Shown in pieces: positions 1 through 64,000 of a stretch of 64,000 nucleotides of DNA (positions within the stretch are counted from its first letter, which is position 1; the number at the start of each line of letters is the position of its first letter). The position numbers and the translations under genes are program-made. The DNA is taken from NCBI RefSeq assembly GCF_014138285.1, contig NZ_JACGXN010000008.1, positions 62,001-126,000 of the forward strand, read 5' to 3'. Source of the stretch: Phyllobacterium myrsinacearum (lineage in GTDB: Bacteria > Pseudomonadota > Alphaproteobacteria > Rhizobiales > Rhizobiaceae). The notes beneath the pieces are model-generated. The model saw only the letters and a list, made by a program, of their open reading frames with translations, had not been told where the DNA came from and searched no databases.

Positions 1-1
1 G

Positions 2-205
2 AACTCGCTGGATGAGATGACCGTCGGTCGGACGGAAAAGCCCGTGCGTGGCGCCATACCGGAAAAGCCGCCGCTTCCCGGTGCCACCAACCGGAATGAC
101 GATGCCATCATCCGCCGGGAGCGCAGCGGCATTGGTTCTTATGAAGATGCCAATGATGCGCGTAAAAAACGCAGGCCAGGTAAGACGGGGCGTCCGGGGC
201 GGTAA
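2..205 (+). CDS. C-terminal end of an unidentified protein (partial)
   Basis: A reading frame is open from the first bases of the window and stops at 203-205. The visible 67 residues are charged and low in hydrophobics, ending in a basic tail rich in Lys, Arg, Gly and Pro. Such tails occur on RNA- or DNA-binding proteins, for example helicases, but no domain is visible, so I assign no function. Only the last part of the gene lies in the window. A repeat element follows directly. Confidence 0.45.
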   Translation, partial: NSLDEMTVGRTEKPVRGAIPEKPPLPGATNRNDDAIIRRERSGIGSYEDANDARKKRRPGKTGRPGR

Positions 206-217
206 TTGATATTTTTA

Positions 218-407
218 CCCCCCTCTGGGCTGTCGCCCTACCGGGGCGAGCCACGGGTCTCGCCCGCCTTCGGCCCCCGCAAGGGGGGAGATCAGCCTTC
301 ATGGAGGCCTTCGCACAATTTGCAGTGTTGAAAATAGCTCGAAATCTCTAATGCCGATGTGATCTCCCCCCCCTTGTGGGGGAGATGCCCGGCAGGGCAG
401 AGGGGGG
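218..407. repeat. Intergenic inverted-repeat element
   Basis: The gap between the first gene and the TetR gene is built of two inverted, imperfect copies of a C/G-rich repeat. Outer arms CCCCCCTCTG (218-227) and CAGAGGGGGG (398-407) pair perfectly, as do inner arms GGGGGGAGATC (283-293) and GATCTCCCCCC (361-371). Sequences of this kind are common as dispersed, non-coding palindromic repeats in rhizobial genomes. No gene is seen in it. It may also act as a transcription barrier between the two converging genes. Confidence 0.7.
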
Positions 408-421
408 TGAATATCCCAGCC

Positions 422-1000
422 CTACTCCACATCCCTCCCGAACACAGCCTCACCGACCCGCTTGATCTCTTTGGCGAATTCGGGATCATCCACCGCGCGC
501 GCCAGCACGACGGTGCCCACAAGCCCCGCCATGATGGCAATGGCCTTTTCACGCTGCCGGGCTTTCGTGCGCCCGGTCACAGCGTTCACCAGAATACCGA
601 GAAGCGCCTTGGTGCCCTCCGTGAAACGCGAGCGGACGGGACCGCCACGACGGGCGATATCAGGTGCCAATGCCGCCATCATGCACCCGCTCATCTGTCC
701 TTCACCATGCGCGTCGCCAGCCAGATAGGATTGCGTGATGGCACCGAGCGCATCGTCAGGCGCGCCTTCGGAAAGACTGGTCCATCGCCGGACTGACAGC
801 GCCATGGCCGCTTCGCAGGCCTCGGCAATCAGATCATCCTTCGAACTGAAATGTCCGTAGAACCCGCCGTGCGTGAGACCCGCACTTTTCATCACGTCAG
901 CGACGCCAATGCCGTCAAAACCCTTCTCGCGAAACTGTTGTCCGGCAATCTCGATGATGCGGGCGCGATTCTGTGCTGCCTGGTCCCTGCTGACGCGCAT
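422..1000 (-). CDS. TetR/AcrR family transcriptional regulator
   Basis: A 192-residue regulator with a TetR-type N-terminal helix-turn-helix (about residues 15-60, with the typical GGFYGHFSSKDDLI segment) and a helical ligand-binding C-terminal part. The start is ATG at 1000 because AAGGAA lies just upstream on the minus strand; a TTG five codons earlier is less likely. It is divergent from an aldo/keto reductase and MFS transporter gene pair. Two near-identical palindromes lie between them, one inside its own predicted promoter, so autorepression and control of the reductase/transporter pair is the likely role. The ligand is unknown. Confidence 0.88.
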   Translation of the reverse strand: MRVSRDQAAQNRARIIEIAGQQFREKGFDGIGVADVMKSAGLTHGGFYGHFSSKDDLIAEACEAAMALSVRRWTSLSEGAPDDALGAITQSYLAGDAHGEGQMSGCMMAALAPDIARRGGPVRSRFTEGTKALLGILVNAVTGRTKARQREKAIAIMAGLVGTVVLARAVDDPEFAKEIKRVGEAVFGRDVE

Positions 1001-1032
1001 GAAACATTCCTTCAAAAAAACTGCATTGACAT

Positions 1033-1061
1033 TTTATATGATGACCATCATCAATAGTCAA
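1033..1061 (-). promoter_or_regulatory. Predicted sigma70-type promoter of the tetR gene
   Basis: On the minus strand TTGACT (1056-1061) and TATAAA (1033-1038) are separated by 17 bp. The first palindromic operator lies entirely within the spacer, so bound repressor would exclude RNA polymerase. Confidence 0.6.
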
Positions 1062-1078
1062 TTATGACGACCATCATC
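1040..1078. promoter_or_regulatory. Twin TetR-type operators
   Basis: Two 13-bp sites, GATGACCATCATC (1040-1052, a perfect 5-bp inverted repeat around CCA) and GACGACCATCATC (1066-1078, one mismatch), lie 26 bp apart in the divergent intergenic region. Position, symmetry and duplication make them the likely targets of the adjacent TetR protein. Binding is inferred. Confidence 0.65.
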
Positions 1079-1118
1079 TAAATTCATGTGGCGGCGAGCC
1101 AACGATCGGGAGCATTCC

Positions 1119-2162
1119 ATGCGCTACAGGGTTTTCGGCAGCCACACCGGGCTGCAAGTGTCGGAGCTTTCGCTTGGCACGGGCAATTTCGGCACCGGCT
1201 GGGGGTATGGCTCGACACGGGACGTGGCCAAGCAGGTGTTTGACGGCTATGCGGAAGCCGGCGGCAATTTCATCGACACGGCGGACGTTTATCAGTTTGG
1301 CGAGGCCGAAACGCTCCTGAGCGAGTTCATCGCCCCTAAACGGGATAATCTCGTCATCGCAACAAAGTACACACAGGGCTCCACGGCCAATCCCACGGTG
1401 CAGGGTGTCGGCAACAGCCGCAAATCCATGATCCAGTCGGTCGAGGCCAGCCTCAAGCGCCTGAAGACCGACCGGATAGACCTGTTATGGGCTCACATTG
1501 CCGATAGCGTGACGCCGGTCGAGGAGATCATGCGCGGCTTCGAAGACCTGACCCGCTCCGGCAAGATTATCTATGCGGGCTTTTCGAACTTCGCCGCATG
1601 GCGCATCGCCAGCGCGGCAACTCTTGCAGCATTGCGCGGCTGGACCCCGGTGGTCGGATTGCAGACGGAATACAGCCTCGTGGAGCGGAGCGCCGACCGC
1701 GATCTTCTACCGATGGCACAGGCGTTCGGACTGGGTACAGTCGGCTGGTCACCGCTTGGCGGCGGGCTGCTGACCGGCAAATACCGCAAGGGTGAAGCCG
1801 GGCGCGCAACCGGTCTTGGCGCGGTGATCCAGTATGAGGACACCGCCCAGCGCACGTCGATTGTCGACACCGTTCTGGCAATCGCCGCGGAAACAGGCGC
1901 ATCGCCGGGTCAGGTCGGCATTGCCTGGGTGGCCTCGAAGGGCGTACTCCCAATTATCGGCCCGAAAAACCTTGACCAGCTGAAGGACAATCTCGAAGCG
2001 GCAAACGTGGCCTTGAGCCCGAACCAGATCGAGCGGCTGGACACTGTCAGCGCCATTCCACTCGGTGCACCGCACGACATGGTCACCAGCCAAAGAACAA
2101 GAACACGTCTCGCCGGCGGCAAACCGCATCTGGTTGACGTCTCCGCAGCTTCCGTCATCTGA
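1119..2162 (+). CDS. Aldo/keto reductase family oxidoreductase
   Basis: A 347-residue NADPH-dependent aldo/keto reductase, a soluble TIM-barrel enzyme reducing aldehydes or ketones. The catalytic tetrad is visible: Asp53 and Tyr58 in FIDTADVY, Lys83 in VIATKY, His126 in LLWAHIAD. The C-terminal part has the usual cofactor-binding IIGPKNLDQLKDNL region. The start ATG at 1119 follows GGGAG; an ATG 33 bases upstream lacks a ribosome site. An MFS gene follows after 25 bp, so the two probably form an operon under the divergent TetR repressor. The substrate cannot be told. Confidence 0.88.
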   Translation: MRYRVFGSHTGLQVSELSLGTGNFGTGWGYGSTRDVAKQVFDGYAEAGGNFIDTADVYQFGEAETLLSEFIAPKRDNLVIATKYTQGSTANPTVQGVGNSRKSMIQSVEASLKRLKTDRIDLLWAHIADSVTPVEEIMRGFEDLTRSGKIIYAGFSNFAAWRIASAATLAALRGWTPVVGLQTEYSLVERSADRDLLPMAQAFGLGTVGWSPLGGGLLTGKYRKGEAGRATGLGAVIQYEDTAQRTSIVDTVLAIAAETGASPGQVGIAWVASKGVLPIIGPKNLDQLKDNLEAANVALSPNQIERLDTVSAIPLGAPHDMVTSQRTRTRLAGGKPHLVDVSAASVI

Positions 2163-2187
2163 CCAATCGCGTCCCAGGAAACAGAAC

Positions 2188-3492
2188 ATGATTTCTTCAC
2201 CTCTTGCAGCAGTCCTCGCCCGGCGCAACATCCACTATGGCTGGGTCGTTGTGTCAGTCACTTTTCTCACCATGCTTGTCACGGCCGCAGCAGTCGGAGC
2301 GCCCGGCGTGCTCATAGTACCGCTGGAAAAGGAATTCGGCTGGACGACCGAACAGATCGCCACCGCCTTCTCCATACGGCTGCTGTTGTTCGGCCTGATG
2401 GGACCGTTCGCTGCGGCTTTCATGAACTATTTCGGCGTGCGGAAAGTCGTGTGTGTGGCACTTGCGCTTATTGCCGGCGGCTCTTTCCTGTCCCTTGGCA
2501 TGACGCAGATCTGGCAGCTGATTCTGCTGTGGGGCGTGGTGATCGGCTTTGGCACCGGCCTGACGGCCATGGTACTTGGTGCGACAGTTGCCACCCGCTG
2601 GTTTACGGAGCGGCGCGGGCTGGTGCTCGGTATGCTGACCGCAAGCTCGGCAACCGGACAGCTGGCCTTCATGCCGCTCATGGCCTGGATCAGCGGAAAC
2701 TACGGCTGGCGCGCAGCGACCATGATGGTTTGTGCTCTCCTTGCCGTCGCAGCGGCTGCGGTATTCCTGCTGATGCGTGACCGTCCGTCCGACGTCGACT
2801 TGCCAGCCTATGGCGAAAAGGACGTTGCGAAGACAGCGCCAGTAACAGGCGGGCTTCTTTCTCTCATCATCCTGCCGCTGACCACCCTCAAGGAAATATC
2901 GCGCAGCAGCACGTTCTGGGTGCTGTTTGCTACGTTCTACATCTGCGGTGCCAGCACCAATGGCCTCATCCAGACCCATTTCGTCGCACTTTGCGGTGAT
3001 TATGGGCTTGCGGCCGTCACCGCGGCCAGCGTCCTTGCCATGATGGGTTTCTTCGATTTCTTCGGCACGATCGGCTCCGGCTGGCTGTCCGACCGGGTCG
3101 ACAATCGCTGGCTGCTGTTCTGGTACTACGGCCTGCGCGGTGCTTCACTGCTTTTCCTGCCCTACAGCAATTTCTCGATCTACGGCCTGTCGCTATTCGC
3201 CATGTTCTACGGTCTCGACTGGATCGCCACCGTGCCGCCAACGGTCAAGCTTGCCACGGATCGTTTCGGCCGTGAGAAGGCCGGCATGGTGTTCGGCTGG
3301 GTCTTTGCCGGCCATCAGCTTGGAGCTGCGTCGGCTGCCTATGGTGGCGGTTTTGCCCGCACAGAATATGCAACTTATCTCCCGGCATTCTTCACCGCCG
3401 GTATCCTTTGCCTTATCGCTGCGCTCCTGGCCCTGACAATCCGGAAAAGCACCAAGGACGATACCGTTGGCGAACCTGCCGTGGCCCATTAA
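2188..3492 (+). CDS. MFS transporter
   Basis: A 434-residue inner-membrane transporter with about twelve hydrophobic segments in two halves, joined by a hydrophilic loop near residue 200. The N-terminal start (HYGWVVVSVTFL) and overall pattern resemble the monocarboxylate/oxalate-formate antiporter branch of the major facilitator superfamily. The ATG at 2188 follows AGGAAACAG; the frame is open further upstream but overlaps the reductase gene. Co-transcribed with the aldo/keto reductase, it may import its substrate or export its product. Substrate unknown. Confidence 0.85.
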   Translation: MISSPLAAVLARRNIHYGWVVVSVTFLTMLVTAAAVGAPGVLIVPLEKEFGWTTEQIATAFSIRLLLFGLMGPFAAAFMNYFGVRKVVCVALALIAGGSFLSLGMTQIWQLILLWGVVIGFGTGLTAMVLGATVATRWFTERRGLVLGMLTASSATGQLAFMPLMAWISGNYGWRAATMMVCALLAVAAAAVFLLMRDRPSDVDLPAYGEKDVAKTAPVTGGLLSLIILPLTTLKEISRSSTFWVLFATFYICGASTNGLIQTHFVALCGDYGLAAVTAASVLAMMGFFDFFGTIGSGWLSDRVDNRWLLFWYYGLRGASLLFLPYSNFSIYGLSLFAMFYGLDWIATVPPTVKLATDRFGREKAGMVFGWVFAGHQLGAASAAYGGGFARTEYATYLPAFFTAGILCLIAALLALTIRKSTKDDTVGEPAVAH

Positions 3493-3533
3493 CACGAAAA
3501 GACGTAACCATATAAATATGTCTTTATGTGTTA

Positions 3534-3562
3534 TTGACAGACTCCGGACACACGCCTACCAT
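3534..3562 (+). promoter_or_regulatory. Predicted promoter of the metE transcript
   Basis: TTGACA (3534-3539) and TACCAT (3557-3562) are spaced by 17 bp. Transcription would begin just before the cobalamin riboswitch at about 3569. Confidence 0.6.
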
Positions 3563-3571
3563 CCCCGCTAT

Positions 3572-3774
3572 CGTGGTTCTGTGCGCCTTCGGGCGCAGAG
3601 CTAAGAGGGAATACGGTGCGATCTCCGCAAGAGATTTAATCCGGAGCTGCCCCCGCAACTGTAAGCGGCGAGCTGTTGTCAATTTCGTGTCACTGATCCC
3701 AGATGGATCGGGAAGGCCTGACAAGAGCGCTGACCCGTGAGCCAGGAGACCTGCCTCGATAGATAACGTCCACG
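3572..3774 (+). promoter_or_regulatory. Cobalamin riboswitch upstream of metE
   Basis: The leader contains the class hallmarks in order: GAATACGGTGC (about 3619-3629), the conserved core GCCCCCGCAACTGTAAGCGG (3649-3668) and the B12 box AGCCAGGAGACCTGCC (3740-3755). CGTGG (3572-3576) and CCACG (3770-3774) can close the P1 stem. About 100 bases of expression platform, including a CGCTTGCAAGCG palindrome, follow before metE. In this family adenosylcobalamin binding turns off downstream expression, here of the B12-independent methionine synthase. Confidence 0.95.
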
Positions 3775-3877
3775 GGCGGGGTGTCCGGTGTGTCGCTTGC
3801 AAGCGGACGTCTTTGGCGTCTGTATTTCCTGCATGCGTGCGCCTGGCCTTTGCCCTCAACCATCGGGGTAAAGCACT

Positions 3878-6187
3878 ATGTCTATCACCACAAGCAATCT
3901 GGGATTCCCTCGGATCGGCAAGCGGCGCGAGTTGAAATTCGCGCTGGAAAGATTCTGGTCGGGTCAGTCCCATATCGTCACCCTGCAGGATATCGCTGCG
4001 GGACTGCGTCAGGAAAACTGGGCCTTGCAGCAGAAGCTCGGTCTCGATCACATACCGAGCAACGACTTCTCGCTCTATGACCACGTGCTGGATACCAGCA
4101 GCATGGTGGGCGCAGTGCCGCAAAGCTATGAATGGAAGGGGGGGCCCGTTTCTCCCGAGACCTATTTCGCCATGGCGCGCGGCAGTCAGGGCGGCCATGA
4201 TCACGGCGCCTGTACCCATCACGGTGTCGCGGCACAGGAGATGACCAAATGGTTTGATACCAACTACCATTTCATGGTGCCTGAACTGACGAAGGGCCAG
4301 GATTTTTGCCTCGGCTCCAACAAGCCCGTCGAGGAATACCGTGAAGCCAGGCAACAGGGCTTTGACACGCGCCCGGTCATTCTGGGACCTGTCACGTTCC
4401 TCAAGCTGGCCAAGAGCAAGGATGAGACTCTCGACCTGCTGTCTCTGCTCCCGGGTCTCCTGCCGGTCTATACGGAAATTCTCCGCCGCCTTTCCGCCAA
4501 TGGTGCCGAGTGGGTGCAGATTGACGAGCCTGCGCTGGTGCTTGATCTCGATGAAAATACGCAGACTGCGTTCAAGATTACCTATGAGTTTTTCGCCCGC
4601 GCCCTTCCCCGCTTGAAACTGTTGCTGACGCCCTATTTCGGCGCACTCGACGACAATCTCGATCTGGCGCTCGGTCTGCCCGTTGCCGGTCTGCACCTCG
4701 ATCTTTGCCGTGCACCGGAGCAGCTCCAGACGGTCGTAACCCAGGCGCCTGCCGGACTTGTCCTGTCCCTTGGTGTCATTGACGGCCGCAACATCTGGCG
4801 CGCCGATCTGGAAGCTATTCTCCAGCGAATCGAGCCTGTCATCACACAGCGTGGGACCGACCATCTTATCCTCGCCCCATCCTGTTCGCTGCTGCACACG
4901 CCTGTTGATCTGGAGCTCGAAACGGATATCGACCCTGACTTCAAGAGCTGGCTGGCCTTCGCCACGCAGAAGCTTGAGGAATTGTCGATCCTTGGCAAAG
5001 CGATCAATACCGGCCGGGACAGCGTCCGCAGCGAACTTGCAGCGGCCAGCGCCGCGGTGGAAACCCGCAGGACATCGACCAAAATTCACGACGCGGCCGT
5101 CAAACAGCGCCTGAAGGCCGTGACAGCACAACTGTCACAGCGCCAGAGCCCCTATCCCGCCCGCCGCGAAAAGCAGAAATCGCTTGGACTGCCTGACTTT
5201 CCCACCACCACCATCGGCTCCTTTCCCCAGACGGAAGGGGTACGCAAGGCGCGAGCGGAACATGGCAAGGGCGCACTGACCGCCAATGCCTATGCCGCAC
5301 TGCTGCGCAAGGAAACGGAAACCTCCATCCGCTGGCAGGAGGAAATCGGCATCGATGTGCTCGTGCACGGGGAGTTCGAGCGCAATGACATGGTGCAGTA
5401 TTTCGGCGAGCAGCTTTCCGGCTTTGCCTTTACCAAGCACGGCTGGGTACAGAGCTATGGCTCGCGCTATGTTCGCCCGCCCATCATTTTCGGCGATGTC
5501 AGCCGTCCGAAGGCCATGACCGTCGAATGGTCAGCCTATGCCCAGTCGCTGACGAACAAGCACATGAAGGGCATGCTGACCGGTCCGGTGACCATGATGC
5601 AGTGGTCATTCGTGCGTGACGATCTTTCGCGTGATCAGGTCTGCCGCCAGATCGGGCTGGCATTACGGGATGAAGTGAGCGACCTCGAAAAGGCCGGGAT
5701 CCGGATTATCCAGATCGACGAGCCGGCTATCCGTGAGGGCCTGCCCATCCGCAAGGCCTATTGGGCTGCCTATCTCGACTGGGCCATCGAGTGTTTCCGC
5801 CTGTCCGCGTCGGGTGTGCAGGATGAAACCCAGATCCACACCCACATGTGCTACTCCGAGTTCAACGATATTATCGACTCCATTGCGGCCATGGATGCGG
5901 ACGTCATCTCCATCGAGACGTCACGTTCGAAAATGGAACTGCTTGATGCGTTCGTAACCTACCATTATCCGAACGAGATCGGACCGGGTGTCTACGACAT
6001 CCATTCACCGCGCATTCCGCCGGTGGATGAAATGGTCGGCCTCCTGCGCAAGGCCCGGAAGAATCTCGATCCCGATCAGATCTGGGTCAATCCGGATTGC
6101 GGCCTGAAAACCCGCAAATGGGAAGAGGTAAAACCAGCCCTCGTCAACATGGTCGAGGCGGCAAAGCTTCTGCGCCTCGAGCAGTAG
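3878..6187 (+). CDS. metE: Cobalamin-independent methionine synthase
   Basis: A 769-residue cytoplasmic enzyme, full length for MetE, transferring the methyl group of 5-methyltetrahydropteroyl-tri-L-glutamate to homocysteine in the last step of methionine synthesis. Both TIM-barrel halves are present. The zinc ligands of the C-terminal half are visible: His656 and Cys658 in IHTHMC, Glu680 in SIETSRS and Cys741 in NPDCGLKTR. The N-terminal half starts with the typical NLGFPRIGKRRELK. The gene stands alone behind its riboswitch; a CGNR gene converges on it 3 bp after the stop. B12 repression implies the organism also has, or expects, a B12-dependent MetH. Confidence 0.98.
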   Translation: MSITTSNLGFPRIGKRRELKFALERFWSGQSHIVTLQDIAAGLRQENWALQQKLGLDHIPSNDFSLYDHVLDTSSMVGAVPQSYEWKGGPVSPETYFAMARGSQGGHDHGACTHHGVAAQEMTKWFDTNYHFMVPELTKGQDFCLGSNKPVEEYREARQQGFDTRPVILGPVTFLKLAKSKDETLDLLSLLPGLLPVYTEILRRLSANGAEWVQIDEPALVLDLDENTQTAFKITYEFFARALPRLKLLLTPYFGALDDNLDLALGLPVAGLHLDLCRAPEQLQTVVTQAPAGLVLSLGVIDGRNIWRADLEAILQRIEPVITQRGTDHLILAPSCSLLHTPVDLELETDIDPDFKSWLAFATQKLEELSILGKAINTGRDSVRSELAAASAAVETRRTSTKIHDAAVKQRLKAVTAQLSQRQSPYPARREKQKSLGLPDFPTTTIGSFPQTEGVRKARAEHGKGALTANAYAALLRKETETSIRWQEEIGIDVLVHGEFERNDMVQYFGEQLSGFAFTKHGWVQSYGSRYVRPPIIFGDVSRPKAMTVEWSAYAQSLTNKHMKGMLTGPVTMMQWSFVRDDLSRDQVCRQIGLALRDEVSDLEKAGIRIIQIDEPAIREGLPIRKAYWAAYLDWAIECFRLSASGVQDETQIHTHMCYSEFNDIIDSIAAMDADVISIETSRSKMELLDAFVTYHYPNEIGPGVYDIHSPRIPPVDEMVGLLRKARKNLDPDQIWVNPDCGLKTRKWEEVKPALVNMVEAAKLLRLEQ

Positions 6188-6190
6188 GCG

Positions 6191-6745
6191 TCAGTGAACC
6201 CGCGCGCGGCGACCGGCAGCTTTGGCCCGGTTGCCGCACGTCTCCATGCTGCACCAGCGGCGCGTGTGATTCTTGCTGGTATCGTAGAAGACAATGCAGC
6301 AGCGCTCATTGCTGCATTGGCGGACATTGGTTGCCTCGGTGGAAACAAACCGGGCAAAGTCATGGGCTATTTCGGCCAGTATGCGCTGCGGGCCTATGGT
6401 GACAGGCTTTGCACGGGTCGCCCATCCGTCCCCTGAATTCTCCAGAACAGTCGCGACCGGATGATCCGCCATGCGCCGGTTGATATCCTCGACAAAGGCG
6501 GGATCAAGAGCAGTCCCAGCCTTGAGGCTGTTTGCCGCCCCGCGCAGATGCGCCCGAAATGCCTGCGCCTCGGTCAAGGTCGCGTCGAATGCGACAGTAT
6601 CTCCAGCATCCGTCTGGAGATCGGCAGCCCTGGCCCATTGCAGAAACGCGCCGCTACCGCCGATGAGATCGACAAGCTCGCCATCAATGATCTGCGTATT
6701 GACGAAATCCAGCCAGAGGGCATTGCCCAGAAAAATGAACGGCAT
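6191..6745 (-). CDS. ABATE/CGNR zinc-finger transcriptional regulator
   Basis: A 184-residue protein with an N-terminal ABATE-type domain (start FLGNALWLDFVNTQ) and a C-terminal CGNR zinc finger: paired cysteines in RQCSNERCC and WCSMETCGNR. This family contains probable ligand-responsive DNA-binding regulators of Actinobacteria and Proteobacteria. ATG at 6745 is chosen because AAAGGA precedes it; a GTG five codons upstream is an alternative. It is divergent from an alpha/beta hydrolase gene across an intergenic region with repeated and inverted motifs, the layout expected for a local regulator of that hydrolase. Confidence 0.82.
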   Translation of the reverse strand: MPFIFLGNALWLDFVNTQIIDGELVDLIGGSGAFLQWARAADLQTDAGDTVAFDATLTEAQAFRAHLRGAANSLKAGTALDPAFVEDINRRMADHPVATVLENSGDGWATRAKPVTIGPQRILAEIAHDFARFVSTEATNVRQCSNERCCIVFYDTSKNHTRRWCSMETCGNRAKAAGRRARVH

Positions 6746-6767
6746 CGCATTTCCTTTCACCTTTAGA

Positions 6768-6822
6768 AGTAACCATCAAAATTCAATTTGACAAGTTACT
6801 CGTTATGAGTAACCATCAAAAT
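6768..6822. promoter_or_regulatory. Repeated and symmetric sites in the CGNR/hydrolase intergenic region
   Basis: The 15-mer AGTAACCATCAAAAT occurs twice exactly (6768-6782, 6808-6822), and GTTACTC-N5-GAGTAAC (6795-6813) is a perfect 7-bp inverted repeat overlapping the second copy. A TTGACA (6788-6793) suggests a promoter toward the hydrolase, but no good -10 is fixed. These are probable binding sites for the divergent CGNR regulator. Confidence 0.5.
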
Positions 6823-6866
6823 AACATTTAGACGGTGAAAATACACATCCAACAGGAGCAAGAACG

Positions 6867-7757
6867 ATGTCACAGTCGAACGAACATGCACGCCCGGTCA
6901 TCAGCTACCGGACGCAGGAGATCAACGGCCTCAAGATTTTCTACCGGGAGGCAGGGCCGAAGGATGCGCCGACGCTGCTCCTGCTGCATGGTTTTCCCAC
7001 TTCGTCGCATATGTTCCGCGATCTTATCCCGCTGCTGGCCAATCGGTATCACGTCGTAGCCCCTGATTATCCCGGATCCGGTTACAGCGATGCCCCGTCC
7101 CACAAGGAGTTCCGTTACACATTTGACCACCTGGCTGACATCATCGACGCATTCACCCAGAAGCTTGGCCTCAAGCGCTATGCACTTTATGCGCAGGATT
7201 TTGGCGGCCCGGTCGGTTTCCGCCTCGCATCCCGCCATCCGGAACGGGTGACGGCGATTTTCGTGCAGAACGCCGTGGCGCACGAGGAGGGTTTGTCGGA
7301 AGGTTTTGATACTGCCCGGCGCCTGTGGGCCGACCGCAATGCGGAAACCGAAGCAGCGATGCGCCGCCACCTCACGATCGAGGATACAAGGGGCCAATAC
7401 CTGTTCGGCGCCAAGGATCCAGCCAGAATCAACCCCGATGCCTGGACCCATGCGCAGGACGGCCTCGACCGTCCGGGGATTGCCGAGGCCCAGATCGACC
7501 TGCTCTATGACTACCAGTCAAACCTCAAGCAGTACCCGCATTTTCAGGCCTATTTCCGCGAACATCAACCGCCCATGCTGATCACATGGGGCAAGCATGA
7601 TCCCTTCTTCGCGCTTGCCGGGGCCAAGGCCTTCGCCGAACAATTGCCCAAGGCTGAACTGCACGTTTTCGATGGCGGGCACTTTCTTCTGGAAGACCAT
7701 GCCGAGGAAGTCGCTGTATTGATGCAGGAGTTTCTTGAGCGGACGGTGAGCGCCTGA
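6867..7757 (+). CDS. Alpha/beta hydrolase (epoxide hydrolase/haloalkane dehalogenase-like)
   Basis: A 296-residue soluble hydrolase of the alpha/beta fold. The HGFP oxyanion motif is at residues 41-44. The nucleophile elbow reads AQDFGGPVG with Asp111 in place of serine, which marks the epoxide hydrolase/dehalogenase branch. A candidate catalytic His lies in GGHFLLEDHAEEV near residue 270 and an acidic residue in WGKHDPFF. The ATG at 6867 follows AGGAGCAAGAACG. It is probably controlled by the divergent CGNR regulator. No dehalogenase-specific feature is certain, so the substrate is open. Confidence 0.87.
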   Translation: MSQSNEHARPVISYRTQEINGLKIFYREAGPKDAPTLLLLHGFPTSSHMFRDLIPLLANRYHVVAPDYPGSGYSDAPSHKEFRYTFDHLADIIDAFTQKLGLKRYALYAQDFGGPVGFRLASRHPERVTAIFVQNAVAHEEGLSEGFDTARRLWADRNAETEAAMRRHLTIEDTRGQYLFGAKDPARINPDAWTHAQDGLDRPGIAEAQIDLLYDYQSNLKQYPHFQAYFREHQPPMLITWGKHDPFFALAGAKAFAEQLPKAELHVFDGGHFLLEDHAEEVAVLMQEFLERTVSA

Positions 7758-7800
7758 TTGCAATATCTTCCCTTGGGGGAGACCATCAAGTCCTCTTTTT

Positions 7801-7906
7801 CCGTCATCCTCGGGCTTGCCCCGAGGATCCACGGCGAAGACCACAGAACAACCTCCCTCACCGCGCCCTCAGGCTTGGGTCCTCGGGTCAAGCCCGAGGA
7901 TGACGG
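7801..7906. repeat. REP/BIME-like palindromic intergenic element
   Basis: CCGTCATCCTCGGGCTTG (7801-7818) and its exact reverse complement (7889-7906) form an 18-bp inverted repeat. Each arm is also part of its own smaller hairpin (ATCCTCGGG-N5-CCCGAGGAT at 7806-7828, and TCCTCGGG-N5-CCCGAGGA at 7880-7900). This is the layout of paired REP elements. It fills the gap between the converging hydrolase and TetR genes and carries no gene. Confidence 0.8.
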
Positions 7907-7982
7907 AGAGGGAGGCTAAATCCAAGAAAACTCTTTCTCCCCCGCAAGGAGAGAGGCCGGGAACATCAACATGGGAAACAAG

Positions 7983-8570
7983 CTAACTGGCCACCCATTG
8001 CAGGATGAGCGATCCCAGAGCGGCAGAGGCTGTCGCTTCATCCACACAGCCGCAGGTCATTTCGCGTGAAATGGCTTCGGCTGCGCCGATGATACCCACG
8101 CAACGCAGGCGCAGATCAGCGGCGGCGAGCGCCGAATAGTGTGCCAGCGCCGTGCAATAGAGATCGACATAGCCGTCGATCAGCGTTTTCTGGAACCGCT
8201 CCATCTCTTCATCGCCTTTGAGAGCGGCCGAGATGGCATGCCATTCCGGGCCAATGGACCTGTAGCAGGCCATGTACGCTTCGCTCATCAGTCTGGCGAC
8301 GCTTCCCAGTTGTTTCGGTGCCTGTTCAAGCGCCCCCAGCAAATCATCGACCTGCTGCTGGTCCAGCAGCTGATACAACGCGATAAGCAGACCGGACCGC
8401 GTACCGAAATGCTCGTAGGCGATGGGCTTGCTCACCCCCGCCCGCTCCGCCAGATAGCCGAGCGTCAGTGCGTCCGTTCCTTGTCCACGAACGATCCCCA
8501 GCGCCGTTTCCATAAGCTGATCCCGCCGCTGGGCTTTCGGCATTTTCTTGGCGGCTGCGGTCTTGCTCAT
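7983..8570 (-). CDS. TetR/AcrR family transcriptional regulator
   Basis: A 195-residue TetR-family repressor with a basic N-terminus, a helix-turn-helix over about residues 20-60 (VSKPIAYEHFGTRSGLL) and an all-helical effector domain. ATG at 8570 follows AAGGAAA; a GTG six codons upstream is less likely. It is divergent from a saccharopine-dehydrogenase-like gene, and two TTACT-N3-AGTAA palindromes overlap the -10 region of that gene's promoter. It probably represses that gene. The inducer is unknown. Confidence 0.87.
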   Translation of the reverse strand: MSKTAAAKKMPKAQRRDQLMETALGIVRGQGTDALTLGYLAERAGVSKPIAYEHFGTRSGLLIALYQLLDQQQVDDLLGALEQAPKQLGSVARLMSEAYMACYRSIGPEWHAISAALKGDEEMERFQKTLIDGYVDLYCTALAHYSALAAADLRLRCVGIIGAAEAISREMTCGCVDEATASAALGSLILQWVAS

Positions 8571-8608
8571 GCGGATTTCCTTTTTCACCAGAATAACAAT
8601 CCAACCCC

Positions 8609-8661
8609 TTGACTTGCAATCGCATGTCTACATATTACTAAAAGTAACTTACTAATAGTAA
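8609..8661 (+). promoter_or_regulatory. Promoter with twin TetR operators before the oxidoreductase
   Basis: TTGACT (8609-8614) and a TATTAC-type -10 (about 8633-8638) form a promoter toward the downstream gene. Two adjacent 13-bp palindromes, TTACTAAAAGTAA (8635-8647) and TTACTAATAGTAA (8649-8661), cover the -10 and start region. They are probable targets of the divergent TetR protein. Confidence 0.65.
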
Positions 8662-8677
8662 TATAAAGGAATTCTCC

Positions 8678-9742
8678 ATGTCCACGACCATCACAGCCCC
8701 TGTCCTCATCATCGGCGGATCAGGCATCGTCGGTTCGCAAGCGGCACAAACCTTGCGCAAGCTCCACCCGGATTTACCCATTGCCGTTGGCGGGCGTGAT
8801 CTGGCGAAGGCGAAATCTGTGGCCGATTCTCTTGGCAATGCCGAAGCCGTTTCAATTGATCTTGACCGGGCCGATCTCGGTCAATCCGCTGGCAAGGCAT
8901 TCAGCGCCATCGTCCTGTTCGTGAAGGACGAGACGCTCAACAGTCTGAAGTATGCGCAGGCGCACGGACTGCCGTATCTCAGCGTTTCCAGCGGTGTGTT
9001 CGAAGTGGGACCGGAGATGGCGCACTACATCCACAAGCCCAACAGCGCGCCCATCCTCATGGCCAGCACATGGCTGGCAGGTTCAGCCACCTTCCCGGTG
9101 CTTCAAGCGGCCAGGGACTTCAGCCGAATTGACGACATCACAATCGCCGTCGTGCTGGACGAGCAGGATATGGGCGGACCGGCTGCCTTTGCCGACTTCG
9201 AACGGCTGACCCAGTCTGCGCCCAATCCGTTGACCCTCAAAAACGGCAAATGGCACTGGATTAAAGGCGAGGAAGCCACCCGCCGTTTCACGGATATCGA
9301 CGGTATCGAAGTGGAGGCGAACGCCTACTCGCCTCTCGACGTCCTGAGCCTAGGCGTTGCTACCGATGCACACTCCATCCGATTTGACATGGCTTACGGC
9401 GAATCGGCGAGCCGCCGCCGCGGCGGGCCCTTTTCCACTGAAATCGTCATTGAAATCAGCGGCCAACTCAAAATCGGCGAGCAGACGACAACGCGTCTGG
9501 ATATCGTCCATCCGCAGGGTCAGGCACCTCTCACTGGCCTGCATGTAGCACTGTCAGTCGAGCGCTTGCTTGGTCTTTCCGGTGGAGAAAAGGTCGCGCC
9601 GGGGCTCTATTTCCCCGACGGGTTGATGGAACCGGATTATGTGATTGCGCGAATGAAAGAGTTTGGAACGCAATTTCAAACGAGCACTCCAGAAAACCAT
9701 CTGTGGGTTTCCGGGGAGAAGCGACATATCGCTCGCGCATGA
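8678..9742 (+). CDS. Saccharopine dehydrogenase-like NAD(P)-dependent oxidoreductase
   Basis: A 354-residue protein with an N-terminal Rossmann fold: a beta strand followed by GGSGIVGS (about residues 13-20), then AVGGRDLAKAKSVA for the cofactor ribose. This start is typical of the saccharopine dehydrogenase NADP-binding family, many members of which have no known substrate. The C-terminal half shows no motif I can name. The ATG follows AAAGGAATTCTCC. It stands alone under the divergent TetR gene and twin operators. Confidence 0.78.
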   Translation: MSTTITAPVLIIGGSGIVGSQAAQTLRKLHPDLPIAVGGRDLAKAKSVADSLGNAEAVSIDLDRADLGQSAGKAFSAIVLFVKDETLNSLKYAQAHGLPYLSVSSGVFEVGPEMAHYIHKPNSAPILMASTWLAGSATFPVLQAARDFSRIDDITIAVVLDEQDMGGPAAFADFERLTQSAPNPLTLKNGKWHWIKGEEATRRFTDIDGIEVEANAYSPLDVLSLGVATDAHSIRFDMAYGESASRRRGGPFSTEIVIEISGQLKIGEQTTTRLDIVHPQGQAPLTGLHVALSVERLLGLSGGEKVAPGLYFPDGLMEPDYVIARMKEFGTQFQTSTPENHLWVSGEKRHIARA

Positions 9743-9813
9743 GCGAAAAGGAATGCTAAGGAGGTCCGCGCGCGTTTGATCGTGCGCGGAATCACCACCG
9801 GTCTGGAGAAGCA

Positions 9814-11331
9814 ATGAAGGTCGACATCGACATGGGAGCGGCGCCCGCAGGCGCAAAAGCCATGCTCGATCTGGAAGAGCTTCTGGCCACGCGCCTGCTG
9901 GTGCAGGGCAATTCCGGCTCGGGAAAATCCCATCTTCTGCGCCGTCTGCTCGAACAGAGCGCCCAGTGGGTGCAACAATGCGTCATCGATCCGGAAGGCG
10001 ACTTCGTTACGCTTGCTGACAAATACGGCCACGTGGTCGTTGATGGTGCCCGCACCGAGAACGAACTGACCCGCATTGCCGCCCGTATCCGCCAGCACCG
10101 GGTTTCCGTGGTGCTCGATCTCGAAGGTCTCGATGTCGAACAGCAGATGCGTTGCGCGGCTGCCTTTCTCGGCGGCCTGTTTGATGCCGAACGGGACTAT
10201 TGGTATCCCATGCTTGTCGTCGTTGACGAAGCGCAGCTTTTTGCGCCGGCTGTCGCGGGCGAAGTGTCCGACGAAGCACGCAAGCTGTCCCTCGGAGCCA
10301 TGACCAACCTGATGTGCCGCGGCCGCAAACGCGGACTTGCCGGAGTCATCGCCACGCAGCGACTGGCCAAGCTGGCCAAGAACGTTGCTGCTGAAGCTTC
10401 CAACTTCCTGATGGGCCGAACCTTCCTCGATATCGACATGGCCCGCGCTTCCGATCTGCTCGGCATGGAGCGGCGGCAGGCGGAACAATTCCGCGATCTG
10501 GCACGCGGGCACTTTGTCGCCCTGGGGCCAGCACTCTCGCGCCGTCCGCTGCCCGTCACCATTGGCCCCGTCGAGACCTCTGCCCGTTCGTCCAGTCCGA
10601 AGCTGACACCGCTGCCGCAGCAGGCCGACGACGCCCATGATCTGATTTTCACACCTGCCCCCGAAGAGCGGCGTCCGGTCGTGCGGCGCACGCCTGCACC
10701 GCCGCCGCCAACCCCGACGGCAGATATTCTTGCACAGCTCACACTGGCCAAGGCAACCGCCGAAGCGGAAGCACCTGTTATGACGCTGTTCCCCGAAATC
10801 GACGAAGCCGAGCGCAGCGGGCTTATCGATGGTGTGATGCAGGAAATGCTTGGTGACCCTGACGCCGGGTTCCGCACCGACGCGGTTCTTTATCAGGATT
10901 TTCTGGTGCGCTGCCGTATCCGCCGCGTACCAGGTGAGGCGCTGTCCCTGCCCGCCTTCCGAAGGAAGCTGGCCGTAGCGCGCGCCGGCATTGACGGCGA
11001 AACCGCACAAAGCGAGCCATGGCAGCAGGCGCTGGAACTGTCCAAGAGCCTGCCTGACGACGTGCAAGGCGTTTTCTTCATCGTTGCGCAGGCGGCGGTT
11101 ACAGGAAATCCCTGCCCGTCCGATGCAACGCTCGCCCGTGCCTATGGCACCCATTCTGCGCGCCGCGCCCGGCGGCTTCTGACCTATTTCGAAGAACAGG
11201 GACTGGTGGTCGTTCGCACCGATTTTGCCGGTAATCGCGTCGTCGCTTTCCCCGATCTTGGCTGTGAAACAATGGCAGGTGATCCCAATGGCCCCGACGA
11301 CGGCGCACAGGAACAGCACGCCGCCGAATAA
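9814..11331 (+). CDS. HerA-like ATP-binding protein (DUF87 type)
   Basis: A 505-residue P-loop ATPase. Walker A is GNSGSGKSH at 32-40 and Walker B is LVVVDEAQLF near residue 135, followed by a conserved RGRKRGLAGVIATQR segment, as in HerA/FtsK-superfamily ATPases and helicases. A Pro- and Ala-rich linker (about 270-310) leads to a helical C-terminal domain with a winged-helix-like end. A role in DNA translocation or processing is inferred from the family. The ATG follows GGAGAAGC. An inverted repeat (TCCGCGC 9765-9771 with GCGCGGA 9784-9790) lies just upstream. Its stop abuts the stop of the converging HAD gene. Confidence 0.8.
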   Translation: MKVDIDMGAAPAGAKAMLDLEELLATRLLVQGNSGSGKSHLLRRLLEQSAQWVQQCVIDPEGDFVTLADKYGHVVVDGARTENELTRIAARIRQHRVSVVLDLEGLDVEQQMRCAAAFLGGLFDAERDYWYPMLVVVDEAQLFAPAVAGEVSDEARKLSLGAMTNLMCRGRKRGLAGVIATQRLAKLAKNVAAEASNFLMGRTFLDIDMARASDLLGMERRQAEQFRDLARGHFVALGPALSRRPLPVTIGPVETSARSSSPKLTPLPQQADDAHDLIFTPAPEERRPVVRRTPAPPPPTPTADILAQLTLAKATAEAEAPVMTLFPEIDEAERSGLIDGVMQEMLGDPDAGFRTDAVLYQDFLVRCRIRRVPGEALSLPAFRRKLAVARAGIDGETAQSEPWQQALELSKSLPDDVQGVFFIVAQAAVTGNPCPSDATLARAYGTHSARRARRLLTYFEEQGLVVVRTDFAGNRVVAFPDLGCETMAGDPNGPDDGAQEQHAAE

Positions 11332-12039
11332 TCATCCGATATCGGCGAGCAGCGCCCCTAGTTCGCCAAGGTGCTCGATCTGCCGGAAGCGTGGCTCGGC
11401 AACCGGCGCATCCACGTGTTCAAGCACCCACGTCAGTGCATGCGGGACATAGACCCCCCAGCCACCCGCCTCGATGGCCGGAACAATATCTGACTTCAGC
11501 GAATTGCCGATCATCATGCTGTACTGGGGTCCATCGCCATGGCGGTTGAAAATCCGCTCATAAGTCCCCCTGTCCTTGGTGCTGACAATTTCAACCGCCT
11601 CGAAGAAATCACCAAGGCCCGATTGTGCGAGCTTGCGTTCCTGATCGAAGAGATCACCCTTGGTGATCAGCACCAGCCGATAACGGCCTGCCAATTGTTC
11701 CAGCGTGTCCTGCACATGCGGCAGGGTTTCAATCGGATGACGCAGCATCTCACGGCCCGCCGCCAGTATTTCACCAAGAACGGATGACGGTATCTTCCCG
11801 TCCGTCACCTCAAGCGCTGTTTCGATCAACGACAGCGTGAATCCCTTGATGCCGAAACCATAGAGATCGAGATTGCGCCGTTCCACTTCCAGAAGCCGGT
11901 TCGAGAGATCCGGTGTATCTGTATGAGGAGCAAGAAGCGCCTCGAAACGCTTTTCTGACATCCGGAAGAACTGTTCATTTTCCCAGAGCGTGTCGTCTGC
12001 ATCAAAACCGATGGTTGTAAGCGAAGATTTTGCAGACAT
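11332..12039 (-). CDS. HAD family hydrolase
   Basis: A 235-residue phosphatase of the haloacid dehalogenase superfamily. Motif I is FDADDTLW with nucleophile Asp13 and acid Asp15; motif II is LVLITKGD, and the C-terminal MMIGNSLKSDI fits motif IV. The helical cap and length resemble YjjG/phosphoglycolate phosphatase-like members. The reading frame stays open far upstream, but ATG at 12039 gives the conserved N-terminus. It is divergent from a lipid-kinase-like gene. Its substrate, probably a small phosphorylated metabolite, cannot be read from sequence. Confidence 0.85.
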   Translation of the reverse strand: MSAKSSLTTIGFDADDTLWENEQFFRMSEKRFEALLAPHTDTPDLSNRLLEVERRNLDLYGFGIKGFTLSLIETALEVTDGKIPSSVLGEILAAGREMLRHPIETLPHVQDTLEQLAGRYRLVLITKGDLFDQERKLAQSGLGDFFEAVEIVSTKDRGTYERIFNRHGDGPQYSMMIGNSLKSDIVPAIEAGGWGVYVPHALTWVLEHVDAPVAEPRFRQIEHLGELGALLADIG

Positions 12040-12142
12040 TGAACTCTCATGCTTTGGCCGAACAGGTGCTGCCGATTGTGTAGCGCCTGCATCGGCCAAA
12101 ATCCACCCGCCGCGATACCCGTACAGCCTTGTTTCGCCACAA

Positions 12143-13087
12143 ATGAAACCCCACCTGCGACGAACTGCCAACCGGAGCACCAGCCTTTTGACCAATGCAA
12201 AACCGCCACGACGTGCCCTTTTTATCGTCAATCCCAACGCACGCAGCGGCAGGAAGCCGATCGATCCGATCCGCAAACGACTGGAAGCTGGCGGATTGAC
12301 ACTGGTCGACGCGGCGCCGAAAAAGGACGAATCCATCTCCGATGTGATCCGCCGCATGAAAGATGACTGTAATCTGGTAATCATCGGCGGCGGTGACGGG
12401 ACCCTGAATTCTGCCGCTGCCGGTCTTGTCGAGACGGGTTTGCCGCTGGGTGTGCTTCCCCTTGGAACGGCCAATGATTTCGCCCGGACGATTGGTCTTC
12501 CGCCCGTTCCGCTGCAAGCCGCGGAACTGATCCTGTCAGCCAAGCCCCGCCCCATCGATCTTGGCGAGGTAAACGGCAACCTGTTCTTTAACGTCGCCAG
12601 CATCGGCTTCAGCGCAGAACTTGCGGCAGAGCTTACGGAAAAAGCCAAAAAGCGTTGGGGCAAGCTCGGATATGCCATCGTTGCTGCACGCCTTCTGGCG
12701 CGTTCGCGGCTGTTTACCGCCTATGTCGAGCATGACGGCTCGGTCGAAACAATCAAGACAATGCAGGTTTCCGTCGGCAACGGCCGGCACTATGGCGGTG
12801 GCATGACCGTGGAGGAAACTGCGACTGCCGATGACGGGCGACTCGATTTCTACAGTCTGGAAGTGGATCATTGGTGGCGGTTGTTGGGTCTCCTCCCCAG
12901 CCTGCGCAAGGGCACGCATGGGCGTTGGGATGATGTCCGCGCCTTCCAGACCACGGAAATCACGATCAAGACCAGTAAACCGCGCGCCGTGAACACCGAT
13001 GGCGACCTGACCACATGGACCCCCGCACATTTCCGTATCCGCGAAAAGGCGATCAAGGTCTTCGCGCCGCAAACAAATCAAATGTAA
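12143..13087 (+). CDS. Diacylglycerol/lipid kinase family protein (YegS-like)
   Basis: A 314-residue protein of the diacylglycerol kinase catalytic domain family. VNPNARSG (29-36) begins the fold, GGGDGTLN (82-89) is the nucleotide-binding signature, and LPLGTANDFAR follows. Members phosphorylate lipids or sphingoid-type alcohols with ATP at the membrane. ATG at 12143 is chosen by family length, although no clear ribosome site precedes it. A longer frame to 11990 would run into the divergent HAD gene. Confidence 0.84.
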   Translation: MKPHLRRTANRSTSLLTNAKPPRRALFIVNPNARSGRKPIDPIRKRLEAGGLTLVDAAPKKDESISDVIRRMKDDCNLVIIGGGDGTLNSAAAGLVETGLPLGVLPLGTANDFARTIGLPPVPLQAAELILSAKPRPIDLGEVNGNLFFNVASIGFSAELAAELTEKAKKRWGKLGYAIVAARLLARSRLFTAYVEHDGSVETIKTMQVSVGNGRHYGGGMTVEETATADDGRLDFYSLEVDHWWRLLGLLPSLRKGTHGRWDDVRAFQTTEITIKTSKPRAVNTDGDLTTWTPAHFRIREKAIKVFAPQTNQM

Positions 13088-13169
13088 CCGGACGGACAGC
13101 CCAGTCTTTCATCCGGAATTGCTCTGTGCTTTATGCTCATCAATAGAATGCATCACGAATGGGGGCTGG

Positions 13170-14039
13170 GTGAACGCGCTTTGTAAGATCGCTCTGGGTG
13201 CATCTTTCGCCATGCTGACCGCATCGGTTGTGCTTGCTGCTGACAACCCTTCCGTATCGGTACCGGTCCAGCCGCCTGCCCCGACCGTCAGCCAGATTTG
13301 CGCAGCCATCGCAACCCAGGCGGATGGCCATGGTGTACCGCGCGACTTCTTCGCCCGTCTGATCTGGAAAGAAAGTCGTTTTGACGACCAGGCACTAAGC
13401 CCGGTTGGCGCGCAAGGTATTGCCCAGTTCATGCCGGGAACTGCCAAAGAACGGCAATTGGCCAATCCCTTCGATTTTGCCCAGGCGCTGCCTGCATCTG
13501 CGGCCCTGTTGAAGGATTTGCGCCGCACCTTCGGCAACTGGGGATTGGCTGCTGCTGCCTACAATGCCGGACCAACCCGCGTGTCGAAATGGCTGTCGAG
13601 CGGCGGTTTCCTGCCTCTGGAAACCGAAGACTATGTGCTTGATATCACAGGACGGCCAGCGGATGATTTTGCTGCCGGCGCAGAAATAGCCGCGGCGCCG
13701 CTCAACAGCAAACTGCCATTCGATGCGGCCTGCCGCCAGCTGCCGGTTATCAGGTCTGCCACGATCTCGATGGCCCAGATCAAGCCGAAACCATGGGGAA
13801 TCCAGATTGCCGGCAACTTCCGCCGCTCGGCCGCCGTGAACCAGATGGAACGCCTGCGCCGGGCTTTTCCGGCCATTCTCAATCAGCACGAGCCCGTTAT
13901 CAGCCGATACCGCACACCGATGGGCCGGCGCGGCATCTATGCGGTGCGCATTGGCGCCGATACGCGCGGGGAAGCCAATACGATCTGTGCACAGCTGCAT
14001 GGAGCGGGCGGCGCATGTATTGTTCTACGCAACCGTTAG
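13170..14039 (+). CDS. Lytic transglycosylase with a SPOR-like C-terminus
   Basis: A 289-residue exported protein. A signal peptide of about 24 residues (ALGASFAMLTASVVLAA) is followed by an SLT domain: catalytic Glu68 in LIWKESRFD, then GAQGIAQFMPGTA and AAAYNAGP. The last 80 residues (WGIQIAGNFRRSAAV to GGACIVLRN) look like a SPOR peptidoglycan-binding domain. It should cleave glycan strands in the periplasm, possibly at the septum. GTG at 13170 fits the signal peptide and a GGGGG upstream; a TTG at 13119 is possible. Confidence 0.82.
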   Translation: MNALCKIALGASFAMLTASVVLAADNPSVSVPVQPPAPTVSQICAAIATQADGHGVPRDFFARLIWKESRFDDQALSPVGAQGIAQFMPGTAKERQLANPFDFAQALPASAALLKDLRRTFGNWGLAAAAYNAGPTRVSKWLSSGGFLPLETEDYVLDITGRPADDFAAGAEIAAAPLNSKLPFDAACRQLPVIRSATISMAQIKPKPWGIQIAGNFRRSAAVNQMERLRRAFPAILNQHEPVISRYRTPMGRRGIYAVRIGADTRGEANTICAQLHGAGGACIVLRNR

Positions 14040-14467
14040 GGTCATATGTCAATATTTGACCATTTGGACAGTTTTATGCAGTTTTCCCACTCGTCACAAC
14101 CTCAAATTGTAAAGTCCACCGCCACCAATACACGGGGGTCAGGCAACAATTTTGCGCGGCCAAGTATGTCTGCTGCACAGCTGTTCGATATAGTCGCCTA
14201 AATGTCAGAAAAACTTTTGCTTGCCAAAAAACACATATTCTAGCAGTCTCAAAGCGTTCGGGCATCTGCGAACACTGGAAGACTGGAAGAACGGCGCGCC
14301 GGAACCGCAAGAATACCGGGTCGGGAGAAATCCCGGCAATGATCGGCTCCTTTCCTGAATTCGAGAACTGCCTGCATGATTTGCGCTGGATGTATCTTAC
14401 AAAAGGCGACGCTACCAATCCCGCAAACCCGGAGGGGAACGCGGTAAGTAAGGAAAAGGAACTGAGC
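14040..14467 (+). other. Gene-free region: probable long 5' leader of the cold-shock gene
   Basis: No gene is convincing in these 428 bp. The last 200 bases before the cold-shock gene hold several short inverted repeats (for example CGGCGCGCCG near 14293 and CCGGGTCGGGAGAAATCCCGG around 14317-14337), consistent with the long structured leaders common on csp mRNAs. Confidence 0.4.
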
Positions 14468-14683
14468 ATGGCACAGACCGGTACGGTCAAATTCTTCAAC
14501 AGTGAAAAAGGCTTTGGCTTTATCAAACCAGATGACGGCGCGGCGGACATTTTTGTCCATATCTCCGCGGTTCAGGCATCTGGCCTCACAGGTCTCGCAG
14601 ACAATCAGAAGGTTTCCTTCGATACCGAGCCTGACCGTCGTGGCAAGGGCCCCAAGGCCGTCAACATCACGGTTTCGGAATAA
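14468..14683 (+). CDS. cspA: Cold-shock protein, CspA family
   Basis: A 71-residue single cold-shock domain protein. Both RNA-binding motifs are present: RNP1 KGFGFI (14-19) and RNP2 DIFVHI (27-32). It binds single-stranded RNA or DNA and acts as an RNA chaperone. The ATG at 14468 follows AAGGAACTGAGC, while upstream in-frame codons lack a ribosome site. Rhizobial genomes carry several paralogs, so the symbol denotes family only. A hairpin terminator follows. Confidence 0.93.
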   Translation: MAQTGTVKFFNSEKGFGFIKPDDGAADIFVHISAVQASGLTGLADNQKVSFDTEPDRRGKGPKAVNITVSE

Positions 14684-14709
14684 TTCAAGCGGCGTAAGCC
14701 GTTCTGGAG

Positions 14710-14735
14710 CTCCCGGCTAAAATCGGGGGTTTTTC
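14710..14735 (+). terminator. Terminator after the cold-shock gene
   Basis: A short hairpin (CTCCCG/CGGGGG around ATTTTAGC on the opposite strand) is followed by a TTTTT run, 27 bases after the stop codon. Confidence 0.5.
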
Positions 14736-15058
14736 CTTGGGAATGCACGGCCAAACGGTCGCAGCGATGGCTGCGCTACCGCAGCGGGTATGGATTTTGT
14801 GCGGCCATGCCCCGAAATTGCCCGCTTTCTGCACCCTCCCGCGTATGTTTTGCCATCGATTTGCTAATATTGTCGTGTGATGTGCCGTCACTCCTGCACG
14901 AATGATGGGAACGAAAGTGCGCGGGCTTCGTTCAGGTTGCATTCATTCTGGGAAGTTTAAAACTCACAACACGGCTGGCGCCCCCACTTGAAAAGTCCAG
15001 CCCAACACGATCAGGCGGTTCGAAAAGTTCCGCCAGGGATGCTTCAAAGGAGGCACAG
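14736..15058. other. Gene-free region before the BA14K gene
   Basis: I find no convincing gene or strong repeat here. A minus-strand frame (14685-14942) lacks protein-like composition. The last bases supply the ribosome site AAAGGAGG for the next gene, so its promoter should lie within this stretch. Confidence 0.4.
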
Positions 15059-15505
15059 ATGTTTAAAGGTATGAAAATTGCCATTCTTGCAACCGCAGCT
15101 TTTGCCACGATTGCTGTTCCATTGGCCACATCGGCATCCGCCGACGATTGGGGCTGGCGCAACCGGCACGGCGGCTACTACCGCGATCGCGGCTATCGCC
15201 ATCACCGCGGCGGCGGCGACGCCTTGGCAGCCGGTGCCATCGGCTTGGCAGCCGGCGCTCTGATCGGCGGCGCGCTGGCTCAGCCACGCGAACCCGATGT
15301 GATCTATCGCGATTATGACGATCGCCCCGTTTATCGGGCCCCGGTTCGCGTTTATCGCGAAGTACGGCCAGCCTATTACGGCGGTGCCCGTCCCTGGTCA
15401 CCTTCATGGTACCGCTATTGTGCTGATCGTTACCGTTCGTTCAATCCGGGCACCGGTACATTCCGTGGTTATGACGGACGCGACTATTTCTGCACGGCCA
15501 ACTGA
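15059..15505 (+). CDS. BA14K family secreted protein
   Basis: A 148-residue exported protein. A signal peptide (KIAILATAAFATIAVPLATSA, about 28 residues with the start) is followed by an Arg/Tyr/Gly/His-rich stretch, a glycine-rich hydrophobic segment (about 60-80) and the C-terminal motif RYCADRYRSFNPGTGTFRGY ending in Cys. That end is the signature of the BA14K family, named from the immunoreactive 14-kDa Brucella protein with lectin-like activity. AAAGGAGGCACAG precedes the ATG. A strong terminator follows, so it is monocistronic. Confidence 0.88.
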   Translation: MFKGMKIAILATAAFATIAVPLATSASADDWGWRNRHGGYYRDRGYRHHRGGGDALAAGAIGLAAGALIGGALAQPREPDVIYRDYDDRPVYRAPVRVYREVRPAYYGGARPWSPSWYRYCADRYRSFNPGTGTFRGYDGRDYFCTAN

Positions 15506-15529
15506 TCTCCGGATCCGCGCGCAGTTCAC

Positions 15530-15560
15530 AAGGCCGCCGGAGCAATCCGGCGGCCTTTTT
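15530..15560 (+). terminator. Rho-independent terminator after the BA14K gene
   Basis: A perfect 12-bp stem, AAGGCCGCCGGA (15530-15541) with TCCGGCGGCCTT (15546-15557), closes on a 4-base loop and runs into TTTTT. Confidence 0.93.
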
Positions 15561-15561
15561 G

Positions 15562-16206
15562 TCATGTCAGAAATGGATTGGTGCGGCGTTCCTCACCGAA
15601 ACGGCCACCGGGGCCATGCCCGCAGATAAAGCCGATATCATCGCCAAGTGGAAAAAGCTTGTTCTTGATCGAACTGATCAGAGTTTCATGATCACCACCC
15701 GGCAAGTCCGTGCGCCCAACCGAACCATTGAACAACACATCGCCAACATGGGCGAATTTGGCAATGGCGTTGTAAAAAACCACGTGTCCCGGTGCGTGTC
15801 CCGGGCAGTGCAAGACCTCGAAGACATGTGAGCCGAAGGAGACCGTATCACCATCTTTGAGCCAGCGGTCCGGCGTGCAATTGCGCACACCGCTGCCCTG
15901 GATGCCGTACTGGGCTGCCTTTTCTTCCATTGAATCCAGAAGGAATTTATCGGCTTCGTGCGGTCCGACAATATCGACGCCGAGCGTCTCCTTCATGTCC
16001 ATCGCACCGGCCGCATGATCAATATGGCCATGGGTAATCCAGATCGCGTCAATGGTGATGCCATTGGAGCGGATCGCATGAAGTACCTGATCGTTATCAC
16101 CACCGGGATCAATCAGCACACCATGCTTGTCATCACTGTCAAAGAGGATGGTGCAGTTTTGCTGGAAAGCCGTAACGGGGATAATACCGGCCTGCAATTG
16201 TCCCAT
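15562..16206 (-). CDS. MBL-fold metallo-hydrolase (glyoxalase II-like)
   Basis: A 214-residue metallo-beta-lactamase-fold protein. The metal motif is THGHIDH (residues 58-64: His59, His61, Asp63, His64), with further ligands in HCPGHAPGH and GHGPGG. It resembles the glyoxalase II-like group of thioester hydrolases, but the substrate is not fixed. ATG at 16206 is chosen; a TTG three codons upstream is close to AAGG and cannot be excluded. It converges on the BA14K gene across the terminator. Confidence 0.87.
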   Translation of the reverse strand: MGQLQAGIIPVTAFQQNCTILFDSDDKHGVLIDPGGDNDQVLHAIRSNGITIDAIWITHGHIDHAAGAMDMKETLGVDIVGPHEADKFLLDSMEEKAAQYGIQGSGVRNCTPDRWLKDGDTVSFGSHVFEVLHCPGHAPGHVVFYNAIAKFAHVGDVLFNGSVGRTDLPGGDHETLISSIKNKLFPLGDDIGFICGHGPGGRFGEERRTNPFLT

Positions 16207-16261
16207 TTCATTCAAACCTTATGCTTGTCTCATACGTCACACATCAGGCTTTAACCCAAAT

Positions 16262-16289
16262 AAAAAGGGCGGCCAATGGGACCGCCCTT
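16262..16289 (-). terminator. Terminator of the glycine-rich membrane protein gene
   Basis: Stem AAGGGCGG (16265-16272) with CCGCCCTT (16282-16289). On the minus strand it is followed by a U tract (AAAAA at 16262-16266 on the plus strand), 25 bases after the minus-strand stop codon. Confidence 0.8.
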
Positions 16290-16314
16290 GAAAATCATGC
16301 GTATCTTATCAGGA

Positions 16315-16626
16315 TCAGGATTTTGCCAGCGATGTTTTGATGGCGCCAACAATTGCCGTAAGAATAAGACCGCCAACACCGCCACCGGCAACATTGCTGA
16401 TGATCGAGCCCAGATCGAGCCCCGACGATGCTACTGCGTCAGTCACAGCCGCGGCACCACCGGCGCCAAGGTATTGCGTCAAGTAACCACCTACTAGTCC
16501 ACCAACGCCACCGGCAATCGTATTGCCAGTCGGGCCAAGTGTCAGGTTTTTAAGAATGCCGCCGACAATATTGCCGCCGACCGCACCTGAGATAAGTTGG
16601 ATGATAAGAGGAAGAAGCGCACCCAT
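16315..16626 (-). CDS. Small glycine-rich hydrophobic protein, unknown function
   Basis: A 103-residue protein made almost wholly of hydrophobic, glycine-rich segments (GALLPLIIQLISGAVGGNI, then GGVGGLVGGYL and GGGVGGLILTAIVGAI), with two or three likely membrane spans and GxxxG-like spacing. Similar proteins are found as uncharacterised genes in rhizobia. ATG at 16626 is preferred because GGGGTG lies upstream. It has its own terminator and no clear operon partner. Confidence 0.7.
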   Translation of the reverse strand: MGALLPLIIQLISGAVGGNIVGGILKNLTLGPTGNTIAGGVGGLVGGYLTQYLGAGGAAAVTDAVASSGLDLGSIISNVAGGGVGGLILTAIVGAIKTSLAKS

Positions 16627-16805
16627 AATTGACACCCCGTCAACGTTTCGCGCCAGACTCATGCCTGACAACTGGCATGTTGACTAAGTTTTAGGCAATG
16701 TCAAACCAGTTGATGCCTCAATAAAGAGGTATCAACCGATTGTTTTCGTTAGCAAGCTTGGAGTATCGGACAGAGAGCGCCTTATTTGCAGTCCGATGCT
16801 GCGAG

Positions 16806-17696
16806 TTATTCAGCCGCTGCTTTCTTGGGCGTTACTTCGGCGGCGTAATCGTTCATCAAGTTGATCGCGATATCGCCAACCGTGAAGCGATACGGTCCGA
16901 TCTCCGAAACCGGCGTGACTTCCGCCGCAGTACCGGTCAGGAAGCACTGTTCAAAACCTTCCAGTTCCTCCGGCATAATCACCCGCTCGACGACTTCATA
17001 GCCGCGGCGCTTGGCCAGATCGATGACCGTGCGGCGGGTGATGCCGTCGAGGAAGCAATCCGGCTTTGGCGTGTGAATAACGCCGTCCTTGACGAAAAAC
17101 ACGTTGGCGCCTGTGGCTTCGGCCACCTGGCCGCGCCAGTCCAGCATCAGCGCATCCGCATAACCCTTGGCTTCCGCCGCATGCTTGGAGATGGTGCAGA
17201 TCATGTAAAGACCCGCAGCTTTCGACTTCGAAGGAGCAGTTTTCGGATCCGGACGGCGATATTCAGCGATATCAAGACGGATGCCCTTGAGCTTCTGTGC
17301 CGGGTCGAAATAGCTTGGCCACTGCCAGATGGCGATTGCCACATTGATCTTGTTGGCCTGCGCCGAAACACCCATCGACTCGCTGCCGCGCCATGCGATC
17401 GGACGCACATAAGCATCCTGAAAGCCCTGCTTGGCGAGAAGCTTGCGGCAGGCATCGTTCAATTCTTCAACCGAGTAGGGAATGGTGAAGCCGAGAATCT
17501 TTGCCGATTCGTGCAGACGCTCCGTGTGTTCATTGAGCTTGAAGATTTCGCCACCATAGGCGCGTTCACCTTCAAAGACCGAGCTTGCATAATGCAGGCC
17601 ATGAGTCAGCACGTGAACCTTAGCATCTGCCCAACGAACGACTTCGCCGTTCATCCAGATGTAACCTTCAAGCTGATCAAATGGTACGGATGCCAT
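16806..17696 (-). CDS. ilvE: Branched-chain amino acid aminotransferase
   Basis: A 296-residue PLP-dependent class IV aminotransferase catalysing the reversible last step in valine, leucine and isoleucine synthesis with glutamate as donor. The PLP lysine is Lys159 in SKSKAAGLY. Family segments VFEGERAY (40-47), YVRPIAWRG and the phosphate-loop FLTGTAAEVTPV are intact. The ATG follows CTGGAGGAAAAC. A good minus-strand promoter lies about 180 bases upstream, so the mRNA has a long leader with an inverted repeat. livJ and leuA elsewhere in the window belong to the same pathway area. Confidence 0.95.
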   Translation of the reverse strand: MASVPFDQLEGYIWMNGEVVRWADAKVHVLTHGLHYASSVFEGERAYGGEIFKLNEHTERLHESAKILGFTIPYSVEELNDACRKLLAKQGFQDAYVRPIAWRGSESMGVSAQANKINVAIAIWQWPSYFDPAQKLKGIRLDIAEYRRPDPKTAPSKSKAAGLYMICTISKHAAEAKGYADALMLDWRGQVAEATGANVFFVKDGVIHTPKPDCFLDGITRRTVIDLAKRRGYEVVERVIMPEELEGFEQCFLTGTAAEVTPVSEIGPYRFTVGDIAINLMNDYAAEVTPKKAAAE

Positions 17697-17875
17697 GTTT
17701 TCCTCCAGGCGTTTGATTCCTGATCATTGGACGGGTTTGAGACGACGCCAATTGCCCCGCTTCACAATTGGTGAACCATGGCTCCCGAGAGTAATAGGCG
17801 TTTCGATGAGGAAAATGTCTCAGAAACACTTATTGGCTTTTCGTTTCATTCAAAATGCGGCCAACAGCTTGCCAA

Positions 17876-17904
17876 AAATTATCAGCAGTCTAAAATTAAG
17901 TCAA
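17876..17904 (-). promoter_or_regulatory. Predicted ilvE promoter
   Basis: On the minus strand TTGACT (17899-17904) and TAATTT (17876-17881) are spaced 17 bp. The leader that follows contains the inverted repeat CCAATTG (17748-17754)/CAATTGG (17765-17771). Confidence 0.55.
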
Positions 17905-17953
17905 CAAGACTGACATATTATTCGGCACACATGAGTGAGAGCGGGAGCCCTGT

Positions 17954-18457
17954 ATGAAATCTTATACACCAGATCGGCACATTGAGACAGCCCTGACCAA
18001 GGAAGACGCGCGTGAACTCGACCTGATTGAGCTGTTTTTCTTTGCCTATCGCGACTTCACCGCCGACCCGGATTTGATCCTGGAAAAACTGGCTTTTGGC
18101 CGCGCCCACCACCGAGTTCTCTACTTCATCAACCGTAAGCCGGGGATGACGGTGGCGGAATTGCTTGATGTGCTGCAAATTACCAAGCAAAGTCTGGCAC
18201 GGGTGCTCAAGCAGCTGATCGATACGGATCATGTCGTGCAGGTACCGGGTCCGCGCGACCGGCGTCAACGGGAGCTCTACCCCACGATGCAGGGCAGAGA
18301 ACTTGCACTTGAGCTTGCTGCACCGCAATCACGCCGCATTGGCAGTGCATTGCAGCAAATCGGTCTGGCTGACCGGACGGTGATCGAACATTTCCTCAAG
18401 GCGATGGTCAATCCCGACCAAAGGCAACAGATCGACAGTCTGCCACAGGCAGGTTAG
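17954..18457 (+). CDS. MarR family regulator (PetP-like)
   Basis: A 167-residue MarR-type winged-helix protein: AHHRVLYFINRKPGMTVAEL, a recognition region ITKQSLARVLKQLIDTDHVV and the wing GPRDRRQRELY. It is the first gene of a trio with an OmpR-type response regulator and a histidine kinase. A MarR protein before such a regulator matches the petP-petR order known in Rhodobacter and other Alphaproteobacteria, which I infer here. GGGAG precedes the ATG. Its targets are unknown. Confidence 0.85.
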   Translation: MKSYTPDRHIETALTKEDARELDLIELFFFAYRDFTADPDLILEKLAFGRAHHRVLYFINRKPGMTVAELLDVLQITKQSLARVLKQLIDTDHVVQVPGPRDRRQRELYPTMQGRELALELAAPQSRRIGSALQQIGLADRTVIEHFLKAMVNPDQRQQIDSLPQAG

Positions 18458-18533
18458 TTTATTGCAAGACGGATCGGGACATCCGGGGACCAGGGGCGGG
18501 CGCAAATGCCCGGAGAGAGAAGGAATGATATTA

Positions 18534-19235
18534 GTGAGTGAAGAACTTCCGCTTTCAGACGATGCGCCACACCTGCTCATTGTCGATGACGACACTCGAA
18601 TTCGAAATCTGTTGTCGCAATATCTGACGGGCAGCGGTTTTCGCATTACGGTGGCTGCCAATGCGGACGAGGCGCGGCGCAAGCTGGCCGGCATTGACTA
18701 CGACCTGCTGATCCTCGACGTGATGATGCCCGGTGAAAGCGGGGTCGCCCTCACTCAGTCATTGCGACAGGAAAAGAATGTTCCGATCCTGATGCTGACC
18801 GCCCTTTCGGAGACGGACAGCCGCATTACGGGCCTCGAAGCAGGTGCAGATGACTATCTGCCAAAACCTTTCGACCCACGTGAGCTGATCCTGCGTATCA
18901 ACAACATCCTGCGTCGCGGTGCTCCGGCATCCCAGGCCAAGATTGAGCAGATCGTTTTCGGTCCCTATACATTCGTCATCGCCAAGCGCGAGCTGAAGCG
19001 TTCCGGAGAGCTGATCCGCCTGACCGATCGTGAGCAGGACATCATGGCGATCTTTGCCGCCCGCGCCGGCGAAACTGTGCCCCGGCACGAGTTGACCGGC
19101 CAGGAAGGCGACGTCGGCGAACGGACAATCGACGTGCAGATCAACCGCCTGCGCCGCAAGATTGAAAATGATCCAGCCAATCCAGTTTGGTTGCAGACAG
19201 TACGCGGCGTCGGCTATAAATTGAGCGTGGAGTAG
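18534..19235 (+). CDS. OmpR-family response regulator (PetR/CenR-like)
   Basis: A 233-residue two-component regulator. The receiver domain has the acidic pair in LLIVDDDTR, phosphoacceptor Asp62 in LILDVMMPG and Lys in YLPKPFDP; a C-terminal winged helix follows (LTDREQDIMA to GVGYKLSVE). AGGA at 18521-18524 suits GTG 18534; an ATG at 18525 adds three residues but overlaps that site. The kinase gene 57 bp downstream is the likely partner. PetR/CenR-type regulators control envelope genes in several Alphaproteobacteria; assignment to that group is by gene order and is tentative. Confidence 0.9.
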   Translation: MSEELPLSDDAPHLLIVDDDTRIRNLLSQYLTGSGFRITVAANADEARRKLAGIDYDLLILDVMMPGESGVALTQSLRQEKNVPILMLTALSETDSRITGLEAGADDYLPKPFDPRELILRINNILRRGAPASQAKIEQIVFGPYTFVIAKRELKRSGELIRLTDREQDIMAIFAARAGETVPRHELTGQEGDVGERTIDVQINRLRRKIENDPANPVWLQTVRGVGYKLSVE

Positions 19236-19291
19236 AGTCCGGATCAAATAATCCGGACGTAGTAACCAATGCGCGAGCGGGCACTGATCAG

Positions 19292-20704
19292 ATGGCACAA
19301 ACGGACAGTGCAAAACGCGCATTGGCAGTCAGGCAGCGGCATTGGCGGCGCAGACGCAGCACGCTGCTTGGCCCATGGCGGAAATTTTCCCGCTGGCTGG
19401 CACAATGGATGCCGAAAAGGCTCTATGCCCGCTCGCTGATCATCATCATTGCCCCCATGGTGCTGCTGCAATCCGTCATCGCCTTCGTTTACATGGAGCG
19501 TTACTGGCAGACGGTGACGCAGCGCCTGTCGACTGCCGTCGTGCGCGACATCTCAGGCATTATCGACCTGATGGACACCTATCCCCAGGATCCGGGCTAT
19601 GAGAACCTCATCCGCATCGCACGCGAGCGATTGTCCCTGAACATTTCTATCCTGCCGCCGGATCCGTTGCCCGCCCCCGGCCCGAAACCGTTCTTTTCCA
19701 CACTGGATGAACCGTTGAGCGCGGAGATCACCAAACAGATCAACCGCCCCTTCTGGATCGACACAATAGGCGATTCCGACCTGGTGGAAATCCGCATTCA
19801 GCTTGAGGGCAAGGTTCTGCGGGTTTTTGCCCGCCGCAGCCAGGCCTATGCCTCGAATACCCTGATCCTGCTCGTCTGGATGGCGGGTTCCGCATTGGTG
19901 CTGCTGGCTATCGCCATTCTCTTCCTGCGCAACCAGATCAAACCGATCCAGCAGCTGGCGGCCGCTGCCGACAGTTTCGGCAAGGGACGGGCAACGCCAC
20001 CCGATTTCAAGCCGCGCGGCGCGGAAGAAGTGCGCCGGGCCGGTGCGGCCTTTATCGTCATGCGCGAACGCATCGAACGCCAGATCGAGCAGCGCACGAC
20101 GATGCTCAGCGGCGTCAGCCACGATCTGAGGACGATCCTCACCCGCTTCAAGCTGCAGCTTGCGCTCGTCGGCCACAAGGTCGACACGGAAGCCATGGAG
20201 CAGGATATCGAGGATATGCAATCCATGCTGGAAGGCTATCTCGCCTTTGCCCGCAGCGAGGCGGAAGAAGAAACCGGAACCTTCAATCTGGAACGGCTGT
20301 TCGCCAAACTGAAGGAGGAAGGCGTTCTGCTGGAGCGCGGCTTCAGGTCAAGTATTCGCGGTGAACCGGAAATCCAGGTTCGCCCCAATGCCTTCTCGCG
20401 CCTGATATCCAATCTGGTTTCAAATTCATTTCGTTACGCAAAGAATGTCGTCGTCACCGCCGATCATCGCGAAGGCTGGCTCAGCATAACCATTGACGAT
20501 GACGGCTCCGGTATCCCCAAGGAGATGCGCGACGAGGTGTTCAAACCGTTTTTCCGGCTGGATGAGGCGCGCAATCAGGATGCCAGCGGCACCGGTCTGG
20601 GCCTTGCCATTGCCCTCGACATTGCCCGCAGTCATGGCGGCGACATCACGCTGGACACGAGCCCCATGGGCGGCCTGCGCGCCGTGGTTCGTATCCCGGC
20701 CTGA
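19292..20704 (+). CDS. Membrane sensor histidine kinase (EnvZ/CenK-like)
   Basis: A 470-residue inner-membrane kinase. A basic N-terminus precedes TM1 (about 45-65, RSLIIIIAPMVLLQSVIAF), a periplasmic domain, TM2 (about 190-212), a HAMP domain, the H box GVSHDLRTILTR with His277, and an ATPase domain with DDDGSGIP (G1) and GTGLGLAIALDI (G2). It should phosphorylate the response regulator encoded just upstream. The arrangement is EnvZ/OmpR-like. The signal sensed is unknown. It ends 3 bp before a converging gene. Confidence 0.92.
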   Translation: MAQTDSAKRALAVRQRHWRRRRSTLLGPWRKFSRWLAQWMPKRLYARSLIIIIAPMVLLQSVIAFVYMERYWQTVTQRLSTAVVRDISGIIDLMDTYPQDPGYENLIRIARERLSLNISILPPDPLPAPGPKPFFSTLDEPLSAEITKQINRPFWIDTIGDSDLVEIRIQLEGKVLRVFARRSQAYASNTLILLVWMAGSALVLLAIAILFLRNQIKPIQQLAAAADSFGKGRATPPDFKPRGAEEVRRAGAAFIVMRERIERQIEQRTTMLSGVSHDLRTILTRFKLQLALVGHKVDTEAMEQDIEDMQSMLEGYLAFARSEAEEETGTFNLERLFAKLKEEGVLLERGFRSSIRGEPEIQVRPNAFSRLISNLVSNSFRYAKNVVVTADHREGWLSITIDDDGSGIPKEMRDEVFKPFFRLDEARNQDASGTGLGLAIALDIARSHGGDITLDTSPMGGLRAVVRIPA

Positions 20705-20707
20705 TCG

Positions 20708-21019
20708 TCAGGCGGCGCGATTGCCGATCGGCGTCACCGAAGCGCTTTCCACGGGTGTTTGCACACCGCGCAGATATAGCGCGCAGGTGGTGCGCAGCAT
20801 GGAGGCAAAGTTCGGAATTTCACCATTCGCCTGAAGGGCTTCGTCATAAAGTGTCGAGATAAAGCGCGGCGTCGTCATGTTCTGGCTTGCAGCGATTTCA
20901 TCAAGAAGCTTCCAGAAGGTCACCTCAAGCTGGATGCTGGTGGAATGCCCGGCGATGCGCACAGAACGGTTGATCTGCCGGTAGCCCTCCGGATCCTGTT
21001 CTGCGAATACTTTACACAT
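20708..21019 (-). CDS. Ribbon-helix-helix domain protein
   Basis: A 103-residue protein with a ribbon-helix-helix domain of the type common in Alphaproteobacteria: a basic strand (INRSVRIAGHSTSIQLE) followed by two helices (FWKLLDEIAASQN, TPRFISTLYDEAL). Such proteins are DNA-binding dimers or partners of other regulators. The role is unknown. GGGAGGTTCGTTGA precedes ATG 21019. It converges on the kinase gene. Confidence 0.8.
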   Translation of the reverse strand: MCKVFAEQDPEGYRQINRSVRIAGHSTSIQLEVTFWKLLDEIAASQNMTTPRFISTLYDEALQANGEIPNFASMLRTTCALYLRGVQTPVESASVTPIGNRAA

Positions 21020-21253
21020 TCAACGAACCTCCCTTTATCTGCTTCGCCCTGTGCAATCCTCTTGATGCGTCCTTCATCTTGATAGGTGAAATTTTGCGCA
21101 TCGGATCATCTCAGGCAAAAATTATTCCGCTCTCCGCACGGTGTGGTAGCCGATTGCCACCCTTTCTGTTTTCCCGGGTCCATAATCACCGACATACCCC
21201 GCAACTGCAACCGGAGTTTTGCGGTGAGGGTTCAACATTAAAGGAGGTCTTTT

Positions 21254-21649
21254 TTGGCAAAAGCCATCCATTCCATGATCCGCGTACTCGATGAAGGTGC
21301 GTCCATATCATTCTATCAGCAGGCGTTCGGTCTGGAGGTCGCTGACCGGCTGGATTTCGACAGCTTTACCCTCGTCTATCTGAGGAACAGCGAGACAGCC
21401 TTCGAGCTCGAACTGACAATCAACAAGGGCCGCACCGAACCCTACAACCTCGGTGACGGCTACGGCCACCTCGCGGTCAGCGTCGATGACCTCGACGCTC
21501 AGCATGTCAGGTTGAAAAGTCTCAATCTCAAGATCCGTGACATTGTCGAATTCAAGCGCGAAGGCGCGCTGCTGGCCCGTTTCTTCTTCATCGAAGATCC
21601 GGACGGCTACAAAATTGAGGTCCTGCAACGACAAGGCCGGTTTGTCTGA
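21254..21649 (+). CDS. VOC family / glyoxalase I-like protein
   Basis: A 131-residue vicinal-oxygen-chelate protein with two beta-alpha-beta-beta-beta repeats (IHSMIRVLDEGASISFYQQA and GHLAVSVDDLD to EDPDGYKIEVLQ). His6, Glu (in FELELT), His in YGHLAV and Glu in YKIEVL could be the glyoxalase I metal ligands. It begins with TTG, supported by a near-perfect ribosome site, AAAGGAGGT (21240-21248), and no in-frame ATG nearby. It may detoxify methylglyoxal or belong functionally to the sugar-oxidation cluster that starts 88 bp downstream. Confidence 0.82.
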   Translation: MAKAIHSMIRVLDEGASISFYQQAFGLEVADRLDFDSFTLVYLRNSETAFELELTINKGRTEPYNLGDGYGHLAVSVDDLDAQHVRLKSLNLKIRDIVEFKREGALLARFFFIEDPDGYKIEVLQRQGRFV

Positions 21650-21737
21650 AACCGGTTGACCGGCGTTGGAGGAACGCCATCAGCCAGCAAGGGTGCACTC
21701 GGGGAAGAGCACCGATAGCAAGCAAGGGAGGAAATCC

Positions 21738-22307
21738 ATGGTAACGATATTCAACCGCAAGGCCACGGCGCCGGACGAACCCGGCGGACAGGCCGGCCTG
21801 TCGCGGCGGCAGCTGCTCAAACGGGGCGGCATGGCCAGTCTCGGCGCGCTGCTGGTAATCAGCAGCAATTCGATTATCCATCCGCAACAGGCCTGGGGTC
21901 TGGAGACGTCCAATCTCAAGCCGGAAACAATGGCAACGCTCATTCAACTGGCGCGCGATATCTACCCGCATGACAACATTCCAGATCGATTCTACGCCAT
22001 TGCCGTCAAACCCTACGACGCGAAGGCAGGGTCTGATGCCAAACAGAAAGAGCTGATCGAAGCGGGCATAGCCGATCTCGACAAGCGGGCAGGCAATGGC
22101 GGCTATCTTGGTCTCGACTGGGAAGATCACCGGTTGAAACTGCTGCGGCAGATTGAAGACACGCCGTTCTTCCAGACCGTCCGTGGCGGACTGGTCACCG
22201 GGCTCTACAACCAGAAAGAGCTCTGGCCACTCTTTGGCTATGAAGGCGAAGCCTACTCGAAGGGCGGCTATATCGCTCGCGGTTTCAGCGACATCGAATG
22301 GCTTTGA
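21738..22307 (+). CDS. Gluconate 2-dehydrogenase subunit 3 family protein (Tat substrate)
   Basis: A 189-residue small subunit of a membrane-bound flavoprotein dehydrogenase. A twin-arginine signal (SRRQLLKRGG, about residues 22-31, then a hydrophobic stretch) directs export; the rest matches the gluconate 2-dehydrogenase subunit 3 family. In such complexes the small subunit carries the GMC flavoprotein, which lacks its own signal, through the Tat system. ATG 21738 follows GGGAGGAAATCC. The GMC gene starts 48 bp downstream. No cytochrome c subunit gene is adjacent. Confidence 0.86.
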   Translation: MVTIFNRKATAPDEPGGQAGLSRRQLLKRGGMASLGALLVISSNSIIHPQQAWGLETSNLKPETMATLIQLARDIYPHDNIPDRFYAIAVKPYDAKAGSDAKQKELIEAGIADLDKRAGNGGYLGLDWEDHRLKLLRQIEDTPFFQTVRGGLVTGLYNQKELWPLFGYEGEAYSKGGYIARGFSDIEWL

Positions 22308-22355
22308 GCCCGCTCAGTCATTCCACATTGTTTTTCAGCCTATTGGGAGGAAACC

Positions 22356-23927
22356 ATGGCTGCACCTTATGATCTCAAGGACGACCATGTCGTCGTCATC
22401 ATCGGCTCCGGCGCGGGAGGCGGCACGCTTGGCAACGAGCTCGCGCAAAAAGGCATCGACGTTGTTATTCTCGAAGCCGGTGCGCGGCACGAGTACGAAG
22501 ACTTCATCAACGATGAGTGGGACAGTTTCGGCCAGCTCGCCTGGGTCGACAAGCGAACCACATCCGGCGACTGGCGGGTTGCCAAGGACTTCCCCAATCT
22601 TCCCGCCTGGATCGTCAAATCGGTCGGCGGCACGACCACCCACTGGGCCGGCGCCTCCCTGCGTTTGCAGGAGCATGAATTCCGCACGCTCAGCCATTAC
22701 GGCAAGCTCGAAGGCGCCAACCTGCTTGACTGGCCCATCACGTTGAAAGAACTCGAGCCCTACTATGCCAAGGCCGAGGACAAGATGGGTGTGACCCGCA
22801 CAAATGGCATTGCCGGCTTGCCCGGCAACAACAACTTCAAGGTGCTGAAGGCCGGTGCCGACAAGCTCGGCTACAAGGAATGCCACACCGGCAACATGGC
22901 GATCAATTCCGCTGACCGCGACGACCGCATGTCCTGCCAGCAGACGGGGTTCTGTTTCCAGGGGTGCAAATGGGGTGCTAAATGGTCGACGCTCTATACG
23001 GAAATTCCCAAGGGCGAGGCGACCGGCAAGCTGGAAGTGCGGCCGAATGCGATGGCGCAAAAGATCGAGCACGACAAGAACGGCAAGGTGACCGGCGTTC
23101 TTTACGTGGATAAGGACGGCAAGCAGCATGTGCAGAAAGCCCGCATCGTTGCGGTTGCGGGCAATTCGATCGAAAGCCCGCGCCTGCTGCTGAACTCTGC
23201 CTCGACCATGTTCCCCGACGGTTTGGCCAACTCCTCCGGCCAGGTCGGGCGCAATTACATGCGTCACACCACCGGCTCGGTGTACGGCGTTTTCGAAAAG
23301 CCCGTCCACATGTATCGCGGTACCACCATGGCGGGGATTATTCGCGACGAGGCACGGCATGACCCTGCACGAGGCTTTGTCGGCGGCTATGAAATGGAGA
23401 CGCTGTCGCTCGGCCTTCCCTTCATGGCTGCCTTCCTCGATCCGGGCGGCTGGGGCCGTTCCTTCACCTCGGCACTCGATGAATACGCCAACATGGCAGG
23501 TCTGTGGATCGTCGGCGAGGACATGCCGCAGGAGAATAACCGGATCACGCTGCACAAGGAGGAGAAAGACCAGTACGGCCTGCCCATCGCCAATGTGAAC
23601 TTCAGCGACCATCCCAACGACACCGCAATGCGGAACCATGCTTACAAGCAGGGACAGGCCCTTTACAAAGCTGTCGGCGCGACACGCACCCTGCCGACAC
23701 CGCCCTACCCCTCAACTCACAATCTCGGCACCAACCGCATGAGCGAAAAGCCGAAAGACGGTGTCGTCAACAAGTTCGGCCAGAGCCACGATATCAAGAA
23801 TCTCTTCGTTTCCGATGGCAGTCAGTTCACCTCGGGCGGAGCCGAGAACCCGACATTGACGATTGTCAGCCTCGCCATCCGGCAGGCGGAATACATCGCC
23901 AAGGAGATGGGGGCGAAGACGATCTAG
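22356..23927 (+). CDS. GMC family FAD-dependent dehydrogenase (large subunit)
   Basis: A 523-residue glucose-methanol-choline oxidoreductase. GSGAGGG (17-23) binds FAD, and Glu40 in VVILEAGA binds the ribose. GGTTTHWAG (91-99) is the second FAD motif, and THNLGTNRM near the C-terminus includes the usual catalytic His region. Cys194, Cys200 and Cys204 (C-x5-C-x3-C) resemble the 3Fe-4S hinge of FAD-glucose and sorbitol dehydrogenases. It probably oxidises a sugar, polyol or aldonate in the periplasm with the Tat-exported subunit. GGGAGGAAACC precedes ATG. Confidence 0.88.
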   Translation: MAAPYDLKDDHVVVIIGSGAGGGTLGNELAQKGIDVVILEAGARHEYEDFINDEWDSFGQLAWVDKRTTSGDWRVAKDFPNLPAWIVKSVGGTTTHWAGASLRLQEHEFRTLSHYGKLEGANLLDWPITLKELEPYYAKAEDKMGVTRTNGIAGLPGNNNFKVLKAGADKLGYKECHTGNMAINSADRDDRMSCQQTGFCFQGCKWGAKWSTLYTEIPKGEATGKLEVRPNAMAQKIEHDKNGKVTGVLYVDKDGKQHVQKARIVAVAGNSIESPRLLLNSASTMFPDGLANSSGQVGRNYMRHTTGSVYGVFEKPVHMYRGTTMAGIIRDEARHDPARGFVGGYEMETLSLGLPFMAAFLDPGGWGRSFTSALDEYANMAGLWIVGEDMPQENNRITLHKEEKDQYGLPIANVNFSDHPNDTAMRNHAYKQGQALYKAVGATRTLPTPPYPSTHNLGTNRMSEKPKDGVVNKFGQSHDIKNLFVSDGSQFTSGGAENPTLTIVSLAIRQAEYIAKEMGAKTI

Positions 23928-24066
23928 CCTGAAAACAGACGTGCACGATTCCGTCGGCCTTGCCCGGCGGGATCAGCCTCTGAAGGTCCAGAACATCGAG
24001 AATCCCGAATTGGCGGAGTTTCTGCTAGATTGTATCTGGAAGAGTATTGAACTCGGGAGGGGCCAG

Positions 24067-24651
24067 ATGTTCTTGCAGACAATAGGGGAAGAAGACGCAA
24101 CAGGTGCAATTGCTGAAATTTACAATACATCGACAACGCAGCTTGGCTTTGTCATGGAGGCCACGAAATGCTTCACGGCACGGCCTGATCTGTTACCGAT
24201 TTACACTGAATTTTCTCGCAGCATTCGTGCCGGATTCTCGCTCAGCCCGCGTGATTGGCGGTTGATCACGCTTATTGCTGCCAAGCACATTCCATCGACT
24301 TACTGCTCCTACGTCTACGGCAAGCAGCTGATCGACGATCTCGGATCGAAAGATGCCGTTATGGCGGTACAACAGGATTTTCGAACAGCAGGTTTGCCGG
24401 ACCGGGATCTCGAAATGCTGGCTTACGCCGAAAAGATAACAAAGGATGCGTCCCGGATTTCACAACAGGACATTGACCGGTTGCGAGCCGTCGGATTCAC
24501 GGATCAACAGGTGTGCGATATCGCGCTTTGTGCATCATTTCGGTGCTTTGTCAGCCGCTTCTTTGACGCCGTTGGAGCGAGCCCGGAGGAGGTCTACATC
24601 GACAGCGATAATGATTTCCGGACGGCCATGACCGTGGGTAAAACCTATTGA
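24067..24651 (+). CDS. Carboxymuconolactone decarboxylase/AhpD-like protein lacking the redox CxxC
   Basis: A 194-residue helical protein of the AhpD-like superfamily (peroxidase-related group). The usual CxxC-x3-H centre is not intact: Cys80 is kept in STYCSYVYGKQ, but the second Cys position is Val83 and the His position is Gln87. It therefore probably does not act as a thiol peroxidase. ATG 24067 follows GGGAGGGGCCAG; the frame is open into the GMC gene but starts there are poor. It lies 139 bp after the GMC gene and may share its transcript. Function unknown. Confidence 0.75.
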   Translation: MFLQTIGEEDATGAIAEIYNTSTTQLGFVMEATKCFTARPDLLPIYTEFSRSIRAGFSLSPRDWRLITLIAAKHIPSTYCSYVYGKQLIDDLGSKDAVMAVQQDFRTAGLPDRDLEMLAYAEKITKDASRISQQDIDRLRAVGFTDQQVCDIALCASFRCFVSRFFDAVGASPEEVYIDSDNDFRTAMTVGKTY

Positions 24652-24661
24652 AGCGATCAGC

Positions 24662-24997
24662 CTAGAACAGCTTGCCGCCATTCGGCACCGGCTTGCTGAT
24701 GGCGGCGAGCACGACACCGCCCTCTTCATCCGGGAAGCCCAGTGTCAGAACTTCCGACACGAACGGGCCGATCTGGCGCGGCGGAAAATTCACCACGGCC
24801 ATTACCTGACGGCCTTTCAGCTCATCCAGCGAGTGGTGCTTGGTAATCTGCGCCGAAGATTTCTTGATCCCGATTTCGGGACCGAAATCGATCTTGAGTT
24901 TGAAGGCAGGCTTGCGCGCCTCGGGAAAGGTTTCCGCCTCGACAATGGTGCCGACGCGGATATCCACTTTCTCAAAATCGTCAAAACTGATGGTCAT
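24662..24997 (-). CDS. csaA: tRNA-binding domain protein, CsaA type
   Basis: A 111-residue single-domain OB-fold tRNA-binding protein. [23 protein letters not shown] is split here by motif: DIRVGTI (residues 11-17) and the C-terminal [11 protein letters not shown] match CsaA, which has export-chaperone and tRNA-binding activity in Bacillus. Full length for the family. ATG 24997 has only a weak upstream site. It lies 36 bp after the YbjN gene on the same strand and is probably co-transcribed; it converges with the AhpD-like gene. Confidence 0.88.
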
Positions 24998-25033
24998 TGC
25001 GCTGAACTCAAACGATACCAAAAGAACGCACGA

Positions 25034-25540
25034 TCAGGCTGAACCGACCGTCTCGAACAGAATGCTATCGAGCGATTCCCGCGCTGTCGAGCCCGACCAC
25101 ACAACAAACTGGAATGCCTGGAAATAGGTCTCGCAGGCATCAAGCGCACTGGACAGGAGAACCTCCACCTGCTTGCTCGTTGGTTCGGCACCACCAGATA
25201 ACAGCAGCGATTGGCGGTACATTACCGCGCCTTCCTGCCGCCACAGGTCGAAATGCCCCATGAGGAGCTGCTCGTTGATCAGTGACAGCAATCGCATCAC
25301 TTCGTTGACGCGCGGCTCACTGACCGAGATGTCAAAGGCGCAGGCCAGATGCAGCGCCTCAAAATCTTCCATCCACGAGAAGGAGATCTGGTAGTCCGTC
25401 CAGTTTCCCTCAACCGTAATGGCAATTTCATCGTCCCCGGTGCGCTCGAAAGCCCATTCATTGGCATGGGCAACATGTTCAATCACATCGACCGGATGCA
25501 AATCACGCGCAATCTCTATTTCCAGAAGGCTCATCGCCAT
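25034..25540 (-). CDS. YbjN domain-containing protein
   Basis: A 168-residue protein of the YbjN family, structurally like type III secretion chaperones, with a single alpha/beta domain (residues about 10-130: HPVDVIEHVAHANEWAFERT, ISFSWMEDFEALHLACAF). Members are linked to stress tolerance and motility in enterobacteria, but no biochemical role is fixed. Starts at 25540 or 25534 are both ATG near GAGCAGGTA. It is the first gene of a probable pair with csaA. Confidence 0.82.
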   Translation of the reverse strand: MAMSLLEIEIARDLHPVDVIEHVAHANEWAFERTGDDEIAITVEGNWTDYQISFSWMEDFEALHLACAFDISVSEPRVNEVMRLLSLINEQLLMGHFDLWRQEGAVMYRQSLLLSGGAEPTSKQVEVLLSSALDACETYFQAFQFVVWSGSTARESLDSILFETVGSA

Positions 25541-26084
25541 TACCTGCTCAATCGAATCTCATCTGACGCTGCGGGAGCACAGCGCACCCACCCAAAGGAC
25601 ACTTAACGCTTGAAAACTCACCGGCAGGCAGAACGCACCAGCCGGACCACGGATATGAACTTGTTACCCGCTGCATGACCACCGAAACGAATCATGCTGT
25701 AATTTCAGTGTATTGATGCTGAGTCCGAGCGCCAGTCCCCTTTTGGTCAAATGGCGCGAATGGGTGTGGACAGACGTTATGAAAATGATTCACGACCGGC
25801 CTTTAACTGACTCTAAGAAAACGATTTTCGGCGATTTCCACCTGTTGATAATTTCTTAAGATTTATTTTGGGGACAGAGCGCCGGAAGGCCGAAATACGG
25901 GGGAAACCGGCCTCATGATGGCCGCACCGGCAACCCGTTTTGTCATACGTGATTCATCTGCACAAAAAACGGGGAGTCAGGAGAGGCGTTCTCCCGCAGT
26001 TTTTCTGCCTGTCAGATATCCGTCACATCCTCGATATGCATACCGCCTAGGGTAGGCAATGTTTCACCCCGGAAGGAGAAAGCA
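25541..26084. other. 544-bp gene-free region with hairpins, possible small RNA
   Basis: No gene is convincing. An AT-rich part holds TAAGAAA (25814-25820)/TTTCTTA (25852-25858). Next, on the plus strand, CGGCC-N7-GGCCG (25908-25924) nests inside ACGGG (25897-25901)/CCCGT (25934-25938) and is followed by TTTTGT. Then GGAGA-N5-TCTCC (25980-25994) is followed by TTTTT (26000-26004). These could end one or two small transcripts. The ribosome site GGAAGGAG for the next small gene lies at the right edge. Confidence 0.35.
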
Positions 26085-26258
26085 ATGTCCACAGAGCCAA
26101 ACGCGACAGTAACCGCAACGCAGAAAAACGATGATGGGCAGTGGTATTATGTGATCACCATCGATGACGAAGAGGGTGATAGAGTGGGGCCCTTCGAGAC
26201 CGAAGAAGAAGCGCTCGCTGCGGGCGAAGAGAAACTGGCGGAAAGCGACGACGCCTGA
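26085..26258 (+). CDS. Small acidic protein, unknown function
   Basis: A 57-residue protein, strongly acidic, beginning MSTEPNATVTATQKND and containing GQWYYVITIDDEEGD then GPFETEEEALAAGEEKLAE. The beta-strand then helix pattern looks like a compact folded domain. An excellent ribosome site GGAAGGAG with 8-base spacing precedes ATG 26085, and a strong terminator follows 19 bases after the stop, so it is a complete monocistronic gene. I do not recognise its function. Confidence 0.75.
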   Translation: MSTEPNATVTATQKNDDGQWYYVITIDDEEGDRVGPFETEEEALAAGEEKLAESDDA

Positions 26259-26276
26259 GCTTGATACAATGACGAG

Positions 26277-26305
26277 AAAGCCCCGCGAGAGCGGGGCTTT
26301 CCGTT
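26277..26305. terminator. Bidirectional terminator
   Basis: A perfect 11-bp stem GAAAGCCCCGC (26275-26285 region) with GCGGGGCTTTC (26291-26301) and a 4-5 base loop, between the small acidic gene and the converging ubiK gene. T-rich ends on both strands are modest. Confidence 0.8.
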
Positions 26306-26332
26306 TCAATACCCGTCAAAATGATCAGGCGA

Positions 26333-26656
26333 TCAGTCTTTCTTGGTGCGGGTACCTGTGGAGGCGGCTTTTGCCGGTTTGGCCGCATCGCCGGCGGATT
26401 TCTCCTTGTTGCCGGCCAGCGCCTCAAGCGCTTCAATGCGGGCGAGCAGCGCGGTGTTCTCGGCGCGTGCCCGAATGGCCATTTCGCGAACAGCTTCGAA
26501 ATCTTCGCGCTGAACCACATCCATGGTGTTGAGCAGCCGTTCAGCCTGCCCGCGGAAAGCGGTTTCGACTTCGCGGCGAACACCCTGCGCTGCACCGGCG
26601 GCGTCGGTCACGAGCTTGGCCAGTTCATCAAGAACGCGGTTTGATCCATTGGTCAT
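26333..26656 (-). CDS. ubiK: UbiK/BMFP family accessory factor
   Basis: A 107-residue protein of the membrane fusogenic/UbiK family. Its N-terminal amphipathic helix ([20 protein letters not shown]) is followed by a second helix with [20 protein letters not shown] and a coiled-coil trimerisation region, then a Lys/Ala-rich tail. In E. coli UbiK assists ubiquinone synthesis with UbiJ; the Brucella homolog BMFP is a trimeric membrane-active protein. AGAGGT lies 7 bases before ATG 26656. The longer open frame upstream is not coding. Confidence 0.85.
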
Positions 26657-26872
26657 GGCAAATACCTCTGTTGCTTTACCCATCAAATAATCGCCACAGC
26701 AGGCGATTGCAAGCAAAGGAGTGGAACTGATGCTGGCAAGCCCTGCAGCAACTTTGGCAATCGCAAAAGTACCGGCAAATTGCACAAATGTTACCGGACA
26801 GGCGGCTTGACGCTGTTCCTGCCCTCGCGCATGGTCCGCGCCGATAAACCTAGTGATGACGGAGTGCCTATT

Positions 26873-27724
26873 GTGAGCGAAATTCTTGTCCCGACGATGG
26901 CCGCGATCGCATTCCCGAATATTGATCCGGTTATCTTTTCCCTCGGACCGTTCTCGGTGCACTGGTATGGTCTCGGCTATGTCGTCGGCATCCTCTTTGC
27001 CTGGTGGTACGGCAAGAAACTCATCAGCAAGCCGCGTCTGTGGGCCAACAACACGCCGCCGATGAAGCCCAATGATCTGGACGACTTCGTCCTGTGGGCG
27101 GCCATCGGCGTGGTTCTGGGCGGACGTATCGGCTACATCCTGTTTTACGATTTTGCCCGTTACATCAGCCACCCGCTTGATATCTTCAAAGTCTGGGAGG
27201 GCGGCATGTCCTTCCATGGCGGGCTCCTCGGCACCACGCTCGCCATGATCCTCTTTGCGCGCTCGCGCAAGATCAATGCCTTCAGCATGATCGATACGAT
27301 TGCTGCAGGCGTTCCCGTCGGCCTTGGGCTTGTTCGCGTAGCCAACTTCATCAACGGCGAACTTTGGGGCCGGATGACAGACGTGCCCTGGGGCATGATC
27401 TTCCCGACAGGCGGACCGTTCGTTCGCCATCCGAGCCAGCTTTACGAGGCCGCACTTGAGGGCATCGTCCTGTTCACCACACTGGCCCTTCTGATTTTCT
27501 ATGGGCGCAAGCTGAAAAGCCCCCGCTTCATCGGCGGCGCTTTCATCACCGGCTATGGTCTGTCGCGCATCTTTGTCGAATTCTTCCGCGAGCCTGACGC
27601 CCAGCTCGGCTATCTCTACGGCGGCTGGCTGACAATGGGCATGATCCTTTCGGTTCCCATGGTGCTGATCGGCCTGTGGGCGCTTTTCACAGCCCGTAAC
27701 CCGGAAGTTCCTACGGGGCGATGA
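26873..27724 (+). CDS. lgt: Prolipoprotein diacylglyceryl transferase
   Basis: A 283-residue inner-membrane enzyme adding diacylglycerol from phosphatidylglycerol to the lipobox cysteine of prolipoproteins. Around seven membrane segments are present. Signatures are [22 protein letters not shown] and the Lgt motif [16 protein letters not shown] 26873 follows GACGGAG and gives the family N-terminus; the frame runs further upstream without support. It overlaps the next gene by 4 bases (ATGA). Confidence 0.96.
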
Positions 27725-28803
27725 CACTGAAGCAGCGCATCATCCGGCAGATTGAGCTGGCCGGTCCGATCAGCGTTGCTGATTATATGGCATTGTGTCT
27801 GTTCGATCCGGATGCAGGTTACTACACGACACGCGAACCGTTCGGCCGCGAGGGCGATTTCATCACCGCACCTGAAGTCAGCCAGATGTTCGGTGAGCTC
27901 ATCGGTGTCTGGTGCGTCAGTGCCTGGCAGGCGATCGGATCCCCGGCCGAATTCATCCTGTGCGAAATGGGGCCGGGACGCGGCACGCTGATGCAGGACG
28001 TATTGCGGACGGCAACCAGAATCGCCCCGGATTTCATTGCAGCCGCACACATCCGCATGGTTGAAATCAGTCCGCGCCTCACACAAATCCAGCAGGAAAC
28101 GCTCGCCGCTTCCGATCTTGAAATCGAATGGCAGGAACAGTTCGGCACCCTGCCTTCCGGTCCGCTTGTTCTCATTGCAAATGAGCTGTTTGATGCGATT
28201 CCTGTCCGCCAATACATCAAATCCGGCGGACGTTTCATTGACCGCATCGTCACGGTCGACGGTGGCGGTGATCTTGCGTTCGCGGCGGGGCCGGGATCGA
28301 TCGACACAACGCTTTTGCCCGCCGAACACGACAACGCGCCCGAAGGCAGTGTTATTGAGATTGCCCCTGCCCGCAATGCATTGATGCAGGAAATCGCGGA
28401 GCGCCTGAACCGCGAACGCGGCGCGGCGCTGCTCATTGACTACGGTCACCTGCAGCAGGGTTTTGGCGATACGCTGCAGGCGCTCAGCCGCCACAAAGCC
28501 GTCGACGTGTTTGCACAGCCCGGCGAGGCCGATCTGACCACCCATGTGGATTTTGCCATGCTGGCGACAGCCGCCCGGTCGCAGGGCTGCAAGACAGGTG
28601 CCATGACCCAGGCTGATTTTCTGCTCGCCTTAGGATTGCTTGATCGTGCAGGGGCCTTGGGCAGCGGAAAGCCTGTCGCGTTTCAGGAGCAGATTCGCGC
28701 CGATGTCGAGCGATTGGCCGGACCCGATCAGATGGGCACACTGTTCAAGGTTTTGTGCGTCACCGATCCCGCCACACATTTGTTTCCATTTGAATCCATA
28801 TGA
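27721..28803 (+). CDS. SAM-dependent methyltransferase, MidA/NDUFAF7 family
   Basis: A 360-residue class I SAM-dependent methyltransferase. The family start ([19 protein letters not shown]), [19 protein letters not shown] and the SAM-binding [10 protein letters not shown] are clear. The eukaryotic homolog NDUFAF7 dimethylates an arginine of respiratory complex I subunit NDUFS2, so a similar respiratory role is plausible. Its ATG overlaps the lgt stop by 4 bases, implying translational coupling, and its stop overlaps or abuts the next gene. Confidence 0.9.
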
Positions 28804-28868
28804 CGAGACAATTGACTTCGCGTCGATGCTCCACCACCATCCGCAGCCTTGAGAAAGAGCAATCCGGC

Positions 28869-29663
28869 ATGATCACGTCCGAAAAACCAGTAGCGCTGCA
28901 TTCTTCCCTGCTGGGTTCCCCTGAGAAGGATCGAATCGCTCACGGGTTTTTCACCCGTATCGGCGGTGTTTCCACAGGTATCTACGCAGGGTTGAACGTC
29001 GGCAGCGGTTCCAATGACAATCAGGATCACGTGACCGAAAATCGCCGACGTGTGGCGCAGGCGCTGGGAGCCGGCCTGCCACAACTCGTGACTGTTCATC
29101 AGGTCCATTCACCCGATGTCCTTGTCGTGACAGGCCCGATCATCGGCGACAGGCCAAAGGCTGACGCCATGGTCACGACAACGCCGGGTATCGTCATCGG
29201 CGCATTGTCCGCCGATTGCGGCCCGATCCTGTTTGCGGACAGGGATGCAAAAGTCATCGGTGCAGCCCATGCGGGTTGGCGCGGCGCGATTGGCGGTGTG
29301 CTCGAAAACACCATCGACGCGATGATTGCGCTGGGTGCGAAACGCGACAACATCCAGGCTGTGCTTGGACCGACAATCGGCCCCGAGAATTACGAGGTCG
29401 GTGCAGAGTTCTATGACCAGTTCACGGGAACCGACCCGTCCTACGGCCGGTTTTTCCGCGACTCGGTCAAGGAAAACCACAAGATGTTTGATCTTTGGGC
29501 CTTCATCACCAAGCGGCTGCACAACGCAGGCGTGAATGCTGCCGCGCTTGAGAAATGCACCTATGCGGAAGAAGACCAGTTCTTCTCCTACCGGCGCACG
29601 ACCCATCGCAAGGAACCCGACTATGGCCGCCAAATCTCCGCGATCACAATTCTAGAGGAATAA
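28869..29663 (+). CDS. pgeF: Purine nucleoside phosphorylase/laccase-domain protein (PgeF/YfiH family)
   Basis: A 264-residue protein of the polyphenol oxidase/YfiH family; E. coli PgeF removes misincorporated L-serine from peptidoglycan precursors, and other members cleave purine nucleosides. The metal/active-site residues are visible in VHQVHSPD, ALSADCGPILF and AHAGWRGA. ATG 28869 gives the usual N-terminus; an ATG at 28800, overlapping the previous stop as ATGA, would add 23 residues not typical of the family. It is third in the lgt operon. Confidence 0.85.
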   Translation: MITSEKPVALHSSLLGSPEKDRIAHGFFTRIGGVSTGIYAGLNVGSGSNDNQDHVTENRRRVAQALGAGLPQLVTVHQVHSPDVLVVTGPIIGDRPKADAMVTTTPGIVIGALSADCGPILFADRDAKVIGAAHAGWRGAIGGVLENTIDAMIALGAKRDNIQAVLGPTIGPENYEVGAEFYDQFTGTDPSYGRFFRDSVKENHKMFDLWAFITKRLHNAGVNAAALEKCTYAEEDQFFSYRRTTHRKEPDYGRQISAITILEE

Positions 29664-29665
29664 TC

Positions 29666-30817
29666 ATGGCCCTTCATTTTGAGCCCGAGGAATTTGCCGC
29701 GCGCCGCGACCGCCTGATGCTGGTCATGGCAGAACAGAAACTGGACGCCATTCTGCTGTTCGCCCAGGAGAGCATGTACTGGCTGACAGGCTACGACACA
29801 TTCGGCTTCTGTTTCTTCCAGTGCCTCGTCGTCAAGTCCGACGGCAGCAATGTGCTGATGACCCGCTCCGCCGATTTGCGGCAGGCGCGCCAGACGTCGA
29901 ATATAGAGAACATCGTGATCTGGGCCGATCGCGACAACGCCAATCCCGCGGCGGATTTGCGTGAACTTCTCAATGATCTCGATCTGCTCGGCAAACGGAT
30001 CGGCGTTGAATACCAGACCCATGGCCTGACCGCCGCCAATGGCCGCAAGCTCGATGAGCAGCTGGCGGCTTTTGGCCAGATCGTCGATGCCTCGGGTCTC
30101 GTCGACAAGCTGCGCGTGCTGAAAAGTCCCGCCGAAATCACCTACAGCCGCAAGGCGGCGGAACTCGGCGACGAAGCGCTCGATGCAGCACTGAAGCTGA
30201 TCAAAGCAGGAGCCGACGAGGGCGCGATCCTTGCGGCGATGCAGGGCGCCATTTTTGCTGGAGGCGGTGATTATCCGGCCAATGAATTCATCATTGGCTC
30301 CGGTGAAGATGCCCTCCTGTGCCGGTACAAAGCGGGACGACGCAAGCTGACCAAGAATGACCAGCTCACACTGGAATGGGCCGGGGTCTATCGCCACTAC
30401 CATGCGGCGGCGATGCGTACCGTATTGACGGGCAAGGCATCCAAGCGCCATCTGGAGCTTTACGATGCTGCCCGCGAGGCGCTGGAAGCAGTCGAGGAAG
30501 CGATGACACCGGCTTCAACCTTCGGTGATGTGTTTGATGCGCATTCCCGCGTGATGGAAGCCCATGACCTGACACGCCACCGGCTCAACGCCTGCGGTTA
30601 TTCGCAGGGTGCCCGGTTCACACCGTCGTGGATGGACATGCCGATGTTCTATTCGGGCAACCCGGAGCAGATACAGCCCGACATGACGCTGTTCGCCCAC
30701 ATGATCATCATGGATTCCGACAGTGGCACGGCAATGACATTGGGCCGGACATACCTCACAACCAATGGCGCGGCTGAGCCACTTTCACGCCAACCTCTTG
30801 ACTTGATCGTAAAATAA
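29666..30817 (+). CDS. M24 family (creatinase-like) protein with altered metal ligands
   Basis: A 383-residue pita-bread-fold protein with an N-terminal creatinase domain (1-150) and a C-terminal M24 domain. The canonical Asp-Asp-His-Glu-Glu metal set is not kept. Where aminopeptidases have Asp-x-Gly and Asp-x-x-Arg-Thr, this has EWAGVYRHYHAAAMRT (237-251), and the usual Gly-His motif reads CGYSQG (310-315). It is thus closer to creatinase or ectoine-hydrolase-like members than to Xaa-Pro aminopeptidase, and may be metal-free. GAGGAA precedes the ATG, two bases after pgeF, so it belongs to the same operon. Confidence 0.82.
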   Translation: MALHFEPEEFAARRDRLMLVMAEQKLDAILLFAQESMYWLTGYDTFGFCFFQCLVVKSDGSNVLMTRSADLRQARQTSNIENIVIWADRDNANPAADLRELLNDLDLLGKRIGVEYQTHGLTAANGRKLDEQLAAFGQIVDASGLVDKLRVLKSPAEITYSRKAAELGDEALDAALKLIKAGADEGAILAAMQGAIFAGGGDYPANEFIIGSGEDALLCRYKAGRRKLTKNDQLTLEWAGVYRHYHAAAMRTVLTGKASKRHLELYDAAREALEAVEEAMTPASTFGDVFDAHSRVMEAHDLTRHRLNACGYSQGARFTPSWMDMPMFYSGNPEQIQPDMTLFAHMIIMDSDSGTAMTLGRTYLTTNGAAEPLSRQPLDLIVK

Positions 30818-30883
30818 AACTTTTGTCAGCTTTCGTTTTTTCGAGATGGCACGCATATGGCTCATGATGGGGTTCGACCAAAG

Positions 30884-31543
30884 ATGATGTCTCGCAAATC
30901 ACTGACCTATACCTGCGTGGCGCTTGCGGCTCTCGGCCTCAGCGCCTGCAACAGTGCGGAAACGCCGATTGCGGTGACAAAGAGTGATCTTCCCGCGGCA
31001 CAAGGCACTGCAACGCCGGGGACAGTCACTCCCGGCACCGCAACAGCACCGGCGACGGCAACCACGACAACACCGACCGCCACCGCGACGGGTACGCCGG
31101 TAGCAGCCCAACCCGGAACCACGACACCTGCGGGCACGACGGTTGCATCGGGTGCAGCACAGCCCGGTGTCACGCGCACGGCAAAGCTGCGCTTTGCCCC
31201 CATCGTCGGTGCACCGATTACTGCGGCCACGCCGCTCTCCCAACGCTTGTCAGCGCTTGCCAAGGCCAAGGGCATTGTCCTTGGTACGGCGGCCGATACC
31301 GACAACACGCACATCATGAAGGGCTACTTCTCCGCCCTGCCCGACGGCAACCAGACCACGATCATCTACGTCTGGGACGTGCTTGATCCTGCGGGAACGC
31401 GGCTGCATCGTATCCAGGGACAGGAAGTTGTTCCGGGCAACGGGACAGATCCGTGGAGTACCGTGCCGCCGAAGGTCATGGAATCAATCGCCGACAAGGC
31501 AATCGATGGCTATCTGAAGTGGGTATCCGGCGCCAAGACGTGA
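30884..31543 (+). CDS. Lipoprotein with a Thr/Pro/Ala-rich linker, unknown function
   Basis: A protein of about 219 residues with a lipoprotein signal (SLTYTCVALAALGLSACN, lipobox LSAC) and so a probable Lgt substrate. A low-complexity stretch of Thr, Ala, Pro and Gly (about residues 35-105) connects to a folded C-terminal domain (KLRFAPIVGAPITAATPLSQ to YLKWVSGAKT). The paired ATGs at 30884 and 30887 suit the signal; an ATG at 30857 would add nine residues. Function unknown. It stands between the lgt operon and prs. Confidence 0.78.
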   Translation: MMSRKSLTYTCVALAALGLSACNSAETPIAVTKSDLPAAQGTATPGTVTPGTATAPATATTTTPTATATGTPVAAQPGTTTPAGTTVASGAAQPGVTRTAKLRFAPIVGAPITAATPLSQRLSALAKAKGIVLGTAADTDNTHIMKGYFSALPDGNQTTIIYVWDVLDPAGTRLHRIQGQEVVPGNGTDPWSTVPPKVMESIADKAIDGYLKWVSGAKT

Positions 31544-31676
31544 CATATTTACGCGTTTGACGCGATATTAGCGAGGAACTGTGCATGAATCTGCCCTGCC
31601 CGCTTGCAATGTGCGTCAGGCACAGTACAAGGCCCGCCATATCCTTCACTTGGCTGGCACCGGGGAAAATACGGGC

Positions 31677-32609
31677 ATGAAACTATTCGCGGGCAATTCC
31701 AATCGCGTTCTCGCTGAATCTGTCGCCAAATATCTCAACATTCCACTAGGAAAGGCCAGCGTTCGCCGCTTCGCCGATCAGGAGATATTCGTCGAGATTC
31801 AGGAAAATGTGCGCGGCGAAGATGTCTTCGTCATGCAGTCGACGTCGTTCCCGGCAAACGATCACCTGATGGAACTGCTCATCATGATCGATGCATTCCG
31901 GCGCTCTTCGGCAAAACGCATCACCGCAGTCCTTCCCTATTTCGGTTATGCCCGTCAGGACCGGAAACCCGGACCGCGCACCCCGATCTCGGCCAAGCTG
32001 GTTGCCAATCTGATCACCGAGGCGGGCGCAAACCGGGTTCTGACACTTGATCTGCACGCCGGCCAGATTCAGGGTTTCTTCGATATCCCGACGGACAACC
32101 TCTATGCCGTTCCGGTTATCGCCCGCGATGTCCGTGCCCATTACGGCACATCGAATGTCATGGTCGTGTCACCCGACGTCGGCGGTGTGGTTCGCGCCCG
32201 CTCGCTGGCAAAGCGCATTGATGCGCAACTTGCCATTGTCGACAAGCGGCGCGACCGTCCGGGTGAGTCGGAAGTCATGAACGTTATCGGCGAGGTCAGC
32301 GGCAAGGATTGCCTGCTGTTCGACGATATCGTCGATTCCGGCGGCACACTCTGCAATGCGGCTGAAGCCCTTCTTGCCAAGGGCGCAACCAGCGTTACCG
32401 CTTATATCACCCATGGCGTTTTGTCCGGCGGTGCCGTCGCCCGTATCGCCGGCTCAAAACTGAAGGAACTGGTGATCACCGATTCCATCCAGCCGACGCC
32501 AGCTATCGAAGCCGCACACAATATCCGTGTCCTGTCGATCTCCGACCTGATCGGTGAAGCGGTTTCCCGCACGGCCTCGGAAGAGTCCGTTTCCAGCCTG
32601 TTCGACTAA
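31677..32609 (+). CDS. prs: Ribose-phosphate pyrophosphokinase
   Basis: A 310-residue cytoplasmic PRPP synthetase converting ribose 5-phosphate and ATP to PRPP for purine, pyrimidine, His, Trp and NAD synthesis. The ATP flexible loop [19 protein letters not shown], the Mg site [10 protein letters not shown] and the PRPP loop [10 protein letters not shown] are intact. Length is typical. ATG 31677 is the family start; the open frame to 31581 is not supported. apt, a PRPP user, lies about 4 kb downstream. Confidence 0.97.
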
Positions 32610-32748
32610 ACTGTTCAGCAACAGCGGCTCAACGGGCGGGCCGCAGACTTTCGTCGCCCCGGATCAACCAACAAACTTGCACATGGCGTCTCTTTCCGTT
32701 ATAGAGCCGCCATCCGCGTAGACACCCTTGGAGGCAACGCGGAATGGA

Positions 32749-32799
32749 GCGGTCATTTCATCCGGTTCCGGATGACCATGCGACCGCTTCATGTTTTTT
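32749..32799 (+). terminator. Long hairpin followed by T6 between prs and rplY
   Basis: GCGGTC (32749-32754) pairs with GACCGC (32782-32787), enclosing a perfect inner stem TCATCCGG (32758-32765)/CCGGATGA (32768-32775); TTTTTT follows at 32794-32799. It may terminate prs, or attenuate rplY whose ATG is 60 bases downstream. Confidence 0.5.
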
Positions 32800-32859
32800 G
32801 GGCTATCCTTACAGGCAACCCGAAAAACACTCCAGATTTGAACCTCGAAAGGAAATGCC

Positions 32860-33498
32860 ATGAGCGAAGCATACGAGCTCAAGGCCGAGGCGCGCGAACG
32901 GGTTGGTAAGGGGTCCTCCCGGGAAATTCGCCGCAACGGTAAAGTGCCAGCAGTCATCTATGGTGACAAGCAGGCACCAATCTCGATTACCCTCGACTAC
33001 AAGACACTGTACTACAAGATTCACGCCGGCGGCTTCAAGACGACGATCGCGAACATCCAGCTGGATGGCAAGTCCATTCAGGTCCTTCCAAAGGACTTCC
33101 AGCTTGATCCGGTCAGCGACAAGCCAGTGCATGTTGATTTTCTGCGCGTGTCGGCAAAGTCGGTTGTGAACGTGAACGTCCCTGTTCACTTCCTCAACGA
33201 AGAACTGTCCCCAGGCATCAAGCGCGGCGGCGTTCTCAACATCGTTCGTCACGATGTCGAACTGCATGCCCCGGCAAATGCAATTCCGGATGCGATCGAG
33301 ATCGATCTGACCGGCTTGCAGATTGGTGACTCGATCCACATTTCCGCTGTTACCCTGCCTAAGGGCGTAACGTCGGTTATTCACGATCGTGACTTCACTA
33401 TTGCAACGATTGCCGCTCCGGCTGTTCTTGCTGCTGAAGACGAGACCGTCGAAGCAGTTGAAGAAACCACTGAAACGGCAGAAAAAGACGGCGAGTAA
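32860..33498 (+). CDS. rplY: 50S ribosomal protein L25/general stress protein Ctc
   Basis: A 212-residue long-form L25 (Ctc/TL5 type) that binds 5S rRNA. The N-terminal L25 domain (residues 1-95: [29 protein letters not shown]) is followed by the TL5 C-terminal beta domain and an acidic Glu/Thr/Val-rich tail. GAAAGGAAATGCC precedes the ATG. pth follows 26 bp downstream, the conserved rplY-pth-ychF order in Rhizobiales. A structured leader precedes it. Confidence 0.96.
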
Positions 33499-33524
33499 TC
33501 GTCTCTATTGGGAGCTATGGCACC

Positions 33525-34238
33525 GTGCTGCTCATCGCAGGTCTTGGCAATCCTGGCTCCCAATATGCTGCAAACCGGCATAATATCGGTTTCATGGCGG
33601 CGGATGAAATACATCGTCGCCATCGTTTTTCTCCCTGGACCAAAAAGTTCCAGGCCCTGATCGCCGATGGTACGATCGACGGCGAAAAGGTCATTCTGAT
33701 CAAGCCCCAGACTTTCATGAATCTGTCCGGCCAGTCCGTTGGTGAAGCCATGCGCTTCTACAAGCTGGCACTGGGCGATCTCGTCGTCATCTATGACGAA
33801 CTGGATTTGCCGCCAGGCAAGCTGCGTGTGAAGACCGGCGGCGGCTCAGGCGGTCATAATGGCATCAAGTCCATCGATGCCCATTGCGGCAAGGACTACC
33901 GGCGCATTCGTGTCGGGATCGGCCATCCGGGCGTCAAGGAAATGGTGACGAACCATGTTCTGGGCAATTTCGCCAAGGCCGATGGCGACTGGGTTGAGCC
34001 TCTTCTCGGCGTTATAGCTGACAATGTGGGTTTCCTCGTCAAGAAGGACGATGCCGACTTCATGAACCGTGTGGCACTCGCCACCGGCAGCGGACACAAG
34101 AACGAGCCGAACCCGGTTGCAAAACCGACCGGTCAAAGCCATATCCGGCAGGCACGTCAGGCAAAGCCAAACGTCAACATTCCGAAAACCGGCCCGATGG
34201 CCGACATGCTGAACAAGCTCTTCGGCAAGAAAGAATAA
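33525..34238 (+). CDS. pth: Peptidyl-tRNA hydrolase
   Basis: A 237-residue enzyme recycling peptidyl-tRNA released from stalled ribosomes. Active-site residues are visible: Asn9 (GLGNPG), catalytic His19 (NRHNIGF), Asn66 (FMNLSG) and Asp91 (YDELDLPPG). The C-terminal 45 residues (after about 190) are an extension, basic and Pro-rich, beyond the core fold. It starts with GTG at 33525 behind GGGAG. ychF follows after 12 bp. Confidence 0.96.
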
Positions 34239-34250
34239 GGATCGCAGATT

Positions 34251-35354
34251 ATGGGTTTCAAATGCGGCATCGTTGGCTTGCCCAATGTCGGCAAATCGAC
34301 GCTTTTCAATGCGCTGACCAGGACAGCTGCCGCACAGGCCGCAAATTATCCGTTCTGCACCATCGAGCCGAATACGGGTGAGGTTGCGGTTCCTGATTCG
34401 CGCCTGCAGGCAATTGCCAAGATCGGCAAGTCGGCCAACATCGTCCCGACCCGCATCAGCTTCGTTGACATTGCCGGTCTGGTACGTGGTGCCTCCAAGG
34501 GCGAAGGCCTCGGCAACCAGTTCCTTGCCAACATCCGCGAAGTCGACGCGGTGGTGCATGTTCTGCGCTGCTTTGAAGATGACGACATTACCCATGTTGA
34601 AGGCCGGATCGATCCGGTCTCCGACGCGGAAACGGTCGAGACGGAATTGATGCTTTCGGACCTTGATAGTCTTGAGCGCCGTATCGTGCAATTCCGCAAG
34701 CGCGCGGGCGTCAAGGACAAGGAAGCACTCACCGTGCTTCCCGTCATGGAGCAGGCACTCTCCCTTTTGCAGAGCGGCAAGCCCGTACGCTTCATGCTGA
34801 ACGGCATTGCGCCTGACGATCTGCTGATTCTGCAGGGCCTCAATCTTCTGACGTCGAAACCCGTGCTTTACGTTTGCAACGTGGCTGAAAGCGATGCTGC
34901 AACCGGCAACGAACACACTGAAGCCGTCGAGGAAATGGCGACAGCCCAGGGCGCCGAGACGGTCACGATCTCCGCTGCGATCGAAGCCGAAGTTGCACAG
35001 CTGCCGGATGAAGAGGCCAAGGAGTATCTTGATGCGATGAACCTGGATGAGCCCGGTCTCGATCGCCTGATCCGCGCCGGCTATAAGCTCCTGCATCTGA
35101 TCACTTATTTCACCGTTGGGCCGAAGGAAGCCCGCGCCTGGACCGTGGAACGTGGCTCAAAGGCACCGCAGGCTGCCGGCGTCATCCATACGGACTTCGA
35201 GCGCGGCTTTATCCGTGCGCAAACCATTGCCTATAATGACTACGTTACTTTGGGCGGAGAAGTTCCTGCCAAGGAAGCAGGCAAGGCACGCGACGAAGGC
35301 AAGGAATATGTCGTGCAGGACGGCGATATCATGCTGTTCCGTTTCAATACATAA
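34251..35354 (+). CDS. ychF: Redox-regulated ATPase/GTPase YchF
   Basis: A 367-residue Obg-family P-loop NTPase. G1 is GLPNVGKST (9-17), G3 is FVDIAGLVRGASKGEGLGN, and the C-terminal TGS-like domain (TYFTVGPKEARAW to VQDGDIMLFRF) is complete. YchF prefers ATP and binds the ribosome, acting in stress and translation. AAGGATCGCAGATT precedes the ATG. It is the last of the rplY-pth-ychF run. Confidence 0.97.
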   Translation: MGFKCGIVGLPNVGKSTLFNALTRTAAAQAANYPFCTIEPNTGEVAVPDSRLQAIAKIGKSANIVPTRISFVDIAGLVRGASKGEGLGNQFLANIREVDAVVHVLRCFEDDDITHVEGRIDPVSDAETVETELMLSDLDSLERRIVQFRKRAGVKDKEALTVLPVMEQALSLLQSGKPVRFMLNGIAPDDLLILQGLNLLTSKPVLYVCNVAESDAATGNEHTEAVEEMATAQGAETVTISAAIEAEVAQLPDEEAKEYLDAMNLDEPGLDRLIRAGYKLLHLITYFTVGPKEARAWTVERGSKAPQAAGVIHTDFERGFIRAQTIAYNDYVTLGGEVPAKEAGKARDEGKEYVVQDGDIMLFRFNT

Positions 35355-35380
35355 GACGCATTTCTGCCCCTTGAACCAAA

Positions 35381-35414
35381 TGCGCTCATGCCTATTATAT
35401 CAGGCATGAGCGCA
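35381..35414 (+). promoter_or_regulatory. Perfect 13-bp inverted repeat over the maoC start codon
   Basis: TGCGCTCATGCCT (35381-35393) and its exact complement AGGCATGAGCGCA (35402-35414) flank an 8-base loop. The hairpin buries the CAGG and ATG (35406) of the first maoC gene and starts 27 bases after the ychF stop. It may regulate translation, act as an operator, or limit readthrough; no long T run follows. Confidence 0.6.
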
Positions 35415-35876
35415 TACAATCCCCGATATGCTTACGAAGATTTCACGGTTGGCAGCGAATGGCCGCTGCCCGCTAAATCGGTCGAAGCCAGCGAAATCAT
35501 CGATTTTGCCAGTCAGTTTGATCCGCAACCCTTCCATCTGGATGAGGCTGCCGGAAAAGCCAGTATTCTTGGCGGCCTAGCTGCCTCCGGCTGGCACACG
35601 GTTTCCATGTTCATGCGCATGATGTGCGATGCCTACCTTCTCGATTCTACATCGCAGGGAGCGCCGGGTATCGACTACGCCAAGTGGAAGAAGCCGGTCC
35701 TTGCCGGAGACACGCTGACCGGCAAAAGCACGGTCCTGGATCGGCGTGTTTCCAAATCCAAGCCAAACCTCGGCTTCGTCACACTCCACCACGAAATCTA
35801 CAATCAGCACGGCGTGGTCGTCTGCGAGCTGCAGAACACCGGCATGTTTACATTGCGGGAGCCCGTCGCAGCATGA
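35406..35876 (+). CDS. MaoC family dehydratase (first of two)
   Basis: A 156-residue hot-dog-fold protein. YEDFTVGSEWPLPAKSVEAS begins the domain, and the hydratase-type motif with Asp and His reads FASQFDPQPFHLDEAAG, as in R-specific enoyl-CoA hydratases. The start is ATG 35406 or ATG 35388; both are part of a 13-bp inverted repeat, so start choice is open. Its stop overlaps the start of a second MaoC gene by 4 bases (ATGA). The two proteins probably form a heteromer or act on related acyl-CoAs. Confidence 0.85.
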   Translation: MSAYNPRYAYEDFTVGSEWPLPAKSVEASEIIDFASQFDPQPFHLDEAAGKASILGGLAASGWHTVSMFMRMMCDAYLLDSTSQGAPGIDYAKWKKPVLAGDTLTGKSTVLDRRVSKSKPNLGFVTLHHEIYNQHGVVVCELQNTGMFTLREPVAA

Positions 35877-36346
35877 GTGCAACTCTGCAATCGCTGATCG
35901 GGATCGAACGGGATCTCGGCACCCACACATTCACCGCCGAGGAGATCATCACCTTTGCAGGGAAGTATGATCCACAACGCTTTCACGTGGATCCGGAAGC
36001 AGCTAGGAAAAGCAACTTCGGTGCGCTCTGTGCATCCGGCTGGCACACAACAGCCATGTGGATGCGGCTGAATGTGGAAGACATGAAACGCCAGATCAAG
36101 ACGGCCATGGAGCGTGGTGAAAAACCGCCGCAGTTCGGACCTTCGCCGGGCTTCGAGGACCTGAAATGGCTGAAGCCTGTTTACGCCGGCGACACGATCC
36201 GCTTTACCCGGACTCTGAATGGATTTCGCGAGCTGCAATCGCGCCCCGGATGGGCCATGATGCAGATGTCATCAGCCGCTTATAACCAGAACGACCAGAA
36301 GGTTCTGGAGTTCAACAGCGCCGCGTTGATTCTGCTGGTTGAATAA
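35873..36346 (+). CDS. MaoC family dehydratase (second of two)
   Basis: A 157-residue hot-dog-fold protein related to its upstream neighbour: LGTHTFTAEEIITFAGKYDP then QRFHVDPEAA (Asp/His site), and ASGWHTTAMWMR corresponds to ASGWHTVSMFMR in the first. The shared pattern indicates tandem duplication followed by divergence. ATG 35873 overlaps the preceding TGA, giving translational coupling. Substrate unknown; fatty-acyl or branched acyl-CoA is typical for the family. Confidence 0.86.
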   Translation: MSATLQSLIGIERDLGTHTFTAEEIITFAGKYDPQRFHVDPEAARKSNFGALCASGWHTTAMWMRLNVEDMKRQIKTAMERGEKPPQFGPSPGFEDLKWLKPVYAGDTIRFTRTLNGFRELQSRPGWAMMQMSSAAYNQNDQKVLEFNSAALILLVE

Positions 36347-36363
36347 ACGCCCGTAGAGCGCGC

Positions 36364-36909
36364 TCAGTGCCCTTCATAGGCAATGAGCGTGCGGACGTTA
36401 ACCCCAAGTGCCTCGAGCTTCTTGCGGCCTCCCAGATCCGGCAGATCGATGATGAAACAGGCGCTGACGATATCCGCACCCATCTGCTGCAAAAGCTTGA
36501 CCGCTGCTTCTGCCGTTCCACCTGTGGCAATCAGGTCATCAACGAGAATGACCTTCTCGCCCGGCACGATCGCATCGCGGTGCATCTCCATTTCGTCAAC
36601 GCCGTATTCCAGACTGTAGGCAATGCGCACCGTATCATGCGGCAGCTTGCCCTTTTTGCGGATCGGCACGAACCCTGATGAAAGCTGGTGCGCCATGGCA
36701 CCCCCTATGATGAAGCCGCGTGCTTCCACACCGGCAACCTTGTCGACCTTGCCGCCCGCGTAAGGGTGAACCAGCTCATCGATCGCCCGCCGGAAGGCCC
36801 GCGCATTTCCCAGCAAGGTCGTGATGTCGCGAAACATCACACCGGGTTTGGGGTAATCGGGAATATTACGAATGGCATCCACCAGCGTCTGCTTCAGTGT
36901 TGAATCCAC
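36364..36909 (-). CDS. apt: Adenine phosphoribosyltransferase
   Basis: A 181-residue type I phosphoribosyltransferase salvaging adenine to AMP with PRPP. The PRPP-binding motif [14 protein letters not shown] (about 120-133) is intact, and FRDITTLL and EARGFIIGG match APT. It starts at GTG 36909, supported by AAGGAG seven bases upstream. It lies downstream of petC with a terminator between, and converges on the second maoC gene. Confidence 0.96.
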
Positions 36910-36960
36910 GTCGTTGCTCCTTCGTGCCAGCAGGCCAGTTTAACGGTCCTGCACCGCAAA

Positions 36961-36984
36961 AGAAAAGGGCGCCGAGCGCCCTTT
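36961..36984 (-). terminator. Terminator of the petABC operon
   Basis: Stem AAAGGGCGC (36964-36972) with GCGCCCTTT (36976-36984) closes on CGA; on the minus strand it leads into a T-rich stretch. It lies 24 bases after the petC stop. Confidence 0.85.
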
Positions 36985-37007
36985 CCGGATCAGGTATAAT
37001 TGACCGA

Positions 37008-37877
37008 TCAATGTTCGATATCAGCCCAGATACGGCGCTTGGCGACATAGATCAGGCCGGCAAACAGAACGAGGAAGATCATGACACGGAAGCCGGTCTT
37101 CTTGCGTTCTTCCAGATGCGGCTCGGCAGCCCACATCAGGAACGCCGAAACGTCTTGCGAGTACTGAACCAGTGTCTGAGGCGAACCATCATCATAGGTC
37201 ACCTGGCCATCCTGCAAAGGCTGGGCCATTGCCAATGACTTTGCGGCGATGAAGTAAGGGTTGTAGTGCGTTCCCTCTGGAATCTTCATGCCTTCCGGCG
37301 GCGTCTGGCCGAAACCGGTGAGCAACGCGTGAATATAGTCCGGTCCGCCTTCCTGATACTGTCCCCAGACGATGTCGATCAGGAACTGCGGAAAGCCACG
37401 CTCTACAGCGCGGGCCTTGGCGATCAGCGAGAAGTCAGGCGGAGCCGCACCATTGTTGGCGGCGGCAGCAGCCTGTTCATTGGCAAACGGCGACGGGAAA
37501 TGATCGGCAGGAATGGCCTTGCGGGTGAACATCTCACCTTCCGCATTCGGACCGTCCTGCACTTCATACTCAGCGGCGAATGCCTTGACCTGTGCTTCGG
37601 TATAACCGAGTTCCGAAAGCGAACGGAAAGCCACCAGCTTCATGGAATGGCAAGCGGAGCAGACTTCTTTGTAGATCTTCAGACCGCGCTGAAGCTGCTG
37701 CTTGTCATAGGTGCCGAATGGTCCAGCGAAAGACCACTTCATCTCTTCCGGATGCTTGATCGGGAAGTGCGTTGGCTCAGCAGCGTTGTGAGCTGCTTCC
37801 TCTGCAAACGCACCACCACCGAAGGCCAGCATGGTTCCAAGACCAGCAGCTGCGAGACCGAGGAGGATTTTTTTCAT
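37008..37877 (-). CDS. petC: Cytochrome c1 of the bc1 complex
   Basis: A 289-residue exported cytochrome of respiratory complex III. A signal peptide (KKILLGLAAAGLGTMLAFGG) is followed by the haem c site CSACH (73-77), an axial-ligand region with Met in KSLAMAQPL, and a C-terminal membrane anchor (VMIFLVLFAGLIYVA). ATG 37877 follows AAGGACTC. It is third in petA-petB-petC, 20 bp after petB. Cytochrome c1 is separate from cytochrome b here, unlike the fbcH fusion of Bradyrhizobium. Confidence 0.97.
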   Translation of the reverse strand: MKKILLGLAAAGLGTMLAFGGGAFAEEAAHNAAEPTHFPIKHPEEMKWSFAGPFGTYDKQQLQRGLKIYKEVCSACHSMKLVAFRSLSELGYTEAQVKAFAAEYEVQDGPNAEGEMFTRKAIPADHFPSPFANEQAAAAANNGAAPPDFSLIAKARAVERGFPQFLIDIVWGQYQEGGPDYIHALLTGFGQTPPEGMKIPEGTHYNPYFIAAKSLAMAQPLQDGQVTYDDGSPQTLVQYSQDVSAFLMWAAEPHLEERKKTGFRVMIFLVLFAGLIYVAKRRIWADIEH

Positions 37878-37897
37878 CGGAGAGTCCTTCACGTTTC

Positions 37898-39196
37898 TCA
37901 GCCTTTGGTTTCCGGAGCGGCAGCAACACCTGAGGGCCGGCCGCCACTCTTGGTTTTTGCAAGCACGGCTTCCGTGATCGAGTTCGGTATGCGGCGCGGC
38001 GTTTCGATCAAACCCAGCAACGGCATGATGATGATGAAGAAGCCGAAGTAGAACGCGGTGCCGAGCTGCGAAAGGAGCGTGTAGACGCCTTCAGCAGGAC
38101 GCGAACCGAGCCAGCCGAGCATGATGGCATTGGCAACGAAGATCCAGAAGAACAGCTTGTACCAAGGGCGGTAAACAGCCGAACGAACCTTCGATGTGTC
38201 GAGCCATGGCACGATGAACAGGATCGCGATCGAGCCGAACATGGTCAGAACGCCACCGAGCTTCGAGTTGATCGGTCCGATGTTGAAGGTGATGGCGCGC
38301 AGCATCGCGTAGAACGGCAGGAAGTACCATTCCGGAACGATATGGGCCGGTGTCTTCAGTGAATCAGCCGGAATGTAGTTGTCCGGATGGCCCATGTAGT
38401 TCGGCATGTAGAAGACGAAATAGGCAAAGAGGATGAAGAACAGCGACAGCGCAAATGCATCCTTGAGAGTTGCATAGGGCGTGAACGCAACCGTGTCCGT
38501 CTTCGACTTGACTTCAATACCGGTCGGATTGGTCTGGCCGGTAACGTGCAGCGCCCAGACGTGCAGGATAACGACACCGGCGATCATGAAGGGCAGCAGG
38601 TAATGCAGCGAGAAGAAACGGTTCAGGGTTGGATTATCCACGGCAAAACCACCGAGCAAAAGCTGCTGAATCGGGTCGCCGATGACAGGGAAAGCCGTAA
38701 AGAAGCCGGTGATAACAGTCGCACCCCAGAAGGACATCTGGCCCCAAGGCAAGACGTAACCCATGAAGGCAGTCGCCATCATCAGGAGCAGGATGATAAC
38801 ACCGAGGATCCACAGGAGCTCACGCGGCGCCTTGTAGGAGCCGTAGTAGAGACCGCGAAAAATATGAACCCAGACGGCCAGGAAGAACATCGATGCGCCG
38901 TTGGAATGCAGGTAGCGCAGAAGCCAGCCCGAATTCACATCACGCATGATCTTTTCAACGGAGTTGAAAGCCAGACCCGTATCGGCCGCATAATGCATGG
39001 CCAGGACGACGCCGGTGATGATCTGTGCAACCAGCATGATCGCCAGAATGCCGCCGAACGCATAGGCATAGTTGAGATTGCGCGGAACTGGATAGGCAAC
39101 GAATGAATCATAGATCAGACGCGGCAACGGAAGTCGCGCATCGACCCATTTTTCGATACCTGTGTTCGGCGTATAGGATGAATGTCCACCGCTCAT
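37898..39196 (-). CDS. petB: Cytochrome b of the bc1 complex
   Basis: A 432-residue integral membrane subunit carrying the two b haems and the quinol sites. The paired His ligands lie in helices B and D ([40 protein letters not shown]), and the Qo-site region includes the PEW motif in [11 protein letters not shown]. About eight or nine membrane spans. GGGGGAGACACGAC precedes ATG 39196, 21 bp after petA. Confidence 0.98.
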
Positions 39197-39217
39197 GTCG
39201 TGTCTCCCCCTGGAACC

Positions 39218-39781
39218 TTAGCCGATCTTGATGACGGTGTCGGAAATGAATGAAAGTGGCGGGACAGGCAGGTTTTCCGGTGCGGGACCGGAACGGATGC
39301 GTCCAGCGGTATCGTACTGTGAGCCATGGCATGGGCAGAACCAGCCACCGAAATCACCCTGCTGGCCAAGTGGAATACAACCGAGATGGGTGCAAACACC
39401 GATCATGACTAGCCAGTTTTCCTTGCCCTTGCCGGCGCCGCGATCCCCATCGGTCGCCTGAGCATCGCTTGGCAGATTGGCATTGCGCGCAATCGGATCC
39501 TTGAGCTGGCTCAGCTGAACGTTGGTCGCGTCCTCGATTTCCTTCGGCGTTCGGTTGCGAATGAAAACGGGCTTGCCGCGCCACTTGACCGTCAGGGACA
39601 TGCCCGGTGTCAGCGCTGAAACATCAACTTCGATGGACGAGACTGCCAGCGTGGATGCATCCGGTCTCATCTGATCGATAAAGGGCCACGCAAAGGCGCC
39701 CACACCGACCACACCGGCCATACCTGTCGCAATATAGAGGAAGTCACGCCGTGTCGGCTCGGTCGTATCGTGTGCGCTCAC
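39218..39781 (-). CDS. petA: Rieske iron-sulfur protein of the bc1 complex
   Basis: A 187-residue Rieske subunit. A twin-arginine signal-anchor ([21 protein letters not shown]) precedes the cluster-binding motifs CTHLGC (Cys130, His132, Cys135) and CPCHG (Cys149, Cys151, His152). It carries electrons from quinol to cytochrome c1. It begins with GTG at 39781 behind AAAGGAA. First gene of petABC; the 235-bp region upstream up to the ABC gene holds its promoter, which I could not fix. Confidence 0.97.
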
Positions 39782-40016
39782 GGGGCCTGTTCCTTTCCGA
39801 ATAACAACGCCGCAGGAGAGTCCACTTTGTCACTAGAATAGACGACTGGCCCACAAAATGAGCCGCGCGGATTCCCCAGCATATTGCGTGGTTTCTAAGC
39901 ATGTCGCTTGAGCTTGTCCAGCCTGACAGAGCCACAAGGGCAGGATGTCGCAGGGATAAGTCGCCACACCTTTTCCACTCTTTGGCCATGAATCTGTTCG
40001 GCTTTTGCGAGCGATG

Positions 40017-41867
40017 TCATATGCGGCCGATAAAGCCACCCGATTGGCGCGCCCAAAGTCCAGCATAGAGGCCGTTGGCGGCGATTAGTTCCTCGTGGCT
40101 GCCACTCTCGACAATTCGCCCCTCATCCATGACCACCAGCCGGTCAAGCGCCGCTATCGTCGACAGGCGGTGTGCGATGGCGATGACTGTCTTGCCGCGC
40201 ATCAATCGGTAGAGATTGTCCTGAATCGCCGCTTCCACTTCCGAATCGAGCGCCGATGTCGCCTCGTCCAGAATGAGAATCGGTGCGTCTTTCAGCATCA
40301 CCCGCGCAATGGCGATGCGCTGCCGCTGGCCGCCGGAAAGCTTGACGCCCCGCTCGCCCACATGCGCATCGAAACCATGCCGCCCCTTGGGGTCGGTCAA
40401 GGCGGCAATGAAGGTTTCGGCCTGCGCATTTTCCACGGCCTGCCGCATCAATTCGTCGGACGCGTCGGGCCGGCCGTAGAGAATGTTGTCACGTACCGAA
40501 CGGTGCAGCAGCGACGTATCCTGCGTCACCATGCCGATATGCGCGCGCAGCGAGTCCTGCGTGACATGCGCAATATCCTGACCGTCGATCAAGATGCGCC
40601 CGCCCTGCACGTTGTAGAAACGCAGAAGTAGATTAACCAGCGTCGACTTGCCTGCACCGGAGCGCCCGACAAGGCCGACCTTTTCGCCGGGAAGGACGCT
40701 CAGCGACAGACTGTCGAAGACGGGCTTCGAACTGTCATAGTGAAACTGTACGTTGTCGAAGCTGATGGCGCCCGCGGGCACGGTGAGCTTCGTCGCATCC
40801 GGACTGTCGACAACGGTTACCGGCCGCGCCAGCAGCTCCATTGAATTCTGGATCGTGCCGTAGTTGCGCAAGAGGCCATTGAGGTTGGCCATTGTCCGTC
40901 CCAAAAGCATGCTCAACCGCAGGACAAGGCCGAGGGTGAAAGCGATTGCACCCGGCGTGATCTCCGCCTTCAGCCACAGATCAATCGAAACGACAGCCAC
41001 GGCGCAGATCATCACGCCACTGGTTGCACCAAGCGCAATACGGATTCCGCTCAGGCCGCGCGTCAACGGGATTATGGCATCGAGCCAGCGCTGCATGCCC
41101 TGACGCATATAGGCGTCATCGCGCTCCGCACTGCCGAACAGTTTCAATGTCTGGATATTGCTGTAGCCGTCGACGAGCCGACCCGTGACAACTGAACTCG
41201 CTTCGGCTGTTTCCGCCGCTGCCCGGCGCACACGCGGCAGGAAATAACGGGCGATCAGGCTGAACACCGCTAGCCAGACAATAACGATTGTGGCCAGCCG
41301 CCAATCAAGATCACCGATCAATGCGATCGTGGTGACGCTGTAGACGATGCAGATCCAGATGGCCTGCAGGAGCGTCATCATGAAATCGCCCACCGCCTGC
41401 CCGGTGGCCCAGACCTTGGTGACGATGCGCCCGGAAAAGTCATTCTGGAAGAAGGCGAGGCTCTGGCGATAGGTGTGCAAATGCGCCTGCCAGCGCACCA
41501 GATTGAAAAAACCAGGCACGACAGTCTGCTCTTCGACCAGTGCGGACAGCGTCAGGATGATTGTCCGAGCGACCAGGACACCTGCCAGCATCAGCAGGAG
41601 CGGCGTGCCGTGATCCTGCATCAAGCCCTGCCAGCCCTTTGCAGGATTGACCGATGCCAGAATATCGACGAGCCCGCCAAGAAACCAGAACAGGCCGGCT
41701 TCCGTCAGCGCCACCAGTCCGCCGAGTACCAGCACTGCGAAAAAAGCGGCCTTTGCCTGCCGGACATAGAACCAGATGAACGGAAAGGGCCGCGACGGAA
41801 CATGATCCGCCGGAGGTGCGGCGTAGGGATCAATCCAGCTTTCGAAAAGACGGAAAACATTTCTCAT
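40017..41867 (-). CDS. ABC exporter, fused permease and ATPase (paralog 1)
   Basis: A 616-residue half-transporter with an N-terminal six-helix membrane domain (about 35-330) and a C-terminal ATPase: Walker A GRSGAGKST (401-409), signature LSGGQRQRIAIAR and Walker B ILILDEATSALDS. It belongs to the multidrug/lipid exporter group that works as a dimer. A second 616-residue exporter is encoded just upstream with near-identical ATPase segments, so the pair may form a heterodimer. A terminator between them suggests separate transcripts. Substrate unknown. Confidence 0.92.
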   Translation of the reverse strand: MRNVFRLFESWIDPYAAPPADHVPSRPFPFIWFYVRQAKAAFFAVLVLGGLVALTEAGLFWFLGGLVDILASVNPAKGWQGLMQDHGTPLLLMLAGVLVARTIILTLSALVEEQTVVPGFFNLVRWQAHLHTYRQSLAFFQNDFSGRIVTKVWATGQAVGDFMMTLLQAIWICIVYSVTTIALIGDLDWRLATIVIVWLAVFSLIARYFLPRVRRAAAETAEASSVVTGRLVDGYSNIQTLKLFGSAERDDAYMRQGMQRWLDAIIPLTRGLSGIRIALGATSGVMICAVAVVSIDLWLKAEITPGAIAFTLGLVLRLSMLLGRTMANLNGLLRNYGTIQNSMELLARPVTVVDSPDATKLTVPAGAISFDNVQFHYDSSKPVFDSLSLSVLPGEKVGLVGRSGAGKSTLVNLLLRFYNVQGGRILIDGQDIAHVTQDSLRAHIGMVTQDTSLLHRSVRDNILYGRPDASDELMRQAVENAQAETFIAALTDPKGRHGFDAHVGERGVKLSGGQRQRIAIARVMLKDAPILILDEATSALDSEVEAAIQDNLYRLMRGKTVIAIAHRLSTIAALDRLVVMDEGRIVESGSHEELIAANGLYAGLWARQSGGFIGRI

Positions 41868-41980
41868 GCGGTGCAGAAGCCTTTCTGGGTCAGACGTGCA
41901 GCGCGCGACTGAAAAGATACTTTTGAGTGAGTCCCCTCGCCGGTCAAATTAAAGTTCGTTCAGATATTCTCCGGCAAAGA

Positions 41981-42009
41981 AAAACGCCTCCCGGCAGGAC
42001 CGGGAGGCG
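41981..42009 (-). terminator. Terminator after ABC exporter paralog 2
   Basis: A perfect 10-bp stem, CGCCTCCCGG (41985-41994) with CCGGGAGGCG (42000-42009). On the minus strand it runs into TTTT and more T-rich sequence, 29 bases after the stop of the upstream exporter gene. Confidence 0.92.
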
Positions 42010-42037
42010 GCATCTTGGTACGGAGAATCAGACCTGA

Positions 42038-43888
42038 CTATTCCGCCGCTTCCTGCTCGTCATCCAATCCGAGGAAGCCTCCGGACTGCCGGGCCCAGAG
42101 ATTGGCATAGATGCCATTGGCAGCGATCAGCTCCTCATGGCTGCCACTTTCCACGATCTTGCCCTTGTCCATCACCACGAGGCGATCGAGCGCTGCAATG
42201 GTCGACAGGCGGTGTGCGATGGCAATCACGGTCTTTCCCTGCATCAGCCGGTAAAGATTGTCCTGGATGGCGGCCTCCACTTCCGAGTCGAGCGCAGAGG
42301 TTGCTTCGTCCATGATGAGGATCGGTGCATCCTTGAGCATGACCCGGGCGATGGCGACACGCTGGCGCTGCCCACCGGAAAGCTTGACGCCACGCTCGCC
42401 CACATGGGCATCATATCCACGCCGCCCCTTGGGATCGGACGCTGCCTCGATGAATGCCTCCGCCTGTGCATTCTGCACGGCCTGACGCATCAGTTCTTCC
42501 GAGGCATCGGGCCTGCCATACAGCACATTGTCCCGGATCGAGCGATGCAGCAGCGAGGTATCCTGCGTGATCATGCCGATATGTTCACGCAGTGAATCCT
42601 GCTTCACCTTCGCGATGTCCTGACCATCGATCGTGATGCGACCACTCTCCAGGTCGTAGAACCGCAAGAGCAGGTTGACGAGCGTCGACTTGCCCGCACC
42701 CGACCGCCCGACAAGCCCGATCTTTTCACCGGGGCGAATGTCGAGGGACAGACGATCAATGACGCCGGCGCCCTTGCCATAATGGAAGCCAATCGCCTCG
42801 AAGCTGATCGCACCGGCAGTTACCGCCAGTTCCGGCGCTTTGGGAACATCCGTGACAAGCCGTGGCAGCGAGATAGAGGTTATGCCGTCTTCCACCGTGC
42901 CGATATTCTCGAACAATGCCGACATTTCCCACATGATCCACTGCGACATGCCGTTGAGACGCAGTACAAGGCCGATACCGACCGCAACGGCACCAACCGA
43001 GATGGCGGAGCCGAGCCATAGCCAGATCGCAATACTGCTCACCGAGAACAAAAGGAGACAGTTCATCGCGTAAAGCGTGACGTGGAAACCGGTCACCATG
43101 CGCATCTGCGTGTAGGCGGTCGACAGGAATTCCTCCATTCCCTCGCGGGCATAGCTTTCCTCCCGCTTGGAATGGGAGAAGAGCTTGACCGTGGCGATGT
43201 TGGTATAGCTATCCACAATACGCCCCGTCATGGACGACCGGGAATCTGCCTGCGCCTTGGACGCAACCTGCAGCTTCGGGATGAAATACCACATCAACCC
43301 GACATAGGCTGCCAGCCAGACCAGAAACGGTATCATGAGACGCAGATCTGCAGCGGCGGCAATGATCAGCGTGCCGCTGAAATAGACGATCACATAATTC
43401 AGGACATCAAGCAGCTTCATCACCGCTTCACGTACGGCAAGCGATGTCTGCATGAGCTTGGTGGAAATCCGTCCGGCGAACTCGTCCTGAAAGAACGTCA
43501 TTGACTGGCGCACGACATAACGGTGCACGAGCCAGCGAATCCGCATGGGATAATTGCTCAGCAGGGTCTGATGGATAACCAGCGAATCGAACAGCACGAT
43601 AGCCGGCATCAGGATGAGTACAACACCTGCAAGCAACGCGAGCTTCCAGCCTTCCTGCGCAATGAACGTCTCGCGCGACTGGCTGGACAGCCAGTCGACG
43701 ACATTGCCCATGAACGCATACATGGACACTTCAAGGACAGCGATCGATGCGGTGCATACCGCCATGACGGCGAGCCATGGCCAGACACCGCGTGTATAAT
43801 GCAAACAGAACGCAACCAGTGTTTTGGGTGGCTCACGGGGCTCGGCAGCTGGAAACGCATCAAGCCTTTGTTCAAACCAGCGAAACAT
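42038..43888 (-). CDS. ABC exporter, fused permease and ATPase (paralog 2)
   Basis: A 616-residue exporter half with six membrane helices and a C-terminal ATPase: GRSGAGKST, LSGGQRQRVAIAR and ILIMDEATSALDS. Length and long ATPase stretches are shared with the neighbouring paralog, while membrane domains differ more, as expected after duplication with new substrate choice or heterodimer formation. The tail is acidic (GLDDEQEAAE). AGAGGTTAGATA precedes ATG 43888. Divergent from the trmL region. Confidence 0.92.
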   Translation of the reverse strand: MFRWFEQRLDAFPAAEPREPPKTLVAFCLHYTRGVWPWLAVMAVCTASIAVLEVSMYAFMGNVVDWLSSQSRETFIAQEGWKLALLAGVVLILMPAIVLFDSLVIHQTLLSNYPMRIRWLVHRYVVRQSMTFFQDEFAGRISTKLMQTSLAVREAVMKLLDVLNYVIVYFSGTLIIAAAADLRLMIPFLVWLAAYVGLMWYFIPKLQVASKAQADSRSSMTGRIVDSYTNIATVKLFSHSKREESYAREGMEEFLSTAYTQMRMVTGFHVTLYAMNCLLLFSVSSIAIWLWLGSAISVGAVAVGIGLVLRLNGMSQWIMWEMSALFENIGTVEDGITSISLPRLVTDVPKAPELAVTAGAISFEAIGFHYGKGAGVIDRLSLDIRPGEKIGLVGRSGAGKSTLVNLLLRFYDLESGRITIDGQDIAKVKQDSLREHIGMITQDTSLLHRSIRDNVLYGRPDASEELMRQAVQNAQAEAFIEAASDPKGRRGYDAHVGERGVKLSGGQRQRVAIARVMLKDAPILIMDEATSALDSEVEAAIQDNLYRLMQGKTVIAIAHRLSTIAALDRLVVMDKGKIVESGSHEELIAANGIYANLWARQSGGFLGLDDEQEAAE

Positions 43889-44009
43889 TATCTAACCTCT
43901 TTCGGGCAGCAGTCCCGGCAAAAAATGCGAGACAGGAATAAATCCGGCGCAGACTGGCGGTTACTGCGCTTGGGTTGCCGGAGCATGATCAAAGTAGAAG
44001 GAGACATAC

Positions 44010-44291
44010 ATGCAAACGCCAACCCTGTTGGGCGAATGCGACTCGTGTCTTGGAAGAAAAACTACGCGGAAAAAACAGACACAAGACCGCCAACGACACC
44101 GGCCACGGCTTCAGCAGGAGAAGCCATCCGGTTTGGAAGAAGTCGGAAAAATTCAGTCATCGACACCTCCAAGATTAGCGTTGCGGTCGAAACCCTATAC
44201 CTATTATGAACGGAAAAAGCGAGAGCCTATTCTCATGAAATACGCTTGTATGAGCAAAATGTTGCCGATGGAGCACGCCCCCTGTGACTGA
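44010..44291 (+). CDS. Candidate small gene overlapping the trmL start
   Basis: A 93-codon frame with an excellent ribosome site (AAGGAG at 43998-44003, six bases before ATG 44010) and a stop that overlaps the trmL GTG by 8 bases, as coupled genes do. The product is basic, Lys/Arg/Gln-rich, with CDSCLGRKT near the start. Composition is not clearly protein-like and I recognise no family. It fills a 395-bp gap between the ABC exporter and trmL that otherwise shows no gene. Confidence 0.3.
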   Translation: MQTPTLLGECDSCLGRKTTRKKQTQDRQRHRPRLQQEKPSGLEEVGKIQSSTPPRLALRSKPYTYYERKKREPILMKYACMSKMLPMEHAPCD

Positions 44292-44757
44292 AGAAAAAAC
44301 CAACCTGCGCATCGCGCTCTATCAGCCTGATATTCCCGGCAACACAGGCACGATCCTGCGCATGGCCGCCTGCTTCGGTATCAGCGTCGATCTCATCGAG
44401 CCTGCGGGCTTCGATGTCTCCGACCGATCACTCAAGCGGGCAGGCATGGATTATCTCGAACAGGCGGCGCTCACACGCCATGCGGACTGGCAGCATTTTC
44501 ACAACTGGCGGCTCGGCGAAAAGCGCCGGTTGCTGCTGTTCTCCACCAAGGCGGCGGTGCCCTACACGCAATTTACTTTTCAGCCGGGCGATATCCTGCT
44601 GCTGGGACGCGAATCATCCGGTGTACCGGAGGACGTTCACCAAGCGGCGGATGCAAGGCTGATTATTCCGATGGTGCCGGGCGCACGCTCGCTCAATCTT
44701 GCGCTGTCCGCAGCGATCGCCACGGGTGAAGCCCTGCGGCAATTCTCGCTGGCATGA
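44284..44757 (+). CDS. trmL: tRNA (cytidine/uridine-34 2'-O)-methyltransferase
   Basis: A 157-residue SPOUT-class knotted methyltransferase that 2'-O-methylates the wobble base of tRNA-Leu isoacceptors using SAM. Motifs QPDIPGNTGTILR (motif 1), LLLGRESSGVPE and IPMVPGARSLNLALS (SAM-binding knot) are complete. It begins with GTG at 44284 with GGAG about 11 bases upstream. A hairpin terminator separates it from the converging livJ gene. Confidence 0.95.
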   Translation: MTEEKTNLRIALYQPDIPGNTGTILRMAACFGISVDLIEPAGFDVSDRSLKRAGMDYLEQAALTRHADWQHFHNWRLGEKRRLLLFSTKAAVPYTQFTFQPGDILLLGRESSGVPEDVHQAADARLIIPMVPGARSLNLALSAAIATGEALRQFSLA

Positions 44758-44759
44758 AA

Positions 44760-44785
44760 AACGCCGGCCATTTCTGACCGGCGTT
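44760..44785. terminator. Shared terminator of trmL and livJ
   Basis: Stem AACGCCGG (44760-44767) with CCGGCGTT (44778-44785), directly after the trmL stop and 22 bases beyond the livJ stop. The minus-strand side has a run of T (AAAAA on the plus strand). Confidence 0.8.
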
Positions 44786-44806
44786 CCATTTCCATCAAAG
44801 GCAAGC

Positions 44807-45910
44807 TTACTTGATTTCGGCTGCCTTGCCGTCTTCCCACTTGTAGAGAACGAAGGTCGGCGTCGTCAGATCGCCTGTTTTCGCGTAGGTCAGATCGCCA
44901 ACAACGGTCGAAACCGGTGCGCCGGAATGCAGCGCTTCGGCAACGGCTGCCGGATCGGCAGAGCCAGCCTTTTCGATACCGGCCTTGATGACCTGCAGTG
45001 CTGCATAGGCATTGAGCGTGAATGCTTCAGCCGGAATATTCTTGGCCTTCAAAGCTTCCATGATCTTCGCAGCAGAAGGGTTCTTTGTCGGATCAGCACT
45101 GTTGGTGAACAGAGTACCGGCAGCAGCTTCGCCGCCAATGGCCCAATATTCGGTGTTCGACAGGCCTTCGGCACCGATGATCTGGGCCTTGATGCCCTGA
45201 TCGGCCAGCTGACGGGCAATCAGTCCGCCTTCAGGATGGTAGCCGCCAAAATAGATCACATCGGCTTTTTCCGACTTCAGGCGGGTAATGAGCGCACTGT
45301 AGTCCTTTTCACCGGCATTGATGCCCTGATCGACAACTTCCTTGACGCCGCCCTTGTTGAGCGTTGCCTTCAGGCCATTGGCCAGACCCGTGCCGTAGGT
45401 GTTCTTGTCATAGACGACAGCAATGCGCTTGTCCTTGTAGTGCTCAAGAATGTACTGGGCAGCGACTTCAGCCTGCTGGTCATCGCGGCCGCAGGTGCGG
45501 AACACGGTTTCCAGACCGCGTGTGGTCAGGTCGGGTGTGGTGGACGTCGGAGTGATCATCAGGATGCCGTTTTCAGCCAGCACGTCCGAAACAGGCATCG
45601 AAACACCTGAGGTGACCGGACCAACCACAAACTTGATACCTTCGCCGACCACCTGGTTGGCAACCGACACACCCTGCTTCGGCTCGCCGGCATCATCGAA
45701 AAGCTTGATGACGATCTTCTCGCCCTTGATGCCGCCTTCGGCATTGATGGCTTCTGCAGCAGCTGCAACGCCATTCTTCACCTGCATGCCGTAGGCAGCC
45801 ACAGGGCCGGTTACAGGCGCGATGTTCCCGATGACGATGTCAGCCCGGGCGAATGAAGTCATCGCCATGACAGCCGTCAACGCCACGCCAGAGATCAACG
45901 ATAAGCGCAT
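44807..45910 (-). CDS. livJ: Branched-chain amino acid ABC transporter, periplasmic binding protein
   Basis: A 367-residue solute-binding protein of the Leu/Ile/Val type. A signal peptide ([21 protein letters not shown], cleaved near residue 23) is followed by the type I binding-protein fold: [31 protein letters not shown] and [32 protein letters not shown] precedes ATG 45910. No permease or ATPase genes are nearby, so the cognate LivHMGF must be elsewhere. Confidence 0.93.
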
Positions 45911-46068
45911 AGTGTCCTCCTTGAATTTTTTATTGCGCGGCCGGAAGATTCTCCGGCACTGGAAAAAAGTTCTACTGTCTTTATGGCGGGCTGTCAGCCA
46001 CGATTCATGACAATCCTGAATCCATCATTGAAATATTTTGATGTCTTTTATGAAGAAAAATGTTCGGT

Positions 46069-46096
46069 TCCGCAGAGATCAGACCAATTCTGCGGA
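46069..46096 (-). terminator. Hairpin downstream of the 90-residue gene, in a 231-bp gap
   Basis: TCCGCAGA (46069-46076) and TCTGCGGA (46089-46096) pair perfectly around a 12-base loop. On the minus strand a TTTTTCTTC stretch follows some ten bases later. The rest of the 45911-46141 gap shows only one further short inverted repeat (TGGTC/GACCA near 46110-46126). Confidence 0.45.
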
Positions 46097-46141
46097 TCGT
46101 TCGAGGATTTTTGGTCGTTGAATGACCATTTTTGATGATTT

Positions 46142-46414
46142 TCAGTCCGCATTCGGCAAACGGCGCATCGTGAATTCGATGATATCGCCCGGCCGTTCAT
46201 ACCAACTCTCGATCTCTGTCCAGTAGGCCGCTTTCGGATATTGCTCAAACCATTCCTTCGCCTTCTCCCGTGCAGCAAGGCGTGGCAGGCGGAAACTCTC
46301 GCGGATGAATGCCCCGCGCTGCCGGGTAGCTTCGCCCCGGCTTTCCTTCAGCTGCTTCCTCAAGCCGTCAAGCGGTGGCTTGGGAAAGTGTGTCCTGGGT
46401 ACTTTGGAGACCAT
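46142..46414 (-). CDS. Small basic protein, unknown function
   Basis: A 90-residue protein, basic in the first half (Arg/Lys-rich, KQLKESRGEATRQRG) with a conserved-looking C-terminal half containing EKAKEWFEQYPKAAYW and ESWYERPGDIIEFTMRRLP. GGAAGGGATACGAG precedes ATG 46414 and composition is protein-like, so I consider it real. I do not recognise a family. It is divergent from hemF. Confidence 0.68.
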   Translation of the reverse strand: MVSKVPRTHFPKPPLDGLRKQLKESRGEATRQRGAFIRESFRLPRLAAREKAKEWFEQYPKAAYWTEIESWYERPGDIIEFTMRRLPNAD

Positions 46415-46561
46415 CTCGTATCCCTTCCTGAACCCTACACACGGGAGATTAGATCAAACCGAGCCCTGAAAACGAGTCATTTTTTTGGGATAGCAGAAAC
46501 AGCTCCTTCCTTTGCCGCCGCCCGGATGTGATAAAGTGCACAGCAAGAAGGATTCGTTGAT

Positions 46562-47476
46562 ATGGACCGCCCAGACATTCCCGCCATTCTGCCTGAAGCG
46601 CTGGAAGACAAGAAGGTAGCCGCGACCGCGTGGTTTGCCGAATTGCGCGACAAGATCTGCGCCAGCCTTGAAAAGATCGAGGATGATCTTGAGGGGCCGC
46701 TCTCCGACCGGGCTCCAGGCCGTTTCGTGCAGACGCCGTGGCAACGGGAAGAAGGGAAAGGCGGCGGCGGAATCATGTCCATCATGCATGGTCGCGTCTT
46801 CGAGAAAGTCGGGGTTCACACCTCAACGGTCCACGGCGAATTTTCTCAGGAGTTTCGTAAGCAGATACCCGGCGCCGAGGAGGATCCACGCTTCTGGGCC
46901 TCGGGTATTTCCCTGATCGCCCATCCGCAAAATCCATATGTTCCTGCCGTTCATATGAATACACGCATGGTGGTCACGACCCGCCAGTGGTTTGGCGGCG
47001 GCGCGGATCTGACGCCGGTTCTCGACCGCAAACGGACGCAGGACGATGCGGATACGACAGCCTTCCACAAGTCATTGAAATTCGTCTGCGACAAGCATTC
47101 GGCGGTCGCCAATCACGAGAAGTTCAAGGACTGGTGCGACGAGTACTTTTATCTGCCGCACCGCAAGGAGCCGCGTGGCACAGGCGGCATTTTCTATGAC
47201 TGGCTGCATTCGTCCGAAGAGAATGGCGGCTGGGAGGCTGACTTTGCTTTTACCCGCGACGTCGGCCGGGCATTTTCTGTCGTTTACCCCTATCTCGTGC
47301 GTCAGCACTTCAATCAGGACTGGAGCGCCGAAGACCGGCAGGAACAGCTGGTCCGCCGCGGGCGCTATGTCGAGTTCAACCTGCTCTATGACCGCGGCAC
47401 GATCTTCGGCCTCAAAACCGGTGGCAATGTGGATTCGATCCTGTCGTCCATGCCGCCAACGGTCAAATGGCCGTGA
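46562..47476 (+). CDS. hemF: Oxygen-dependent coproporphyrinogen III oxidase
   Basis: A 304-residue cytoplasmic enzyme decarboxylating coproporphyrinogen III to protoporphyrinogen IX with oxygen. Family signatures are [41 protein letters not shown] and [19 protein letters not shown], the last spanning the substrate region. Full length. AGAAGGATTCGTTGAT precedes the ATG. It supplies haem for cytochromes such as the bc1 complex encoded 7 kb away. Confidence 0.97.
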
Positions 47477-47600
47477 TGTGATCTTTTAAGGGATCAATCT
47501 CGTTTTTCATGCGTTATGCTGCTGTTGGTACGGCATGTGAAGCCGTATCTCGATGGAGAGAGTTCGTCACACGCCGGGCTCACAACAGGGAGAAAAGGCC

Positions 47601-47783
47601 ATGAAAGAACTTCATTGCATCGTTCCCGGTTGCCAGTGGCATACCCGTCACGACACCGAAGCTGAAATCATCCGCCGCACAACTGAACATCTTCGTGAAA
47701 CCCATGGCGAAACAGCCATTCGCGAACCCATGCTGGAGACGATCAAGGCCAACATTCAGCCTGAAAAGACTAGGGCCGCCTAG
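47601..47783 (+). CDS. DUF1059 family small protein
   Basis: A 60-residue protein of the DUF1059 type: the metal-like CIVPGCQWHTRHDTEAEIIR opening (two Cys and two His), then TEHLRETHGE. Its spacing resembles a small zinc ribbon. GGGAGAAAAGGCC precedes ATG 47601. Its stop overlaps that of the converging cca gene by 4 bases. Role unknown. Confidence 0.82.
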   Translation: MKELHCIVPGCQWHTRHDTEAEIIRRTTEHLRETHGETAIREPMLETIKANIQPEKTRAA

Positions 47784-49051
47784 GTTTTAGCGACGAATTC
47801 GGGAATTCTGGCAAGCAGCGCACTACGGTCGAGGATAAAGCCTGAGTCAATCCAGGTATCTTCCAAAGCACGTTGCAGCTTTCCTACTTCAGGCCCTTTT
47901 TCCAGACCGGCAGCGACGAGATCGCCGCCGGTAACCGGAAACTTGGGCTTTTCGTAACGTTCGGCGAACTCCAGAAGCTTTGACAGATGCCCCGCCCGCA
48001 TCATAGCGGCATTGTCATTGAGCGCGTCCATGCGCGCCGATACCAGTGCAAGGCGCAGGCGGTCGATCATGCCTTGCCCGTCACTGCGATAGAGCCGTTT
48101 GGCGAAACCCGCCTCTGAAATTTCAGGATTGGGCACGACGGCGGCAGCCCATGCCAGCAGTCGCTCCCGTTCCTGATTGGAAAGTTTGAGACGTTGAGCC
48201 ATCTCGTTGACGCGATCCGTATGGGGCGGAACGATGCTGGCGAGACGCAGAAGCGGATCGGCGTGCCAGCCAAGCTCTTTTTCCGTTTTGACAAGCCCGT
48301 GGATCGTGTCGATGCCCCACTTTTCGCTCTCTGGAAGAACCGCTGTCAGTACGCCGGCCTGCCGCATCCAAAGAAGGGCGCGAGACGGGTCCGGCGCCGC
48401 CAGCATATTCTTAAGCTCCGACCAGACACGTTCCGACGACAGCTGCGCCAGACCGTCTTTCAATCTTGCACAAGCCTTCAGGCCCTCGCTTTCCGGTCGG
48501 CCGTGGCCATACCAGGCAAAGAAGCGGAAAAACCGCAGGATACGCAGGTAATCTTCACGGATGCGTTGCTCCGCATCGCCGATGAAACGCAACGTCCGGC
48601 TTTCAATATCCGCAAGACCACCGACCAGATCAACGATCGTGCCATCTGCCTCGACGTAAAGCGCATTGATGGTGAAGTCTCGCCGCGCCGCATCCACCTG
48701 CCAATCCCGTCCGAAGGCAACGGCGGCATGACGACCGTCCGTCTTGACATCGGCGCGCAGCGTGGTGACCTCGAACGGCCGCTTGTCGGCGATGACAGTC
48801 ACCGTACCGTGGCTGATCCCGGTCGGCACCGTTTTGAAACCCGCCGCCTCCGCCCGGTGTATCGTTTCATCCGGCACGCAGGTCGTCGCGATGTCGAGAT
48901 CGGACACCGCCTGCCCGAGGAGCGTATTGCGCACCGCACCGCCGACGATGCGCGCGCCTTCGCCATTGGCAGAAAGGGCCGCAAGCAGCTTTTGCAAAGC
49001 CGCGTCCTGCAGCCACGGAGCCTTGTCGGCAATGGAAATTCTCGTGCTCAA
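47780..49051 (-). CDS. cca: CCA tRNA nucleotidyltransferase/poly(A) polymerase family
   Basis: A 423-residue class II nucleotidyltransferase that adds or repairs the CCA end of tRNA. The head domain has GGAVRNTLLG (37-46) and the metal-binding Asp pair in VSDLDIATT; DFTINALY and RIREDYLRILRFFRF continue the family. It starts with TTG at 49051, which overlaps the Nudix stop (TTGA), so translation is coupled; AAAGG lies about nine bases upstream. Third gene of DUF1285-Nudix-cca. Confidence 0.92.
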   Translation of the reverse strand: MSTRISIADKAPWLQDAALQKLLAALSANGEGARIVGGAVRNTLLGQAVSDLDIATTCVPDETIHRAEAAGFKTVPTGISHGTVTVIADKRPFEVTTLRADVKTDGRHAAVAFGRDWQVDAARRDFTINALYVEADGTIVDLVGGLADIESRTLRFIGDAEQRIREDYLRILRFFRFFAWYGHGRPESEGLKACARLKDGLAQLSSERVWSELKNMLAAPDPSRALLWMRQAGVLTAVLPESEKWGIDTIHGLVKTEKELGWHADPLLRLASIVPPHTDRVNEMAQRLKLSNQERERLLAWAAAVVPNPEISEAGFAKRLYRSDGQGMIDRLRLALVSARMDALNDNAAMMRAGHLSKLLEFAERYEKPKFPVTGGDLVAAGLEKGPEVGKLQRALEDTWIDSGFILDRSALLARIPEFVAKT

Positions 49052-49689
49052 GAATAGAGCCTTTCATAGAGTGTGCGGATGATGCCGGCTGTAACGCCCC
49101 AGATGAAGCGGTCACCGAACGGCATCGTATAATAGAAACGTTCCTTGTCCTGCCATATGCGGCTTTCCCTGCGGTGGTTGGCAGGATTCATCAGAAAGGA
49201 CAATGGCACTTCGAACACATCGGCCACTTCATCCGGATTGGGCGTCAGCGTAAAAGGGGGATGAACCAGCCCCAGCACCGGCGTGATGGAATAGCCTGTG
49301 GTGGTGAGGTAGCGCGGCAGACGGCCGAGAAGCTCGACATGCCGCCCCTCCAATCCGATCTCCTCATAAGTCTCCCGCAGGGCTGCCTTTTCCGGTTCAA
49401 AATCATCTTCCGGATCAATGGCGCCGCCAGGAAAAGCCACCTGTCCCGAATGCTTGCGCATATTGGCATTGCGCAGGGTGAGAATGACACCGGCTTCATC
49501 CCCGCGATCGACGATCGGGATCAGCACAGCCGCATCACGCAGTTTGGTGGCCGCGATCAAGGCGTCGAGATCCGGATTGAGCAGATGGTCGCCATGGTCG
49601 ACGCTCAGCGTTTCATTGCCTTTTGAGGCGACGCGCTGGGCAAAGGCGCGGGCAGAAAAGCCGTCTTCATGTCGCAGGGTCTGGCTCAT
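49048..49689 (-). CDS. Nudix hydrolase, CoA pyrophosphatase-like
   Basis: A 213-residue Nudix protein. VAFPGGAIDPEDDFEPEKAA followed by LRETYEEIGL is the Nudix box of the CoA/ADP-ribose type, with the longer spacing seen in NudL-like CoA pyrophosphatases, and LLGRLPRYLTTTGYSITPVLG follows as in that group. It would hydrolyse CoA or related nucleotides. ATG 49689 overlaps the stop of the DUF1285 gene (ATGA), and its own stop overlaps the cca start. Confidence 0.9.
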   Translation of the reverse strand: MSQTLRHEDGFSARAFAQRVASKGNETLSVDHGDHLLNPDLDALIAATKLRDAAVLIPIVDRGDEAGVILTLRNANMRKHSGQVAFPGGAIDPEDDFEPEKAALRETYEEIGLEGRHVELLGRLPRYLTTTGYSITPVLGLVHPPFTLTPNPDEVADVFEVPLSFLMNPANHRRESRIWQDKERFYYTMPFGDRFIWGVTAGIIRTLYERLYS

Positions 49690-50294
49690 AGGCTCTGCTC
49701 TTCCAGTTCGCCGGAGGGCATGATCGGAAAGACTGTTCCGCCGGAGCGCACGGCAAACATGGACTTGCCATCAATCACGATATCTTCGCCATGGCTGACC
49801 AGTTCGTACATGACCGGACGCGCCAGCAAGGCCTCCAGCCGTCCGCGCACCAAGACATAGGGCTTCAGCCCGCCATTGGCCGGATCGATGACAAAGCGCA
49901 ACGGATTGTCGGCATTCACCTCGACGATATCGCCGACATTGGTGCGAAACGTCATGATCTGGTCATCGCCCTTGCCCGACACATTGAGCTCAACCCCGAG
50001 GAAGGGAGCATCTTCGACACGAATACCGACCTTCTCGACGGGTGTCACCAGATAGGTCTTGCCATCCGCGTCCTTGCGCAGGACCGTGGAGAAAAGCCGG
50101 ACCAGCGGTGCCCTGCCGATGGGCGTTCCCATATAGAACCATGTGCCATCCGCCTTGATCTCCATATCGAGATCCCCACAGAAATCAGGATTCCATTTTT
50201 CAACGGGCGGCAGGCCCTTGCCTTGGGCAGCGGCGCGCGAAATCAGCGCTTCAAGACCTGCTGCATCCCGCAAACTGCCTTCTGACTGTGCCAT
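49686..50294 (-). CDS. DUF1285 domain-containing protein
   Basis: A 202-residue protein matching DUF1285, frequent upstream of Nudix-cca in Rhizobiales: PPVEKWNPDFCGDLDMEIKA, GTWFYMGTPIGRAPLVRLFS, then VTPVEKVGIRVEDAPFLG. It is a soluble beta-rich protein with no known reaction. ATG 50294 follows AAAGGTC; a GTG at 50321 is less likely. First gene of the minus-strand operon, divergent from moxR-type genes. Confidence 0.88.
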   Translation of the reverse strand: MAQSEGSLRDAAGLEALISRAAAQGKGLPPVEKWNPDFCGDLDMEIKADGTWFYMGTPIGRAPLVRLFSTVLRKDADGKTYLVTPVEKVGIRVEDAPFLGVELNVSGKGDDQIMTFRTNVGDIVEVNADNPLRFVIDPANGGLKPYVLVRGRLEALLARPVMYELVSHGEDIVIDGKSMFAVRSGGTVFPIMPSGELEEQSL

Positions 50295-50426
50295 TACAAG
50301 ACCTTTTTGTTCATTCGTCACGAAATAGTCACCGTTAAACCGCTTGTCAGCATGTCATAGTGATTTAGACTCATTTAATAATGGAACTGACCATAAACCA
50401 GCTCCAAGCCAGAGACGAGGTAAACC

Positions 50427-51434
50427 ATGACGATTATCAAAACCGGGGAACCATCCGATCCGAAGGCGATGATAGCAGAAGCCGAGAAGGCGCTGGCCGA
50501 TATTTCCCGGATACGCGCTGCAATCGGTACGGTCATCTTTGGTCAGGAAAGCGTGATCGAACGCACGCTTGTGGCATTGCTGGCCGGTGGCCATGCGCTT
50601 CTGGTCGGCGTCCCCGGCCTCGCCAAGACCAAGCTGGTTGAAACGCTTGGTACCGTGCTTGGACTTGACGAGCGCCGCGTGCAGTTCACCCCCGACCTGA
50701 TGCCATCCGATATTATCGGCTCCGAGGTCATGGAGCAGGATGATCACGGCAAACGCTCGTTCCGCTATGTCCGGGGCCCGATCTTTGCCCAGCTGCTGAT
50801 GGCCGACGAGATCAACCGAGCCTCGCCGCGCACCCAGTCCGCGCTGTTGCAATCCATGCAGGAGTATCATGTGACGGTTGCGGGCGAACGGCATGACCTG
50901 CCAACACCGTTCCACGTGCTCGCAACACAAAATCCGCTTGAGCAGGAAGGTACATATCCCCTGCCCGAAGCCCAGCTCGACCGCTTCCTGATGCAGATCG
51001 ATATCCTGTATCCTGAGCTGGATGCGGAGCGCCGGGTATTGCTGGAAACCACGGGCACGTCAGAAGTTCGCGCCGCCAAGACCATCGACGCCGAGCGTCT
51101 GCGGGAGATGCAGCAGCTGATCCGCCGCATTCCCGTTGCAGACGGTGTTGTCGAAGCCATTCTCAAACTCGTGCGCTCGGCCCGTCCCGGCGCGGACAAC
51201 GAGATAGCACAGAAGTTCATCGCGTGGGGTCCCGGCCCCCGCGCCAGTCAGGCGCTGATGCTCTGCGCCCGTGCCCGTGCGCTTTATGATGGACGCCTTG
51301 CCCCTTCCGTCGATGACGTGAAGGCGCTTGCGGAACCGGTCCTGCAGCACCGCATGGCGCTGACTTTCGCCGCCCGTGCCGATGGGATGAATGTCCGTGA
51401 AGTCATTGCGAACCTGACCAAGGCCGCCCTCTGA
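50427..51434 (+). CDS. MoxR family AAA ATPase
   Basis: A 335-residue AAA+ ATPase with a C-terminal lid domain. Walker A-like GVPGLAKT is at 61-68; LLMADEINRASPRTQSAL contains Walker B, and ATQNPLEQEGTYPLPEAQLD is the MoxR sensor region. MoxR proteins act as chaperones with partner VWA proteins. The ATG follows GAGGTAAACC. It begins a four-gene run in which the DUF58 start overlaps its stop by one base. Confidence 0.95.
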   Translation: MTIIKTGEPSDPKAMIAEAEKALADISRIRAAIGTVIFGQESVIERTLVALLAGGHALLVGVPGLAKTKLVETLGTVLGLDERRVQFTPDLMPSDIIGSEVMEQDDHGKRSFRYVRGPIFAQLLMADEINRASPRTQSALLQSMQEYHVTVAGERHDLPTPFHVLATQNPLEQEGTYPLPEAQLDRFLMQIDILYPELDAERRVLLETTGTSEVRAAKTIDAERLREMQQLIRRIPVADGVVEAILKLVRSARPGADNEIAQKFIAWGPGPRASQALMLCARARALYDGRLAPSVDDVKALAEPVLQHRMALTFAARADGMNVREVIANLTKAAL

Positions 51435-52348
51435 TGGCAGCCATCGGCGCTCAGGTCCAGAAGACCGGGACACGCGATGCATTGGCGCGCGGGCGCCAGC
51501 GCGCTGCACTGTTGCCTGATCTTCTGGTCGAAGCGCGCCGCATTGCCAACACCACGAACACCGGCTGGCATGGCCGGCGCAAAAGCGGCGTGGGCGAAAC
51601 CTTCTGGCAGTTCCGGCCCTATACGGAGGGCGAGGCTGTTTCGCGTATCGACTGGCGCCGTTCCGCCCGGGACGACCGGATTTATATCCGCGATCAGGAG
51701 TGGGAAGCAGCCCACACCGTATGGCTTTGGGCGGATTCCTCGGCGTCCATGCTCTACAAGTCCGATATGGCGCAGGTATCAAAAGAATCGCGCGCACTCG
51801 TGATTACTTTGGCATTGGCCGATCTTCTGTCGCGCAGCGGCGAACGCATTGCCTTCCCTGATGTGACGGACCCAACCTCCGCCGCCAACGGTGCGGAACG
51901 GCTGGCAACGGCACTATCCCATGCAATCAATCTGCCCAAACAGCCGGATTTCAGCAGGGTCAGACGCTTTTCCGACGTGGTTCTGGTCAGCGATTTTCTC
52001 GAACCGGTCAACGAAACACTTGTGATGCTTGAGCAGATTGCCCAGCGTGGCGCCCGTGCCCATCTGGTGGAAATCTATGACCCGACAGAAGAGGATTTTC
52101 CCTACAAGCGGCGCACGGAATTCGTCGACCCGGAATCTGGAGCGATACTGACCGTCGGACGCGCCCAGGATTATGCCGAGGAGTACAGGCGACTGTTCTT
52201 CGCCCGCCGCGAAACCCTCAGCGCCTATTGCCGTCGCATCGGCTGGAGCTATACGACCAACCGTACGGACCGGCTTGCCTCGGAAGCACTCGTTTCCATA
52301 CACCTGAATATGACGGCCGATGCCGGTTACCAGAGGACCGGCATATGA
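51434..52348 (+). CDS. DUF58 domain-containing protein
   Basis: A 304-residue protein. DUF58 is marked by GETFWQFRPYTEGEAVSRID followed by WRRSARDD and a VWA-like fold (VWLWADSSASMLY, VVLVSDFLEPV). DUF58 proteins accompany MoxR ATPases and are thought to be their partners in metal-cofactor insertion or complex assembly at the envelope. Start and stop overlap both neighbours (TGATG and ATGA), so the genes are translationally coupled. Confidence 0.92.
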   Translation: MAAIGAQVQKTGTRDALARGRQRAALLPDLLVEARRIANTTNTGWHGRRKSGVGETFWQFRPYTEGEAVSRIDWRRSARDDRIYIRDQEWEAAHTVWLWADSSASMLYKSDMAQVSKESRALVITLALADLLSRSGERIAFPDVTDPTSAANGAERLATALSHAINLPKQPDFSRVRRFSDVVLVSDFLEPVNETLVMLEQIAQRGARAHLVEIYDPTEEDFPYKRRTEFVDPESGAILTVGRAQDYAEEYRRLFFARRETLSAYCRRIGWSYTTNRTDRLASEALVSIHLNMTADAGYQRTGI

Positions 52349-55179
52349 TGGGTGCTTTTCCTCTCGCCCTCGGTGCACCGGCGATTCTTCTGGGTCTTCT
52401 GGCCCTTCCAGTCATTTGGTGGCTGTTGCGGGCAACACCGCCGCGGCCGATCCGGGAATCATTCCCGCCGCTGAAAATCCTCGCGCAGATCCTCAAGAAG
52501 GAAGAAACGCCGGACAGGAGCCCCTGGTGGCTGACATTACTGCGGCTCCTGCTGGCGGCGCTGGTCATTCTGGCACTGGCTGAACCGGTCTGGAATCCGC
52601 GCCCCGAAACCTTGAACGGCAAGGAGCCGGTCGCCATCGTGCTCGACAATGGCTGGTCCTCCAACGAAGAATGGAATGCGCGCAAGGAAACGGCTGAACG
52701 GCTGATTGCCGACGCCAATGCCTCCGGTGCGCTCATCTACATCCTTGGAACCGCCGAAAAGCTGAATGCGGATGTCGGGCCGCTCGATGCCACAACCGCA
52801 CTCGAACGGCTGCGCGCGCTGAATGTCCGGCCGATCCCTGTCGACCGTGCCGCCGCCTTCGACCGCCTGAAAACCGTACTTTCAGGCGTCAATGGCGTTC
52901 GCGTTGCCTATCTCAACGATGGCGTCGATACCCCGCAGGCAACTGCGGCCGTGAAATCGATGGAAGCCAGCGGCATTGCATCGGTGATCTGGTATCAGCC
53001 ATCAATCGCTGCGCTTTCTGCCATCAGGCAGGTGGAGAACAATGCGAACGGGTTGACCGTCCACGCCGTCCGTTCCAATGACAGCCGGGCACCGGGTGGC
53101 GTCACCATCGGCGCCTATGATGAAAAAGGCCGCCGTATTGCCGAAACCGGTCTGGTTTTCCGTGCCAATGAAGCGACTGGTGAAGCCGTGATCACGGCTC
53201 CATACGAACTGCGCAACGATTTCAACAGCCTGCGTATCGACAATGCACCCCATGCCGGGGCGACGTTCCTCGTCGATGACAACAACAAACGGCGGCGCGT
53301 GGCCCTGCTTTCAGGCTCGGAAGCGGATCTGTCGCAACCCCTGCTTTCACCACTCTATTATATTTCGCGCGCGCTTGAACCGTTCGCAGATCTCCTGCGC
53401 CCGCGCAATGCGGAGCTAACCAAAGCCGTTCCCGAGCTTCTGGAGCAGAAACCGTCCGTGATCATCATGGCCGATATCGGCAAGCTGCCCGGAGAAACCG
53501 AGCAGGCCATGGTTGACTGGGTTGCCAAGGGCGGCACGCTGATCCGTTTCGCCGGACCGCGTCTTGCGGGCAATAGCGAACAGGACCCGCTTTTACCGGT
53601 CAATCTGCGCAAGGGTGAACGCTCTCTGGGTGGTGCGCTCTCGTGGAAGGAATCGCAACCCATCGCCGCGTTCCCGGATACGGGCCCCTTTGCTGGTCTG
53701 CCGACACCCCAGGATGTGACTGTCACGCGGCAGGTATTGGCGGAACCCGCTGTTGATCTCTTCGAAAAGAGCTGGGCCAATCTGGCCGATGGTACGCCGC
53801 TGGTGACCGGCGAGACCCGCGGACGCGGCCAGATCGTTCTGTTTCACGTTACGCCGGAGGCTACCTGGTCAAATCTTCCGATCAGCGGCAGTTTCGTCGA
53901 CATGCTGCACCGGATTCTGACCCTGTCACGCAATACCGGCCCCTCGCCGCAAGAAAATGGTGCTGGCGCTTCCCGCGCACTTCCGCCTTATCTGACGTTG
54001 AACGCGGAAGGAGCCCTGACTCCACCGGGCGGAGACGCGAAACCCCTGATCCTCAAGGCAGGAGAAACTGGCAAGGTGAGCTTCGACAATCCTCCCGGCT
54101 TCTATGGTGTCGAAGATTCAATGAGTGCGCTCAATCTCTTCCGCCCAGACAGCGAGATAAAGCCTTTGGTACGCCCCGACCTGACCATACCCGTCACCAC
54201 CGCCCGTTATGCCGCTGACGAGTCACTGCCGCTGCGTGGCCCATTGTTTGGCCTTGCAGCCCTGCTTCTGGCTCTCGATGCTCTGGCCATTCTCTGGCTT
54301 GGCGGGCATATGCGCCGCCGTTTGAAGACTGTTGCAGCGGCTTCTCTGGCAATCCTGCTCATTCCCGCTGTTTTGGCACTCGGCCCTTCTCCTGCACGGG
54401 CCCAGCAAAATGACAGCAAGCCGGGCGACCAGGCGATACTGGATGCCGTCAATGTCACGCACCTTGCCTATGTGATCACGGGCGACAGTGCCGTTGACGA
54501 TATCAGCAAGGCGGGCTTGTTTGGCCTTTCCAGAGCCCTTGCCGACAGTACAGCGCTGGAGCCGGGTGACCCCATCGGGGTCAATCCCGAGAGCGACGAA
54601 CTGGCATTCTTCCCGCTGATCTACTGGCCGATCGACCCGTCTGCCAAAATGCCGTCACCCGCCTCGATCGCCAGGATAGACGCCTATATGCAACAGGGCG
54701 GCACCGTCCTCTTCGATACGCGCGATCAGGATGCCGCGGCAATCAGTTTTGACAACAGCGCCACTCCGGCCAATGCGCGGCTGCGCGAAATCCTTTCCGG
54801 CCTGAACATACCCGCGTTGGAACCGGTACCAACGGATCACGTGCTGACCAAGGCCTTTTATATCCTGCAGGATTTCCCCGGCCGGTTCCGCGGCAGCCAG
54901 CTCTGGGTACAGGCTTCACAGGCACCGGAAGCCAGTAAAGACAGGCCCGTGCGCGTTGGCGACGGGGTTTCGCCCATCATGATAACAGGCAATGATTTTG
55001 CCGGGGCGTGGGCAGTCAATGCCAGCGGCACGCCTCTGCTTCCAACAATTCCAAATGATCCCGATCAGCGGGTTCTGGCCTATCGCGCGGGTATCAACAT
55101 CGTCATGTACATGCTGACCGGCAACTACAAATCGGATCAGGTGCATGTACCTGAACTCTTGAAGCGGCTGGCGAACTGA
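52345..55179 (+). CDS. BatA-like membrane protein with DUF4159 domain
   Basis: A 944-residue protein. The N-terminus has two membrane segments of the BatA type (LALGAPAILLGLLALPVIWW, about 8-27, and LLRLLLAALVILALAEPVW) around a cytosolic loop with PRPIRESFPPLKIL. A VWA-like domain, further extracytoplasmic domains and more membrane segments near 660-710 follow. The C-terminus (about 730-944, HLAYVITGDSAVDDISKAGL onward) is DUF4159. ATG 52345 overlaps the DUF58 stop. Probably a partner of the MoxR and DUF58 proteins in the periplasm. Exact role unknown. Confidence 0.87.
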   Translation: MMGAFPLALGAPAILLGLLALPVIWWLLRATPPRPIRESFPPLKILAQILKKEETPDRSPWWLTLLRLLLAALVILALAEPVWNPRPETLNGKEPVAIVLDNGWSSNEEWNARKETAERLIADANASGALIYILGTAEKLNADVGPLDATTALERLRALNVRPIPVDRAAAFDRLKTVLSGVNGVRVAYLNDGVDTPQATAAVKSMEASGIASVIWYQPSIAALSAIRQVENNANGLTVHAVRSNDSRAPGGVTIGAYDEKGRRIAETGLVFRANEATGEAVITAPYELRNDFNSLRIDNAPHAGATFLVDDNNKRRRVALLSGSEADLSQPLLSPLYYISRALEPFADLLRPRNAELTKAVPELLEQKPSVIIMADIGKLPGETEQAMVDWVAKGGTLIRFAGPRLAGNSEQDPLLPVNLRKGERSLGGALSWKESQPIAAFPDTGPFAGLPTPQDVTVTRQVLAEPAVDLFEKSWANLADGTPLVTGETRGRGQIVLFHVTPEATWSNLPISGSFVDMLHRILTLSRNTGPSPQENGAGASRALPPYLTLNAEGALTPPGGDAKPLILKAGETGKVSFDNPPGFYGVEDSMSALNLFRPDSEIKPLVRPDLTIPVTTARYAADESLPLRGPLFGLAALLLALDALAILWLGGHMRRRLKTVAAASLAILLIPAVLALGPSPARAQQNDSKPGDQAILDAVNVTHLAYVITGDSAVDDISKAGLFGLSRALADSTALEPGDPIGVNPESDELAFFPLIYWPIDPSAKMPSPASIARIDAYMQQGGTVLFDTRDQDAAAISFDNSATPANARLREILSGLNIPALEPVPTDHVLTKAFYILQDFPGRFRGSQLWVQASQAPEASKDRPVRVGDGVSPIMITGNDFAGAWAVNASGTPLLPTIPNDPDQRVLAYRAGINIVMYMLTGNYKSDQVHVPELLKRLAN

Positions 55180-55180
55180 C

Positions 55181-57262
55181 ATGTATCTTTCCCTCGATTT
55201 CCAGCCCCTTCTCTCGACACCGCTTCTGGCGCTGCTGCTTCTGCCCCTGCTGGCGCTTGCATTGGCGGGCCTTTATCTGCGCCAGCGCGGCGGCGTGATC
55301 CGCTTGCTCGCAGTCGCCGCACTGGCCATGGCTCTGTTCAATCCTGTCGTCATCAACGAAGAACGCGAGCCGCTCAAGAGTGTCGTGGCTGTGATTGCCG
55401 ACCGGAGCCAAAGCCAGGACATTGGCGACCGCTCCGCGGATACAACGGAAGCGCTCAAACAGGTTCAGGCAGCGCTCGGCCGTTTGCCGCAATTCGAGGT
55501 GCGGACCGTCGAGACCAATCGCGCCAACGAGAATGATGACGCTACGGCCACACGCCTGTTCCAGGCAGTGAATGGTGCATTCCGCGATGTTCCGCCGTCA
55601 CGTATCGGCGGCGCCATCATGATCACCGACGGTCAGGTTCATGATATCCCGAACAGTGTTGCCGGGCTTGGTTTCAATGCACCGGTGCATGGTCTCATTA
55701 CCGGCAGGCCCGGCGAGATCGACCGGCGCGTGCAGTTCGTCCGTGCCCCGCGTTTTGGTATTACCGGCAAGCCGCAGCAGATGACCTACAAGGTCACGGC
55801 AGCCGGTGAGCCGCAAGGCGGCCGGGCGCGCGTGACTGTTCGCGTCAATGGCAATGAAGTAACAACGCAGGATGCAATCATCGGCGAGGAGATGCCACTT
55901 GAGGTGACGCTGCCCCGCGCCGGTGTCAATATTGTCGAGCTTGCAGTCGATGCCGTTCCCAATGAACTGACCGAGGTGAACAACCGCGCGGTTGCCATGG
56001 TTGACGGTATCCGCGAGAATCTCAAGGTTCTGCTGGTATCCGGCGAGCCCCACAATGGTGAGCGGACCTGGCGCAATCTTCTGAAATCCGATGCTTCGGT
56101 GGATCTCGTCCACTTCACCATTCTGCGCCCGCCTGAAAAACAGGACAGCACGCCGATCAATGAACTGTCGCTGATTGCTTTTCCGACCCGTGAGTTGTTT
56201 GTCGAGAAGATCGACCAGTTCGATCTGATTATTTTCGACCGCTATCAGCACCGTGATGTGCTGCCGCTGCTCTATTATGACTACATCAACGACTACGTGC
56301 AGAAGGGCGGCGCGCTGCTGATTGCCGCCGGCCCTGAATATGCGGGCAACGTGTCGATCGCCAATACCCCGCTCCTGACCGTACTGCCCGCAACACCGAC
56401 CGGAGAGGTTACCGAAAAAGCGTTCTATCCGCGTTTGAGCGAGGACGGCAAACGTCACCCTGTGACCCGCGGTCTTGAAGGCAGCACGCAGGAACCGCCG
56501 CAGTGGAGCCGCTGGTTCCGTGTCATCGATGTCAATCAGCCGGAAGGTTCCGTTGTCATGAATGCCGGTGACAAGCCATTGCTGGTGCTCAACCGCATCG
56601 GTGAAGGCCGTGTCGGCATGTTTCTTTCCGATCAGGGTTGGCTTTGGGCCCGTGGTTTTGAAGGCGGCGGCCCGCATGCGGCGCTCTACCGCCGGATCGC
56701 CCATTGGCTGATGAAAGAACCGGAACTGGAAGAGGAAGCGCTGACGGCAACCGGCAGTGGCCGGAATCTCGAAATCCGCCGTCAGACAATGAAGAAGACC
56801 GCCGAACAGGCGAGCATCATCACGCCATCGGGCAAGCGGCAGAATATCCCGCTCACCGAAACAGAACCGGGCGTGTTCACCGCCTCGGTGCCTACAACGG
56901 AAATCGGGCTGTTTCAGGTGGCCAACGGCGATCAGACGACACTCGCCCATGTGGGACCGGTCGATGCACCGGAATTTGCCGACAACGTATCAACCACGGA
57001 CAAGCTTGATGGTCTGGCCCGCGAGAGCGGCGGCGGTACGCGCCGCTTGCGCGCAACCGCTGATCAGCCGTCCATCGACGTGCCCAGTATTGTCGCATCA
57101 CGCGGTTTTGCCAGTGCCAGCGGCGACAACTGGATCGGCCTGCGGCCAACAAATGAAACCGTACTGAAAAGTGTCAATCGCCTGCCGTTGTTCTCGGGTT
57201 TCCTCGGTCTGGCGGCAATGATCCTGGTGCTTGGCAGCATGTGGTATCGCGAAGGCCGGTGA
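55181..57262 (+). CDS. Large membrane protein of the MoxR/DUF4159 cluster
   Basis: A 693-residue protein with two N-terminal membrane segments (LLALLLLPLLALALAGLYL, about 14-32, and a second near 40-55), a VWA-like region (SVVAVIADRSQSQDI), a CARDB-like beta domain, a glutamine-amidotransferase-like fold (LKVLLVSGEPHNGERTWRN, FDLIIFDRYQHRDVLPLLY) and one C-terminal membrane span. Similar proteins close MoxR-DUF58-DUF4159 operons in Alphaproteobacteria. It starts one base after the previous stop. The catalytic Cys of true amidotransferases is not evident. Function unknown. Confidence 0.85.
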   Translation: MYLSLDFQPLLSTPLLALLLLPLLALALAGLYLRQRGGVIRLLAVAALAMALFNPVVINEEREPLKSVVAVIADRSQSQDIGDRSADTTEALKQVQAALGRLPQFEVRTVETNRANENDDATATRLFQAVNGAFRDVPPSRIGGAIMITDGQVHDIPNSVAGLGFNAPVHGLITGRPGEIDRRVQFVRAPRFGITGKPQQMTYKVTAAGEPQGGRARVTVRVNGNEVTTQDAIIGEEMPLEVTLPRAGVNIVELAVDAVPNELTEVNNRAVAMVDGIRENLKVLLVSGEPHNGERTWRNLLKSDASVDLVHFTILRPPEKQDSTPINELSLIAFPTRELFVEKIDQFDLIIFDRYQHRDVLPLLYYDYINDYVQKGGALLIAAGPEYAGNVSIANTPLLTVLPATPTGEVTEKAFYPRLSEDGKRHPVTRGLEGSTQEPPQWSRWFRVIDVNQPEGSVVMNAGDKPLLVLNRIGEGRVGMFLSDQGWLWARGFEGGGPHAALYRRIAHWLMKEPELEEEALTATGSGRNLEIRRQTMKKTAEQASIITPSGKRQNIPLTETEPGVFTASVPTTEIGLFQVANGDQTTLAHVGPVDAPEFADNVSTTDKLDGLARESGGGTRRLRATADQPSIDVPSIVASRGFASASGDNWIGLRPTNETVLKSVNRLPLFSGFLGLAAMILVLGSMWYREGR

Positions 57263-57270
57263 AAACCGAT

Positions 57271-57798
57271 CTACTGACCGTCAACGCCTGCATGCCTTAC
57301 CCGCCCCTGAACGTCCTTCAGCGCACGCGGCGTAAGCTCGCAGGCAAGAAAGCGCGACGGTTCGACAGGGGCCGGCATTTCGATCTGGTGCCCCACAATC
57401 TGCCGGAAACCGAAGGGCGCATAGTAAGGCTCGTCACCCACCAGAATGATCAGCCTGTGACCGGCAAGACGCGCCGTTTCCATGGATTTGCGCATGAGCG
57501 CCGCACCGATGCCCTGCTTCTTCCAGGCGGGCCGCACAGCAAGCGGTCCGAGCAGCATTGCCGGCGCAGTGCCGACAAGGATCGGTGTCAGCCGGACCGA
57601 TCCCACGACATAATCGCCATTGAGCGCCACAAAGGAGAGATCGCGGTCGTGTGGTCCACCCTCGCGGATGCGATAGGCGGCGCGGGTAAACCGTCCCGGT
57701 CCAAAGGCTTCTTTGTTGATATCTTCGATGGCAGCATCGTGCACCGGTTCTTCCGGCGCGTAGGTCACGACATGGGTCAGCATGCTGGGTATCTTCAT
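57271..57798 (-). CDS. GNAT family N-acetyltransferase
   Basis: About 175 residues of the GNAT fold: VTYAPEEPVHDAAIEDINKE, then LGPLAVRPAWKKQGIGAALM with the acetyl-CoA loop (Lys-Lys-Gln-Gly-Ile-Gly) and EPYYAPFGFRQI at the end, as in YhbS-like acetyltransferases. Start is uncertain: ATG 57798, 57783 and 57873 are all in frame, none with a convincing ribosome site. It converges on the membrane protein gene with 8 bp between stops. Acceptor unknown. Confidence 0.85.
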   Translation of the reverse strand: MKIPSMLTHVVTYAPEEPVHDAAIEDINKEAFGPGRFTRAAYRIREGGPHDRDLSFVALNGDYVVGSVRLTPILVGTAPAMLLGPLAVRPAWKKQGIGAALMRKSMETARLAGHRLIILVGDEPYYAPFGFRQIVGHQIEMPAPVEPSRFLACELTPRALKDVQGRVRHAGVDGQ

Positions 57799-58095
57799 AA
57801 AGGAGTAGACAATGGCCTTCCGGCCAACACAGGAACGTCCGCCGCGCTGTTCAAGCGCCGGTTCGGGTTTCATCGTCGGATGAACAGGTATCCTGTCACA
57901 AAATGTCTCCTTTTTTTCCGCGTAGCATCTCAGCAGCGCGGCGTAAACCGAATTTCTCTCGACCAGCACAAAAAGTGACGCACTGTTCACCTCCGCAAAG
58001 CTGGTTTGAACGGCATTTGTGTCTAGGTATAGGCGACGGAATACAAATACGGTTAGGATCGCCGGCACAGTACAGTGCTGGACAGGGAGTATGAC

Positions 58096-59073
58096 ATGGG
58101 TCTTCTGATTGACGGCAAGTGGCACGACCAGTGGTATGACACCAAGGACAGCGGCGGGCGTTTCATCCGCTCGGAATCGCAATTCCGAAATTGGGTGACA
58201 GTGGACGGCTCAGCCGGACCTTCGGGCACCGGTGGTTTCAAGGCCGAGACCGGGCGCTACCATCTCTATGTTTCCTATGCCTGCCCATGGGCGCACCGTA
58301 CATTGATTTTCCGGGCGCTGAAAAAACTTGAGGACGTCATTTCCGTATCCGTGGTCGATCACTTCATGGGCACCGAAGGCTGGACCTTCAACGCCAGGGA
58401 CGGAGCCACCCCGGACCATCTCTTCGGCTTCAAACGGCTCTATGAAGTCTACACACGCGCTGATCCCGCCTATTCCGGCCGTGTGACCGTGCCGGTCCTA
58501 TGGGATAAACAGCAGAATACCATCGTTTCAAACGAGTCATCGGAAATCATCCGCATGCTCAACACGGCATTCAATGCCTTTGGCGATGCATCGCCGGATT
58601 TCTATCCGGAAGCCCGACGCGACGAGATCGACGCCATCAATGCACTCGTCTATCCCTACATCAACAATGGCGTTTATCGCGCAGGTTTTGCCACCACACA
58701 GGAAGCCTACGAGGAAGCCTTTGATCAACTGTTTGCCACGCTCGACCAATTGGAAGAACGCCTTGGCAAACAGCGCTATCTCACGGGAAATCAGCTGACA
58801 GAGGCCGATTGGCGGCTGTTCACAACCCTGCTGCGCTTCGACCCTGTTTATGTCGGCCATTTCAAATGCAACCGGCAGCGCATTGGCGACTATCCGAACC
58901 TTTCGAATTATACCCGCGACCTCTATCAGGTGCCCGGAGTGGCCGGGACCGTAAACTTGCTGCACATAAAGGCGCACTATTACGGCAGTCACAAAACGAT
59001 CAACCCGACGGGCATCATTCCCAAGGGGCCGGAACTGGATTTTACCGCGGCCCATGACCGGGACCGGTTCTGA
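58096..59073 (+). CDS. Glutathionyl-hydroquinone reductase-like GST (Xi class)
   Basis: A 325-residue protein of the YqjG/ECM4 group. The thioredoxin-like domain has the catalytic Cys63 in YACPWAHRTLI, and the long inserted WTFNARDGATPDHLFGFKRL and LYEVYTRADPAYSGRVTVPV segments are typical. These enzymes reduce glutathionyl-hydroquinones using glutathione. ATG 58096 follows GGGAGTATGAC; an earlier start at 58075 is less likely. Divergent from the GNAT gene. Confidence 0.93.
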   Translation: MGLLIDGKWHDQWYDTKDSGGRFIRSESQFRNWVTVDGSAGPSGTGGFKAETGRYHLYVSYACPWAHRTLIFRALKKLEDVISVSVVDHFMGTEGWTFNARDGATPDHLFGFKRLYEVYTRADPAYSGRVTVPVLWDKQQNTIVSNESSEIIRMLNTAFNAFGDASPDFYPEARRDEIDAINALVYPYINNGVYRAGFATTQEAYEEAFDQLFATLDQLEERLGKQRYLTGNQLTEADWRLFTTLLRFDPVYVGHFKCNRQRIGDYPNLSNYTRDLYQVPGVAGTVNLLHIKAHYYGSHKTINPTGIIPKGPELDFTAAHDRDRF

Positions 59074-59076
59074 CCC

Positions 59077-59547
59077 TCACCAAGTGAGAGGGACCTCTGC
59101 CCCATCGAGAACTTCGGCAAGCCTGCGCCGCGTGGCAGCCGTCGTGCCTTCCGGCAGGGCATCGAGCCGGAAGAAACCGGCTTCGGCGATTTCGCGGTCC
59201 GGCAGACGCGGTGTGGTCTGCCGGAACGACCGGCAGACATAGAGCGCGACATGATCGCGCTTCGAAGCATGTGCATTGTGATAGATGGCAAAAAGCTGTG
59301 GCCTGCCGGTCAGTTCGATATTGCCCTCCTCCATCAGCTCTTTCGTAAGCGTTTGCTCGAACGTATGGCCTGTTTCCACACCGCCACCCGGAAACTGCCA
59401 GCCGGGCACATAGGTATGTCTGACGAGAAAGACGGTTTGTGCCGCCTCGTCAAGGATCACACCGCGCGCGCCCAATGTCATTGGACGTTTCAGCAGGAAA
59501 TAGGTGTGAAACAGGCGATGACGCCATTTCACGCTTTTGTCAGCCAT
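59077..59547 (-). CDS. Nudix hydrolase
   Basis: A 156-residue Nudix protein: WQFPGGGVETGHTFEQTLTK then ELMEEGNIE forms the Nudix box (Arg of REU replaced by Lys-Glu-Leu). The start MADKSVKWRHRLFHTYFLLK is basic and hydrophobic. Substrate not predictable. AGGACCGG lies upstream of ATG 59547. It converges on the GST gene 3 bp away and is divergent from the phosphoesterase gene. Confidence 0.88.
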   Translation of the reverse strand: MADKSVKWRHRLFHTYFLLKRPMTLGARGVILDEAAQTVFLVRHTYVPGWQFPGGGVETGHTFEQTLTKELMEEGNIELTGRPQLFAIYHNAHASKRDHVALYVCRSFRQTTPRLPDREIAEAGFFRLDALPEGTTAATRRRLAEVLDGAEVPLTW

Positions 59548-59632
59548 TTCACCGGTCCTAAATGGGAACCCAGTAACGATACAAAGGTTCTAACACTGGA
59601 TTCCTACGCTACACTCTCTTAAAGCTGAAATA

Positions 59633-60556
59633 ATGTTCCGCCTTGCTCACATATCCGATATCCACCTGTCGCCCTTGCCCGCACTGACCCTGCGCGAGCT
59701 GGTTTCGAAGCGCATCACCGGCTATATCAACTGGCGATCCAATCGTAAGGGCTCGATGACAGGTGGTACACTCGATACGCTCGTTGCTGATTTGAAGGCG
59801 CAGGCGCCGGACCATCTGGCCGTCACCGGGGATCTTGTCAATCTCGCGCTGGACGAGGAACTGGAAACGGCCGAGCGCTGGCTGAAAACACTTGGCAATC
59901 CGGCGGATGTTTCCGTGGTGCCGGGCAATCACGATGCCTATGTGCCGGGCGCTTTGAAAAAGACACGGCGTTATTGGGGCCCATGGATGCTGGGAGATCG
60001 CGAGGCGGCCGAACACCGTCCCGTCGAGTTCCCCTATTTGAGGGTTCGCGGCGATGTCGCATTGATCGGCGTCTCGTCCGCTCGCGCAACGGCACCCTTC
60101 ATGGCAACCGGCGATCTGCGCGACCGACAGGCGCGGCGGTTGGGCGAAATCCTTGACGAGACCGGCAAGCGCGGACTTTTTCGGGTGATCATGATCCACC
60201 ATCCCCCCGTGCGTGGAGCCGCGCCTGCACACAAGCGATTGCTGGGTATCGGGCTGTTTCAGCGAACCGTGCGGCAGCATGGGGCAGAACTCGTCCTGCA
60301 TGGACACACCCATCTGGCGACGCGCTACGAGATCAATGGGCCCGATTGGAAGATACCTGTCGTTTGCGTCCCTTCCGCCAGCCAGAGTTTCGGCGCACAC
60401 AAACCGGCAGCACGCTTCAATATCTTTGCCATTGAAAAGACAAACGCCGGGTGGTCGTGCCGCATGACCGAACGCGGTATTGTGGATGCCGCAATGACAA
60501 TCGAAACGATAGCGGAGCATGATCTCCGGGTGGGAGAGGTTTCTGCTCCCGTCTGA
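59633..60556 (+). CDS. Metallophosphoesterase
   Basis: A 307-residue calcineurin-like phosphoesterase. The binuclear metal motifs are in order: DIHLS (residues 9-13), GDLVN, GNHDA, IMIHHPP and HGHTHLA. It resembles cyclic-nucleotide or 3',5'-cAMP phosphodiesterase-like members, but the substrate is open. ATG 59633 has only a weak upstream site (AAAGCTGAAATA). It converges on a minus-strand gene 3 bp away. Confidence 0.92.
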   Translation: MFRLAHISDIHLSPLPALTLRELVSKRITGYINWRSNRKGSMTGGTLDTLVADLKAQAPDHLAVTGDLVNLALDEELETAERWLKTLGNPADVSVVPGNHDAYVPGALKKTRRYWGPWMLGDREAAEHRPVEFPYLRVRGDVALIGVSSARATAPFMATGDLRDRQARRLGEILDETGKRGLFRVIMIHHPPVRGAAPAHKRLLGIGLFQRTVRQHGAELVLHGHTHLATRYEINGPDWKIPVVCVPSASQSFGAHKPAARFNIFAIEKTNAGWSCRMTERGIVDAAMTIETIAEHDLRVGEVSAPV

Positions 60557-60559
60557 TGA

Positions 60560-61189
60560 TCAGAAATACGGCGCCAGCCGGTCCCAGAAAAAAGCCAGCA
60601 AGGCACCAGCACCAGCAAGCGCTCCGATCAGAAGCCAGATCACTGCATTGACCAAATCATTCACCATGGAGCGATGCCGGCGGCCCTGAAAAACCGGAGC
60701 AGCCATCGCTTGGGGAACTGCGTCCGGTTGGCCGGTCGGCACTGCATCGGAAACTTCAGGGCGAAGATTGATCCGTTCACCCTCCATCAGGCGCTGGCGC
60801 TCGACAATTCGTTCTGCAATGTAGGTAGTAACTGCATCGGAGATGAGCTTTACATCGGTCGACTCGGCGAGAACAAACCGGCCAAGCCGGGTGTCACGGA
60901 CAAAACGATAGGTACGCCGGTCCCGCCCCATCATTACGTGCGCCGTGGCATCGATCCACAGGCGAGGCTGCAACCCGGTGGAAATAGCGAAATCCCATTG
61001 CTCGTCGTCAGCCGGCACCTCATCGAAAACCGGCTTGAGATCTTGAGCCAGAATCTCGATTCTCGCGAGATCCGCTTCCTTCATGTCAATGACGACATCA
61101 CCGCGATCGGCTGCCGCCACCTGGGCACCGCGAATGGCATCGCCAAGCCTGCGTCTGTCATCCGGGATCTTGTCTCGCATCTCACTCAT
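60560..61189 (-). CDS. Conserved-looking protein with C-terminal membrane anchor, unknown function
   Basis: A 209-residue protein: a soluble domain (about 20-125) with VAAADRGDVVIDMKEADLAR, FAISTGLQPRLWIDATAHVM and TYRFVRDTRLGRFVLAES, a variable Pro/Gln-rich linker, and one membrane segment at the end (DLVNAVIWLLIGALAGAGAL). ATG 61189 follows CTGGAAACGCCC; a TTG at 61204 is less likely. It looks tail-anchored to the inner membrane. I recognise no named domain. Confidence 0.72.
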   Translation of the reverse strand: MSEMRDKIPDDRRRLGDAIRGAQVAAADRGDVVIDMKEADLARIEILAQDLKPVFDEVPADDEQWDFAISTGLQPRLWIDATAHVMMGRDRRTYRFVRDTRLGRFVLAESTDVKLISDAVTTYIAERIVERQRLMEGERINLRPEVSDAVPTGQPDAVPQAMAAPVFQGRRHRSMVNDLVNAVIWLLIGALAGAGALLAFFWDRLAPYF

Positions 61190-61264
61190 GGGCGTTTCCA
61201 GCAAGGAGGGTTAAGGCATCATTAACAACATGCCCGTGCCATTGCACCAGAAACTTGTTCGAAT

Positions 61265-62029
61265 TCAGCCTGTACGCACAGTTGCAGAAACCAGACGGAT
61301 GACCTGGTCGGGAATCTCTTCGATCAGCATGTGTCCGACCCCATCAAAACGATGTACGGAAAAATGCTGCGGCAGCCCTTCCGACTGATACAGGGGCAGA
61401 ACATTGTCGAGCCTACCCCAGGCGACGGTGACCGGCATGACGAATGCCTCAAGGTATTCCCGCGGAATTGTCCCCTGCATCCCATCCTTCATCATCCGGG
61501 CGCCAATGGCATTGAGCCGCTCGATTTGTCCGGCTTTTTGGCGAAGCGCCACATCCCGGCTGATCACCTCTTCATCGACAGGGCTGCGCCAGCCGAACAT
61601 GCCTTCCAGAGCAGTCTCAAGGGCATCATATGTGCGGGCAGCAGCATAATGGCGGAGCAACCGGCCATTGATATCAGGTCCGAAACCACCCGGGGCAAGC
61701 AATGTCAGCGAAGCCACTTTTTCAGGAGCGAAGACCGCCACCAGAGCAGCGGTTGCACCCCCCATTGAATGACCGACCAGATGGGCTTTGCGAATGTTTC
61801 GCCTGTTGAATTCATCAATAACCGCCTCGGCGAAATGGCGCGCTGTCACCGCATCGGGATAGTCGAGCGAGGTGCCGTGGCCGGGCAGGTCGAACGCGAT
61901 GGTCGAATGCGTTTCACTGACCGCCTTTTGCACGATATGCCAGCTCGCTGCCGTCCCGCCAAACCCGTGCAGGAACACGACGGACGTTCCCGCTCCCTCG
62001 CCCATCTCGATTGCGTGCAACTGGTGCAT
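61265..62029 (-). CDS. Alpha/beta hydrolase
   Basis: A 254-residue hydrolase. HGFGGTAASW is the oxyanion region (20-29), GHSMGGATAAL the nucleophile elbow (Ser about 89), WGRLDNVLPL holds the acidic residue and DGVGHMLIEEIPD the catalytic His. It is like the free-standing hydrolases related to acetoin dehydrogenase E2 C-terminal domains. GGGAGAGTGTC precedes ATG 62029. It is downstream of leuA but behind a terminator. Substrate unknown. Confidence 0.88.
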   Translation of the reverse strand: MHQLHAIEMGEGAGTSVVFLHGFGGTAASWHIVQKAVSETHSTIAFDLPGHGTSLDYPDAVTARHFAEAVIDEFNRRNIRKAHLVGHSMGGATAALVAVFAPEKVASLTLLAPGGFGPDINGRLLRHYAAARTYDALETALEGMFGWRSPVDEEVISRDVALRQKAGQIERLNAIGARMMKDGMQGTIPREYLEAFVMPVTVAWGRLDNVLPLYQSEGLPQHFSVHRFDGVGHMLIEEIPDQVIRLVSATVRTG

Positions 62030-62046
62030 GACACTCTCCCGACAAC

Positions 62047-62069
62047 AAAAAGGCCGCTTCTCAGCGGCC
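62047..62069 (-). terminator. Terminator after leuA
   Basis: GGCCGCT (62052-62058) pairs with AGCGGCC (62063-62069). On the minus strand the hairpin is followed by TTTTTGTT. It lies 17 bases after the leuA stop. Confidence 0.88.
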
Positions 62070-62086
62070 CTTTCAAGGTGTTCAAC

Positions 62087-63787
62087 TTACTTACCGATGA
62101 TGCGGTTGGCAGCCGAGACAATGCCTTCAAGCGAGGCGGCAACAATGCTCTTGTTGATGCCCGCCCCGAAAATCTTGCCATTGGGATGCTCGATTTCCAT
62201 GTAGCTGATGGCCGCCGCATCGGAACCGTGCTGGAGCGAATGCTCGGAGTAATTGGCAACCGAGAGCTTAAAGCCGAGATAATGTGACAGAGCATCGATG
62301 AAGCCATCGACCGGGCCTGTGCCCCTGCCCTCGATCCGCTTCGTCTCGCCGCGGTCGGTAATTTCGGCGGAGAGGATGCGCATGCCCTTGTGCTCCGTGT
62401 CCGGATAGGTGTGGTGATCCACAAATTTCAGGCGTGCATCCGGCTGATCTACATAAAGCTCGAGGAATCGCTGATAAATCTGCTTGGACGGCATCTCTTT
62501 GCCTTCCTCGTCAGTGATGTGCTGGATGTCATCACGGAACTCCACCTGCATGCCGCGCGGCAGGTTGATGCCATAATCAGCCTGCAGGATATAGGCGAGA
62601 CCGCCCTTGCCCGACTGGGAATTGATGCGGATGATCGCTTCATAGCTGCGTCCAACGTCCTGCGGATCGATGGGCAGATAGGGCACTTCCCACAATTCCT
62701 TGTTGGCCTGTTTGATCGCCTTCATGCCCTTGTTGATCGCGTCCTGATGCGAGCCGGAGAAAGCCGTATAGACCAGTTCGCCCACATAAGGGTGACGTTC
62801 CGGAATCACCAGCTGGTTGGAATATTCATAGACTTCCTTCATCCGGTTGATATCGGAGCAATCAATTTCGGGGTCGACACCCTGCGTGAACATGTTCAAT
62901 GCCAGGGTAACGATATCAACATTGCCCGTACGCTCGCCATTGCCGAACAAGGTGCCTTCCACGCGGTCGGCACCGGCCATCAAGCCAAGTTCCGTCGTGG
63001 CAATGCCCGTTCCGCGATCATTATGCGGATGCAACGAAATGATCAGGTTTTCGCGGTTGTCGAGCTGACGGCACATCCACTCGATGCGGTCGGCATAGAT
63101 GTTCGGCGTCGACATTTCGACCGTCGACGGCAGATTGATGATGAGCTTGTTCTCTGGTGTCGGTTTGACGATTTCCGTTACCGCATTGCAAATTTCCAAA
63201 GCCACTTCGAGTTCGGTACCGGTAAAGCTCTCCGGTGAATATTGGAAGCGGAAGCCGCCACCGGCTTTGGCGGCCATGTCGGTGATCATCTTGGCCGCAT
63301 CCGTAGCAATGGTTTTGATGCCACTGACATCCTTATTGAACACAACCCGCCGCTGCAGTTCACTGGTCGAATTATAGAAATGGACGATCGGCTTGTTCGC
63401 ACCCTGCAACGATTCAAAGGTGCGGGTGATCAGTTCCGGACGGCATTGCACCAAAACCTGCAGCGATACATCGTCAGGAACATTGCCTTCCTCTATGCAC
63501 CAGCGGGCAAAGTCGAAATCCGTCTGCGAGGCTGATGGAAAGCCGATCTCGATTTCCTTGAAACCCATATCGAGCAACAGCGCGAACATGCGCACCTTGC
63601 GGTCGTGTCCCATAGGATCGATCAATGCCTGATTGCCGTCGCGCAAATCGACGGAACACCAGATCGGTGCTTTTTCAATGCGCTTTGACGGCCATTGCCG
63701 GTCTTTCAGGTCAACCGTGGGATAGGGTTCGTACTTTTTGCGGGCATCGGGCATACCCACAATGCGGGGAGCGGTCATATCGGTCAT
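62087..63787 (-). CDS. leuA: 2-isopropylmalate synthase
   Basis: A 566-residue long-form LeuA condensing acetyl-CoA with 2-ketoisovalerate, the first committed step of leucine synthesis. The HMGL-like barrel has VDLRDGNQAL (Arg49, Asp50), IINLPSTVEMSTP and the metal-binding His pair in SLHPHNDRG. The C-terminal LeuA dimer domain for leucine feedback is present (RILSAEITDRGETKRIEG onward). ATG 63787 or 63778 could start it. A leader with a Leu-rich peptide and terminator precedes it. Confidence 0.97.
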   Translation of the reverse strand: MTDMTAPRIVGMPDARKKYEPYPTVDLKDRQWPSKRIEKAPIWCSVDLRDGNQALIDPMGHDRKVRMFALLLDMGFKEIEIGFPSASQTDFDFARWCIEEGNVPDDVSLQVLVQCRPELITRTFESLQGANKPIVHFYNSTSELQRRVVFNKDVSGIKTIATDAAKMITDMAAKAGGGFRFQYSPESFTGTELEVALEICNAVTEIVKPTPENKLIINLPSTVEMSTPNIYADRIEWMCRQLDNRENLIISLHPHNDRGTGIATTELGLMAGADRVEGTLFGNGERTGNVDIVTLALNMFTQGVDPEIDCSDINRMKEVYEYSNQLVIPERHPYVGELVYTAFSGSHQDAINKGMKAIKQANKELWEVPYLPIDPQDVGRSYEAIIRINSQSGKGGLAYILQADYGINLPRGMQVEFRDDIQHITDEEGKEMPSKQIYQRFLELYVDQPDARLKFVDHHTYPDTEHKGMRILSAEITDRGETKRIEGRGTGPVDGFIDALSHYLGFKLSVANYSEHSLQHGSDAAAISYMEIEHPNGKIFGAGINKSIVAASLEGIVSAANRIIGK

Positions 63788-63877
63788 TTGCTTCTCGTTT
63801 CCGGCCGTCTGCGCATCTGTGGCGCTCGTGCGGCACTTTTTCAAGCGTTGGAATGGTCTTGTAAAGGGGTAAGGAGC

Positions 63878-63930
63878 AAAAAGCCTGGCGGCACTTTCGA
63901 CCGCCGGACGCTCCTCTCAACGAGCCCGGC
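63878..63930 (-). promoter_or_regulatory. leuA transcription attenuator
   Basis: On the minus strand CCGGCGG (63907-63901) pairs with CCGCC-A-GG (63891-63884), followed by TTTTT (63882-63878): a terminator 91 bases before leuA. GCCGG (63930-63926), in the end of the leader peptide, can instead pair with CCGGC (63907-63903), destroying that terminator. This is the mutually exclusive pair expected for ribosome-controlled attenuation. Confidence 0.78.
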
Positions 63931-63982
63931 GATCGCCGATAAGGTCGAGAAGTAGCGGAAGGAGATAGGCGCGGCTAGTCAA
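63917..63982 (-). CDS. Leucine-rich leader peptide of leuA (start uncertain)
   Basis: A short minus-strand frame ends at TGA 63919-63917 and encodes a peptide finishing TSRAYLLPLLLDLIGDRRAR: six Leu among eight consecutive residues, including the rare CTA codon. It lies directly before an antiterminator/terminator pair and leuA. A TTG at 63982 would give 21 residues, but the frame remains open to the window edge, so the true start may lie outside. Ribosome stalling at the Leu codons during leucine shortage would favour the antiterminator. Confidence 0.72.
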   Translation of the reverse strand: MTSRAYLLPLLLDLIGDRRAR

Positions 63983-64000
63983 ACCCGCAAAAGCGGATTT

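Follow-up and report, generated by a model that had tools for sequence, protein, structure and literature searches.

What governs leuA in Phyllobacterium myrsinacearum, where a short, leucine-rich reading frame precedes the gene on the same strand? The window, by which we mean the whole 64,000-nt stretch analysed here (G000:C8:62001-126000, from a genome of 5.97 Mb), had been the subject of an earlier note that saw in this region the logic of ribosome-mediated attenuation. On the evidence of sequence comparison, the locus very probably carries a transcription attenuator placed before leuA, in which the translating ribosome reads the supply of leucyl-tRNA. The leader and the alternative helices proposed in the note hold across relatives, whereas an intrinsic terminator with a T run does not as a general feature. 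The argument turns on the following elements.

62087-63787, minus strand: leuA, 2-isopropylmalate synthase in its long, yeast-like form (NF002991, E 6.1e-261, and TIGR00970, E 1.6e-227, both above cut-off)
63917-64000, minus strand: the part of the predicted 39-codon leu leader frame that lies within the window, its ATG being outside (L002:637)
63941-63964, minus strand: putative regulatory codons CTC CTT CCG CTA CTT CTC GAC CTT, read 63964-63941
63925-63935, minus strand: segment 2 (CGATCGCCGGG), 5' arm of the antiterminator-like helix with segment 3
63910-63916, minus strand: 5' arm of the outer stem of the stop hairpin, GAGGAGC, directly after the leader stop
63898-63908, minus strand: segment 3 (TCCGGCGGTCG), common to both alternative helices in the free and fitted alignments
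63878-63882, minus strand: TTTTT in the internal loop of the stop hairpin, without conservation
63871-63877, minus strand: 3' arm of the outer stem, GCTCCTT, paired with GAGGAGC

The LeuA protein of the source genome (searched against the two profiles with one additional residue ahead of the ATG at 63787) shares 96-98% identity with LeuA of several Phyllobacterium species. The next gene upstream of the leader is unrelated, and a fused trpE(G) lies farther upstream. Elsewhere in the window, a cobalamin riboswitch (RF00174, 118.7 bits) occupies 3557-3772 of the plus strand. A sub-threshold Trp_leader match (26.5 bits, gathering 41) at L003 3144-3244 lies where leuA ends, not near the leader, and is probably due to chance.

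The leader had been expected to start at or beyond the window edge, and the DNA past that edge agrees: the ATG is at 64036, 36 bases outside. The frame of 39 codons encodes METRQTHQSSFAKSAFAGLTSRAYLLPLLLDLIGDRRAR, ends with TGA at 63919-63917, 129 nt ahead of the leuA ATG, and contains the announced run of six Leu codons in eight. To this locus we added 80 leuA relatives, taken from public genomes together with 1.5 kb of DNA to either side, giving 81 loci. A motif search for a Leu run followed by GDR or GCR and a stop returned exactly one match in each of the 81 leuA upstream regions, in accord with the proposed place before leuA, and a simple frame picker retrieved a Leu-rich small frame with the same tail from 80 of the 81, our own included (the miss being L069). 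A fixed-rule scan of the last 450 bases upstream of leuA, which asked for a frame beginning with ATG, no longer than 70 codons and carrying 5 or more Leu in 8, succeeded in 68/81 regions but in only 1/405 dinucleotide shuffles. Thus, a predicted leader frame with a run of codons for the end product of the pathway accompanies leuA at every locus compared.

The conservation of this leader is of an uneven kind. In a set of 78 distinct leaders, the peptide varies over its N-terminal half but is fixed, down to the choice of codon, at its end: 78/78 have CTT for the last Leu (same-codon fraction 1.0), and the residue before this Leu uses the same codon in every pair of leaders that share that residue. 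Comparison also reveals a pronounced codon bias, with CTT accounting for 231 of the 338 Leu codons that 62 distinct leaders carry in their final 16 positions (CTC 78, CTG 21, CTA 7, TTG 1), as opposed to 86 of 2300 in the same leuA genes, where CTG supplies 1332; the CTT share is thus 68% in leaders and 4% in leuA. CTT and CTC are decoded by one tRNA, with the anticodon GAG. Pairing with AGGAG as the sole cause of the CTT bias was considered and rejected, because CTC would pair at least equally well, yet CTT is three times commoner. An A stands directly after this last CTT in 66/66 aligned sequences (invariant CCTTA; 63943-63940 in the window), with the next residue varying among Ile, Thr and Ser, and no role was found for this base. 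The leader peptide had no match in NCBIfam, and its only two Pfam matches, ParD (E 0.099) and YLATT (E 0.15), were far below cut-off.

A feature shared throughout the comparison is the spacing of a promoter-like pattern (TTGNNN, 17 nt, a box, and 6 to 10 nt to the ATG), found at 81/81 loci and at 85/4050 random positions (2.1%); the pattern is permissive and prefers a spacing of 17, and every in-frame ATG was tried at the loci, against one position at a time in the control. A 4-mer resembling a ribosome-binding site of the Shine-Dalgarno type precedes the leader ATG at only 6/81 loci. Because the promoter-like box lies so close to the ATG, the leader mRNA is probably leaderless, with its 5' end at the ATG or a few bases from it. 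Passages of a Sinorhizobium meliloti study report 171 mapped leaderless starts (PMC3616915), and trpL of S. meliloti is described as leaderless in the available text of PMC10117765. A perfect 9-bp inverted repeat with the arms GGCCAGACA and TGTCTGGCC spans the predicted -10 box at about 64064-64037, outside the window edge (L002 665-638) and just ahead of the leader ATG; its arms are partly retained in other Phyllobacterium, and it is perhaps an operator.

Downstream of the Leu run, the RNA can adopt two alternative pairings. Segment 2, at the end of the leader, can form a helix of 11 bp plus 4 bp with segment 3, past the stop, and within it lies the GCCGG:CCGGC complementarity on which the earlier note had based its competing pair. 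In the free alignment (A1, 66 sequences), 98.0% of the cells of this 2:3 helix are paired, compared with 29-52% in slid controls; the covariation score exceeds all 500 shuffles, as do the paired and the two-sided cells, but the number of pairs with two-sided changes and the number of pair types do not exceed the shuffles. In the alignments fitted to their structures (A2 and A3, drawing on 94 of 203 loci), 97.0% of cells are paired (slid controls 30.7-53.4%), 5/15 pairs changed on both sides, and covariation is above 500/500 shuffles. For the stop hairpin, the fitted alignment gives an outer stem paired in 99.1% of cells, with two-sided changes at 4/6 pairs, and inner helices paired in about 86%, with one such pair. 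Divergent relatives display whole pair swaps, such as GGAGT:ACTCC and AAGGGGC:GCCCCTT. The check across relatives proposed in the note therefore came out in its favour, with the Leu codons kept and compensatory changes in both hairpins. Because segment 3 is common to both, the 2:3 and 3:4 helices are predicted to be mutually exclusive.

As to the extent of the stop hairpin, the note had correctly recognized the inner GC hairpin but stopped short of the outer stem, GAGGAGC:GCTCCTT, so that the T run it had placed after the hairpin sits in an internal loop of a longer one. It is this outer stem, starting at the leader stop codon, that forms the conserved portion of the hairpin. We also considered the AGGAG past the leader stop as the ribosome-binding site of a second frame, and rejected this candidate since no ATG, GTG, TTG or CTG stands at the usual distance in AGGAGCGCCCGGCGGTCGAA, the common form of the sequence.

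Would a ribosome halted in the Leu run favour one of these helices? We computed the minimum-energy structure of the RNA ahead of the ribosome for 65 sequences, counting 13 nt from the A-site codon on as covered, in a model that deals with energies and leaves kinetic order outside. The 2:3 helix was predicted in 47/65 when the ribosome occupied the penultimate Leu codon, falling to 42/65, 35/65 and 31/65 for the third, fourth and fifth from the stop. A stall on the last Leu codon gave the 3:4 helix in 47/65, and stalls at earlier Leu codons gave it in 22 to 32 of 65. When the RNA was free from the stop codon on, with segments 1-2 masked, 3:4 formed in 65/65; a ribosome on the stop codon itself allowed neither helix in 65/65, and without any ribosome the outcome was mixed, 2:3 being the minimum in 20/65. 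In the source genome, 2:3 was predicted from the last two Leu positions only. The exclusive helices are thus placed so that a stall in the Leu run may favour one of them, with mixed results at other Leu positions; the modelled arrangement is consistent with switching by a stalled ribosome, even if the codons do not all give a clean result.

From this layout we infer that the ribosome would stall, which way control would run and that transcription would stop, as follows. The promoter just upstream would start the RNA at the leader ATG or within a few bases of it, and, because the RNA would begin there, the leader would probably be translated from the 5' end. When leucine is short, the ribosome would stall in the CTT/CTC run with its front edge halting just before segment 2, allowing segments 2 and 3 to pair and RNA polymerase to continue into leuA. 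When leucine is plentiful, the ribosome would pass and leave, the 3:4 hairpin would form, with the AGGAGC next to the stop codon pairing with GCUCCU, and transcription would end before leuA.

How transcription would end is the step on which the relatives diverge from the classical scheme. The earlier note had described a GC hairpin followed by TTTTT; the T run is real, at 63882-63878 after the inner GC hairpin, but it is not general. Using a detector that required a hairpin at -8 kcal/mol or below and, after it, 5 or more T in 8, we found a hairpin with a T-tract between the leader stop and leuA in 5/81 loci, all of them Phyllobacterium and this window among them, and none in the other 76. Counted directly, the first 8 bases after the stem contain 0-4 T in 68/68 distinct rows (5 of them anchored on an inner GCTC) and in 94/94 rows of a larger set (at least 20 scored past an inner stem). 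The same detector was positive in 30/30 regions before trpE in the same family, and in these trp leaders the best 8-base window holds 5-7 T, as located by a leader picker that looks wrong in 3/30 rows (L151, L155, L156). The family's other attenuator hence uses T-tracts; the copy in our genome, outside the window and ahead of the fused trpE(G) (L083, about 1705-1590, minus strand), encodes MNTRVIISNGWWWAR and has a hairpin followed by TTTTTGTTT. With the T-tract in 5/81 leu loci only, the classical end of the mechanism is present here and in the sister loci but not in the rest, and strict membership in the intrinsic-terminator class stands for the Phyllobacterium subgroup only, the leader elsewhere being predicted to work like an attenuator. 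An intrinsic terminator with U5 after the inner hairpin is plausible in the source genome. For most of the relatives examined, we think it probable that transcription stops otherwise than by plain intrinsic termination, with help from Rho or in another non-canonical way. Immediately downstream of the outer stem, a motif resembling CTTTACA/CTTCACA (L184-L203, L002 and others) occurs in 20/85 distinct tails, where shuffles have a mean of 2.9 and a maximum of 7, the rows being related and the motif having been picked after seeing the data.

As to how such a stop could come about, we lean tentatively towards Rho, short of holding it probable. The C-rich, G-poor leader around the Leu codons, perhaps together with the stretch past the hairpin, would load Rho between ribosomes; a stalled ribosome would cover this site, and the 3:4 hairpin would pause polymerase for Rho. 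Composition agrees, since, in 60-nt windows whose starts lie 110 to 50 nt ahead of the leader stop, C exceeds G in 98-100% of the 81 loci, as it does in 86-99% just past the hairpin (windows starting at +10 to +40), with G exceeding C in the hairpin itself, and so does the lack of a detectable intrinsic terminator from leader to leuA in 76/81 loci. The leaning draws on this C-rich leader together with a precedent in the family, the duf1127 uORF attenuator of S. meliloti, for which the authors, in the available part of PMC12218461, infer a Rho-dependent stop and cite a Bordetella case with a rut site within the uORF. However, Rho's part at the leu loci is read from composition only, the excess of C over G may merely reflect Leu, Ser and Ala codons, and the conserved alternative helices would be superfluous to a Rho model taken by itself.

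A second account, which we consider possible but somewhat less so, has classical attenuation throughout the family, the 3:4 hairpin acting in these bacteria as an intrinsic terminator even without a T-tract. The strength and conservation of the hairpin speak for it, as do the T-tract inside the hairpin in the source genome and four sister loci and a logic like that of the trp and leu attenuators; against this, the low T counts after the leu stem contrast with the hairpin and T-tract of every trp region tested. The preference for Rho is, like this alternative, our inference. One picture joins the Rho reading to the two helices, and we hold it more doubtfully still. In it, the whole family would share a leucine attenuator whose regulatory codons also contribute to the site where Rho loads: a leucine-starved stall would shield that site and allow the anti-pause helix, the conserved U-less hairpin would only pause polymerase for Rho, and a few Phyllobacterium would have gained a U-tract on top. 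If true, classical attenuation by two hairpins and uORF attenuation of the Rho-dependent type would be combined in one device controlling a gene of amino-acid biosynthesis.

Control of leuA translation or RNA decay by the alternative hairpins, in place of transcription, is unlikely. The general scarcity of T-tracts in the leu loci would suit it, as would the actinobacterial LEU element, whose Leu codons, according to passages of PMC1262725, pair with the leuA ribosome-binding site and which has no terminator. Yet the hairpin ends about 80-250 nt from leuA, at a variable distance, and in the rows listed, judged by eye, the intervening sequence is poorly conserved between genera and no conserved pairing with the leuA start was noticed. 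Less probable again is that the leader peptide or leader RNA serves as a trans effector in the manner of peTrpL and rnTrpL of S. meliloti (described in the available text of PMC7298713), since a freely varying N-terminus with a codon-level fixed end is what an RNA and stalling device would show and the peptide has no protein-family match, although an RNA role in trans is compatible with both observations.

The proposed attenuator appears to be a property of the family. An RNA model built from 66 distinct sequences finds one copy in the source genome and matches 183/199 genomes of the Rhizobiaceae, 8 of the 16 misses being genomes of at most 2 Mb; one listed family genome alone, G477, has two matches. 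Across the order it matches 13/249 genomes, which are 9 of the 10 listed family genomes and 4 that belong to a single other genus (g99). A LeuA match at E up to 1e-100 but no model match, under the stricter filters of the model search, was seen in six genomes of the order outside the family. In 4/4 genomes common to both searches, our own included, 70-210 nt separate the model match from the matched part of leuA downstream of it, so that its position relative to leuA is established in these four and not individually for all 183. Outside the family, small frames with at least 4 Leu in 6 codons were seen in 13/26 leuA upstream regions of other families or orders, and these are a lead only, because the scan had no shuffle control, the L098 sequence was just 239 bases long, and for L122 and L123 the scan read the wrong strand. 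Of the 35 strong non-own leuA matches, 20 were retrieved. By eye, L099, L103, L107, L110 and L113, from other alphaproteobacterial orders and families, seem to have a small frame that contains Leu codons, or even two such frames, some of them with CGACTTA.

In the open-access literature searched, beyond which most subscription papers lie, we recognized no account of this leu leader and found no leucine response, transcript end or peptide reported for it. We make no claim of priority for the leader itself, as earlier comparative work may list alphaproteobacterial leuA leaders. Should the attenuator be borne out, the Rhizobiaceae, which include the main nitrogen-fixing symbionts, gain a directly testable leucine sensor before leuA.

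Among known systems, the closest is the enterobacterial leu attenuator (leuL; RF00512, Leu_leader), which likewise places a Leu-codon leader before leuA, with mutually exclusive helices and rare Leu codons. LeuL combines its rare codons with a T-tract terminator. Here, in contrast, the leader is probably leaderless and the stop hairpin, which starts from the leader stop codon, has no T-tract in 76/81 loci. RF00512 went unmatched in the window at the gathering threshold, in 8 loci at E up to 1 and in 63700-64000 at E up to 10, and no Rfam family matched the leu leader in the window or the 8 loci searched. The LEU element of Actinobacteria is similar in having a Leu leader before leuA without an obvious terminator; in the passages of PMC1262725 it is a pseudoknot that sets Leu codons on the leuA ribosome-binding site, whereas here two competing hairpins lie well upstream. 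The S. meliloti duf1127 attenuator resembles ours in relying on a uORF without a functional intrinsic terminator and in its inferred Rho-dependent stop, but, as described in the available part of PMC12218461, it senses translation in general, and the leu leader has a specific Leu run and conserved alternative helices. Finally, the trp attenuator of the Rhizobiaceae (trpL/rnTrpL) shares with the leu leader the family and the short leader before a biosynthesis gene, and differs in its T-tract, present in every trp region tested and absent from most leu loci. The principle is old; what would be new, if it stands, is a two-hairpin amino-acid attenuator conserved without a U-tract, and the trp and leu leaders would then form a natural pair for comparing intrinsic with factor-assisted attenuation in one cell.
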